This document shows positions 1-43,973 of a stretch of DNA of 43,973 nucleotides, piece after piece. Source of the stretch: Acidobacteriaceae bacterium (GTDB taxonomy: Bacteria > Acidobacteriota > Terriglobia > Terriglobales > Acidobacteriaceae); assembly GCA_030041515.1 (NCBI GenBank), contig JASHNS010000044.1:1-43973 (forward strand), written 5' to 3'. The notes below the pieces were generated by a model. It searched no databases. It saw only the letters and a list, made by a program, of their open reading frames with translations, and was not told where the DNA came from. The position numbers and the translations under genes were made by a program. How positions within the stretch are numbered: the first letter of the stretch is position 1; every line of letters starts with the position of its first letter.

Positions 1-1
1 G

Positions 2-982
2 GGCGCGCACACCGTAATCTTGGTTGCCGTGGGTGCGGGGCCCGAGGCCGAGGACGAGGCGCGCACGCGTTGGGAAGAGGAAAAACCAGACGAGTATTTC
101 TTCCTGGAGATGTACGGATCGGCGATCGTGGAGCACCTGACCACGCACACGGGCGCACGCCTCTGCGGCTGGGCCGAGCAGCACCGGATGGCGGTGCTGC
201 CCCATTACAGCCCCGGCTATCCGGAATGGGATGTGGCCGAGCAGCCGCAGCTGCTGGAACTGATCGAGCGCACGCGCGGCGCCGCCTTCCCCTCCCGCGT
301 CGAGGTCCTGCGTTCCGGCATGCTGCGACCGAAGAAAACGCTGCTGGCGGTCTTCGGCCTCACGCGCCACACGGAGCATCTGCGCCCGCTCACCAGTCTG
401 ATTCCCTGCGAAAGCTGCGCCTTCGGCCCGTGCCAGTACCGGCGCGCGCCGTATCGCCGCGCCCCACACGCCTTTGGCGAGCAGGTCGCCAGGCGCCAGG
501 CAGTGTTCGACGCCAACGCGCGCTACAGCGTGAACCCCAAAGCGCTGGCGCGCTGGGCTGCGGAGCGTCTCGCGCTCCGCACGGCCGCCGACGGCTCCCT
601 CCACGCCGTCTTCCGCTACGAAGGTACTACCTGTACAAACATGGGCCGTCCGCTGGCCTTTGATTACCACGTGAAGCTCGGCCCGCGCGGTGAAGGCTAT
701 CCCATTCGCGAACAGCAATGCGTACCCGCGCCAGGAGATACGGGACACACATCCATGTGCGAGTACATCGCCGACGCTGAGTCGTTGATGGCAGCAATCG
801 GCCGGGAGAAACCGCTCCATGGTCAGCGCCTCAACGCGGTGCCCGAATGGCATCCGCCGCTCAGCGCCGCCGGATGTTTCTGCGAACCTGCCAGCCGCGC
901 GCGCAAGTGGGCCCTGGTGCTCGAAACCATTCACTATGCTTTGGTACAACAGGAATCAGCACAGGACCCCGATATCGCATGA
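2..982 (+). CDS. Methionine synthase activation-domain-like protein (5' end outside window)
   Basis: The reading frame is open from base 2 and runs through the TTG at 20, so the true start is probably upstream of the window. The protein resembles the C-terminal AdoMet-binding reactivation domain of cobalamin-dependent methionine synthase, here as a free-standing protein. Visible family features are an N-terminal stretch matching the 'alvaTlG' strand and 'mYGSAiVEHL' helix, an HYSPGYPEW segment like the SPGY AdoMet-binding loop, and a CESCAFGPCQYRR cysteine cluster seen in short stand-alone forms. The inferred role is reductive remethylation of oxidised cob(II)alamin in a split MetH. Its stop overlaps the next start (ATGA, 979-982), so it is translationally coupled to the homocysteine methyltransferase. 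The C-terminal half after about residue 190 is less recognisable. Confidence 0.72.
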   Translation, partial: GAHTVILVAVGAGPEAEDEARTRWEEEKPDEYFFLEMYGSAIVEHLTTHTGARLCGWAEQHRMAVLPHYSPGYPEWDVAEQPQLLELIERTRGAAFPSRVEVLRSGMLRPKKTLLAVFGLTRHTEHLRPLTSLIPCESCAFGPCQYRRAPYRRAPHAFGEQVARRQAVFDANARYSVNPKALARWAAERLALRTAADGSLHAVFRYEGTTCTNMGRPLAFDYHVKLGPRGEGYPIREQQCVPAPGDTGHTSMCEYIADAESLMAAIGREKPLHGQRLNAVPEWHPPLSAAGCFCEPASRARKWALVLETIHYALVQQESAQDPDIA

Positions 983-1920
983 AACCACTTCTGCAGGATG
1001 TGATCCGAGAGCGGCCGCTGCTCGGTGACGGAGCGATGGGAACGCAGCTCATGCTCGCCGGTCTCGAGCAGGGCAACTGCGGGGAAGCGTGGAACCTGAT
1101 CCATCCCGACCGCGTGCTGGCCATTCAGCGCCGCTATGTCGAAGCGGGCTCCGACTGCATCATTACGAATACCTTCGGCGGATCGCGGATCATGCTGAAC
1201 CGGCACGGCGAGGCCGAACACGTCGCCGCCGTCAACCAGGCGGGCGTTCAGATTGCCCGCCAGGCCTTCGGCGCTCGTGACGGCTATGTTCTCGGCGATA
1301 TCGGCCCCTTCGGCGGCCTGCTCGAGCCATTTGGCGAGTTCACTCAGGCCCAGGTCGGCAGCGCATTCGAGGAGCAGGCCGTGGCGCTGGTGGAAGGCGG
1401 CGCCGACGCCATCATCATCGAAACGCAAACCTCGCTGGAGGAGTTGCTGCTCGGCATTCGCGCCGCGCAGGCCGCCGGCGCAAAGTGCATCATCGGCTCC
1501 ATGGCCTACGACGTCACCCTGGACGGCTCGACCTTCCGCACCATGATGGGTGTTGAGCCCGAGCGCGCCGCGGAGTTTATGCAGGAAAACGGCGCGCACA
1601 TCGTCGCGCTCAATTGCGGTACGCGCATGGATATGCAACGCGCCCTCGCAGCCGTGGAACGCTACAAAGCGGTCTCCAGTCTCCCCGTGATGGTGCAGCC
1701 GAACGCCGGCCAGCCGCGGCTTGAAAACATGAAGGTCGTCTATGACGAGATCCCGGAGCAGATGGTGCGAGGATTGCGGCCGCTCCTGGAAGCCGGAGCC
1801 AATATCGTCGGAGCCTGCTGCGGCAGCACGCCGGAGCACATCCGCGCCTTCCGGGGCGTGATGGACGAGTTTCTGGAATCCAAAGGAACGGGAGTTCTGC
1901 GTGAAGGTCAAACTCTGTGA
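979..1920 (+). CDS. Homocysteine S-methyltransferase domain protein (split MetH, Hcy/zinc module)
   Basis: This 313-residue protein transfers a methyl group to homocysteine to form methionine. It corresponds to the N-terminal zinc/homocysteine barrel of MetH and lacks the folate, cobalamin and activation domains. The N-terminal LLGDGAMGTQL motif and the three zinc-ligand cysteines are present: C213 in LNCGT and C280-C281 in GACCGSTPEH. The start at 979 gives a normal N terminus and a 4-bp ATGA overlap with the upstream activation-domain gene; a longer upstream reading (from 847) only re-reads that gene in another frame. The neighbouring activation domain points to a corrinoid methyl donor protein encoded elsewhere, possibly just upstream of the window. 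A simple S-methylmethionine-dependent MmuM role is less likely in this context. Confidence 0.85.
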   Translation: MKPLLQDVIRERPLLGDGAMGTQLMLAGLEQGNCGEAWNLIHPDRVLAIQRRYVEAGSDCIITNTFGGSRIMLNRHGEAEHVAAVNQAGVQIARQAFGARDGYVLGDIGPFGGLLEPFGEFTQAQVGSAFEEQAVALVEGGADAIIIETQTSLEELLLGIRAAQAAGAKCIIGSMAYDVTLDGSTFRTMMGVEPERAAEFMQENGAHIVALNCGTRMDMQRALAAVERYKAVSSLPVMVQPNAGQPRLENMKVVYDEIPEQMVRGLRPLLEAGANIVGACCGSTPEHIRAFRGVMDEFLESKGTGVLREGQTL

Positions 1921-2233
1921 CGTAAATGCGGCAGCCCGGGAGAAACTGCCTCCTCAGTTCGACGATAAGTCCGGAATCGGCGTGCATTATGTGGACGCGT
2001 ATATCAAGCCGATGAACACGAAACTCGAAGACGGCACTGCGGTCCGCTGTAAGCGCCGCGGCCTTAAGATCACGCTTTCGGCGGGCGGCCGCAAGGGCGA
2101 AGGCCTGATGCGCAGGCTCGACGTCAGCCGCGACCCAGCCGTGATGCTCGATGCGGCATTGCAGGATGCTGCCAGGGCAGCGGGCCTGGAATTGTTCGTT
2201 GAGGACGGTGCGATCTTTCTCTCGGTTGGGTAG
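1901..2233 (+). CDS. Conserved small protein linked to split methionine synthase, function unknown
   Basis: This 110-residue protein starts at GTG 1901, inside the last 20 bases of the homocysteine methyltransferase gene, which indicates translational coupling. I recognise no family. It is soluble, with no signal peptide or membrane segment. It has a basic central strand region (residues 45-65, rich in K and R) and an alanine-rich helix followed by a short beta hairpin at the C terminus (ELFVEDGAIFLSVG). Position alone suggests a role in the corrinoid methyl-transfer system, for example as an assembly or accessory subunit. It is convergent with the glycosyltransferase gene that ends at 2302, so it closes the operon. 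Confidence 0.6.
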   Translation: MKVKLCDVNAAAREKLPPQFDDKSGIGVHYVDAYIKPMNTKLEDGTAVRCKRRGLKITLSAGGRKGEGLMRRLDVSRDPAVMLDAALQDAARAAGLELFVEDGAIFLSVG

Positions 2234-2301
2234 GCGGATCGGAATTCAGCAGCGTTGTTCGAACGAAACCGGTAAGTACGGCCGATCGTGTCGCAAACGG
2301 A

Positions 2302-3240
2302 TCACCAATTGATACGCTCACGCTCTGTCACGAGGGGACGATTCTGGGCGAAAGTGTGGATGGACCCAACGTATTCCCCGATAATGCCAATTGCGATCAG
2401 CTGTATGGATCCCATGAAGAACAAGCCAAGGACCAACGGCGCAACGCCCACGTTGAAGCTGCTCCAGAAGATAAGCTTGTAGATCAGATAGAACATCCCG
2501 GCAAGAAAGCTCAGCATCGCGGAAATGAATCCGGCAAAAATGACGACCCGTAGCGGCACTCTGGAGAGATTCGTAATGCCCAGCATAGCGATGTCGTAAA
2601 GCGTGTACCAGTTGTTCTTGGTAATGCCTCGCTCTCGCCGCGCCTGGTTGTAGAAGACGGTGGCATAGGGCAGCCCCAGTTCCGCAATCATGCCACGGAA
2701 ATACGGGTAGGGATCGCGATAGCCCGTTCTCAGATGCTCGACGACGCTACGGTCGTAAAGACCAAATCCCGTGTAGTGTTCGATCACCTGCACGTTAGCC
2801 AGTCGGGCGACGAGCCGATAGTAGGCCGTGCGAATGCGATACATCAGAGGATTCTCATCGCTCGTGTTTTTCACCGCCGCGACGATGGGAAAGCCTTTCT
2901 CCCATTCCCGGATCATTTCTATGAAGAGTTCCGGCGGCTCCTGTAAGTCGGAGGCAACAAAGCCGACGGCATCGCCCTCAGCCTGCAGGAAGCCATGCAT
3001 CGGTGAGCGCAGATGTCCGAAATTTCGCGCGTTGACGATCACCTTCACGCGTGGATCCTCGGCAGCCAACTCCCGCAGCACGGCCACGGTTCTGTCCTGG
3101 GAAGCATTGTCGACAAAGAGAAAGTTGAAATCGTATTGAGGCAGTTGCATGGCGACGGCGCTCAGCCGCCGGTGCAGCTCGCGCACGTTCGGCTCCTCGT
3201 TGTAGCAGGGCGAGACAATCGTGATCCGTTTGCCGTTCAT
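2302..3240 (-). CDS. Family 2 glycosyltransferase, membrane-anchored (GtrB/ArnC/DPM1-like)
   Basis: This protein of about 312 residues is likely to transfer a sugar from a nucleotide donor to polyprenyl phosphate on the cytoplasmic face of the inner membrane. The GT-A fold shows ITIVSPCYNEEPN at the N terminus, FVDNASQDRT, the acidic ASDLQEPPE site, and RRERGITKNNW before the membrane region. Two hydrophobic segments and the GIIGEYVG motif follow, typical of GtrB-type enzymes. I chose ATG 3240 because the fold begins there; a longer frame from 3321 adds 27 residues without homology. It is the last gene of the minus-strand polysaccharide run, so it probably loads the sugar made by the upstream enzymes onto the lipid carrier. 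Confidence 0.88.
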   Translation of the reverse strand: MNGKRITIVSPCYNEEPNVRELHRRLSAVAMQLPQYDFNFLFVDNASQDRTVAVLRELAAEDPRVKVIVNARNFGHLRSPMHGFLQAEGDAVGFVASDLQEPPELFIEMIREWEKGFPIVAAVKNTSDENPLMYRIRTAYYRLVARLANVQVIEHYTGFGLYDRSVVEHLRTGYRDPYPYFRGMIAELGLPYATVFYNQARRERGITKNNWYTLYDIAMLGITNLSRVPLRVVIFAGFISAMLSFLAGMFYLIYKLIFWSSFNVGVAPLVLGLFFMGSIQLIAIGIIGEYVGSIHTFAQNRPLVTERERINW

Positions 3241-3408
3241 CCTTCGTTCCCTGAACATCAACTTACAGGCAGCGCAAGTCGCGTGGATCGCCTCGACTGC
3301 GCCAGGTATCCATTTGGCCAATGCCTCATCTCAGGCCGAAACCTGCACTCGGTTCCTCGGACGTCCGGCAGTCCCCCTGCCGGCAGTATCGAGATTGCCG
3401 AACGGAGT

Positions 3409-5541
3409 CTAACGGCAGTTCAGCGCCCGGAAGTCTTTCTGCGCCACGATCGGCGGCAATGTCCAGACCCAGCTGCCGCCATCCTTCCAGACAGGATCGT
3501 AGAGGCGCGCGATGAGCACCTGAATGCCCAATGAACGGCAGACGCGACGGGCCTGGGCACCATCAGCGCCACGATAGAGCGCGTCGATCGCAGCGGCCAT
3601 GATGGGACAGCCGCGCGGGTCACCACCCAGCGTGGCGCCGCAGCCGCTCTTGTCTCCGGCGATGGCAATCTGCCGGTTGACGTACATTTGATCCATAGCA
3701 CCCAGCAACATGTTGGGTTCCATCGGATTGAACTGCACAACAGCGCTCCGAGGAATTCGCCGGTTGAGCTGCGTGTAGCCCGTAATGGAGATGTAGGGTA
3801 CGCGCGAGAGCTGTTCGCCTCCTGGATCGTGCAGCGCAAGCAAATGCTTTTGCAGTTCCGGAAGTCCGAAGCGAAGTGTGAACAGCTGCGCCTCAGCGCT
3901 GATCAGCCCGATCGCGATTGCCAAAAATGCCAGCCGCCGGATCCAGACCGGCGCCTCCAGACCTGAGCGGCCGTCGCGTCCCGCCCATGCGTCGACAACC
4001 TGAGCGCCGAGCAGTAGCAGCGGAAACTGCAAAAGCAGCGCAGCTCGCCAACCAAAGTCATTGGTGGTAAGAACTGCGGAACGCAGAAACGAAATCAGCG
4101 GCAGGGTGGCGATGCACAGAAACAGCAGCGCGCGCTGAGCCTGGGTAAGCGGCACTCGCCGCCGCCACGACGGCACGAGAAAAATGAGGAGGACGACGAG
4201 ATAGAAGCCCAGCTCGAGCAGATAGCCGGGCACCAACAGAATCAGATTGGCGAAACGCCGAGCCATGAGTGGATGGGCGCCAGCCATATGGCGGAAGACC
4301 GCCGTGGACAATAAGCCTTCCGGTGGGATCATTTGCCGCACAGTAAAAGCAAACAGGTGCCCGCCCGGCAAATACGAAGGCGTGTGCGTCAGTTCCCACA
4401 GGTAAGGCGAAAGCAGCACTATCGCCGCGACGCCGGAGATTGCCATGACGGCGACCGGGCGTCCTCCCTGCTTCGTCGCCAGGTGCCAGATACCCCAGGC
4501 GAGCATGATCAGAAAAAAACCAAATGCGACAAAGATCGAGAGCCCGAAACCGCTGGCCATAGCGGCGGCCATCAGAACCACACGGAAAGCGCGGAGCCGG
4601 AGCGACTCCTGGGGCGCGATCCAGGCCAGCAGAAAAGAGAACATGCAGCAGATCAGGCCGGCAATGTGGTGCGGCACCCAGAGAAGCGAATCCATCCAGC
4701 TCGTGATCTGGTCTCGGGCCCACCATGCGAAATCCAGGGGCATTCCCTTATGCAGGTGGATCGTGATCCAGGCCACGCCCAGCAGATCGAATCCAGCCAC
4801 TGAAAGCAGGCAGATGGCGATCACGAACTGGCGGCGCAGGCGCCCACCGGCGCGAAGGAAATTCTGCAGATATAAGCCAATCAGCGCCGCCAAGCCGAAG
4901 CCGGACCAGACGGAACTTGCCATGTAGACCGCGCGCACCGGCAATCGGCTGAGCTGCACGACGGCCGCGCACAGCACATACCAGAAGTAATATTGGCGCA
5001 GCCCTTCGGCATGGTGGAAAAAATACAGGGAGTTTGCCGGCGGCACACCTGTGCGCACCACAGAGCCTGTCCAGTTGACCCGAGCACCTTCGTCCTGGCA
5101 GATCACGCTCAGGAAGAGCTGATGGTGCCTCGCCCAATCCACCAGCGAAAGCAGAGCGACCGCAATCCAGATTGCGCCGAGAACGGCAACAATCGTCCCG
5201 TAGGGCCGCCACCCCACAGGAAGCCGGCCGGCGGGGTCAGATTGCATCGCCTCGCGGAAAACCAGAGCCGCTGCTGTCAGAGTGGCGGCTGCAAATAGGG
5301 TGGCTACCGCTCCGAGAGACAAGAAGTGTCCGAGCAGATCCGAGAGGATCGTCGAAAGTGCCAGTGAAATCGGGAGGCTCCATACCAGCCGACCCACGAG
5401 CGTCCGATCCCGAAAGTTATGGAAGTTCGCAAACCACGCGGCCACGTATCCGGGAGCGATCAATGCGGGGACAAACGCGGGAATCGCCGCACCGGCGAGC
5501 GCAAGCTGCTTCCCTGTGATGTTCAGGAAACTGGAATCCAT
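3409..5541 (-). CDS. Polytopic membrane protein, possible GT-C-type glycosyltransferase
   Basis: This 710-residue protein has about a dozen hydrophobic segments and a soluble C-terminal tail of roughly 130 residues. Its first large loop, near residue 150, carries an acidic CQDEGARVNW motif followed by aromatic-rich HHAEGLRQYYFWY. An acidic pair in the first extracytoplasmic loop is a general feature of GT-C glycosyltransferases, which use polyprenyl-phosphate sugars. That, with the adjacent GtrB-like gene, suggests a two-step system: GT2 charges the lipid and this protein transfers the sugar outside. I do not recognise a specific family. An O-antigen polymerase or a flippase-like protein is possible, although the length favours GT-C. 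The start ATG at 5541 has only a weak ribosome-binding site. Confidence 0.7.
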   Translation of the reverse strand: MDSSFLNITGKQLALAGAAIPAFVPALIAPGYVAAWFANFHNFRDRTLVGRLVWSLPISLALSTILSDLLGHFLSLGAVATLFAAATLTAAALVFREAMQSDPAGRLPVGWRPYGTIVAVLGAIWIAVALLSLVDWARHHQLFLSVICQDEGARVNWTGSVVRTGVPPANSLYFFHHAEGLRQYYFWYVLCAAVVQLSRLPVRAVYMASSVWSGFGLAALIGLYLQNFLRAGGRLRRQFVIAICLLSVAGFDLLGVAWITIHLHKGMPLDFAWWARDQITSWMDSLLWVPHHIAGLICCMFSFLLAWIAPQESLRLRAFRVVLMAAAMASGFGLSIFVAFGFFLIMLAWGIWHLATKQGGRPVAVMAISGVAAIVLLSPYLWELTHTPSYLPGGHLFAFTVRQMIPPEGLLSTAVFRHMAGAHPLMARRFANLILLVPGYLLELGFYLVVLLIFLVPSWRRRVPLTQAQRALLFLCIATLPLISFLRSAVLTTNDFGWRAALLLQFPLLLLGAQVVDAWAGRDGRSGLEAPVWIRRLAFLAIAIGLISAEAQLFTLRFGLPELQKHLLALHDPGGEQLSRVPYISITGYTQLNRRIPRSAVVQFNPMEPNMLLGAMDQMYVNRQIAIAGDKSGCGATLGGDPRGCPIMAAAIDALYRGADGAQARRVCRSLGIQVLIARLYDPVWKDGGSWVWTLPPIVAQKDFRALNCR

Positions 5542-5688
5542 GCAGGTTCAGGCTCACGTTACACCAACCGGAGCGCAAATCAATGCCATCTACGAGGTAT
5601 GGAACCCAACCAATTCTGCCCTGGAGTTCAATTCCCTGCCCCATCGAACCCATCCAGACAGGCGATGGGAATCAGGATGGTTAACGCA

Positions 5689-6717
5689 TCAGCGGCGATG
5701 CCAGGCCCCTGTGCGGCGGATCGCCTCTTCGAGACTGATCGTTTCGCGCAGGCCGAGGATTTCCCTCGCTCGCTCGACCGAGGGGACATAGCGGAGCACA
5801 GGCGCACCGGAAACTGGCTCCTGCGCGACCTGGATTTCTGTTTCCGGACGCAGCGTCGCCGCAACGATCTGCGCCAGTTCCAGAATGTTGACATCGTGGC
5901 TGGAGCCGACGTTGATTGGCGTCAGTCCCGGCGCGCGGAACAGCATGGTCCACAGCCAGATGGCGAGGTCGGCCGCATACAGATAGGAACGGCGCGGAGT
6001 GCCATCGCCCTGAATATGAATCGCGCGGCCGGCCAGAACGTCTCCCATGAAATTACCGATGGCGAAATGCTGATCGAGGGGCAGATGCGGCCCGCAGAAC
6101 GCCCAGCAGCGCGCGATCTTGCATTCGAGGTTCGCGGACTGATGCAGAGCGCACAGAAGTTCCGCGGCCCGTTTGCCTTCACCGTAGGCACTGGCCGGAT
6201 CGACCGGATTCGGAGCGCCAGCGAAGGTCTCAGGCACATGCGTCATCGCAGACGGCTGCTGCCCATACACGGCTCCCGAGCTTGTCAGCAGGAATTTGCG
6301 AGCGCCACACGCCGCTGCGAATTCGAGGACCCGCTTCGTTCCACCCACGATGGTGGAGAACAGTGCGGAAGGATCGCGAGGCGCGAGGCGCGGGTAAGTG
6401 TCGGTGGCCGCATGCAGAACGAATGCGAAGTCGCCCTCGGGATAGTCGAAGTCCCGCACGTCGCCGGAATGCAGGACGACCGAGGGGTCCGCCGCGAGAT
6501 GCGGGCATTTCCCTGCGAAAGCCGCGGGATCGCGAGACAGGACGACGATCTCCGCATGGAGGCCCAGCTCCCGATTGCAATGACAGAAGCTTTCGACAAG
6601 CCAGCAACCGAAGAACCCAGTGCCACCGGTCAGGAAGATGCGCTGGCCCCGGAGCTCGTCCCAAAGGGCGGAGGTATTCTCCAGGATCAGGTTCAGGTCT
6701 GAGGCAGCTAATCTCAT
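5689..6717 (-). CDS. NAD-dependent epimerase/dehydratase (extended SDR)
   Basis: This 342-residue enzyme acts on a nucleotide sugar. The Rossmann motif TGGTGFFG is at 30-37, the catalytic TSS at about 145-147, and the YxxxK pair is Y178/K182 (AYGEGK). The C-terminal half carries RRSYLYAADLA and the NVGSSHDVNILELA segment typical of sugar-nucleotide SDRs. In this cluster it could reduce the 4-keto (or branched aceto) group of the CDP-dideoxysugar, as YerF, RfbJ or RfbS do in their pathways, but the exact substrate cannot be read from sequence. It lies 47 bp downstream of the NeuB-like gene on the same strand. Confidence 0.87.
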   Translation of the reverse strand: MRLAASDLNLILENTSALWDELRGQRIFLTGGTGFFGCWLVESFCHCNRELGLHAEIVVLSRDPAAFAGKCPHLAADPSVVLHSGDVRDFDYPEGDFAFVLHAATDTYPRLAPRDPSALFSTIVGGTKRVLEFAAACGARKFLLTSSGAVYGQQPSAMTHVPETFAGAPNPVDPASAYGEGKRAAELLCALHQSANLECKIARCWAFCGPHLPLDQHFAIGNFMGDVLAGRAIHIQGDGTPRRSYLYAADLAIWLWTMLFRAPGLTPINVGSSHDVNILELAQIVAATLRPETEIQVAQEPVSGAPVLRYVPSVERAREILGLRETISLEEAIRRTGAWHRR

Positions 6718-6764
6718 AGGCCCGCTTCGAAGATCAGCGCGGAAGGCCGAGCCGCGTCCCTCAT

Positions 6765-7859
6765 TTAGTTGTCCACATCCAGACCGCGCTGGTAAATGGT
6801 TTGACGCAGCGACGGAATCTGGGAGTAGGGGCTCTCAATATCGTCGATCCGGATCGGAGCGTTCTTCCTGACCGGATGGAGCAGCATCTCTCCGCGCATC
6901 AGTTCCCGGCAGGATAGCTGCCCTTTCTGCAGAGGGATCGCAAGATAGACATCGTCGTCCGTCAGCAGGTGCCCTTCCGGGAGGTCTTCCTTCGCATAGA
7001 CGCCGCGCACCAGCGCATCCAGATACTCGACTTCTTTTTTGGGAGGTATACGTTTCTGCGTGCCGGGAGCGCCGCACATCTCCTTGGCCTTGTGAAAGGC
7101 GCGAAACCACTCGTCGATCTGGTGAGGGAGACTGCAATAGGGCGCCACTTTGACCCCATCAGCCTGGATATCGATATGCCTCTCGAACATGCGCGCGCCC
7201 TTGGCATACGCGATCAGCATCGAGTTCCTCCAGTCCGTGTGTTCGTGGGTGGAAAAACCGATGGTGTTGTTCGGATAGCGAGCGCGCAGAAAATCGATCT
7301 GATTGAGCTCCAGCTCCGAGTCTTCTGAGGGGTAGATCGAAACGCAGTGGTTAATGCCCAGCGGGATGTTTCGGTTCCCAAAGAACGTGACGATGTCGTC
7401 CATGTCCTTGAGCGAGGATCCGCCAGTCGAGACGATCACCGGTTTTTTGGTCCTTGCAATCCTCTCGATCAGAATCCAGTCGTTCAGATCGGAACTCGCG
7501 ACCTTGATAATGGGAATTCCCAGGGCAACGCACAGATCGACAGAGTGCTCGTCAAACGGTGTTGCGGTTGCGGTAAAACCGGCCTGGCGAATCGCGCGAA
7601 CGAGGGTCGCATAATCTTCGTCGGTAAGCCGCGTGTCTACGGTCTTCTTGATGTATCGCAGATCCTGTCGGTCCACGAAAGAATGGTGGATGAAGGAGTC
7701 GACGTCGCGAAACTGAAGCTTGATGGTGGCTCGAACGTTATTAAAGCGAACTACCTGAGCAAATGCCTGGACGATCTTCAGGCCACGATCGAGGCTCCCG
7801 AGGTGGTTGTTGGCCATCTCCAGTACGAATAATTCTTCGAAAATATCCTGATCAATCAC
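6765..7859 (-). CDS. NeuB-family PEP-condensing sugar-acid synthase with SAF domain
   Basis: This 364-residue protein has the NeuB two-domain layout. A TIM barrel opens with LEMANNHLGS (E14, N18, H19), followed by IKLQFRD and a late RMFERHID that stands where sialate synthases have an EKH motif. A C-terminal antifreeze-like SAF domain starts at about residue 285 (VYAKEDLPEGHLLTDDDV). NeuB enzymes condense PEP with an aldose to form nonulosonic acids. Here the neighbours make a CDP-dideoxyhexose and no CMP-sialate synthetase is seen, so the acceptor may be unusual. The start is GTG 7859, supported by an AAGGAG site at 7867-7872 with 7-nt spacing. It is the third gene of the minus-strand run, after a 233-bp gap. 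Confidence 0.85.
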   Translation of the reverse strand: MIDQDIFEELFVLEMANNHLGSLDRGLKIVQAFAQVVRFNNVRATIKLQFRDVDSFIHHSFVDRQDLRYIKKTVDTRLTDEDYATLVRAIRQAGFTATATPFDEHSVDLCVALGIPIIKVASSDLNDWILIERIARTKKPVIVSTGGSSLKDMDDIVTFFGNRNIPLGINHCVSIYPSEDSELELNQIDFLRARYPNNTIGFSTHEHTDWRNSMLIAYAKGARMFERHIDIQADGVKVAPYCSLPHQIDEWFRAFHKAKEMCGAPGTQKRIPPKKEVEYLDALVRGVYAKEDLPEGHLLTDDDVYLAIPLQKGQLSCRELMRGEMLLHPVRKNAPIRIDDIESPYSQIPSLRQTIYQRGLDVDN

Positions 7860-8092
7860 GAGCAGGCTCCTTTGTTTTCACGCCCGAATCGAGGAGTCGG
7901 CAGCAACCGGACGAGGGACGGCGAAAAGACTCGGCGTCGATCTGCGACCGTGGGCCATGCAGGGTCCAATCAGAAAACCGGGGCTTTTCGCTGCAGGTGC
8001 GTCCTTCATTGTATCGCCCGTTCAGGCGCTGTCTATACGACGAATGGACCAGCGTTCCTCGAAATGAAAGGGGCCCAGGAACAGCAGGAGGC

Positions 8093-9886
8093 TCACTCCG
8101 GCTCCTTCACCAGCATGTTGGCCGCCAGCTCCTCCGGAGAAAGGAACGGGTACATATCTTCGAGATTCGGCGTCATGATCCGGCCGTCGGGGAGAATGCG
8201 CGAACGAAGGCGAGGTTCAAACTCCTGCGTCTCGTCGAGAAGGACATCGAAGAGCGCCGGCCCCGGATTGTCGAGCTCACGGCGAACAATGTCGAGGTCG
8301 GCGATTTTCTCGATTCTGAAGGAGGGAATGCCATAGGCCGTTCCGACCCTGAGCATATCCGGGAACGTAACGCCGCTCTGCGGGCCCTCGCCGATGCGGC
8401 GGCCCTGGAAGAATCCACTTTGTGTCTGCCGGATTGAGAGATAGCCGCAGTTATTCAGCACAAAGAGCTTCACCGGCACCCGATATCCAACGAGTGTCTG
8501 GAGTTCCTGAACGTTCATCTGCAGCGAACCATCGCCGGCAAGGCAGATGGTGCGTGCACCGCGGGCAATAGCGACCCCAATGGCAGCCGGAAGATCATAG
8601 CCCATGGAAGCGGAGCCCGAGTTGGAGATGAGACGTTGACCCTTCTTCAGTCGAGCGGCCTGGTAGGGCACGATGCAGGCTGTGGCATTGCCGCAAACGA
8701 CGGCGTCATCGGGACGAAGGATTTCAAAGAGCCGGTCGACGAAGTCGTAGGGGTTCAGCGGTGGTCCCGCGGTGCGCTGCCGATCCTGCACCGTTGGATA
8801 TTTCGCCTTCCACTGGCGGGCCAACTCCAGCCACTCGTCATGGTGCGCGGCGGGACCGCTCTCCAGTTGCCGCGCCATCTCCGTCAGAAAGACCTTCAGG
8901 TCGCAATGGATCGGGACATCCGGCTGATGCAGGGGCTTTCGCAGTTCGGCAGCATCGACATCCACCTGGATTTTGGTGGCGAAGCGCGCGAAGGACGCCC
9001 AGTTGTAGCTTGTCTGGCGAATGTTGAGGCGCGAACCGAGCACCAGCAGTATGTCAGAATTCTGGACGGTGAAATTGCCGGCGCGCTCGCCGATGGTGCC
9101 GGGGCGCCCGCAGAAGAGCTCGTCATCGCTGGCGATCAGATCGTGGGTCCACGCCGTGACCACCGGGCTGCGCAGCGCTCGGATGACACGCTCGAATTCC
9201 GGGAGGCTGCCGGAGATGCGGACGCCGCTGCCGGCAAACACCACAGGCCGCTTCCCTTTGCGGATGCGATCCAGGACATCGGCGACCTGAGCGGTCACGG
9301 TCGCGGGATCGAAAACCAGAGCGTCCTCCGATGGATCGTAATGGCGCAGGCTCCCCGGATCGATGGCGGCCGACTGCACGTCCACCGGGATATCGAGCCA
9401 GCACGGACCGGGACGAGCGTGCTGCGCCAGGAACCATGCGCGCTCCAGATGCCACGCGATCGACTCAGGCTCGGTGATCTGGACCGCGTACTTGGTGATC
9501 CCTTTGACCATCCGGACGATATCGACTTCCTGATCTCCGAGCTGGCGCAGATCTGTCAGTCCATAGGTCGACATGCAGGTCTCGCGCTTCACCTGCCCTG
9601 ACAGGACCAGCATCGGAATCGAATCGGTCCAGGCACCAAAAACGCCGTTGAGGGCATTAATGCCGCCAGGGCCGGACGTCACGTTCAGCAGGCCAGGTGT
9701 CCTCGTGATGCGGGCATAGCCTTCCGCGGCCATGGCGGCAGCCTGCTCGTGATGTGTGCAGATCCATGAGAGTCCGCTGACGCCAATCGAGTCGTTCAGG
9801 TGCATCGCTCCGCCGCCGGTCACCAGAAAAACGTGACGAGCGCCCCATGCGCGCAACCGGTCAAAGATGTAATCGGAGAGTTTCAT
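8093..9886 (-). CDS. Thiamine-diphosphate-dependent enzyme, acetolactate-synthase-like (YerE-type candidate)
   Basis: This 597-residue protein has the three-domain ThDP architecture of the acetohydroxyacid synthase family. The catalytic glutamate is E47 in THHEQAAA, and the ThDP/Mg site is GDGS 451-454 with NN 478-479 ([11 protein letters not shown]). Its ATG at 9884-9886 overlaps the rfbH stop by 4 bp, so it is translationally coupled to a CDP-sugar 3-dehydratase. In Yersinia, YerE is a ThDP enzyme that adds a two-carbon unit from pyruvate to C4 of CDP-4-keto-3,6-dideoxyglucose, giving branched yersiniose. The coupling to rfbH makes the same type of reaction the best guess here. Ordinary branched-chain amino-acid synthesis is unlikely because no ilv genes are near. 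Confidence 0.85.
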
Positions 9887-11244
9887 GGCGCGAGATCGAC
9901 GCGGATCTGAACATGCCCGCCGGACGTTTTCTGGTTCATGATGAATTCCGACAGGGTCGAGATGACATAGTCGAGCATCGGCTGGGTCAATCCCGGGTAA
10001 ACCCCGAGCCAGAAGACCTGATTCATCACAAAATCGGTGTTCGGCAGATCGCCAATCGCGCGGTGCTCATACTCCTGCCAGGCGGGTTGACGGAGCAGAT
10101 TCCCTCCGAATAGCAGTCGCGTTCCGATGCGGTTCGCGTCCAGCGCGTGGATTAACTCCTCGCGGCTGAACGGAGCATTCTGCCGCACGGCGATCGGAAA
10201 TCCAAACCAGGCGGGATCGGAGCCGGGCGTAGCTTCAGGCAGAATCAGGTACTCCTCCAGCGGCTGCAGTCCAGCCCTGAGGTAGCTGAAGTTTGCTTTG
10301 CGGCGCTCGATGAACGCAGGCAGCTTTTCGATTTGCGAGGCGCCGAGCGCAGCCTGCAAGTCTGTCGTTTTCAGGTTGTAGCCGATGTGCGAATAGATGT
10401 ATTTGTGGTCGTATCCGCAGGGCAGGCTGCCCTGCTGCCACTGGAAGCGCTTGCCGCAGGTGTTCTCTTTGCCGGGGTCGCACCAGCAATCTCGTCCCCA
10501 GTCGCGGAAGGATTCGATCAGCGTCTGCAGGCTTGGCTGGTCAGTCAGGACCGCGCCGCCCTCGCCCATCGTGATGTGGTGCGCCGGATAAAAGCTGACC
10601 GTAGCGATATCGCCGAAGGTGCCGACCCCGCGGCCTTTCCAGGTCGATCCGAGCGCGTCACAGCAGTCCTCGATGAGCCAGAGATTGTACTTCTTAGTAA
10701 ACGCCGTAACCGCATCGAGATCGAAGACATTCCCCAGGGTGTGCGCCACCATGACCGCCCGGGTCTTCTCGCTGCGCGCGGCCTCCAGCTCGCTCGCGTC
10801 GATTTCGTAGCCGGGAAGGGTGACATCGACGAAAACCGGAACCAGCCGGTTCTGGAGGATCGGATTGACCGTGGTCGGGAAACCCGCAGCAACGGTGATC
10901 ACTTCATCTCCTGGCTTCAGCCGGCGATCCCCGAGCCTTGGCGACGTCAGCGCGCTGACCGCCAGCAGATTGGCGGAAGACCCCGAATTCACCAGGGAAG
11001 CGCAGCGGACTCCGACAAAGCGCGCCAGTTTGCGCTCAAAAACCCTGGCAAAGCGCCCCGTGGTGAACCAGCAATCCAGAGCGGCGTCGACAACCGAGGC
11101 CAGATCTTCCGCGGCGATAACCTTGCCGGAAACCGGAACAGAGGACTCGCCGGGCCTGAACTCTGCTGAAGGAAAAGCCTGTTGAAAATACTGCGAGCAC
11201 AGCTCGAGGATGTGCTGCCGAAGCTGGGCCGCGTTGTCTGTCAT
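9883..11244 (-). CDS. rfbH: CDP-4-keto-6-deoxyglucose 3-dehydratase (E1, RfbH)
   Basis: This 453-residue PMP-dependent iron-sulfur enzyme removes the C3 hydroxyl of CDP-4-keto-6-deoxyglucose. It has the DegT fold, but the usual PLP lysine is replaced by histidine: [14 protein letters not shown], with H222 at the lysine position, the hallmark of RfbH/E1. Cysteines for the [2Fe-2S] cluster are seen at C253, C255, C263 and C276 in [11 protein letters not shown] and following. ATG 11244 was chosen because it matches the usual family N terminus; the frame is open to 11469, but that part crosses the divergent promoter and rfbF start. It is the first gene of the minus-strand run. The partner reductase E3 (RfbI/AscD) is not in this window. 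Confidence 0.95.
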
Positions 11245-11301
11245 GGGGGTTGCCGAGGTCAGAATACACAATCGGAAACCCGCAGTGTACTGTATTGATG
11301 A

Positions 11302-11332
11302 CGGAAGTGATGCACTCGCCGGATCACTTCCG
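11302..11332. promoter_or_regulatory. Perfect 10-bp inverted repeat in the divergent rfbH/rfbF intergenic region
   Basis: Arms CGGAAGTGAT (11302-11311) and ATCACTTCCG (11323-11332) are perfect complements, separated by 11 nt. The centre is about 37 bp upstream of the rfbF start and 73 bp upstream of the rfbH start. The spacing fits either a dimeric repressor operator serving both directions or a hairpin in the rfbF leader. I see no T-run, so it is not a terminator. Confidence 0.55.
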
Positions 11333-11353
11333 GGAAAGAGCGGATAAGGATCA

Positions 11354-12124
11354 ATGAAAGCGGTCATTCTGGCGGGCGGTCTGGGCACTCGCCTCAGCGA
11401 GGAAACCGGCGTGCGTCCGAAGCCCCTGGTGGAAATCGGTGGAAAGCCGATCCTCTGGCACATCCTCAAGATTTATTCGCAGTATCAGATCAACGATTTC
11501 ATTATCTGCTGCGGATACAAGGGGTACATGATCAAGGAGTACTTCGCAAACTACTTCCTTCACATGTCGGACGTGACCTTCGATCTGCGTGAGAACCGCA
11601 TGCAGGTCCACCAGAGTGTCGCTGAGCCCTGGCGGGTGACCCTGGTTGATACCGGAGACACTGCCGGAACCGGAGGTCGCCTGAAGAAGGTTGGATCGTA
11701 TTTGAAGGGCGAGGACGCCTTTTGCATGACCTATGGCGACGGCGTGGCCGATATTGACATCGCAGCCACCATCGCCTTCCATAAGCAGCATGGAAAACAA
11801 GTGACGCTGACTGCAGTACAGCCGCCCGCTCGGTTCGGCGCGCTGAAGCTGGAAGGGGACGGCATCACTTCCTTTCAGGAGAAGCCGCAGGACGAAGGCG
11901 GATGGATCAACGGAGGCTTCTTCATTCTCTCGCCGGCTGTGCTGGATGAGATTCACCAGGACGCATGGATGTTTGAACGCGAGCCTCTCGAACATCTCAC
12001 AGCTCAGCACCAGGTCCGCGCCTATCGGCACAAGGGCTTCTGGCATGCCGTGGACACACTCCGGGACAAGCAGCGGCTGGAAGAACTCTGGGCCAGCGGA
12101 AACGCTCCATGGAAAGCCTGGTGA
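11354..12124 (+). CDS. rfbF: Glucose-1-phosphate cytidylyltransferase
   Basis: This 256-residue enzyme makes CDP-glucose from glucose-1-phosphate and CTP, the entry step to CDP-dideoxyhexoses. It has the nucleotidyltransferase signature LAGGLGTRL at 6-14 and the [13 protein letters not shown] sugar-phosphate motif at 23-35, then the RfbF-typical [23 protein letters not shown]. The start is preceded by AAGGA at 11346-11350. The 3' end overlaps the start of rfbG, so the two are co-translated. Length is normal for the family. Confidence 0.96.
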
Positions 12125-13185
12125 ATTCCTGGCGCGGACGGCGCGTCTTTGTCACCGGACATACCGGCTTCAAAGGGGGATGGCTGGCTCTGTGGCTTTC
12201 CCGATTGGGCGCTGAGCTGCGCGGCTATGCGCTCGACCCGGAAACCGAGCCCAATCTGTTCACTGCGGCCAGGGTCGGCACGGTAATTGACGATGTCCGC
12301 GGTGACCTGCTTGACCGGCGGCGGCTCGAGCAATCCATGCGGGATTTTGCGCCGGAAGTTGTATTCCACCTGGCAGCCCAGCCGCTTGTGCGCCGTTCCT
12401 ATGCCGATCCGCTGGCGACCTATGCCACAAATGTTCTTGGAACGGCAGCCGTCCTCGAGGCGGTCCGCAGCACGCGATCCGTGCGCGCCGTCGTTTGCGT
12501 CACGACCGACAAATGCTATGTGAACCACGAGCTCGACAAGCCCTATCGGGAATCAGACGCTCTGGGCGGCTATGACCCATATTCCTCCAGCAAAGCCTGC
12601 GCGGAGATTGTGAGCGCGGCATATCGAAGCTCCTTCTTCTCCGTGGATCGTCCCGGAGAACACCGGGTCGCACTCGCCACCGCGCGTGCGGGCAACGTCA
12701 TCGGCGGCGGGGACTGGTCGGAGGATCGTTTGGTGCCCGATTTGATCCGCGGTTTTGAAACCGGCGCTCCTGTCCGTATTCGTCGTCCCAATGCGATTCG
12801 CCCCTGGCAGCATGTCCTGGAGCCGGCACTGGGATACGTCATGCTGGCCGAGCGGCTCCTGGCGGGCGACGCGCGGGCTGCCGGGCCCTTCAACTTCGGC
12901 CCCGATCCGGAGGATGCGTGGCCGGTGCACCGAATCGCCGATCGCCTGGCGACAGCCTGGGGAGTGGGAGCCGGGTGGATCCACGACGCACGTCCAGATG
13001 TTCATGAGGCGGGGCTGCTGAAACTCGACTCAAGCAAAGCCGGCGAGGTCCTGGGATGGAAACCCCAATTCAAAGTCGATGAGGCGCTGCGCTGGACCAT
13101 CGCCTGGTACCGGGCCTTTGCCGCGGGCGAGGACATGCTGAAGTACACCCAGCAGCAAATCGCCGACTACGACAAGCTCCTGTAG
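12109..13185 (+). CDS. rfbG: CDP-glucose 4,6-dehydratase
   Basis: This enzyme of about 358 residues converts CDP-glucose to CDP-4-keto-6-deoxyglucose, the substrate of the RfbH encoded on the other strand. The NAD site is VTGHTGFKGGW (residues 15-25), the catalytic YSSSK is in GGYDPYSSSKACAE, and ARAGNVIGGGDW and RPWQHVLEP are diagnostic of RfbG. Two starts are possible: ATG 12109 (16-bp overlap with rfbF) or GTG 12121 (4-bp overlap, GTGA). Both retain the whole Rossmann motif. It converges with the gene ending at 13197. Confidence 0.95.
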   Translation: MESLVNSWRGRRVFVTGHTGFKGGWLALWLSRLGAELRGYALDPETEPNLFTAARVGTVIDDVRGDLLDRRRLEQSMRDFAPEVVFHLAAQPLVRRSYADPLATYATNVLGTAAVLEAVRSTRSVRAVVCVTTDKCYVNHELDKPYRESDALGGYDPYSSSKACAEIVSAAYRSSFFSVDRPGEHRVALATARAGNVIGGGDWSEDRLVPDLIRGFETGAPVRIRRPNAIRPWQHVLEPALGYVMLAERLLAGDARAAGPFNFGPDPEDAWPVHRIADRLATAWGVGAGWIHDARPDVHEAGLLKLDSSKAGEVLGWKPQFKVDEALRWTIAWYRAFAAGEDMLKYTQQQIADYDKLL

Positions 13186-13197
13186 GCGGCTCCGCCT
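13184..13197. terminator. Short GC hairpin between convergent genes
   Basis: AGGCGG and CCGCCT form a 6-bp inverted repeat with a 2-nt centre, overlapping the rfbG stop and the opposing stop. Only 11 bp separate the two genes. There is no T-run, so a termination role is a guess from position. Confidence 0.3.
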
Positions 13198-13709
13198 TAC
13201 ATCGCCAGTCTTCCGATGCGCGTGAGTTCTTCGCGCACCCGCGTGAGCCCGTGCATGCAGTGTTCGAATTCCTCAGAGAGCCGCGCAAACAGTGGCGCCT
13301 CCTGCTGATACTCGAACAAGTCGAATTGCGACACGATGTAGTAGCTTTCCTTGCCGGTGCGCACCATCTCCAGAAAGCCGGATTCGCCGCTGTGGCGCCA
13401 GAGCTGCATCGATTCCGGGTACATGCCGGTTGCAAACAGCGCATAGTCGCCGATGTGCCGCCGCACTGCGCGTTCCTCGTCAAAAGAAGCGGCTGCCCCA
13501 AAGACCGGGTCCGCAGCTGCGATCATGTCGTGTATGCCCTGCACCGGCTTCCCTTGCGCGTTGCGGATTCGATAGAGCTTGTCTGTTGCGGAGAATTCGG
13601 TCAGCAGATTCCCCACGTAGCCGGACAAATCCGCAATGCCGTCTGACGCATAGCATTCGGCAACCACTTCCTGAAACAACTGGCGCAACGGGTGGCGTTC
13701 GGGAATCAT
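13197..13709 (-). CDS. Conserved hypothetical protein
   Basis: This 170-residue soluble protein belongs to no family I can name. It has no signal peptide, membrane segment or metal motif. It appears mixed alpha/beta, with an acidic, helix-rich N terminus and a C-terminal helix (EEFEHCMHGLTRVREELTRI). The start at 13709 is well supported by a GGAGG ribosome-binding site about 6 nt upstream. It converges on rfbG and does not share its strand, so it is probably not part of the polysaccharide pathway. Confidence 0.7.
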   Translation of the reverse strand: MIPERHPLRQLFQEVVAECYASDGIADLSGYVGNLLTEFSATDKLYRIRNAQGKPVQGIHDMIAAADPVFGAAASFDEERAVRRHIGDYALFATGMYPESMQLWRHSGESGFLEMVRTGKESYYIVSQFDLFEYQQEAPLFARLSEEFEHCMHGLTRVREELTRIGRLAM

Positions 13710-13953
13710 TCGTCCTCCGCGCTTCTTCCTTTACGTCGAGCAGGAGATTGCCTTCACGGCTTCTCGCGCATCCGACTGAAGAAGCTCCCTGTATTTATGA
13801 ACCGTTACTCTATGGCATTTGTTGCGCTATTCAAGTACCTTTCGACATTCCTTGGCAAGTTTCCTGGCACTCTCGCGGATAAACTGCGAGGTTGCTGAAT
13901 GACCGTCATCTCACCGTCGGGGACGGCGGTATCCTCGCATCAGGAGACTCGTC

Positions 13954-15204
13954 ATGCCCAGGCGCACGTTCCCCAGGCGCACGTCCCAGCGCAGGGCTCC
14001 CCAGCCCGGACCGTTGGCTTCCGGCGGAAATCCCGTCTTTGCGCAACCAGCACCGACACCCGATCCCACCAGTTTTCGCGACCCTGTCACCGATCAGAGC
14101 GACCGTGAACTTCTGATGATCGAGCCCGTGCCGCAGCCGCGCGGCAGCGCCGTCGAACCGGTGCTCACTCTTGCGCAGGTTTACGGAAGTCAGGGCGTCG
14201 CAAAGACGCAGGCGATTACATCCTCGGGGCAAATCGTTCTGCACTGCGCCGGTGACACCGGCAGCGCCAGGGGTCCGGAAACGCAGAACCTTGTCTCCGA
14301 CAAGATGGTTGCGGATTTTGACGAGGCGAATCCGGCCGACGTGCCTTCGTTCTTCTACCACCTCGGCGACGTTGTCTATTACTTCGGCGAGGCCGCCTAT
14401 TACTACGATCAGTTTTACGAGCCGTTCCGCGACTATCCCGCGCCGATCGTCGCCATTCCCGGCAACCACGACGGCGTGGTCTGGAAGGGCGATCCGGCTC
14501 CGTCACTGGCTGCTTTCCTGCGCAACTTCTGCACCGCCTCGCCGGCCCCGTCGCCGGATGCCGGGGGCCTGCTGCGCACCACGATGACGCAGCCGGGGGT
14601 CTATTTCACCTTCGAGGCTCCTTTCGTGCGATTCCTGGGGCTCTACAGCAATGTGCTCGAAGACCCCGGGGTCATCTCCGATCAGAATGGAACCTATGCG
14701 GCGCTCGACCAGCGCCAGGTGAACTTTCTCATCGCTGCGCTGCAGCGAATCAAACACGAGAAGTTCACGGGAGCAATCATCCTTGCCACGCATCACCCGC
14801 CGTTCACCGGCGGCTCCGATCACGGGGGCAGTCCCGGCATGCTGGCTGACATTGATTCGGCCTGCAAAACTGCCGGAGTCTGGCCGCATGCTGTCCTCTC
14901 CGGCCATGCGCACAATTATCAGCGCTACACGCGAACGATCAGCGGCATGTCCATTCCGTTCATCGTCGCGGGGTGCGGAGGCCATTCTCCTCTGGCCAAA
15001 ATGCGCGGCACGTACCGGACGCCCTACCCCATCGACAGCTCACTCACGCTGGAAAGCTACGACGACACGGATTACGGCTACCTTCGCCTCATCGCCAACG
15101 CAAAGACTCTTCGGATTGAGTTTCACCCGCAACACGACGGGGCGAGGACCAAAACCCCGGACGATGTGGTCACGGTCCAGCTCGCAACGTACAGCGTCTC
15201 GTAA
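13954..15204 (+). CDS. Calcineurin-like metallophosphoesterase
   Basis: This 416-residue protein has the dimetal phosphoesterase motifs in order: AGDTGS (about 99-104), HLGDVVY (136-142), PGNHDG (169-174), ATHHPPF (about 267) and SGHAHNYQRY (about 310). This is the purple-acid-phosphatase-like branch of the superfamily. The first motif has GDTG instead of the usual DxH, as in some extracellular phosphatases. The N-terminal 70 residues are basic then proline-rich and disordered, with no hydrophobic signal core, so export is not evident. A 15-bp direct duplication encodes the repeated PRRT at residues 2-5 and 7-10. ATG 13954 follows AGGAG at 13942-13946. Substrate is unknown. Confidence 0.88.
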   Translation: MPRRTFPRRTSQRRAPQPGPLASGGNPVFAQPAPTPDPTSFRDPVTDQSDRELLMIEPVPQPRGSAVEPVLTLAQVYGSQGVAKTQAITSSGQIVLHCAGDTGSARGPETQNLVSDKMVADFDEANPADVPSFFYHLGDVVYYFGEAAYYYDQFYEPFRDYPAPIVAIPGNHDGVVWKGDPAPSLAAFLRNFCTASPAPSPDAGGLLRTTMTQPGVYFTFEAPFVRFLGLYSNVLEDPGVISDQNGTYAALDQRQVNFLIAALQRIKHEKFTGAIILATHHPPFTGGSDHGGSPGMLADIDSACKTAGVWPHAVLSGHAHNYQRYTRTISGMSIPFIVAGCGGHSPLAKMRGTYRTPYPIDSSLTLESYDDTDYGYLRLIANAKTLRIEFHPQHDGARTKTPDDVVTVQLATYSVS

Positions 15205-15248
15205 CATCCAGCCCAAACCCTCCACACAACGGACCGGCCGCAACGGAA

Positions 15249-15270
15249 AGGGCAGCCTGTCGGCTGCCCT
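15249..15270. terminator. Bidirectional hairpin between metallophosphoesterase and transaldolase
   Basis: Perfect 9-bp arms AGGGCAGCC (15249-15257) and GGCTGCCCT (15262-15270) with loop TGTC lie between two convergent genes. The T-tract is poor in both directions, so its efficiency is uncertain, but position and stem strength favour a shared terminator. Confidence 0.65.
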
Positions 15271-15294
15271 GATTACTCTCCCCGCTCCCCGAGG

Positions 15295-16308
15295 CTATCG
15301 CGCGCCAACAGGATTCGGCGCGTTGGACTCCAGTTCCCGCAGCCGCCTTGCCAGCAACTGTTCCAGCTGCACCAGCGCTTTGGTGAATCCCTCAATGCCT
15401 TCCGACAGCTTGTCGCTGGCCATGCGGTCGGCGGCATGCATACGGTCAAACGTCGCCTTGTCCATCGCGATCCTTTCGATGCTGACCATGGCCATCGCTC
15501 GCCGCGGATCCAGCTTCCGCTCCAGTGTGCCTTGCGCGGAGTCCAGTTCCTCCAGCAGTTGCGGCGAAATCGTCAGCAGATCGCAGCCTGCCAGCTCTAT
15601 CAGCTCGCCGATATTGCGGAAGCTCGCACCCATCACCTGGGTTGAATATTGAAATTTCTTGAAGTAGTTGTAAATGCGCGTCACCGACTGCACGCCCGGA
15701 TCGTCGGCACCCTGATAGTCCTTTCCCGTGTCCTTCTTGTACCAGTCCAGAATGCGCCCCACGAACGGCGAAACCAGGGTCACCTTCGCCTCGGCACAGG
15801 CGATCGCCTGGTGCAGCCCGAAAAGCAGCGTCAAATTGCAGTGAATTCCCTCGCGCTCCAGTTGCTCGGCCGCGCGAATTCCTTCCCACGTCGAGGCGAT
15901 CTTGATGAGGATGCGCTGCCGCGACACGCCCGCCTTCTCGTATTTCTGAATGATCGAATGCGCCTGCACCATCGTGCCCTGTGTGTCATAGGACAGACGG
16001 GCGTCCACCTCAGTTGAAACCCGTCCAGGAATGATCTGGAGGATCTTCCTGCCGAAGGCGACCGCCAGATTCTCGAAGGCAAGCTTCGTCACCTTCGCGT
16101 CCTCAGCGTTGTCGCCGAGCTGTTTTTTCGCATCGAGCAGCGTTTCGTCTACAATTTTGCTGTACTGGGGCATCTGGGCCGCAGCCGCCAGCAGCGACGG
16201 GTTAGTGGTCGCATCCTGCGGCCGCACTTGTTCGATCGCGTCGATGTCGCCGGTATCGGCAACCACCGTGGTCATTTCCCGAAGCTGTGCAAGCAATGAC
16301 TTCGCCAT
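15295..16308 (-). CDS. tal: Transaldolase
   Basis: This 337-residue enzyme of the non-oxidative pentose phosphate pathway transfers a dihydroxyacetone unit from sedoheptulose-7-phosphate to glyceraldehyde-3-phosphate. The family signature DATTNPSLL is at 32-40 and the Schiff-base lysine is K136 in [18 protein letters not shown] and [14 protein letters not shown] follow. Length matches the TalB class rather than the short FSA-like class. ATG 16308 was preferred over the open frame up to 16419 because it starts the fold and has a GGGAGG site about 6 nt upstream. Confidence 0.96.
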
Positions 16309-16439
16309 GAATCCTCCCTGGTTACCTCTATTATCCGGCATTCGATGGTTGCAGCGAACATGCGCTGAAACCTCACCGGAAAACACTCTGAGCCTCTGCC
16401 CGGTTAGATGCCGGCACACCGGGGCGGGGCGCAGTTTCG

Positions 16440-17228
16440 TCAGACGTCCACTGGATTTCGAAGTGTCCCAATGCCCTCCACAGAAACCTCGACCACGTCG
16501 CCCGATTTCATGGGTCCCACGCCCGCCGGCGTTCCTGTGGGAACGACGTCCCCGGGCACCAGAGTCATCGCCGCGGAAACGTGCCGTAACAGCGTGGCAA
16601 TGCTGAAGATCAAGTCCTGGGTGGTGCCCTGCTGCTTTACTGCCCCATTCAGTCGAGTTGTGACCGTCAATCCGGCGTCCGGGTCGATCTCATCCGTGAC
16701 CAGCGGCCCCATCGGGCAGAAAGTATCGAACCCTTTCGCGCGCGACCATTGCCCGTCGGACTTCTGCAGATCGCGCGCAGTCACGTCATTCACAATCGTG
16801 TAGCCGCGGATATACGAGCGCACATCTTCGTTGGCCGCGATTCGGGTCGCGCGCTTTCCTATTACGATTGCCAGTTCACCCTCAAAATCCACGCGTTTGG
16901 AAAGCGCTGGAATGCGGATTGCGTCGCCAGGGGCAATTACCGCCGAGGGCGCCTTGAGAAAGAGCAGCGGCTCCTTTGGAACTTCATTGCCCAATTCCGC
17001 GGCGTGCTCGCGATAATTGCGCCCGATGCACACGATCTTCGACGGGACCACCGGTGCCAGCAGGTTTGCCCCTTGCAGCGGGATAGGCTCAAAGCTGCCA
17101 GCCGCGGGCCTGGCCCATGGATCTTCCGGCCACGGCGCGACCACGCACTGAATCCACGGCTCACCATCGCGATCCACCACTTCGCCATAATGCGCGCCAG
17201 CCTCGGTTTGGAACCGGCAATATCTCAT
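16440..17228 (-). CDS. Fumarylacetoacetate hydrolase family protein
   Basis: This 262-residue enzyme has the FAA-hydrolase fold: [17 protein letters not shown], the metal-binding [12 protein letters not shown] (two Glu), [11 protein letters not shown], and [13 protein letters not shown] near the end. Members hydrolyse or decarboxylate acylpyruvates or beta-keto acids in aromatic catabolism, or act as oxaloacetate decarboxylases; the substrate cannot be assigned. No catabolic cluster surrounds it. The start has AAGGAG at 8-nt spacing, and this site partly overlaps the stop of the upstream lipoprotein gene, 13 bp away, so the two are likely co-transcribed. Confidence 0.92.
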
Positions 17229-17241
17229 CGAGATCTCTCCT

Positions 17242-18327
17242 TCATGGTTGCGGCAGCGCCTCGATCACCGCCGCAGACCGCATGCTTTCGTTGCCATCCT
17301 GATCGACGGCGCTCACCGCGTACGCATAGCGATGGCCAGGGGTCACATCCTTATCTTCAAACGACGGCGGCACCACCGGCCTCCGGCCCGAGATGCACTC
17401 CCAACCCGTGCCCGTCCTGCGGTAGACCATATAGCCGGCCAGGTCGGGATCCGTATCCGGCCGCCACGATAAATCAATCGCGTGCGCCTGCTCGTCCGCG
17501 ACGACTGCCAGTCCCTCCGGAACCGCCGGCGGAAATACGTCTTTTGCCTCAATCGTCACTGCCTCGGACGGCAAACCCGTGATCTCCAGAGTCCGCCCAT
17601 CCAGAGCAACGCGCAGCACGCGTTCCGCCGTGTAGCGGTACAGATGATCCAGCGATGCATCCTGATCGATTGCCCCACCCGGGTCACCGTGGCTTAAATC
17701 CACTTCCAGGGTTTGCTCCTGGACTGGTGGCGCTTCGTTTTTCCGGGTCGGCTTTGAAGCCTTTGGCGGATTCATCAGGCTCCGCTGGATGCGCATCGTG
17801 AGTGCCGGCTCGCTTGTTGCTTGATTCCAGTGAAGCACCACGCCAGCCGGAACCGTCTGCAATGCGAGCCCTGTTACTGCCGGCGGCGCAGCCCCCGTAG
17901 CCACCCATGCCGGATTGGACGGGCCCGCCGTCTTCCCTGCAGGGCTTTGCAGTTCTACATAGAAGGCGACAGCCTCGCGGGTTCCCTCCTGCAACTGCGG
18001 CGGCAAGCTCGCGGCAAATTCGGCTGCCTGGTCGGGCGCGAAAGCCCCATCGCCTGCTCTCTGGCACAGCTTCTCATTGAAATGGACACTCTGCCCCTCC
18101 GTTCGCATCCAGCAAATATGTGCGCGCTGCGGCCCGCGCAACTCGACATTGTCAGTTGTATGGCGTGGCATCTTCCAGCGCAGCCGAACCTCGTTGCCTG
18201 CGCGGGACGCCTGCAGATCGCGCACCGGCCTGGGGAGCCAGAGCGTCGGCGGCTGGGGATTCGAGGCCAACCCGCAGCCCGCAAGCAAGACGAGCCATCC
18301 GGTTGCGGCGAGCGCGGCGGATTTCAT
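17242..18327 (-). CDS. Lipoprotein with fibronectin type III-like domains
   Basis: This 361-residue protein begins with a short basic-hydrophobic signal ending in a lipobox (LLAGCG, Cys at about 18), so it should be lipid-anchored in the cell envelope. The rest reads as about three FN3-like beta sandwiches: PRPVRDLQASRAGNEVRLRWKMP, then AVTGLALQTVPAGVVLHWN, then PEGLAVVADEQAHAIDLSWRPD ending in YAVSAVDQDGNES. Such domains usually bind proteins or glycans. It is the first gene of a two-gene unit with the FAA-hydrolase-family enzyme, an odd pairing that recurs only if the operon is conserved. Confidence 0.82.
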   Translation of the reverse strand: MKSAALAATGWLVLLAGCGLASNPQPPTLWLPRPVRDLQASRAGNEVRLRWKMPRHTTDNVELRGPQRAHICWMRTEGQSVHFNEKLCQRAGDGAFAPDQAAEFAASLPPQLQEGTREAVAFYVELQSPAGKTAGPSNPAWVATGAAPPAVTGLALQTVPAGVVLHWNQATSEPALTMRIQRSLMNPPKASKPTRKNEAPPVQEQTLEVDLSHGDPGGAIDQDASLDHLYRYTAERVLRVALDGRTLEITGLPSEAVTIEAKDVFPPAVPEGLAVVADEQAHAIDLSWRPDTDPDLAGYMVYRRTGTGWECISGRRPVVPPSFEDKDVTPGHRYAYAVSAVDQDGNESMRSAAVIEALPQP

Positions 18328-18500
18328 GCATCTTCAGCCTAGCAAAAGCTCGCGATGGACCGGATATGCCGGGTGAGGCTGTTACTTATCCGCCTGCGGT
18401 CGACTGCCTGTACCTTCCCGAGGGCGCAGTCCTGAAAGTGCGGATTCCCCGATCCCTGGGCGCCATCCCGCGCCGATCTGACTTCACATTATGAAAATCC

Positions 18501-18529
18501 TTGTGATTCTGAAAACATTTTGATACCTT
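18501..18529 (+). promoter_or_regulatory. Candidate promoter of the XRE-cupin regulator gene
   Basis: TTGTGA (18501-18506), a 17-nt spacer, and TACCTT (18524-18529) preceded by an extended -10 TG at 18521-18522. It lies in the only AT-rich patch of this gap. Two direct copies of TGAAAA (18492-18497 and 18510-18515), 18 bp apart, surround the -35 and could be an autoregulatory operator. The rest of the gap 18328-18490 shows nothing I can assign. Confidence 0.5.
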
Positions 18530-18572
18530 CATTCATCGCAGAGTGGCAGCGGCGTCTCCGCGGAGCGAATCC

Positions 18573-19292
18573 ATGCAAAGCCCTTTGGAACCAGCATCGC
18601 AGCCGTCAGAAACTCCTCCCGACAACATTCATTCCGCCGAGTGCTGCATCGCGGAAAAGCGTATCGGCGAGCGCATCCGGCGCCTGCGTCTCAAGCGCTC
18701 CATGGGGCTCGTGGAACTGGGCCGGCAGACCGGTCTGTCCGCGAGCTTTCTATCTCAGCTCGAGACCGGGCGCGTCGTTCCGACCCTGCGTAACCTGGCT
18801 CGCATTGCGATGGTTTTCGGACGCGATCTTTCGTATTTCTTCGAGCCGGAGCCGCATCCGCTTTTTCGGCTGCACCGTCACACGGATCGCGTGCGCCTGC
18901 CCCAATCCGGCGTGGATGCGCCCACCTACTTCTTCGAGAGTCTGGCCTGGATGGTTCCCGAACGCCAGCTCGATCCGTATTACGCGGAGTTCCTGCCCGT
19001 TCGCAATCCGTCCGATATCCGTCCCCATGTGCATCCTGGCTACGAGTTCCTCTATGTGCTCGAAGGCGAGCTCGAAATTCGCCACGGGGACCGCACCCAC
19101 TCTCTCGAAACCGGTGACAGTGTCTATTTCGATGCGGGCACTCCGCATTCTTACCGTTGTTCCGGCCAAATGCCGGCGGTCGCCCTCATCGTGACGATGC
19201 ACCAGCCGATGCCTCAACCCACGCTGCGAGCCGCAGCTCTGCCCACCCCGAACACGGGCAGCACCGCTTCCGAAGCCGACTCCCAGGCCTGA
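18573..19292 (+). CDS. XRE-family transcriptional regulator with C-terminal cupin domain
   Basis: This protein of about 239 residues has a helix-turn-helix of the Cro/CI type at roughly 29-85 (IGERIRRLRLKRSMGLVELG, then SFLSQLETGRVVPT) and a cupin_2 barrel at the end (IRPHVHPGYEFLYVLEGELE, then GDSVYFDAGTPHSYRC). The histidines H-x-H-x(n)-E and the late H suggest a bound metal or small ligand. This layout is that of SutR/PuuR-like regulators, which often control amino-acid, polyamine or sulfur metabolism. I chose ATG 18573 because it follows GGAG with 7-nt spacing; an in-frame GTG 18543 would add 10 residues. It precedes the partner-switching operon on the same strand. Confidence 0.9.
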   Translation: MQSPLEPASQPSETPPDNIHSAECCIAEKRIGERIRRLRLKRSMGLVELGRQTGLSASFLSQLETGRVVPTLRNLARIAMVFGRDLSYFFEPEPHPLFRLHRHTDRVRLPQSGVDAPTYFFESLAWMVPERQLDPYYAEFLPVRNPSDIRPHVHPGYEFLYVLEGELEIRHGDRTHSLETGDSVYFDAGTPHSYRCSGQMPAVALIVTMHQPMPQPTLRAAALPTPNTGSTASEADSQA

Positions 19293-19476
19293 CCGCGCCG
19301 GAACCTCGCGAGGTATCAATTCCGCTTGCAATTCCTGCCACGGATGCGCGACACTGGCGCTCTCCCCAGGGACCGAGGCGTCGCAGGCGTGTTCCCGAAC
19401 TCAGGCCTGCTGCGGTTGAGTGAGCCGTTCGGTCCGCAATTTGCGCTCATCCGAACCGGAGCGAGTTCTGAGTTTT

Positions 19477-20649
19477 ATGGATACGGCTGAATCGTTTTTG
19501 CGTCAGGACCGATTCGAGCAGCAGGTGGCACGGCTCCAGGCCCTGCTGGAAGCTACGCGGCATGTGCACTCGACGATCCGCGTCCACGATGTATTGCTCA
19601 AGACGGCCGACATTCTGGTGCGCGAACTGGAGCTTCCTGGCGCGGTGTTTGTGGATCCAGTCAGTCAGCAGCCTTTGGTTGCCCGTGGCGAACTGCCTGC
19701 CGCCCCATACACCGGTTGCCATCGCTTCCCGTTGCTTTCGCGCGAAAACCAGAAGCTTGCGGAACTCGTCGTGGCGACGGCCGATTGCGCCGAACTGACA
19801 CTCTACGAGCAGGATTTCGTCGAGGGTCTCGTCCTGCAGACCGCTGTAGCGCTGGAGAATGCCCACCTTCACGAACGCGACATCGAGTGGGCGCGCGTGC
19901 AACAGGATCTGCACGCCGCCCGCTCTCTGCAGCGCTCTCTGCTGCCGAAGAGCATGCCGGACATACCGGGTTATTCTCTGGCCGGACGATCGACTACCTG
20001 CTACGAAGTGGGTGGCGACTATCTCGACGTCCTCCCCCTGCCTGATGGAACGCACCTGATGGTGGTCGCCGATGTGGCTGGTAAAGGCCTCGCCTCGGCG
20101 ATCGTCGCCACAAGTTTCCGCACGGCGCTTCGCTCTCTGGCGGGCCAGCCTCTGCCCCTCGCGGACCTTGCGGCTCGCATTGGCCAGCAGCATTGGGAAG
20201 AGGGTCCCGAAGCGCGCCGCCGCTACATGACGGCTCTCTTCCTTCGCCTGCAACCCGCAACCGGCAAACTGCAAATCGTCAACGCCGGGCATAATCCCGC
20301 GGCGCTCCTGCTCCCTGACCACAGCGTGCGCATGATCGAAGCCTCCGGGCCGCCGCTGGGCATGCTCCCCGATCTGGTGTATTCGGACGAAACTCTCGAC
20401 TTCCCCCCTGGTTCGCGGCTCCTGCTGTATACGGATGGGCTCACTGAAGTTTTCAGAGATGACGAGGAATTCGGCACCGAACGCCTCATCAACACCTTCC
20501 GCGCCGCGCACTCCGCCGATGCCGAGCCGATCCTTGACGTTCTCTGGGATACTCTCGGCACCTTTGCTCTGCATGCACCGCAAACCGATGACATGACCGC
20601 GCTGGCGATCTGCCATCTGGATTCTTCCCAGCAGGAGATCCACTCATGA
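19477..20649 (+). CDS. GAF domain PP2C-type (SpoIIE/RsbU-like) serine phosphatase
   Basis: This protein of about 390 residues has a coiled start, a GAF-type sensor (about 20-150) and a PP2C/SpoIIE phosphatase domain (about 185-385). Phosphatase landmarks are the linker DLHAARSLQRSLLPKSMPDI, VGGDYLDVLPLPDG, VVADVAGKGLASA, NAGHNPAALL, LLYTDGLTE and a terminal TDDMTALAI. The inferred job is dephosphorylation of a STAS anti-sigma-antagonist, encoded two genes downstream, in response to a signal bound by the GAF domain. An in-frame GTG at 19420 would add 19 residues; neither start has a strong ribosome-binding site. Its stop overlaps the next start (ATGA at 20646-20649). Confidence 0.9.
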   Translation: MDTAESFLRQDRFEQQVARLQALLEATRHVHSTIRVHDVLLKTADILVRELELPGAVFVDPVSQQPLVARGELPAAPYTGCHRFPLLSRENQKLAELVVATADCAELTLYEQDFVEGLVLQTAVALENAHLHERDIEWARVQQDLHAARSLQRSLLPKSMPDIPGYSLAGRSTTCYEVGGDYLDVLPLPDGTHLMVVADVAGKGLASAIVATSFRTALRSLAGQPLPLADLAARIGQQHWEEGPEARRRYMTALFLRLQPATGKLQIVNAGHNPAALLLPDHSVRMIEASGPPLGMLPDLVYSDETLDFPPGSRLLLYTDGLTEVFRDDEEFGTERLINTFRAAHSADAEPILDVLWDTLGTFALHAPQTDDMTALAICHLDSSQQEIHS

Positions 20650-21083
20650 AGAATGGAAGTTCCGTGCAGGTTCGACTTCCTTCGGAACTCGGCTTTGAGA
20701 AAGTTGCCATGAGTACCGCCGCGAGCATGGCCGCGCTCATGGGCTTCACCGAGGACCGCATAGAAGACCTGAAAACGGCCGTCGCCGAAGCGTGCATCAA
20801 CGCCATTGAACACGGCAATCAGCTCAATAGCGGGCTCACGGTGGGCGTGGTCCTCTCCACCACCGAGGATCGTCTCGAAATCAAGGTCATCGACGACGGT
20901 GCCGGCGTGAATAACGCACCCCACGCTCCGGACATTGACCGCAAGATGCACGGCGAAGAGGACCCACGCGGCATGGGCATGTTTCTTATCCAGGCTCTTG
21001 TCGACGAAGCGGAGTGGTACAAGGGTCCTCCCGGCAAGAGCTTCGTCCGTCTCGTCATCCGCCTCGACAAGGAGAATCAGTAA
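20646..21083 (+). CDS. RsbW-type anti-sigma factor / serine kinase
   Basis: This 145-residue GHKL ATPase shows the N-box EACINAIEHGN, the G1 box IDDGAG and the G2-like RGMGMFLI. In partner switching, such proteins hold a sigma factor or other target and phosphorylate the STAS antagonist. It overlaps both neighbours (ATGA upstream, TAATG downstream), so all three are made in fixed proportion. No sigma factor gene is present nearby; its target is therefore unknown and could be another output protein. Confidence 0.92.
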   Translation: MKNGSSVQVRLPSELGFEKVAMSTAASMAALMGFTEDRIEDLKTAVAEACINAIEHGNQLNSGLTVGVVLSTTEDRLEIKVIDDGAGVNNAPHAPDIDRKMHGEEDPRGMGMFLIQALVDEAEWYKGPPGKSFVRLVIRLDKENQ

Positions 21084-21442
21084 TGCAGACCGCAACCAGG
21101 GTCACCCAACGCACTGCCACTGCTGCATCCGGCAACACCGTCACCATTCTCGGATTCGGCGGAGATATTTCCTCGGCATCGAAAGACATAGTACTGGGCG
21201 CCTATCACGGCCTGAACGGCACCGCGTCGCAGGTATTGCTGGATTTCACGGGGGTGGATTACATCAACTCGTCGGGTATCGCCATCATCATCCAGATGCT
21301 GCTGGAGGCAGGCAAGGCGGGCACACAGACCATTGGCATCTTCGGCCTCACGTCGCACTTCAACAAAGTCTTTACCATGGTGGGGATCAACAAGTATGCG
21401 GCCCTGCACAAGGACGAGGTCGCGGCCCTGGCCGCCATGTGA
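21083..21442 (+). CDS. STAS-domain anti-sigma factor antagonist (RsbV-like)
   Basis: This 119-residue STAS protein has the typical LLDFTGVDYINSSGIAIII segment; one of the serines in NSSG is the expected phosphorylation site. Dephosphorylated antagonist would bind the RsbW-like kinase and free its target. The ATG shares its first base with the TAA stop of the kinase gene. The N-terminal 15 residues are Thr-rich and variable. Downstream, 7 bp separate it from the membrane phosphatase gene. Confidence 0.93.
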   Translation: MQTATRVTQRTATAASGNTVTILGFGGDISSASKDIVLGAYHGLNGTASQVLLDFTGVDYINSSGIAIIIQMLLEAGKAGTQTIGIFGLTSHFNKVFTMVGINKYAALHKDEVAALAAM

Positions 21443-21449
21443 GGAGCCG

Positions 21450-23528
21450 ATGAGCCGTTCGCAACGGGGCTTCCACCGGGCGCTCGTGCTTCTGCTCGCG
21501 CTCGCGGGCGCAACATTCGCAATCCAGGCACAAACCTCTGCGCCGACTTTGTCCATTCAGGACCTCGGCAGGGGCACGGCAACCCTCGATGGGCCGTGGC
21601 AGTTTCATCTGGGGGATGACCTCGCGTGGGCGAGCCCCGATCTGGACGACGCCACCGGCTACAATGGCTGGACTCAGATCACCGCCGACATGCCGTGGGG
21701 CGCGCAGGGCTATCGCTCCTACGTCGGCTACGCCTGGTACCGGAAGCATCTGGACATCACCCCCGCATCCGCCGCAGCGCCGGACTGGTCGATTCTCCTC
21801 GGCGAGATCGACGACGTCTACGCGATCTACTGGAACGGAAAGCTTATTGCCACCCACGGCAGGTTCCCTCCGGATCCTTCGTGGCGCTGGCTGGAAGGCG
21901 CTCAGACCTTTCATCTGGGCCCCATGCGCAAGGGCGTGCTCGCCATCCGCGTCTACAAATACCCGCTCGGCTCCTATCAGAACGGCCTGCAGGGCGGCCT
22001 CTATGCGCCTCCGCTCCTTGGCAGCATCCATGCGATCTCGCGGGAAAAATCCGAGAGCGACTACTTCTGGCTCCGGCAGCACCAGTTCGCTTATGCCATC
22101 GACTCGCTCGAAGCTCTCGTCCTGCTGCTCAGCTTCCTCTTCTGGTGGCGCGATCGTTCACAGAAAGTTCTTTTCTGGACGGCGCTGTTCTGTTTTGCGC
22201 AAATCGCCAATGCGCTGACCGCGACTTTGCACACCCCGCTCTCGTTTCGTTTTGTCCAGGGGTTGGACGATCCCCTGCTGGCCCTCCAGGACGTGAGCCT
22301 CTGGTTCCTCCTCCTTTGGTTGCTCGGGTTGCGCAACAATGAGCGCATCTATCGTTGGACGCGCATTCTGGTCATCGTCGACGTCCTCGCTCAGTGCCTG
22401 GATGGAGCCACCTGCCTGCTGGATTGGAGCCGCCCCGGCCTGACTGTGGCCGCTCAGGTGACGGATGGGCTCCTCACGGTCGTCTGGACCACGGTGGAAT
22501 TGTGGCCCCTCGTCGTTGTCATCCTCGCGGTTCGCAGCCGCTTGGACTGGCCGCGCTGGGTGGTCGCGGTTTTCGCCTTCATCTCTGAGCTGGCCTTCAT
22601 TGTGCCCATCATGCTCGCACAGGGCAGCCGCTTCACTCACTGGACAATCGGGCAAACCCTCGAACTGCCCATCTTCACGGCAGGGGGCGTCGCCTTCACG
22701 GCGCCAACGCTCGCCAGCACGGGCCTGCTGCTGGCCATCATCTATGGCGTATTCAGCTACTCGCGCGAAGCCATGGCCCGAAGGCAGATCATCGAGCAGG
22801 AATTGAAGAGCGCGCAGGAGCTCCAGCAGGTGCTCATCCCCGAAGAGCTGCCGTCGCTGCCGGGCTTCGCCGTCACCAGCGGCTACCGCCCCGCGCTGGA
22901 GGTGGGCGGCGATTTCTTCCAGATCGTTCCGCTGGAGAGCGAGACGCCAGGCTCCGCGCTGATCGTGCTCGGCGACGTCAGCGGCAAAGGCCTCCGCGCG
23001 GCCATGACCGTATCGCTGATCGTGGGCACGCTGCGCACCCTGGCGGAAACCACCTCTCATCCCTCGGAAATCCTCGCTGGCCTGAATCGCCGCCTCTGCG
23101 GACGCCTGCACGGCGGATTCGCAACCTGCGTCGCCGTGAAGCTCGACGCCAATGGCTCGTGCACCCTGGCGAATGCTGGACATCCGTCCCCGTTCCTGAA
23201 TGGTGAAGAAGTTGCCGCGCCGGGAGAGCTGCCCCTCGGCGTGGCGCCGGGAACGGCCTACGAGGAAACCACGGTTCGCCTCCGCCCCGGCGACCATTTC
23301 GTTCTCTACACCGATGGCTTGCTGGAAGCGCGCAATGCCGCCGGCGAGCTGTTCGGATTCGACCGCCTGCGCGACCTGGTCTCAGCCCGCCCCGATGCCG
23401 CCCTTTCCATCGACGCGGCCGTCCGCTTCGGCCAGCAGGACGACATCACCGTCCTCACCCTCACGCGCCTGGAAATTGGGGAAGAAGCACGGATGCATAT
23501 GCTGGCGCCGGCCCTCGCACCGGCTTAA
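21450..23528 (+). CDS. Membrane-bound PP2C (SpoIIE) phosphatase with extracytoplasmic sensor and 7TM-type region
   Basis: This 692-residue protein has four parts. There is a signal peptide (to about residue 28, AIQAQ), then an extracytoplasmic jelly-roll domain (about 30-210; FHLGDDLAWASPD, then YAWYRKHLDI) like the sensors of 7TMR-DISM proteins. A membrane region of about seven helices (220-440) follows, and finally a cytoplasmic SpoIIE phosphatase (about 455-680; VGGDFFQIVPLE, GDVSGKGLRAAM, NAGHPSPFL, VLYTDGLLEARN, QQDDITVLTL). It should dephosphorylate a STAS protein in response to an external ligand. ATG 21450 was chosen because it begins the signal peptide and follows GAGGAG; the frame opens earlier only as an overlap of the STAS gene. 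It is the last gene of the operon. Confidence 0.92.
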   Translation: MSRSQRGFHRALVLLLALAGATFAIQAQTSAPTLSIQDLGRGTATLDGPWQFHLGDDLAWASPDLDDATGYNGWTQITADMPWGAQGYRSYVGYAWYRKHLDITPASAAAPDWSILLGEIDDVYAIYWNGKLIATHGRFPPDPSWRWLEGAQTFHLGPMRKGVLAIRVYKYPLGSYQNGLQGGLYAPPLLGSIHAISREKSESDYFWLRQHQFAYAIDSLEALVLLLSFLFWWRDRSQKVLFWTALFCFAQIANALTATLHTPLSFRFVQGLDDPLLALQDVSLWFLLLWLLGLRNNERIYRWTRILVIVDVLAQCLDGATCLLDWSRPGLTVAAQVTDGLLTVVWTTVELWPLVVVILAVRSRLDWPRWVVAVFAFISELAFIVPIMLAQGSRFTHWTIGQTLELPIFTAGGVAFTAPTLASTGLLLAIIYGVFSYSREAMARRQIIEQELKSAQELQQVLIPEELPSLPGFAVTSGYRPALEVGGDFFQIVPLESETPGSALIVLGDVSGKGLRAAMTVSLIVGTLRTLAETTSHPSEILAGLNRRLCGRLHGGFATCVAVKLDANGSCTLANAGHPSPFLNGEEVAAPGELPLGVAPGTAYEETTVRLRPGDHFVLYTDGLLEARNAAGELFGFDRLRDLVSARPDAALSIDAAVRFGQQDDITVLTLTRLEIGEEARMHMLAPALAPA

Positions 23529-23563
23529 GACCCCTGCAGGGCGGCCGCCGGACCGCCCCAACT

Positions 23564-23592
23564 ATGCAAGCCGAACCAATTGCATCTAATAT
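23564..23592 (+). promoter_or_regulatory. Candidate promoter/operator upstream of the HU gene
   Basis: A -10-like TAATAT (23587-23592) lies about 40 bp before the HU start. An inverted repeat ATGCAA (23564-23569) / TTGCAT (23580-23585) occupies the position expected for the -35. The short AT-rich motif stands out in GC-rich DNA, but the evidence is modest. Confidence 0.35.
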
Positions 23593-23631
23593 GGTTAGCG
23601 GGACCTGATTTCGACAGGGAGCGACCTTGCC

Positions 23632-23958
23632 ATGACAAAAGCGGATCTCGTGGAGGAAGTAACCAAACTCGGCGACCTCACCCGCCGCGACAGCGAAGTC
23701 ATCGTAGAGACGATTTTCGATTCCGTCATTGGCGCTCTGCGCTCCGGCGACAAGATCGAAATCCGTGGCTTCGGTAGCTTCCGTATCCGCCAGCGCAAGC
23801 CGCGCATTGGCCGCAACCCCAAAACCGGCGCGAAGGTCGAAGTCCCTGCCAAGAAGGTTCCTTACTTCAAGCCCAGCAAGGAACTGCGCGATCTGGTCAA
23901 CCCAGGCGGAAAATCTCCTGTGCCCCCGGAGACGGGCAGCGCCGACTCCGCTGCCTGA
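23632..23958 (+). CDS. HU/IHF-family DNA-binding protein
   Basis: This 108-residue nucleoid protein starts MTKADLVEEVTKLGDLTRRD and contains the HU signature with the GFGSFRIRQRKPRIGRNP beta-arm and the NPKTG tip. It bends DNA as a dimer. The core is about 92 residues; a further tail of about 15 residues (PVPPETGSADSAA) is acidic and disordered, as in some acidobacterial and delta-proteobacterial HU proteins. GGGAG precedes the ATG. Confidence 0.95.
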   Translation: MTKADLVEEVTKLGDLTRRDSEVIVETIFDSVIGALRSGDKIEIRGFGSFRIRQRKPRIGRNPKTGAKVEVPAKKVPYFKPSKELRDLVNPGGKSPVPPETGSADSAA

Positions 23959-24039
23959 GCCTTCGGCACCTTCAGCGGATCGTTCTCCCCGCTGATATGG
24001 CGGCGCTCCGCCTGACCGGCCAAGTGTCACTTCCAGGCG

Positions 24040-24570
24040 TCATTTGTAGATCAGGTGGATATTGATCGCCGTCACCGGGCAGCCTACGTGGATTGCAGCC
24101 GTCTGGAATGATGGCGCCGCGAGCAGGACGTGCGGATTGTTGGCGAACCCAAAACCCTCCTTCGGAATTCCAAACAGATTCCGGTCCAGCTTGTGGTTCC
24201 GGTTTTCATCATGAATCACCACGACGGCGTACTGGCCCGGGGGCATCTGAAAAATCTCCGTCGCCTCACCGTTTCCAATCGGAAACCCGCCATGCACGAC
24301 CGCCAGCTTCGTGTCCTCCGGCCATCCCTGCGGCGAGGCGTACACTGCGCCCCCAGCCTGCCCCTTTTGGTTGCGGAATCCCGTCACGTGAATCCTGAGC
24401 GTACACAGGGGCTGCCCCGCCTTCGGAGCTGAATAGCGTCCGCTCGGGTCGTGCTGCTGCGCCCGCGCTGGGCTCACTGTCATTCCAGCCAGAAAAGACA
24501 CCGTCAGCACCAGCGGCGCCGCTGCCCGCCTGGCACTGGCTCGCAAAACTACCATCGCCGAGATCGTCAT
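24040..24570 (-). CDS. Secreted DUF2141 domain protein
   Basis: This 176-residue protein has an N-terminal signal peptide (hydrophobic core to about residue 36, cleavage near ARAQQ) and a DUF2141 domain: LRIHVTGFRNQKGQAGGAVYASPQGWP, YAVVVIHDENRNHKLDRNLFGIPKEGFGFANNP. The motif HDENxNxKLDxNxxGxPxEGxGxSN is diagnostic. It is predicted periplasmic; the function of the family is unknown. The frame is open far upstream opposite fadN, but only the part after ATG 24570 is real. It is divergent from fadN, with 108 bp between. Confidence 0.92.
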   Translation of the reverse strand: MTISAMVVLRASARRAAAPLVLTVSFLAGMTVSPARAQQHDPSGRYSAPKAGQPLCTLRIHVTGFRNQKGQAGGAVYASPQGWPEDTKLAVVHGGFPIGNGEATEIFQMPPGQYAVVVIHDENRNHKLDRNLFGIPKEGFGFANNPHVLLAAPSFQTAAIHVGCPVTAINIHLIYK

Positions 24571-24678
24571 CCCCAAAGCGTAGCCTTTCCTCACGAAGCC
24601 TGCCTGCTGAAATGCCAGAGCTGCCCTGAATCGGGTAGGGTGATAAGTTGGCACATTTCCCTCCTCGGAGGTCTTCCC

Positions 24679-27096
24679 ATGTCCGCTTCCCTTGCCGAAG
24701 CCGGCGCGCCTGCGCAGCGCGCCACCGGCTGGCCCATCCGCCGCGTCGCCGTGCTCGGCGCAGGTACGATGGGCTCGCGCATCGCCGCTCACCTGGCAAA
24801 TGCCGGCTTCCCAGTCCTGCTCCTTGACCTGGACAATGCGCTGGTGGCAAAGGCGCTCGAAGGCCTGAAGAAATCGAAACCCGCGGCTCTCGCATCTCCT
24901 GAGTTCCTCAGCCGGATCGGCATCGGCAATTTCAAAAACGATCTCGCCCAACTCACCGAATGCGACTGGGTCATCGAAGCCGTTGCCGAAAACCTCGACA
25001 TCAAGCACGATCTGCTCGCCCGCGTCGCCTCGCATCTGCGACCCTACGCCCTGCTGACGACTAACACCAGCGGCCTTCCTGTCGCCGCCATCGCCCAAAT
25101 GCTGCCGAACGATCTCCGCCGCCGCTTCTTCGGTACGCATTTCTTCAATCCGCCGCGCTACATGCAGTTGGTCGAAATCATCGCCACTCCGGACTCCGAC
25201 CCCTCCGCAGTCGCCGCCCTCTCGCGCTTCGCCGAAGTCCACCTCGGCAAAACCGTTGTCCCCGCCAACGACCGGCCTAACTTCATCGCCAACCGCATCG
25301 GCGCGTTTTCCCTGCTGAACACCATTCGCATCATGCAGGCCCAGGGCCTCACCATCGAGGAAGTCGACGCGCTCACCGGCAAGCCGCTCGGCTGGCCCAA
25401 AACCGGAACCTTCCGCCTCGCCGATATGGTCGGCCTCGACGTCCTTGGTTCCGTCGTCCGCAACTTCGCCGCCAACACCCGCGACGAGCGCGCCGACGTT
25501 CAGCTGCCCACATTTCTCGAAGAAATGCTGAACCGCAAATGGTTCGGTGACAAAACCGGCCAGGGCTTTTACAAGAAACAAAAGGGCACCGAAGGCGAAG
25601 AGCGCCTCGTGCTCGATCTCGCCACGCTCGACTACCGCGCCCCGCAGAAGCCGCGTCTCGCCGCGCTGGACATGGCCAAGCCCATCGAGTCCCTCCCCGA
25701 GCGTATCCGCGCCCTCCTCTCCGGCAATCCTGAAAAGGACAGGGCTGCGGCCTTCTACTGGCAAATCCTGCCCGACCTCTGGCTCTACGCCGCGCACCGC
25801 ATCGGCGAAATCGGCGACAGCCTCGCCGACATCGACCGCGCCATGCGCGCCGGATTCAACTGGGAACTGGGCCCGTTTGAGATGTGGGACGCCGCCGGCG
25901 TGGCCGAGACCGCGGAGAAGCTCCGCGCCCAGGGCCACACCGTGCCCGATGCTCTCGAAGGGCTGCTGCAGACCAACGAGAAATCCTGGTATCGCCACTC
26001 CGGCGCCGAATACTTCGATCCGCGTACCCGCGAGTACCATCCCGTCGAACCGTCCTCCGCCGTCGTCACCCTCGCACGCGCGAAGCGCTCCAACGGCGTC
26101 GTCACCGAAAACCCCGGCGCGTCGCTTATCGATGTCGGAGATGGCGTCGCCTGCATCGAGTTCCACACGAAAATGAATGCCCTCGGCGGCGACATCGTGA
26201 ACTTCGTCCGCCAGAACCTCGCGCCCAACGCCGATCCCGTCCGCAATTTCCGCGCCTTCGTCATCACGAATGACGCCGCGAATTTTTCTGCCGGTGCGAA
26301 TCTGGTCCAGCTCCTGCTCGCCGCGCAGGACGAGGAGTGGGACGAGATCGACACCTACATCGCCGCCTTCCAGCAGATGACACAGGCCATCAAATTCTGC
26401 CCCGCTCCCGTGGTCGTCGCGCCCTTCGGCCTCACCCTCGGCGGCGGCTGCGAGGTCTCGCTGCACGGCGTGGCCCGCCAGCCGCATCTGGAACTCTACA
26501 TGGGCCTGGTCGAAACCGGCGTCGGCCTCATCCCCGCCGGCGGCGGCTGCAAGGAGATGACCCTCCGCGCGCTCGAGCTCGCCAACGCAGCATCTGGCTC
26601 CGCCGTGCGCAGCGATTCAGTAGAGTTGCACCACACCATGCGCACGATCTTCGAGAACATCGCTCTCGCCAGGGTCTCCACCTCCGCCGTCGAGGCCCGC
26701 GACCTGCGCCTGCTCCGTCCCTCTGACGCCATCACCATGAACCGCGACCGCGTGCTCCACGACGCTAAACAGAAGGCTCTCGCCTTCGCCGAGGCCGGCT
26801 ACGCGCCGCCGCTGGCTCGCACCGACATCCCCGCTCCCGGCGAGCCGCTCCTCGCCGCGCTGCGCCTCGGCGTCCACATGATGCGCGAAGGCGAGTACGC
26901 CAGCGACCACGACGTCACCGTCGCCACCCACCTCGCGACCATTCTCTGCGGCGGCAACATCACACCCGGCACGCTCGTCACCGAGCAATACCTCCTCGAT
27001 CTCGAGCGCGAGCATTTTCTCTCTCTCTGCGGCGAGCGCAAATCCCAGGAGCGCATCGCCTACACCCTGAAAAGCGGCAAGCCGCTGCGCAATTAG
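24679..27096 (+). CDS. fadN: 3-hydroxyacyl-CoA dehydrogenase / enoyl-CoA hydratase (FadN-type)
   Basis: This 805-residue bifunctional beta-oxidation enzyme has the dehydrogenase first and the crotonase part last, as in Bacillus FadN and unlike proteobacterial FadB/FadJ. The NAD site is VAVLGAGTMGSRIAAHLA (24-40), and GTHFFNPPRYMQLVEII and GAFSLLNT mark the 3HCDH domains. A crotonase domain at about 490-720 carries VITNDAANFSAGANL and APFGLTLGGGCEVSLHG. ATG 24679 follows GGAGG. The fadN, fadA, fadE order indicates an operon for degradation of long-chain acyl-CoA. The 24571-24678 gap must carry the promoter; I could not identify a convincing operator. Confidence 0.94.
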   Translation: MSASLAEAGAPAQRATGWPIRRVAVLGAGTMGSRIAAHLANAGFPVLLLDLDNALVAKALEGLKKSKPAALASPEFLSRIGIGNFKNDLAQLTECDWVIEAVAENLDIKHDLLARVASHLRPYALLTTNTSGLPVAAIAQMLPNDLRRRFFGTHFFNPPRYMQLVEIIATPDSDPSAVAALSRFAEVHLGKTVVPANDRPNFIANRIGAFSLLNTIRIMQAQGLTIEEVDALTGKPLGWPKTGTFRLADMVGLDVLGSVVRNFAANTRDERADVQLPTFLEEMLNRKWFGDKTGQGFYKKQKGTEGEERLVLDLATLDYRAPQKPRLAALDMAKPIESLPERIRALLSGNPEKDRAAAFYWQILPDLWLYAAHRIGEIGDSLADIDRAMRAGFNWELGPFEMWDAAGVAETAEKLRAQGHTVPDALEGLLQTNEKSWYRHSGAEYFDPRTREYHPVEPSSAVVTLARAKRSNGVVTENPGASLIDVGDGVACIEFHTKMNALGGDIVNFVRQNLAPNADPVRNFRAFVITNDAANFSAGANLVQLLLAAQDEEWDEIDTYIAAFQQMTQAIKFCPAPVVVAPFGLTLGGGCEVSLHGVARQPHLELYMGLVETGVGLIPAGGGCKEMTLRALELANAASGSAVRSDSVELHHTMRTIFENIALARVSTSAVEARDLRLLRPSDAITMNRDRVLHDAKQKALAFAEAGYAPPLARTDIPAPGEPLLAALRLGVHMMREGEYASDHDVTVATHLATILCGGNITPGTLVTEQYLLDLEREHFLSLCGERKSQERIAYTLKSGKPLRN

Positions 27097-27104
27097 GAGT
27101 ACCC

Positions 27105-28286
27105 ATGACAGACGCCGTCCTCGTCAGCGCCGTCCGCACCGCCGTCGGCAAGGCTCCCCGCGGAGCCCTGCGCAACACTCGCCCCGACGATCTCGCCGCT
27201 GCAGCCATGAAGGGCGCGCTCGACCGTGTGCCCGCGCTCGACGCCGCCGAAATCGATGACGTGATCGTGGGCTGCGCCATGCCCGAGGCCGAGCAGGGCA
27301 TGAACCTGGCGCGCATCGCCAGCCTCCGCGCAGGCCTACCCGTTTCTGCCGGCGCGATGACTATCAATCGCTTCTGTGCTTCCGGCCTGCAGGCCATTGC
27401 GCTCGCCGCAGAGCGTATTCGTGGCGGCGGCGCGGACGCGATCCTCGCCGGCGGCGCCGAATCCATGTCCATGATCCCCATGGGCGGCCACAAAATCGCC
27501 CCTAATTCCTGGCTGGTCGAGAATCACCCCGGCTCTTATCTCACCATGGGCCTCACAGCCGAGCGCGTGGCAAAGAAGTGCCGCATCTCGCGCGAAGACG
27601 CCGACGCCTTTGCCCTCGCCAGCCACCAGAAGGCCATCGCCGCGCAGCGGTCCGGCGCATTCGACGCCGAAATTGTGCCGTTCACAGTCACTCATACGAC
27701 TCCGGATTCCGGCGCAAAGGCTCAAACGGCAAACACCGGGTTCCGCCTCGACGAAGGCCCTCGTGCCGACACCACGATCGAAGCTCTCGCCAAACTCCCC
27801 GCTGTCTTCCATGCCAAAGGAACCGTAACCGCCGGCAACGCTTCGCAAACCTCCGACGGCGCCGCCGCGGCTGTCGTCATGTCCTCTGAGCGCGCCGCAG
27901 CCCTCGGCCTCCGCCCGCTCGCCCGCTTCGTCGCGTACGCCTACGCCGGCTGCGATCCCGAAGAGATGGGCCTCGGCCCCGTCTTTGCCGTGCCGAAAGC
28001 GCTCCAACTCGCCGGCCTCACGCTCGACCAGATCGACCTGATCGAACTCAACGAAGCCTTCGCCTGCCAGGCCCTCGCCGTCATCCGCCAGCTTTCGCTC
28101 GATCCCACTAAGGTCAACGTGCATGGAGGAGCCATCGCGCTCGGCCATCCTCTCGGCTGCACGGGGGCCAGGCTAACTGCCACGCTCCTGCACGAAATGC
28201 CCCGCCGCAAGGCCCGCTATGGCCTCGTGACAATGTGCGTCGGCGGCGGCATGGGAGCCGCCGGGATCTTCGAGAACCTCGCGTAA
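27105..28286 (+). CDS. fadA: Acetyl-CoA acyltransferase (3-ketoacyl-CoA thiolase)
   Basis: This 393-residue thiolase carries out the last step of beta-oxidation. The acyl-binding cysteine is C91 in [39 protein letters not shown] and the late [11 protein letters not shown] provide the remaining catalytic His and Cys. It starts 8 bp after the fadN stop, and its TAGGAG ribosome-binding site overlaps the fadN stop codon, indicating coupling. Confidence 0.96.
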
Positions 28287-28352
28287 ACTCCGTACCACCC
28301 GATTTGCCCAAAACTCGTCCAACCGGCGTACGATTCCCTTTCGGAGTCTTCC

Positions 28353-30142
<1,790 letters not shown>

Positions 30143-30155
<13 letters not shown>

Positions 30156-30439
30156 CGGAGGAGCCCTTCCACCAGCGCCGTCCATTCCTCATCGAGCTTC
30201 GCCCGGTGGAATGTTCGGCCCGCGCGGCCATACCAGTAATCGGCGTTCCAGTCTGAGCCTTCCTTGCGGTGCAAATACGCATGGACGGCCATCGCGTCCG
30301 GCGACTCCACATCGTTGATCAGATCGTGGCCGCGCGACCATTGGCCGCGCCCATCCCACCACAGGGCCTGCAGAGGCGCGCTCAGCGCGGCAGGCGGCTC
30401 ATCGGCCCGGAGCGACGCCCGAAACTCCTCAATCGTCAT
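30143..30439 (-). CDS. Conserved hypothetical protein (98 aa)
   Basis: This small soluble protein is rich in Trp and Tyr (ALWWDGRGQWSRGHDL, AYLHRKEGSDWNADYWYGRA). I recognise the type as a conserved hypothetical found in many Gram-negative genomes, but no function is known to me. It converges on fadE with the 3' ends overlapping by 13 bp, and its start lies just beyond an array of 15-bp repeats. The ribosome-binding site is weak. Confidence 0.72.
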
Positions 30440-30460
30440 CGCGCTCGCCGCCTTTCGCAG

Positions 30461-30535
30461 CCCGCCTTGCAGCCAACCGGCTTTCAGCTATCCGGTCTTC
30501 AGCTATCCGGCTTTGAGCCATCCGCCTCTTAGCTG
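30461..30535. repeat. Five degenerate 15-bp tandem repeats at the end of the acyl-CoA dehydrogenase gene
   Basis: Units start at 30461, 30476, 30491, 30506 and 30521, with consensus close to TCCGGCTTTCAGCTA; the middle three agree best. A weaker sixth unit may precede at 30446. The array fills the intergenic space between two minus-strand genes and includes the stop codon (30529-30531) of the acyl-CoA dehydrogenase. Confidence 0.75.
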
Positions 30536-31695
30536 AGTATCGCTTTTCCAATCGTGGCCAGCTGCATGTTCGACGTGCCCTCGTAGATCGCCCCGATCTT
30601 CGCATCGCGATAAAACTTTTCCACCGGGTAATCCTTCACGAACCCATAGCCGCCGTAGATTTCGATCGCGCGGCTGGCTACGCTCTCCGCCACCCGCGAC
30701 GCATACAGCTTCGCCATCGCCGCCTCTTTCAGGAACGGCATCCCCGCGCCCTTCAGTCGCGCCGCGTTGTAGACCAGCATCCGCGCCGCTTCAATCTCCG
30801 TCGCCATCTCGGCCAGCGTGAACTGCACCGCCTGGAACTCCGCAATCGGTTTACCGAACTGTTTCCGCTCCTGGCTGTATTTCACGGCAAATCCCCACGC
30901 GCCCTCTGCCAAGCCCAGCATTTGCGCCGCAATGCCGATCCGCCCCTCATTCAGCGTCTCAATGGCGATCTTATAGCCCTTCCCCACTTCCCCGATCACG
31001 TTCCCTGCCGGAACTTTACAGTCGTCAAACAGCAGCTCGCACGTCGAAGACGCGCGGATTCCCATCTTGTCTTCCTTATGGCCGACCGTGAACCCAGACG
31101 TCCCGCGCTCCACAAGAAACGCCGTGATGCCCTTATATCCAGCCTCGGCGTTCACGGTCGCGAAGACCAGAAACAGGTCGGCCTCCATGGCATTGCTGAT
31201 CCACAGCTTTCTACCGTTCAGCACATAGCGATCGCCGTCAGCACGCGCCTGGGTTGTCAGCGAAAATGCATCCGACCCAGATCCCGCCTCGCTCAGCGCA
31301 TACGCGCACACCGTCTGCTGCGCCATCCGCGGCAAATAGAGCCGTTGCTGTTCCGTTGAACCCCAACGCAGCAGCGCATTCACCGCCAGGGTGTTCTGCA
31401 CGTCCACCATTACAGCCACCGCCGGATCCACGCGCGCAATCTCCTCCACGGCCAGCACCGCGCTGAAAAACGATGCGCCCGCCCCGCCCAGTTCCAGCGG
31501 AGCCTCAATGGCCATCAGCCCCAGTTCGAAAAGTTGGCGGAGAATGTCGGAGTCGAGCTTTTGCGCTTCGTCCATTGCGCGCACGCGCGGTGCTATTTCC
31601 TGCTGCGCAAACTGGCGAACTGTGCCGCGCAGCATCGCTTCTTCTTCATTCAGATGGGTCAGCGGCAGCGCCGCCTGGATCTCGGTCTCGGGCAT
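30529..31695 (-). CDS. Acyl-CoA dehydrogenase (short/medium-chain type)
   Basis: This 388-residue FAD enzyme is the compact class (butyryl-CoA or glutaryl/isovaleryl-like) and differs from the 600-residue FadE next door. It shows ALSEAGSGSDAF, LWISNAMEADLFLVF, MGIRASSTCELLFDD and the catalytic IYEGTSNMQL near residue 372. It probably handles shorter or branched acyl-CoAs. GGGAAGG precedes ATG 31695. It follows mutY by 64 bp on the same strand, which looks coincidental. Confidence 0.95.
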   Translation of the reverse strand: MPETEIQAALPLTHLNEEEAMLRGTVRQFAQQEIAPRVRAMDEAQKLDSDILRQLFELGLMAIEAPLELGGAGASFFSAVLAVEEIARVDPAVAVMVDVQNTLAVNALLRWGSTEQQRLYLPRMAQQTVCAYALSEAGSGSDAFSLTTQARADGDRYVLNGRKLWISNAMEADLFLVFATVNAEAGYKGITAFLVERGTSGFTVGHKEDKMGIRASSTCELLFDDCKVPAGNVIGEVGKGYKIAIETLNEGRIGIAAQMLGLAEGAWGFAVKYSQERKQFGKPIAEFQAVQFTLAEMATEIEAARMLVYNAARLKGAGMPFLKEAAMAKLYASRVAESVASRAIEIYGGYGFVKDYPVEKFYRDAKIGAIYEGTSNMQLATIGKAILS

Positions 31696-31759
31696 GGCCT
31701 TCCCATACTAACGCTGCCGGCGCATGTCGCGCAGATCTGCCGTGCCCGGCAGAGAGAAG

Positions 31760-32878
31760 TCAATCTCCGAATACCGCGCTGTCGAATTCCTTCTCAGCGT
31801 CCCGCACCGTCTCACCAATGAGGACGGCAGGCCCGGTCCCGTTATAACCCGGCATCACCTTCAATCGCTTCAGGATCTTCCTCGTGAGCCCGGTTAGTGG
31901 AAAGTCATGCAGTTCCTGCAGCAGTACCCATTTGCGTTCACCATCAGCTCGTATCAGGCGATTGCGTTCGCTGACATCCACACCGTAGACCGTCACGTAA
32001 TAATTCGTGTTCGTAATGGAGTGCCGAACCGTCAACAACAGGGCATCCGCGTTTTGCCGGCCTTCCTTTACCTGGGGCAATTCCCACATACCAGGCATTT
32101 GCGAGGAGCTTTCCGGACGCCGCTCCAGCAACACCTCCGATTTCGGCCACTCTCGCCGCTGCATCACCGCCAGTGCGGCCTTTCGGCTCAGCATCTTGCG
32201 CGCGGGAGCGATGGGGTGCTCGCCGCGAGTTTTGCACCCCTCGTGCAGCGGGCAGTTCAGGCACACCGGTCCTTTCGGCAGGCATACGGTCGCACCCAGT
32301 TCCATCATGGCCTGGTTGAAGTCACCAGGGCGTTTGGGATCCACGATGCGAAGAGCTTCCTGCCGCAGCTGACCGCTCCGTGCGGCACCCGGTACCGGTT
32401 CATGTCCGAGATAGCGCGTCAGCACTCGCTCCACATTTCCATCAACCGCCGCAACGGGCTCGCCGAAGGCGATGCTCGCCACGGCGGCGGCCGTGTACAC
32501 CCCCACCCCTGGCAGCCGGTTCAGTTCCGACGCTGTATGCGGAATTTTTCCCCCATATTCGGCCATCACCGCACGCGCCGACTCATGCAGCGCACGCGCC
32601 CGCCGGTAATAGCCAAGCCCGCTCCATGCGGCAAGCACTTCGGTTTCGCTGGCTTGCGCGAGCGTCGCCAGGTCCGGAAATTTCTCCAGGAATCGCTCAT
32701 AGTACCCAATCACCACAGCGGCACGCGTCTGCTGCAGCATCGCTTCGGATACCCAGATGGCATAAGGATCGCGGGTGCGTCGCCACGGCAAGTCCCGTGC
32801 ACACTCATCGAACCACTTCAGCAATCCGCGTCGAAACTCCGCCACTCCGCTTCCCATGCCCGGATTGTACCTGGCCAT
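31760..32878 (-). CDS. mutY: A/G-specific adenine DNA glycosylase
   Basis: This protein of about 372 residues removes adenine mispaired with 8-oxoguanine. It has the catalytic Glu in SEAMLQQT, the helix-hairpin-helix LPGVGVYTAAAVASIAF followed by AVDGNVERV (catalytic Asp), and the [4Fe-4S] loop VCLPKGPVCLNCPLHEGC (C-x6-C-x2-C-x5-C). A C-terminal NUDIX-like domain that recognises 8-oxoG occupies the last 120 residues (LLERRPESSSQMPGMWELPQ). The start could be 32878 or 32857 (7 residues shorter); the frame open to 32968 runs into the divergent deaminase region and is unlikely. Confidence 0.95.
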   Translation of the reverse strand: MARYNPGMGSGVAEFRRGLLKWFDECARDLPWRRTRDPYAIWVSEAMLQQTRAAVVIGYYERFLEKFPDLATLAQASETEVLAAWSGLGYYRRARALHESARAVMAEYGGKIPHTASELNRLPGVGVYTAAAVASIAFGEPVAAVDGNVERVLTRYLGHEPVPGAARSGQLRQEALRIVDPKRPGDFNQAMMELGATVCLPKGPVCLNCPLHEGCKTRGEHPIAPARKMLSRKAALAVMQRREWPKSEVLLERRPESSSQMPGMWELPQVKEGRQNADALLLTVRHSITNTNYYVTVYGVDVSERNRLIRADGERKWVLLQELHDFPLTGLTRKILKRLKVMPGYNGTGPAVLIGETVRDAEKEFDSAVFGD

Positions 32879-32986
32879 TTCCGCCTGTCTCTCCCACTCT
32901 CGTGTGGTTTGCCCCCCATGCACCGGTTTCCCTGGAGTCGGGCTGCTGCAGTCTGCGTCCTTTCGCATCCCCTTGTACTCTGGTCA

Positions 32987-33991
32987 GTGGACTCTAATTC
33001 CTTCATCCGGCATCTCCCCAAAGCCGAGCTCCACCTGCACCTTGAGGGCACGGTCACTCCGGAAACCCTGGTCGAACTCAGCGCCCGGCACGATTCCACC
33101 CCGCTCCATCCGGCCCAGGCGCAAGCACTGTTTCAGTACACCGACTTTTCGGGGTTCCTCCTTGCCTTTAAGGCCATTACAGAACAGCTGCGTTCCGCGG
33201 ATGACTATGAACTGGTCACGTGGCGCATGGCCCAACGCCTCGCGGATCAGGGTGTGGTTCACGCCGAGGTCTACGTCTCCGTCGGGGTCGTTTATTACTG
33301 GCGACGATGCGAGTTTGAGCCGCTCTTCCTGGGCATGGAGCGGGCGCGGCTCCGAGCCGAATCCGAACTGGGCCTCTCCATCCTTTGGATCTTCGACGCT
33401 GTGCGCCACTTCGGACCCCGGGAGGCTGCCCGCGTCTTCCGTAAAGCCGCAGAACTGCGGCCGCAGTTCCCCTCTGTGATCGGCATCGGCATCGGCGGGG
33501 ATGAGCGCCGCACCGGCGCGGAGCCATTCCGCAACCTGTACATGGAAGCCCGTGACGCCGGTCTCCGCCTTACGGCTCATGCCGGCGAAACCATTGGTCC
33601 TGAAGGGATCTGGGGAGCGCTCAACATCGGCGCGGAGCGCCTGGGCCATGCCCTTTCCGCAATCCAGGACCCAGAACTGATGGGCGTTCTTGCCGAACGA
33701 CAGGTCCCACTGGAAATTTGTATCTCGTCCAATCTCCGCACCGGCTGTTGCCTGCTCCCGCAGGAGCATCCGGTACGCCGCTATTTCGACGCAGGCCTGA
33801 TGATCACGCTCAACTCCGATGATCCAGCCTTGTTCCTCAGCAATCTGGAGGACGAATACCGGCTCGCCCAGGAAAGCTTTGGATTCACGCAGGAGCATCT
33901 ACGCGAATTGGCGTCCAACTCCATCGAGGCGAGCTTTCTGCCGCCCGAACGGAAGGTGGAAATCCTTCGGCGGCTCGAATCCCTCGAATGA
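32987..33991 (+). CDS. Adenosine deaminase family protein (possible aminodeoxyfutalosine deaminase)
   Basis: This 334-residue amidohydrolase has ADA motifs in order: LPKAELHLHLEGT (metal His pair), LTAHAGE, AERLGHALS, ISSNLRTGC and LNSDDPALF. It deaminates adenosine or, in organisms making menaquinone by the futalosine route, 6-aminodeoxyfutalosine; the two cannot be told apart here. GTG 32987 gives the usual N terminus; an in-frame ATG 32918 would add 23 hydrophobic residues with no ribosome-binding site. It is divergent from mutY, with 108 bp between. Confidence 0.88.
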   Translation: MDSNSFIRHLPKAELHLHLEGTVTPETLVELSARHDSTPLHPAQAQALFQYTDFSGFLLAFKAITEQLRSADDYELVTWRMAQRLADQGVVHAEVYVSVGVVYYWRRCEFEPLFLGMERARLRAESELGLSILWIFDAVRHFGPREAARVFRKAAELRPQFPSVIGIGIGGDERRTGAEPFRNLYMEARDAGLRLTAHAGETIGPEGIWGALNIGAERLGHALSAIQDPELMGVLAERQVPLEICISSNLRTGCCLLPQEHPVRRYFDAGLMITLNSDDPALFLSNLEDEYRLAQESFGFTQEHLRELASNSIEASFLPPERKVEILRRLESLE

Positions 33992-34094
33992 GGTATGTAC
34001 TTCGCCGCGCCCTGGCCGATATAGAGAGGCAGGAACGATGGGGACCGCTCTAGCCTACGCTATGATGGTTCCGAGGGCGTCCTGGAGAGAACGT

Positions 34095-34343
34095 ATGTCC
34101 GTTTGCCGCTGGAAGTGCCGCAATACCGCGGAAGATCAACTGGATCAGGCGGAATCCGCCTGCGGATCCTGCGGCGCTCTGCGTGCTATCGGCTGGACCT
34201 CTGTCGCTGTTGGAGTCGCCGCGCTCGGCCTGTTCGTCGGGCGGGAACTCCGCCTCCGCTACCTAATCCGGCACCGCACACCCTCTGACTTCTTCTCCCA
34301 CGCAGGGGAAGACTTTAACACCGAATTCGGAATGGGCGTTTAG
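34095..34343 (+). CDS. Small cysteine-containing single-pass membrane protein, unknown
   Basis: This protein of about 82 residues starts at ATG 34095 after GGAGAG. An N-terminal segment holds four cysteines (CRWKC and CGSCG), which could form a small metal site. One hydrophobic helix follows (TSVAVGVAALGLFVG), then a basic RELRLRYLIRHR stretch and an acidic tail. I recognise no family. A longer start in the same frame near 34038 is possible. Coding status is moderately supported by the ribosome-binding site and membrane pattern. The following 165 bp to the next gene show nothing clear. Confidence 0.5.
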   Translation: MSVCRWKCRNTAEDQLDQAESACGSCGALRAIGWTSVAVGVAALGLFVGRELRLRYLIRHRTPSDFFSHAGEDFNTEFGMGV

Positions 34344-34508
34344 GCGATACCTGGGGTGAAACTCTGCACCCTGAGCATCACCGGCTCATCTCCGCCTCGA
34401 AAAGCATTTCCGGTGTTGATCTATCCCGGCGCCGAGATATCGAGTCGACGCGACCCGCAGGAAGCGGCGATCCGCGAGCTCAAAGCGCACAGGCTCTCTG
34501 AAAATGCC

Positions 34509-35444
34509 TCAGTGAGTCCGGTCCACAAGATACCTCGCGACACCCTTTAGCCCTTCCGCGGCCGCCCCATACGGCTCCAGAACCGTAAATGCCTCTGCGA
34601 TCAGCCGCGCCGCGTCCTGTCTCGATCGCTCAATGCCGAAGACCGCCGGCCACGTCGCTTTGTCGCTGGCCACATCCTTGCCCGCTGTCTTGCCCAGGTG
34701 CTCGGAGTCCTGTGTCATGTCCAGCACATCGTCCACAATTTGAAACGCCAGGCCCGCCTTTGTTCCGAACTCTGTCAGCCGCTGCGTGTCCTCGGCACGG
34801 GCGCCAGCATACACACCGCCTGCCACGATGCTCACCCGGATCAGCGCGCCGGTTTTTGCCCGATGGATCGCCGCCACACTCTCCGCCGTCGGCTTCGTGT
34901 GTTCTCCTTCGAGGTCCAGAACCTGCCCGCCGATCATACCTTCCACGGTGCCAGTAGCGGCTGCGACCAGACCCACGATCTCGACCGTGCGCTCCGGCTC
35001 ACACTTCAGGTTCGCCAGCGTTTGGTACGCCAAAGTTTGCAGCGCATCTCCTGCGAGTATCGCAATTGCTTCGCCAAAGGCCACGTGGCAGGTAGGCTTG
35101 CCGCGTCTCAAATCGTCATTATCGAGTGCCGGCAGGTCGTCATGGATCAGCGAGTACGTGTGCAGCATTTCGATGGCTGCTCCCACATCCTCGACGCCAT
35201 CAGGGGTAGCGCGGCCACCGTGAGATGAAGCGATCGTCCGCGCCGCCTCCATCACCAGGACCGGCCGCAGGCGCTTGCCTCCCGCAAAGACGCTGTGCCG
35301 CATCGCTCCGTGGATCGAGATCGGAACCTGCGACACCGAAGGCAGCAGCCGCTCCAGCGCCGCGTCGGTTCGCTCCGCACCCTCCCGCAAAATTGCTTTC
35401 ACATCCGCCGGCAGGGTGGTCTTGCTTTCTGATGCAGTTGCCAT
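34509..35444 (-). CDS. ispA: Polyprenyl diphosphate synthase (farnesyl/geranylgeranyl type)
   Basis: This protein of about 311 residues elongates isoprenoid diphosphates with IPP. The first aspartate-rich motif is LIHDDLPALDNDDLRRGKPTCH and the second is QIVDDVLDMTQD; GGKRLRPVL binds IPP. The two-residue insertion in the first motif (DDxxxxD) is typical of bacterial FPP/GGPP synthases. Start 35444 was chosen over 35504 because family members begin near here. It likely supplies precursors for quinones and lipid carriers. Product chain length is not readable with certainty. Confidence 0.93.
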   Translation of the reverse strand: MATASESKTTLPADVKAILREGAERTDAALERLLPSVSQVPISIHGAMRHSVFAGGKRLRPVLVMEAARTIASSHGGRATPDGVEDVGAAIEMLHTYSLIHDDLPALDNDDLRRGKPTCHVAFGEAIAILAGDALQTLAYQTLANLKCEPERTVEIVGLVAAATGTVEGMIGGQVLDLEGEHTKPTAESVAAIHRAKTGALIRVSIVAGGVYAGARAEDTQRLTEFGTKAGLAFQIVDDVLDMTQDSEHLGKTAGKDVASDKATWPAVFGIERSRQDAARLIAEAFTVLEPYGAAAEGLKGVARYLVDRTH

Positions 35445-35528
35445 AGAAATCCGCTTCCAGTTTAACTGGCAATCGCGGATACGAGGTGAGGAACGTTGGG
35501 GCACATCGTTACTGCGGGCGCAAAGGGC

Positions 35529-38060
35529 CTACGGCTCCAGCCGCAGTGTGTGAACCGTGGCCGCCATCACTGCCTGATCCGTAAAGGGCAGCGCAAAAGT
35601 GCGGCCGTGGTACCAGTAAGACCATTGATCGCGGTAATACGAGCTCAGCGGATCGCCCGACTCGCCCATTACGATGTTCTCCGTTGCCGAGTCCACGTTT
35701 CCCCAGTCGATCGTGAACCGCTGCGAAGGGCCGAAGGTGCGCGCCACCTGCTTCACGGTCGTCGTGTCGCCGGACTGGGGCTGGGACCCGGTCCCCGTCC
35801 AGCTCCTGAACCATGGCAGCAGCCCATAGATCGGATGCTCGACGTCTACAGGATGCGCGTACCCATACCGCCACTTGCTCAGGTCGGGAGGGGCGCCGTC
35901 CATCATGAGACCCTGCCGCACGCAGTCTGCGAGAAAATCATCCCATCCTGGATACTTTGGTGGCAGCCATGCCGGATCTTCTTTCATCATGATTTGCTCA
36001 CCGGCGTAGATGCTCTCTCCCCACCGATAGTCCTTCCACATATTGCCCAATTTTGGCTGGAGCAACATCGGGTAGAAAGCCTGCTTCGCCGCCGCGACGA
36101 TTGCCGCCGGCGCTGAGTCGATGCTGACCACCCCATCCCAGGTTCGCAGCAGGTCCGCCGCCTGTCGCAGTTGTTTGCCAGCGTGGTCGGCATGGTCGAT
36201 ACCATACGCCAGCCGCTGCGCGATCTCCTGATCCACTTCCGAATACACGTCCGATTGCAGGATCAGCATGTCTTTTGGCGTCAATCCTGTCTTCGGGCCC
36301 AGCCATTTCCAGATTCGCTCGTTGCGGTATGGATCTCCCCACTCCAGCGTCGGAGGATAGATGTCGCCCTTCGGGGTGACTCGCGAGTTGGCAGTCGCGA
36401 GCAGGCCACCCGGCGGATCGTACGACCAGGGAAGCTCGTCCACGGGAATGAATCCCTGCCACTGGTGCGTATCGTCCGTGATCGGCATGCCTTCCAGACC
36501 ATTCGGACGCATCGGGATGAGGCCCACGGCCTGATAGCCGATATTTCCCTGATCATCGGCGTACACCACATTCTGCGTCGGAGCCCACCACTGGCTGAGA
36601 GCCCGGCGAAAATCCGCCCAATTAGCCGCTGTATCCAGCGCCTGCAACGGAAATCCGTGCGCAGCTGCGCTGTAAATCGTCCAGTCCAGCGCGAGAGTTC
36701 GCTTTTCGCCGGGAATCAGCGGCGTAATCACCACGCCATGATCGGTGCGCTCCACATCCACCGTCACATCGTGTTTGCCACGGATCCGGATCGTTTGCAG
36801 GTCGTGCTGCAGCGGATGCCACACGCCGTCAGTTCCCAGATACTCACCCTGCTCGTTGGTTTTTTCCACGTAAATGTCCTGCGTGTCGCCATAAAGCGCC
36901 GTAAATCCCCACGCAATATGCCCGTTGTGGCCGGCAACAACAAATGGAAGTCCCGGCACGCTCAGACCAGCCGCATGAAATCCTGGCGCTTCCATGTCGA
37001 TCTCGTACCAGATGTTCGGAATCTGGTGCGCCAGGTGCATGTCATTCGAGAGCATCGCGTGTCCGCTGGCGGTCTTCGCCCCGGAAACGACCCACTGATT
37101 CGAACCCGGATCGCACCCGGGACAGTCGGACGCGCTGCTTTTCAGCACCTCCGACCACAATGTGCCGGAGTCGCGCGATCCAAACCGGTTCGCCGCGAGG
37201 CGAGCCGGCAACGGAAACGTATCCGGACTGCTCTCCGGCCGGCTCTCTGCGTCCGCCGCTGTAAGGCCTCCCTCCCAGGCCCTCGCTTCAAATCCTGTCT
37301 GGCTCTTGTCGAGGGGAACATCCGGAATCACCTGATTCGGTGTTGAGATCGAAGGCTGGCTTGAAATCACCGGATGATCTCGCCACGTTGTTGAAGGGTA
37401 GAGATCTGCCGCCAATGTTGGTCCCAGTTTGGCTGTGATCCGTTCACGCTCGATCTTCTCCGGCCAATGCTCGTCGAGCATCTGCACCATCCCCAGCGCC
37501 ACTGTGATGGAATCGGCGGGAGTCCAGGCTCGAGGCCGGTACATCAGAAGGCGGATCTCCGCCGGCAGCCGGTCCTGATGCGACTGGATGTACGCATTGA
37601 CGCCCCGAGCGTAGTCTTCCATATGCTGGCGATCCTGGTCGTCCAGCTGCGCCGTCATCCGCTCTGCCGTCGCGCGAAGGGCTAACATCCGCTGGATCCG
37701 ATCGTGCTCCAGCAGTTTTGGTCCCAGGATTTCCGCTGCATCGCCCGCAGTCATGCGCCGCGCCATATCGAGTTCCCACAACCGGTCCTGAGCGGTCACA
37801 TAGCCTTGCGCAAAGAGGAGATCATCCAGATTGGCAGCCTGGATGTGCGGTACCCCGTGCTGGTCGCGCCGCACGGTCACCGCCGCCTTCAACCCGCTCA
37901 GATAAACCGTCCCGTCCAGTTGAGGCAGGGACGCACGCATGGCGTGCATCAACCACCATCCGCATCCGAATGCCGCGAGCACTACGATCAGGGCGAGGAC
38001 CAGCAGCCCAGCTGCCACGCGCAATGCAGCACCCCCGCCCTCAGCCCTGACGAAGCTCAT
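35529..38060 (-). CDS. Penicillin acylase family protein (Ntn hydrolase)
   Basis: This 843-residue precursor has an N-terminal membrane segment (residues 12-36) and the penicillin amidase fold: VRRDQHGVPHIQA, AQGYVTAQDRLWELDMARR, then the autoprocessing site PGSNQWVVSG with nucleophile S320, and LSNDMHLAHQIPNIWYEI. Precursor self-cleavage before S320 would give alpha and beta chains, acting in the periplasm. Substrates in the family include penicillins, acyl-homoserine lactones and other amides; an AHL-acylase (quorum-quenching) role is possible but unproven. ATG 38060 lies 49 bp from the divergent MpaB gene. Confidence 0.93.
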   Translation of the reverse strand: MSFVRAEGGGAALRVAAGLLVLALIVVLAAFGCGWWLMHAMRASLPQLDGTVYLSGLKAAVTVRRDQHGVPHIQAANLDDLLFAQGYVTAQDRLWELDMARRMTAGDAAEILGPKLLEHDRIQRMLALRATAERMTAQLDDQDRQHMEDYARGVNAYIQSHQDRLPAEIRLLMYRPRAWTPADSITVALGMVQMLDEHWPEKIERERITAKLGPTLAADLYPSTTWRDHPVISSQPSISTPNQVIPDVPLDKSQTGFEARAWEGGLTAADAESRPESSPDTFPLPARLAANRFGSRDSGTLWSEVLKSSASDCPGCDPGSNQWVVSGAKTASGHAMLSNDMHLAHQIPNIWYEIDMEAPGFHAAGLSVPGLPFVVAGHNGHIAWGFTALYGDTQDIYVEKTNEQGEYLGTDGVWHPLQHDLQTIRIRGKHDVTVDVERTDHGVVITPLIPGEKRTLALDWTIYSAAAHGFPLQALDTAANWADFRRALSQWWAPTQNVVYADDQGNIGYQAVGLIPMRPNGLEGMPITDDTHQWQGFIPVDELPWSYDPPGGLLATANSRVTPKGDIYPPTLEWGDPYRNERIWKWLGPKTGLTPKDMLILQSDVYSEVDQEIAQRLAYGIDHADHAGKQLRQAADLLRTWDGVVSIDSAPAAIVAAAKQAFYPMLLQPKLGNMWKDYRWGESIYAGEQIMMKEDPAWLPPKYPGWDDFLADCVRQGLMMDGAPPDLSKWRYGYAHPVDVEHPIYGLLPWFRSWTGTGSQPQSGDTTTVKQVARTFGPSQRFTIDWGNVDSATENIVMGESGDPLSSYYRDQWSYWYHGRTFALPFTDQAVMAATVHTLRLEP

Positions 38061-38086
38061 GCAGTCCCATTCTCGCAGACTGAAAT

Positions 38087-38114
38087 GCCATGTCTCCGAT
38101 AATGGAGACATGGC
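38087..38114. promoter_or_regulatory. 11-bp inverted repeat covering the ribosome-binding site and start of the MpaB gene
   Basis: GCCATGTCTCC (38087-38097) and GGAGACATGGC (38104-38114) are perfect complements separated by GATAAT. The right arm contains GGAG and the ATG 38110-38112 of the DUF2236 gene, so in RNA the start region would be locked in a stem. As DNA it is also a good dimeric operator in the divergent gap. Confidence 0.65.
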
Positions 38115-39078
38115 GCGCCTTGTCTCTCGTAACGATCTGGAAAGCCTTCTCGCCTCCATCGAGCGTGCCTGCCCTGATCCGCGCGCCGGCATATTCGGCC
38201 CTGACTCCGCCACCTGGAGGCTCAGCCGCGAGTCCGCCGTTTTCCTTGGCGCCGGCCGCGCTGCTCTTCTCCAGCTCGCGCATCCCTGGGTGGCAACCGC
38301 GCTCGCCCAACATTCATCGCTGCTCAACGATCCCATTGCCAGGTTTCACAATACGTTTCGCATCGTCTTCACGATGATCTTCGGCTCGCTGCAGCAGGCT
38401 TCGGCCGCCGCGCGCCACCTGCACACGCTCCATACCCACATTCAGGGCGAATTGACTGAGCCGGCAGCTGCGTGGCCACGCGGCGCTCATTACGAAGCGA
38501 ATGAGATCCCCGCCCTCCGATGGGTTTACGCGACCCTCGTCGAAAGTGCTGTCCTCGCCTGCGAATCGGTGATGCCGTTCAGCCGTGCAGACCGCGAGGC
38601 GTATTACCGCGAAAGTCGTACGATGGCTGCGCTTTTCGGTCTTCCCCCCTCGGCTCTACCCCCTGACTGGGCGGCCTTTCAGGAGTACGTCGGCCGCATG
38701 ACCGATTCCGGGGAACTTGGCGTCAGTCCCCCGGCTCAATCCATGGCACGGGCCATCCTTGCCGGGGCGGGCTCCTGGATACACCCACCGCACTGGTACC
38801 GTGCCCTCACGACTTCATGGCTCCCCCTCCGGTTTCAGGAAGAATTCGCCCTTAGCTGGGGCGCTGCGGAACAGCAAGCCGCCGCCTGCGCTTGCCGCTG
38901 GCTTCCTCGCGTCTATCGGGCAATTCCGTCGTCGATTCGTTTCGTCGGTCCGTACTTTGAAGCCCAGGCGAGACTGGCTGGCCATGGTCCCGGATGGCTC
39001 GCGCGCCGCAGCAACGCCTTCTGGACCGGCCAGCCCGTCCTGCCCTTCGCCTTCTGGCCAAATGTCGGATCCGGGTAA
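38110..39078 (+). CDS. Oxygenase MpaB family / DUF2236 protein
   Basis: This protein of about 322 residues resembles the DUF2236 family, related to rubber oxygenase Lcp and fungal MpaB. Landmarks are FLGAGRAALLQLAHPWVATALAQHS, FHNTFRIVFTMIFGS, an ALRWVYATLVESAVLACE helix and SRADREAYYRESRTMAALFGL. Histidines in the first helix pair could bind heme b. The substrate is unknown. ATG 38110 is within an inverted repeat; a longer frame from 38059 overlaps the divergent penicillin-acylase start and is unlikely. Confidence 0.9.
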   Translation: MARLVSRNDLESLLASIERACPDPRAGIFGPDSATWRLSRESAVFLGAGRAALLQLAHPWVATALAQHSSLLNDPIARFHNTFRIVFTMIFGSLQQASAAARHLHTLHTHIQGELTEPAAAWPRGAHYEANEIPALRWVYATLVESAVLACESVMPFSRADREAYYRESRTMAALFGLPPSALPPDWAAFQEYVGRMTDSGELGVSPPAQSMARAILAGAGSWIHPPHWYRALTTSWLPLRFQEEFALSWGAAEQQAAACACRWLPRVYRAIPSSIRFVGPYFEAQARLAGHGPGWLARRSNAFWTGQPVLPFAFWPNVGSG

Positions 39079-39094
39079 CTTTCACTCCCGCCAT

Positions 39095-39124
39095 TTGACA
39101 TCGCCGGCCGCGACAACCTACCCT
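39095..39124 (+). promoter_or_regulatory. Candidate sigma-70-type promoter of the Cys leader / peroxiredoxin unit
   Basis: TTGACA (39095-39100) is a perfect -35. After an 18-nt spacer, TACCCT (39119-39124) fits TAnnnT. The start point would fall near 39131, placing ATG 39134 of the leader ORF at or within a few bases of the 5' end. Confidence 0.6.
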
Positions 39125-39127
39125 GAT

Positions 39128-39205
39128 ATGCAGATGAAACCTCTCTACCCAACCTGCATGTGTATGTGCTGCTGTTGCGGCTGCGCCATGCGGGTGCACA
39201 CCTGA
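39128..39205 (+). CDS. Cysteine-rich leader peptide (candidate attenuator uORF)
   Basis: This is a 25-codon ORF (23 codons if the second ATG, 39134, is used). It encodes seven Cys: 39155, 39161, four consecutive codons at 39167-39178, and 39182. The core reads CMCMCCCCGC, followed by AMRVHT and a TGA. No ribosome-binding site precedes it, which fits a leaderless start at the predicted transcription start. An intrinsic terminator lies 34 nt after its stop, and the peroxiredoxin gene follows. Bases 39190-39196 (GCGGGTG, spanning the Met-Arg-Val codons) can pair with 39244-39250 (CACCCGC), the left arm of the terminator. The peptide probably acts through its translation and not as a product. Confidence 0.7.
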   Translation: MQMKPLYPTCMCMCCCCGCAMRVHT

Positions 39206-39239
39206 GAGAGACGATTCGACAAGTTTCGAGCATCCTCAG

Positions 39240-39273
39240 AACCCACCCGCTGCTTTAACCGGGTGGGTTTTTT
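39240..39273 (+). terminator. Intrinsic terminator / attenuator before the peroxiredoxin gene
   Basis: Perfect 10-bp arms AACCCACCCG (39240-39249) and CGGGTGGGTT (39260-39269) with a 10-nt loop run directly into six T residues (39268-39273). It could end MpaB transcripts, but the promoter and uORF between that gene and the hairpin, and the lack of a recognisable promoter in 39274-39321, point to regulated read-through into the peroxiredoxin gene. Confidence 0.88.
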
Positions 39274-39321
39274 CGCCCCCGGGCGCAGCTCAAACGCATC
39301 GCCTCAGGAGGAATCAGTATC

Positions 39322-39978
39322 ATGTCTCTTCGCATCAACGATATTGCGCCGAATTTCACCGCCGAGACAACCCACGGTACCATCCATTTTCACGACTGGA
39401 TCGATGGTCATTGGGCCGTCCTCTTTTCCCACCCCAAGGACTTTACGCCGGTGTGCACCACCGAACTGGGCGCCGTCGCCGGCCTCGAGAAGGAATTCGC
39501 GAAACGCGGCGCGAAAGTCATCGGCCTCTCCGTCGATCCCGTCGACAGTCACAGGAAGTGGGAAGGCGACATTCGCGACGTCACCGGCCACACGGTCAAT
39601 TACCCCATGATTGGTGATCCGGAGCTCAAGGTGGCGAAACTCTACGACATGCTGCCCGCTGATGCCGGCGACACATCCGAAGGCCGCACTCCGGCGCACA
39701 ATGCCACTGTCCGCACAGTATTCGTGATCGGACCCGATAAGCGCATCAAACTCCACTTGTCCTATCCCATGAGTACCGGCCGTAATTTCGATGAGATCCT
39801 GCGCGTGCTTGACTCCATGCAGCTCACCGCAAAGCACAAGGTCTCCACTCCTGCCAACTGGAAGCAGGGCGATGACATCATCATCGGCGGAGCGGTTTCC
39901 AATGAGGAGGCCGATAAGCTCTTCCCCGGCTACAAGACGGTGAAGCCGTATCTGCGCACAGCGCCTCAACCGCAGTAA
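39322..39978 (+). CDS. 1-Cys peroxiredoxin (Prx6 type)
   Basis: This 218-residue protein reduces peroxides through C45 in HPKDFTPVCTTELG. The long C-terminal domain (ADKLFPGYKTVKPYLR) is characteristic of the Prx6 subfamily. MSLRINDIAPNFTAETTHG is a typical N terminus. A strong AGGAGG lies at 39305-39310, 10 nt before the ATG. The gene follows a Cys-rich uORF and terminator and precedes tRNA-Cys, a context suggesting that its expression follows cysteine supply or thiol stress. Confidence 0.95.
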   Translation: MSLRINDIAPNFTAETTHGTIHFHDWIDGHWAVLFSHPKDFTPVCTTELGAVAGLEKEFAKRGAKVIGLSVDPVDSHRKWEGDIRDVTGHTVNYPMIGDPELKVAKLYDMLPADAGDTSEGRTPAHNATVRTVFVIGPDKRIKLHLSYPMSTGRNFDEILRVLDSMQLTAKHKVSTPANWKQGDDIIIGGAVSNEEADKLFPGYKTVKPYLRTAPQPQ

Positions 39979-40001
39979 ACGAAAATGTCATGAGTTCCAA
40001 A

Positions 40002-40027
40002 TCCGCCTCTGCGCTCGCAGAGGCGGA
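40002..40027. terminator. Strong hairpin between peroxiredoxin and tRNA-Cys
   Basis: TCCGCCTCTGCG (40002-40013) and CGCAGAGGCGGA (40016-40027) are perfect 12-nt arms around a 2-nt centre. There is no T-run on the plus strand. It ends 6 bp before the tRNA, so it may be a weak terminator or an RNA-processing signal if the genes are co-transcribed. Confidence 0.5.
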
Positions 40028-40033
40028 ACAAGG

Positions 40034-40109
40034 GCACCGGTGGCGAAGCGGCTAACGCGCTGGTCTGCAAAACCAGTATTCGCGGGTTCAATTCCCGCCC
40101 GGTGCTCCA
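40034..40109 (+). tRNA. tRNA-Cys (anticodon GCA)
   Basis: The cloverleaf folds fully. The acceptor stem GCACCGG (40034-40040) pairs with CCGGTGC (40099-40105). The D stem is GCG/CGC. The anticodon stem CTGGT/ACCAG encloses loop CTGCAAA with anticodon GCA at 40067-40069. The variable loop has five bases, and the T stem GCGGG/CCCGC encloses TTCAATT. The discriminator is T (U73), the identity base of tRNA-Cys, and CCA is encoded (40107-40109). Confidence 0.96.
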
Positions 40110-40119
40110 AAGTTCAAGG

Positions 40120-40149
40120 AAAAAGGCTCTGCCCGCGGGCAGAGCCTTT
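40120..40149. terminator. Bidirectional terminator between tRNA-Cys and the TonB receptor gene
   Basis: AAAGGCTCTGCCC (40122-40134) and GGGCAGAGCCTTT (40137-40149) are perfect 13-bp arms. On the minus strand the stem is followed by TTTTT (40124-40120), giving a good intrinsic terminator for the receptor. On the plus strand it would end the tRNA transcript with a shorter T-run. Confidence 0.85.
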
Positions 40150-40166
40150 CAGTTTGGCGGCGCAGT

Positions 40167-43100
40167 TTAGAAGTCGTACCGCAGGGCAAACTGCATCCGC
40201 CGGGGCTGGCTCATCTCGGAGCTGGCGATGCCAAGGTTGTTGTCCGTGAGCCCCGATCCTATGGACTGGGGATCAAAGCGCACCGTATTGGTGACGTTAT
40301 AGATCTCCCAATCAAATTTCAGGGTGCCGTCCTCCAGGAATCCGCTTCCGGCGGAGATCTTCCACGATTTGTTCAACCCCGAGTCGATGTCCATCAACCC
40401 ATCGCCACGGAAGTTGTTCCGCTCCCCTGTCTCGCCAGGATAGGGCAGCCGGATGCCGCCGGCAGGACCGGATTGACCAGGACAGAGTCGGCCGCCGCAG
40501 GTGAGGCTGGTATTGATGGCCGCCGCGTCGTCAAAATACAGGGGATCCCCAAAGGAATCGAAGTGTTTGTGCACTCTGACCTCGCCAGGATTGGTCACAA
40601 TTCCAAAGCCTTCCTGCTGCCAGTTGGTGGTAAAGCCGGGCTCGAATAATGAGAACGGCAAACCGCTGCTGACACGGCTCAGGCCGGACAGCTGCCAGCC
40701 CCCAACGAAAAAGTTCTCGAAACGATTGTCGTTCGCCAGGAGCTGCCGCCCATGTCCAAACGGCAGGTCCCACAACCCGTCCACCGTGATCAGGCTGCGC
40801 GCATCGAAGTCGGAGGGCCCGCGATTCAATTGCGGCTTCCACGTGTTGATGATGCTGCTCAGCGCTCTGCTGGTGCTGAACTCGATGCTGCGCTCCGCAT
40901 CGGAACCTTCATCCTCCGATTTCGAGAACGTATAGCTGACGGTCAGATCCAGACCATGCGTGAAGGGATGGCTCAGGGTAAACTGCATCGCGTTGTAGTA
41001 GCTCATGCCCATCGCCGCCAGCGAATACAGCGACGAGAACTGGGATTGCCAGAAGTGCGGCACCCAGTTGGCGGGCGCGGGATAGAAACCAAATCCGGAG
41101 GACGCGGGTCCGAAGAAGTCGAGGTCCGCCAGCGCCGAGGTCGCACCAAGGTTTGAGCGGTAGGGAACCCACTCGTTGTTGAAGATGGCCTGGGTCGCGC
41201 TCTCGCCGGAATAGTCGTAATTCGCCATCCAGGGAAACACATCCTCAAAGTACTGAATCGGCTGGATGGTCTGCGTGTTGCCAACAACGTACGGCGGGCT
41301 CGTGTTGCTGTAAATGCAGTGGCAGCTTCCGTCGTTGAGATCCACTTCTCTTGAGAGTTTCGATCCGGCATGGAAATAATCGCCCCCGCCCTGCGGATCC
41401 ACATAGTCCGTTGGCTCGGCGAGATCGAGTTGCTGCAGCAGATGCCGGCCCAGGGTGCCGACATAATCCGTTTCCAGCGTCCAGCCGCCAAACTGATGCT
41501 GTATCGAAAGGTTGAAAGCCTCCGTGTACGGCGTCTTGATCTGGCTGTCCAGACCCCAGGTGATCGCGAATCCCATGACTGGATCGAACGGCGGCGTATA
41601 CGGATAGGTCTGCGGAGAAGCGCCCGCACCATTTGTAAAGGGCAGCACGTTCCGGGCTGTGTAGCGTGGCGAACTCTCGGAATCGTAGGTGCTCGCAGCG
41701 TTGGTGACGGCGCCGCTCAGCCCATAAGACCCATTCTGGTCGAAGATATTCACCAGGCCTTCGCCGAAATTGTCGTAGTAGATGCCGGCGCCCGCCCGGA
41801 TCGTCGTGTGGGACGTCGGAGCGTAAGCAATCGCGAGGCGCGGCGCGATCGCGTCCTTCGACATCGGATAAAAGCCGGGCTTCCCGTAATAGTTGCCCGC
41901 CGGAGCGAAGGTGAGCAACGGCTCGTAGATCTGGCCCTGCAACGCGGCCGCTTCCCGCTGTTTGTACCAGGTATGCGTGTCGATCGTCGGCGTCACTTCC
42001 TGGCCATCGGTCTCATACGGCGTTTCCAGCAGCGTGTGCCGCATACCCACCGTGATCGTGAGATTCGGCAGCGGCTTCCACGCGTCCTGCAGGTAGTACT
42101 CAAAGTTCCACGCCCGGAAGCGGCGGGTGAGCGGCGCTCCGTCGGCCAGCAATGTGCCGGACGTCGCGCTGGTCAGCTGGTAGTTGTACTGATTCGTCAC
42201 TGACGGCACCGTCCCTACCAGGTTGGCATAGGCAATCACATAGGAATTCGCGAAGCCTGAGTCGTAGGTGGGATACCCTGCGAGGGTGGCTGGATCCGGC
42301 GGACTTCCCCCCAGCCAGTAAGGATTCGTGCTGCCGCTGTTGAAGGATGCGGCGTTCGAAACTCGATTCTGATCGATCAGCCGCCAGTTCGCTCCAAACT
42401 GAAAATCATGCTTGCCGTGATTCCAGTTGAAGTTGTCGACGATGTTGTTCACCGGCACGGATGAGATGGTGGTCCGGGTTTCCGCCGTCGGCGTATCCAT
42501 GAAGCGAAAATCGACATAATCGCCCTGCCCAATCCCGACGTTCCCATATCCCTGGCGGATATAGCCGTATCGGATATCATTCACCAGATTCGGCGAAATC
42601 GACCAGGTATCGCCCCCGATGATGCCCTTCGTGTTGTCCTCGAGCACGTAGGACGGCGGCTGCCCGGGAAATTGCTCCACACCATAGCTGGTGTCCTTCT
42701 GCAGGCCGCCCCGCACGAAGATACGATGCTTCTCAGTCGGCGTGTAATCCAGCCGGATAATACTCGTATTCAGGCTGAGCGGATCGGGCGAAGCAAACGT
42801 AAACGAGCCCGTGTTCAAACCGTCGCCGAGCAGGGTGCCGTTGGCCACCGGCTCAGATTTGAAGTAGCTGGTCGCGTTTGGATCCGGCCCCGGACCGAGC
42901 GGATACTGGGAGCTCTCGCAGCCGCCCTCGCTGATGCATCCCTGATCCAGCGTCGTCACCTGAGCACGCGAGAGCGTGATCGGCGCGCCTCCGCCCGATG
43001 GAAGGTAAATCAGGTTCCCGTTCAGATAGGACTGCGTCGCCACCGTCCGGCTCACCGTGGCGTCCTCCGCCTGACGCGTCGCCTCGTAGTTGCCGAAGAA

Positions 43101-43973
43101 GAACAGCTTGTCCTTCTTAATGGGTCCGCCCACATCCGCGCCGAAAATGTTCCGGATGAGCTTGGGCGGCACATTGGCCTCTCCGCTGCCCAGTTCTGCC
43201 TGCTTCACAAAGTAGTCGTTCGATACGGTGAGCGTTGGGCGGTTATATTCATACGCCGCTCCGTGAAACTGGTTCGTTCCGGATTTCGTGATCAGACTCA
43301 CCTGGGCTCCGGCCGATCGCCCTTCATCCACGTTCGTGTTGGAGGTTGCCACGCGGAATTCGTCCGTGGAATCCTGGGTCTCGCGCAGAACGCCGGTAAA
43401 CGCGTACCCGTACACCTGGTCGTTGTCGTCCACGCCGTCGTCGGTCACGTTGCCCTGATCAGACCGCACGCCATTCACCGCGCCGCTGCGGCTGTCGCCC
43501 ATGGGGTTCAGTTCCGACGCCCCCGGGCCCCCGGGATTGCTGGGCATATAAAGCACGCCAGGCTGCAGCGAGAGCAAGTCCGGAACGTTGCGCGTTTCGC
43601 TCGGCAGCGCCTGAATGAGCGTATTCCCCATGGAATTGCCAAGGGAGTCGTCCGTCGTGTTCAGCGTCTGCGCCTCGGCGCTGACATTCACCACCTGGGA
43701 GATCGCCTTCACCGTCATCGTGAAGTTCACGGTCGCCGGCTGATTCACCAGCAGTTGTGCAATCTTGCTTTGACTCGAGAATCCCGTGGCTGCCGCGGTG
43801 ATGGTGTATCGCGCCGGCGGGATCGCGGCAAAGACGTACCCTCCGGCGGCATCCGCGCTGGCCGTGAATTTCTGTCCGTTCGCGGCATTGGAGATGGTGA
43901 CCTTCGCACCCGGGATGACGGCCCCGCTCGGATCCGTGACCGTCCCGCGCAGGGACGTGTTTGCAACCTGGGC
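40167..43973 (-). CDS. TonB-dependent receptor with carboxypeptidase-regulatory-like domain (5' end outside window)
   Basis: At least 1268 residues are encoded; the frame stays open to the last base of the window, so the signal peptide is missing. The visible N terminus (SLRGTVTDPSGAVIPGAKV, then DAAGGYVFAAIPPARYTI) is the Ig-like carboxypeptidase-regulatory domain. It is followed by a plug (LIQALPSETRNVPDLLSLQPGV, GVRSDQGNVTDDGVDDND, VSLITKSGTNQFHGAAYEY) and a large 22-strand-type barrel ending in the outer-membrane signal MQFALRYDF. This is the Oar-like receptor class abundant in Acidobacteriota, probably for glycans or other large substrates. It ends 58 bp from tRNA-Cys, with a terminator between. 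No SusD-like partner is visible. Confidence 0.95.
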   Translation of the reverse strand, partial: AQVANTSLRGTVTDPSGAVIPGAKVTISNAANGQKFTASADAAGGYVFAAIPPARYTITAAATGFSSQSKIAQLLVNQPATVNFTMTVKAISQVVNVSAEAQTLNTTDDSLGNSMGNTLIQALPSETRNVPDLLSLQPGVLYMPSNPGGPGASELNPMGDSRSGAVNGVRSDQGNVTDDGVDDNDQVYGYAFTGVLRETQDSTDEFRVATSNTNVDEGRSAGAQVSLITKSGTNQFHGAAYEYNRPTLTVSNDYFVKQAELGSGEANVPPKLIRNIFGADVGGPIKKDKLFFFGNYEATRQAEDATVSRTVATQSYLNGNLIYLPSGGGAPITLSRAQVTTLDQGCISEGGCESSQYPLGPGPDPNATSYFKSEPVANGTLLGDGLNTGSFTFASPDPLSLNTSIIRLDYTPTEKHRIFVRGGLQKDTSYGVEQFPGQPPSYVLEDNTKGIIGGDTWSISPNLVNDIRYGYIRQGYGNVGIGQGDYVDFRFMDTPTAETRTTISSVPVNNIVDNFNWNHGKHDFQFGANWRLIDQNRVSNAASFNSGSTNPYWLGGSPPDPATLAGYPTYDSGFANSYVIAYANLVGTVPSVTNQYNYQLTSATSGTLLADGAPLTRRFRAWNFEYYLQDAWKPLPNLTITVGMRHTLLETPYETDGQEVTPTIDTHTWYKQREAAALQGQIYEPLLTFAPAGNYYGKPGFYPMSKDAIAPRLAIAYAPTSHTTIRAGAGIYYDNFGEGLVNIFDQNGSYGLSGAVTNAASTYDSESSPRYTARNVLPFTNGAGASPQTYPYTPPFDPVMGFAITWGLDSQIKTPYTEAFNLSIQHQFGGWTLETDYVGTLGRHLLQQLDLAEPTDYVDPQGGGDYFHAGSKLSREVDLNDGSCHCIYSNTSPPYVVGNTQTIQPIQYFEDVFPWMANYDYSGESATQAIFNNEWVPYRSNLGATSALADLDFFGPASSGFGFYPAPANWVPHFWQSQFSSLYSLAAMGMSYYNAMQFTLSHPFTHGLDLTVSYTFSKSEDEGSDAERSIEFSTSRALSSIINTWKPQLNRGPSDFDARSLITVDGLWDLPFGHGRQLLANDNRFENFFVGGWQLSGLSRVSSGLPFSLFEPGFTTNWQQEGFGIVTNPGEVRVHKHFDSFGDPLYFDDAAAINTSLTCGGRLCPGQSGPAGGIRLPYPGETGERNNFRGDGLMDIDSGLNKSWKISAGSGFLEDGTLKFDWEIYNVTNTVRFDPQSIGSGLTDNNLGIASSEMSQPRRMQFALRYDF

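Follow-up and report, generated by a model that had tools for sequence, protein, structure and literature searches.

A candidate cysteine-codon attenuator upstream of a peroxiredoxin gene and an accessory tRNA-Cys gene in Acidobacteriaceae

Organization of the leader, prx and tRNA-Cys2 locus

We analyzed a stretch of 43,973 nt (hereafter, the window) from contig JASHNS010000044.1 of an Acidobacteriaceae bacterium (GCA_030041515.1). All features described below are located on its forward strand. A peroxiredoxin gene (prx, 39322–39978), assigned by domain match to AhpC/TSA with a 1-cysPrx_C domain, is preceded by a Cys-rich leader ORF and a terminator hairpin. ARAGORN and Rfam (RF00005) predicted a tRNA-Cys(GCA) gene, named tRNA-Cys2 here, at 40034–40109, on the same strand as prx and 55 nt past its stop codon; at the gathering threshold, Rfam matches in the window were limited to tRNA. 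tRNA-Cys2 is flanked by two strong hairpins, at 40002–40027 (−23.1 kcal/mol) and 40122–40149 (−22.6 kcal/mol). The former, a GC-rich hairpin without a U-tract in the gap between prx and the tRNA gene, may be a processing site. The latter (AAAGGCTCTGCCCGCGGGCAGAGCCTTT), located 3′ of the tRNA gene, is the likely transcript end; its three T residues belong to the stem, and no longer T run follows.

The leader ORF extends from the ATG at 39134 to the TGA at 39203–39205 and encodes the peptide MKPLYPTCMCMCCCCGCAMRVHT. It has 23 codons, or 25 if translation begins at another in-frame ATG at 39128. Seven of the 23 codons are Cys codons, four of them consecutive (TGC, TGT, TGC TGC TGT TGC, and TGC; 39155–39184), and these are the predicted regulatory codons. 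A promoter-like sequence (39095–39124) consisting of TTGACA (39095–39100), an 18-nt spacer, and TACCCT (39119–39124) lies upstream. The ATG at 39134 is nine nt after the −10 element and the ATG at 39128 only three nt; the former is most likely the start codon used, and the leader ORF is probably leaderless. A preliminary description made from the window sequence had reported this promoter, the ORF, a terminator with six T, and complementarity between GCGGGTG and CACCCGC, and its coordinates proved correct when the sequence was re-read. The composition of the ORF was confirmed as well, and Cys-rich leaders were found in most near relatives. Among these relatives, the Cys codons are kept and much of the remaining peptide sequence is variable.

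A consensus scan of 38500–40400 detected no sigma-70 site, TACCCT matching 3 of 6 positions where the scan needs 4, and the terminator scan of the same generic promoter/terminator search did not list the leader hairpin. Of 50 leaders, 29 had an exact TTGACA motif 17 or 18 nt from a TAnnnT, itself placed 6–13 nt before the start codon; in this count, the start codon and the promoter were chosen jointly and no control was computed, and L020 has a doubtful TTG start. Homologues with less than 74% identity, duplicates, loci without a leader candidate, and L021, L022, L023, L028, L035, L047, and L056 were left out of the 50. Because relatives carry TTGACA/TAnnnT at the same place, the promoter in the window is credible despite the failed consensus scan. 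Under a looser rule limited to the sigma-70-like type (at least 5 of 6 positions of TTGACA, 16–18 nt, TAnnnT), a promoter-like site was present 5′ of the leader in 62 of 71 leader-bearing tRNA-Cys2 loci. The interval from the leader to the tRNA gene contained no promoter-like site of this type in any of the 71 loci, and tRNA-Cys2 therefore seems dependent on read-through from the leader. This result also agrees with the earlier claim that no clear promoter lies between the terminator and the peroxiredoxin gene. The stretch from the promoter to the ORF was longer at loci with the tRNA gene alone than at prx loci. In a single case (L144), a leader located 5′ of prx and containing TGTTGTTGT is cut by an in-frame TGA before the usual end, which may reflect decay or selenocysteine (Sec).

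The genome of the window yielded 44 tRNA matches, including two tRNA-Cys genes (Rfam and ARAGORN). The possibility, raised by DNA searches, that tRNA-Cys is a single-copy gene was rejected by the second tRNA-Cys gene at G000:C89:7545–7619 (Rfam and ARAGORN), which adjoins a tRNA-Gly gene and has no Cys leader within 350 nt. This tRNA-Gly-adjacent tRNA-Cys had matches of varying strength (E ≤ 1e-6) in 178 of 200 genomes of the family; at least two leader-bearing genomes, G197 and the 70% complete G052, showed no match. tRNA-Cys2 accordingly reads as an accessory copy. None of the other tRNA genes in this genome had four or more consecutive cognate codons within 350 nt upstream, three Leu codons before tRNA-Leu(gag) being the longest run; a scan of this kind would miss tRNA genes located behind a protein gene, as it did tRNA-Cys2 itself.

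RNA pairings and their conservation

The terminator is formed by the arms 39241–39249 and 39260–39268, with six T at 39268–39273. Its left arm is part of segment 3 (ACCCACCCGC, 39241–39250), and its right arm and U-tract constitute segment 4 (CGGGTGGGT and the T6 tract, 39260–39273). Near the end of the leader ORF, GCGGGTG (39190–39196) in segment 2 (CATGCGGGTG, 39187–39196) is perfectly complementary to CACCCGC (39244–39250) in segment 3. The predicted fold of 39126–39274 had a z-score of −4.2, none of 200 shuffled sequences being as stable, and contained a third pairing between segment 1 (ACCTGCATG, 39152–39160), which contains the first Cys codon (39155–39157), and CATGCGGGT (39187–39195). 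Segment 2 therefore has two alternative partners: pairing with segment 1 gives the protector and pairing with segment 3 the antiterminator. Segment 3, in turn, can instead pair with segment 4 to form the terminator. The predicted energies of the protector, antiterminator, and terminator hairpins were −24.6, −24.0, and −19.4 kcal/mol, respectively. Together, the three predicted hairpins make up a complete classical 1:2/2:3/3:4 attenuator. The preliminary description had proposed a Cys-responsive attenuator before the peroxiredoxin gene; the comparative data below support this mechanism, while the protector arm and the tRNA-Cys gene that ends the operon had been missed.

A hairpin with a T run was located after the leader and before the genes in all 75 leaders surveyed; the automatic choice of the terminator misplaced it in at least L103, L107, and L137, where the expected hairpin is visible. 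The mutually exclusive protector and antiterminator pairings were also present, and they were weak in single sequences: tested one by one against mononucleotide shuffles (p ≤ 0.05), the 2:3 pairing stood out modestly in 21 of 75 leaders and the 1:2 pairing in 13 of 75.

Compensatory changes were evaluated in an alignment (A2) of 37 leaders, which are relatives, so that the counts below are not independent and kinship inflates the covariation figures. The protector and terminator pairs together scored 0.161, compared to 0.127 for shuffled alignments, and 23 cells were changed on both sides, compared to 7.1 after shuffling; neither value was reached by any of 500 shuffles. Both-side changes occurred in five protector pairs and two terminator pairs; for the protector arm, this corresponds to 5 of 9 pairs, with 73% of the cells paired in the 37 sequences. 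The count of seven such pairs says little alone because 5 of 500 shuffles reached it and two slid versions of the pairing had as many or more (7 and 8). The antiterminator scored 0.065, compared to 0.034 after shuffling, and had three pairs changed on both sides, compared to a shuffled mean of 0.6, again with 0 of 500 shuffles reaching either value. Its cells were paired in 90.7% of cases, compared to 35–54% when slid. The number of further pair types was no outlier, being reached by 42 of 500 shuffles for the protector and terminator and by 500 of 500 for the antiterminator. Individual sequences illustrate these changes: in L088, all three strands are altered together (CATCTGC/GCAGGTG/CACCTGC), in L110, segments 2 and 3 are altered (GCGGGTT/AACCCGC), and in L157 and L129, both protector strands (segments 1 and 2) are altered. 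The preliminary description had suggested looking among relatives for conserved Cys codons, a conserved terminator, and compensatory changes in the pairing, and the outcome was largely in its favor.

Two further lines of evidence were rejected. In leaders whose right arm reads GAGGTGGG, the terminal CGC of segment 3 appeared to be conserved without a use in the terminator; an inner stem of the terminator, however, uses this CGC in 12 of 13 folded relatives (in L147 in part), and it is therefore no separate evidence for the antiterminator. A shift in the reading frame of the peptide tail with retention of the RNA sequence was also rejected, since GGGTG was read in one frame in 43 of 49 leaders that carry it in the tail and in another frame in the other 6.

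Switching was simulated for 53 of the 75 leaders, those with consensus-like segments 2 and 3, and pairing was expressed as summed pairs divided by 5. When the RNA ended before the right arm of the terminator, the mean 2:3 pairing was 0.76 in the free RNA. A ribosome placed at the first Cys codon raised it to 1.31, one at the best Cys codon to 1.39, and one at the stop codon abolished it (0). For the window sequence, it increased from 0.22 in the free RNA to 1.39 with the ribosome on the Cys codons. A good part of the 53 leaders paired 2:3 already when free (e.g., L086, L088, L092, L099, and L107), and L110, L040, L083, and L115 never did, segment 3 of L110 being wrongly anchored by the script. 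With the right arm present, the terminator prevailed at equilibrium in most leaders (mean pairing 0.96 stalled vs 1.11 free), and its pairing in the window sequence was the same stalled or free. Equilibrium folding of full transcripts thus revealed no switch. Since the terminator dominates at equilibrium, the control would have to be kinetic; the control exerted by known attenuators is kinetic.

Genes accompanying the leader

Homologues of prx were collected as the best 80 of 528 loci in named genomes, Acidobacteriaceae first, and from 200 genomes of the window's family, from which at least 30 loci were used; homologues with less than 74% identity and duplicates were left out of the leader and terminator survey. 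Most of the closest relatives of prx had a Cys-rich leader within about 300 nt upstream and a tRNA-Cys gene 20–180 nt downstream. By eye, copies in distant bacteria such as Burkholderia, Rhizobacter, and Mesorhizobium had neither a tRNA-Cys gene downstream nor a comparable leader.

An independent search with tRNA-Cys2 in the 200 family genomes gave 60 full or nearly full-length places (at least 85% identity, surroundings at hand); G097:C124 (85%, 72 nt) and partial or weaker matches were left out. A Cys-rich leader was located upstream of 53 of these 60 genes under a rule that considers only the Cys-rich ORF and does not require a terminator; the same rule gave 2 of 60 on the opposite strand. 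The rule originally gave 54 leaders, one of which (L124, 1467 nt away) was set aside. The distance from the leader to tRNA-Cys2 was 785–948 nt in 44 loci, 114–151 nt in 8, and 1717 nt in one. In the eight loci with short distances (G169, G081, G197, G102, G183, G131, G083, and G177), the leader directly precedes tRNA-Cys2 with no peroxiredoxin gene in between. In five of the 44 (G072, G052 twice, G196, and G039), the intervening gene encodes a different peroxiredoxin with about 40% identity, and the intervening gene of G137 has no assignment. The locus with 1717 nt (G098) has two peroxiredoxin genes between the leader and tRNA-Cys2. The leader was missing at seven tRNA-Cys2 genes (three in G191 and one each in G020, G111, G182, and G026). 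G191, with its three leaderless tRNA-Cys2 genes (L122, L123, and L124), also has two leader-prx copies (L095 and L135).

In a larger set of loci, partly picked because of their leaders, a leader with a terminator was present at 71 of 86 tRNA-Cys2 genes, against 1 of 88 when the opposite strand was scanned. When 396 genomes of the phylum were searched with a covariance model (R1) built from the leader, 27 matches with E ≤ 1.1e-6 were obtained in the window's family, several of these sequences being part of the model. A tRNA-Cys gene was located downstream at 25 of the 27 loci, among them L203, which has no ORF passing the leader rule; for the other two (G399 and G098), the coordinates place tRNA-Cys2 about 1.6 kb downstream. 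R1 gave one strong match in the window's genome and missed G031 and G095, where the ORF rule gives a leader. tRNA-Cys2 itself was detected at E ≤ 1e-10 in 32 of the 396 genomes, 31 of which belong to the window's family. As the leader also occurs before tRNA-Cys2 without any peroxiredoxin gene, the peroxiredoxin is not its constant target. These comparisons indicate that, in the window's family, the leader tracks tRNA-Cys2 more closely than the peroxiredoxin.

A Sulfotelmatobacter-like branch carries tRNA-Sec(TCA) in place of tRNA-Cys downstream of prx (L142, L163, L164, L167, L036, L038, L083, L165, L151, and L173), and a Cys leader with a terminator often precedes prx there. Many leaders of this branch end in CG-stop; L173 has none, and L163 and L164 look degenerate.

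Polycysteine leaders were also present before other genes. The window's genome contains a second one (MALCPMPVMCCACCCALRRTCG; L178, G000:C94:44943–45070) followed by a terminator, before a gene for a nitrite/sulfite reductase domain protein; R1 matched it weakly (E 0.28). Among the NCBIfam models, ferredoxin-nitrite reductase and NirA scored best for this reductase, with no model reaching its cut-off, and sulfite is therefore a presumed substrate. Among the 30 family loci of this reductase (L230–L259), 26 had a candidate leader with at least three Cys codons, a count for which no control was computed and terminators were judged by eye. The misses were L245, L252, L253, and L259; L245 was scored as such with a 9-residue ORF containing three Cys codons inside the upstream coding region. 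In G033, a member of the window's genus, a nitrite/sulfite reductase gene with its own leader directly follows prx–tRNA-Cys2. In another Acidobacteriota family, cysH-like genes of five genomes are preceded by a leader containing 6–8 Cys codons and by a terminator (G529, G397, G217, G471, and G384; L206, L208, L211, L212, and L213). The downstream gene reads as the same gene in all five, and L212, the only one tested with NCBIfam, was assigned to cysH. Judging from the genes they precede, the reductase and cysH-like leaders are both consistent with a cysteine signal.

Proposed mechanism and its alternatives

The elements of the attenuator, their conservation, the compensatory changes, the linkage to the tRNA gene, and the lack of another site matching the promoter rule are read from the sequences. 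We estimate a probability of roughly 80% that prx and the accessory tRNA-Cys gene are controlled by ribosome-mediated transcription attenuation in response to charged Cys-tRNA. The stalling signal, the read-through, and the purpose are inferred as follows. The transcript would begin at or beside the leader ATG. When Cys-tRNA is plentiful, the ribosome would reach the stop codon and cover segment 2, or it would depart and leave segment 2 to pair with segment 1; segment 3 would then remain available to segment 4, the terminator would form, and prx and tRNA-Cys2 would be off. When Cys-tRNA is scarce, the ribosome would stall at the Cys codons and cover segment 1, so that segment 2 would pair with segment 3, the terminator would be blocked, and RNA polymerase would continue into prx and tRNA-Cys2. 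The purpose may be to provide more tRNA-Cys and peroxide defense under cysteine depletion, for example by oxidation. Since oxidative stress lowers usable cysteine, a shortage of Cys-tRNA could report oxidation and induce the peroxiredoxin. The extra tRNA-Cys could keep Cys codons readable or feed another Cys-tRNA-dependent reaction.

A more specific reading, which we consider probable, is that the tRNA gene is attenuated by the codons that it decodes: the accessory tRNA-Cys, distinct from the housekeeping one, would be expressed only during slow translation of Cys codons. The result would be a feedback loop from translation to a tRNA gene, linked to peroxide defense and conserved across one Acidobacteriota family, with tRNA-Sec in the same place in a sister branch. 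The same attenuator could instead be aimed at the peroxiredoxin only, with the tRNA gene as a passenger. This would fit the leader-prx copies without a tRNA-Cys gene within 800 nt (L092, L012, L013, L016, and L095) and the Sulfotelmatobacter-like branch, where prx preceded by the leader has tRNA-Sec or no tRNA gene found downstream. It is nevertheless unlikely: 8 of the 53 leader-bearing tRNA-Cys2 loci have no peroxiredoxin gene in between, and five more have the different peroxiredoxin. Beyond the exceptions listed here, prx copies without tRNA-Cys were, by eye, mostly without a polycysteine leader. In G169, moreover, prx (L092) and tRNA-Cys2 (L115) lie apart and each is equipped with a leader.

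Much less probable is a role of the Cys-rich peptide itself as the sensor, through ribosome arrest upon binding of a metal, a thiol, or an oxidant, as suggested for certain metal-responsive leader peptides. Metal binding by the CMCMCCCC pattern is conceivable and the neighboring gene encodes a peroxiredoxin, whereas the number and spacing of Cys residues vary (e.g., MCCCCPMPACG in L037 and CMCLCCCCCCCC in L111), the leader is part of the covarying RNA pairings, and 6 of 49 leaders read GGGTG in another frame. The further targets, cysH-like and nitrite/sulfite reductase genes, also argue against a peptide sensor. We give hardly any credence to a chance Cys-rich ORF in GC-rich DNA beside the ordinary terminator of an upstream gene; an ORF at 37939–39078 does end shortly before the leader on the same strand, but the recurrence of the Cys codons, promoter, terminator, and pairings in dozens of relatives contradicts this explanation.

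The proposed tRNA-Cys2 attenuator shares the architecture of protector, antiterminator, and terminator with classical attenuators of the trp/his/pheST type; there, the controlled product is an enzyme, and here it would be a tRNA. T-box riboswitches sense tRNA charging and switch between a terminator and an antiterminator through direct tRNA binding, whereas the leader in the window would use codons in an ORF, and the Rfam scan gave no T-box. The expression of bacterial tRNA genes is generally attributed to growth rate and promoter strength. Canestrari et al. (2020) reportedly studied leaderless polycysteine sORFs in mycobacteria. Their control is called translation attenuation in a later paper (PMC13236596, citing Canestrari). 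Mycobacterial cys leaders precede cysteine biosynthesis genes and, in PMC1262725 (2005), which also mentions trpS, leuS, and pheST in the context of attenuators, have no conserved terminator hairpin. They share with the window leader a polycysteine ORF, leaderless there and probably here, and respond to cysteine, as predicted here; they differ from it in their targets and in the U-tract terminator present in the window. The uORFC-8-2 motif upstream of cysS in Rhodobacterales, for which Cys-tRNA-dependent ribosome-mediated attenuation was proposed (PMC8632094, 2021), likewise combines tandem Cys codons in a uORF with a U-tract terminator. It has two Cys codons, targets cysteinyl-tRNA synthetase, and belongs to alphaproteobacteria, whereas the leader in the window precedes prx and tRNA-Cys2, not cysS, in Acidobacteriota. 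Our literature search, with most subscription journals outside it, found no report of ribosome-mediated attenuation of a tRNA gene. Attenuation caused by repeat elements placed before a tRNA reporter is described in PMC2965389, and a riboswitch located far 5′ of a Bacillus subtilis tRNA operon is a speculation in PMC4448311; nothing of relevance came from PMC8079986. The locus would represent a known mechanism on a new target class, Cys-codon attenuators being known for enzymes and the predicted target here being a tRNA gene.

If this interpretation is correct, the supply of a tRNA in some soil bacteria would be tuned by demand, sensed via the tRNA's own codons. The reason for a starvation-inducible second tRNA-Cys in this family, and for its tie to a peroxiredoxin, would become testable, and the charging of Cys-tRNA may serve as a redox signal.
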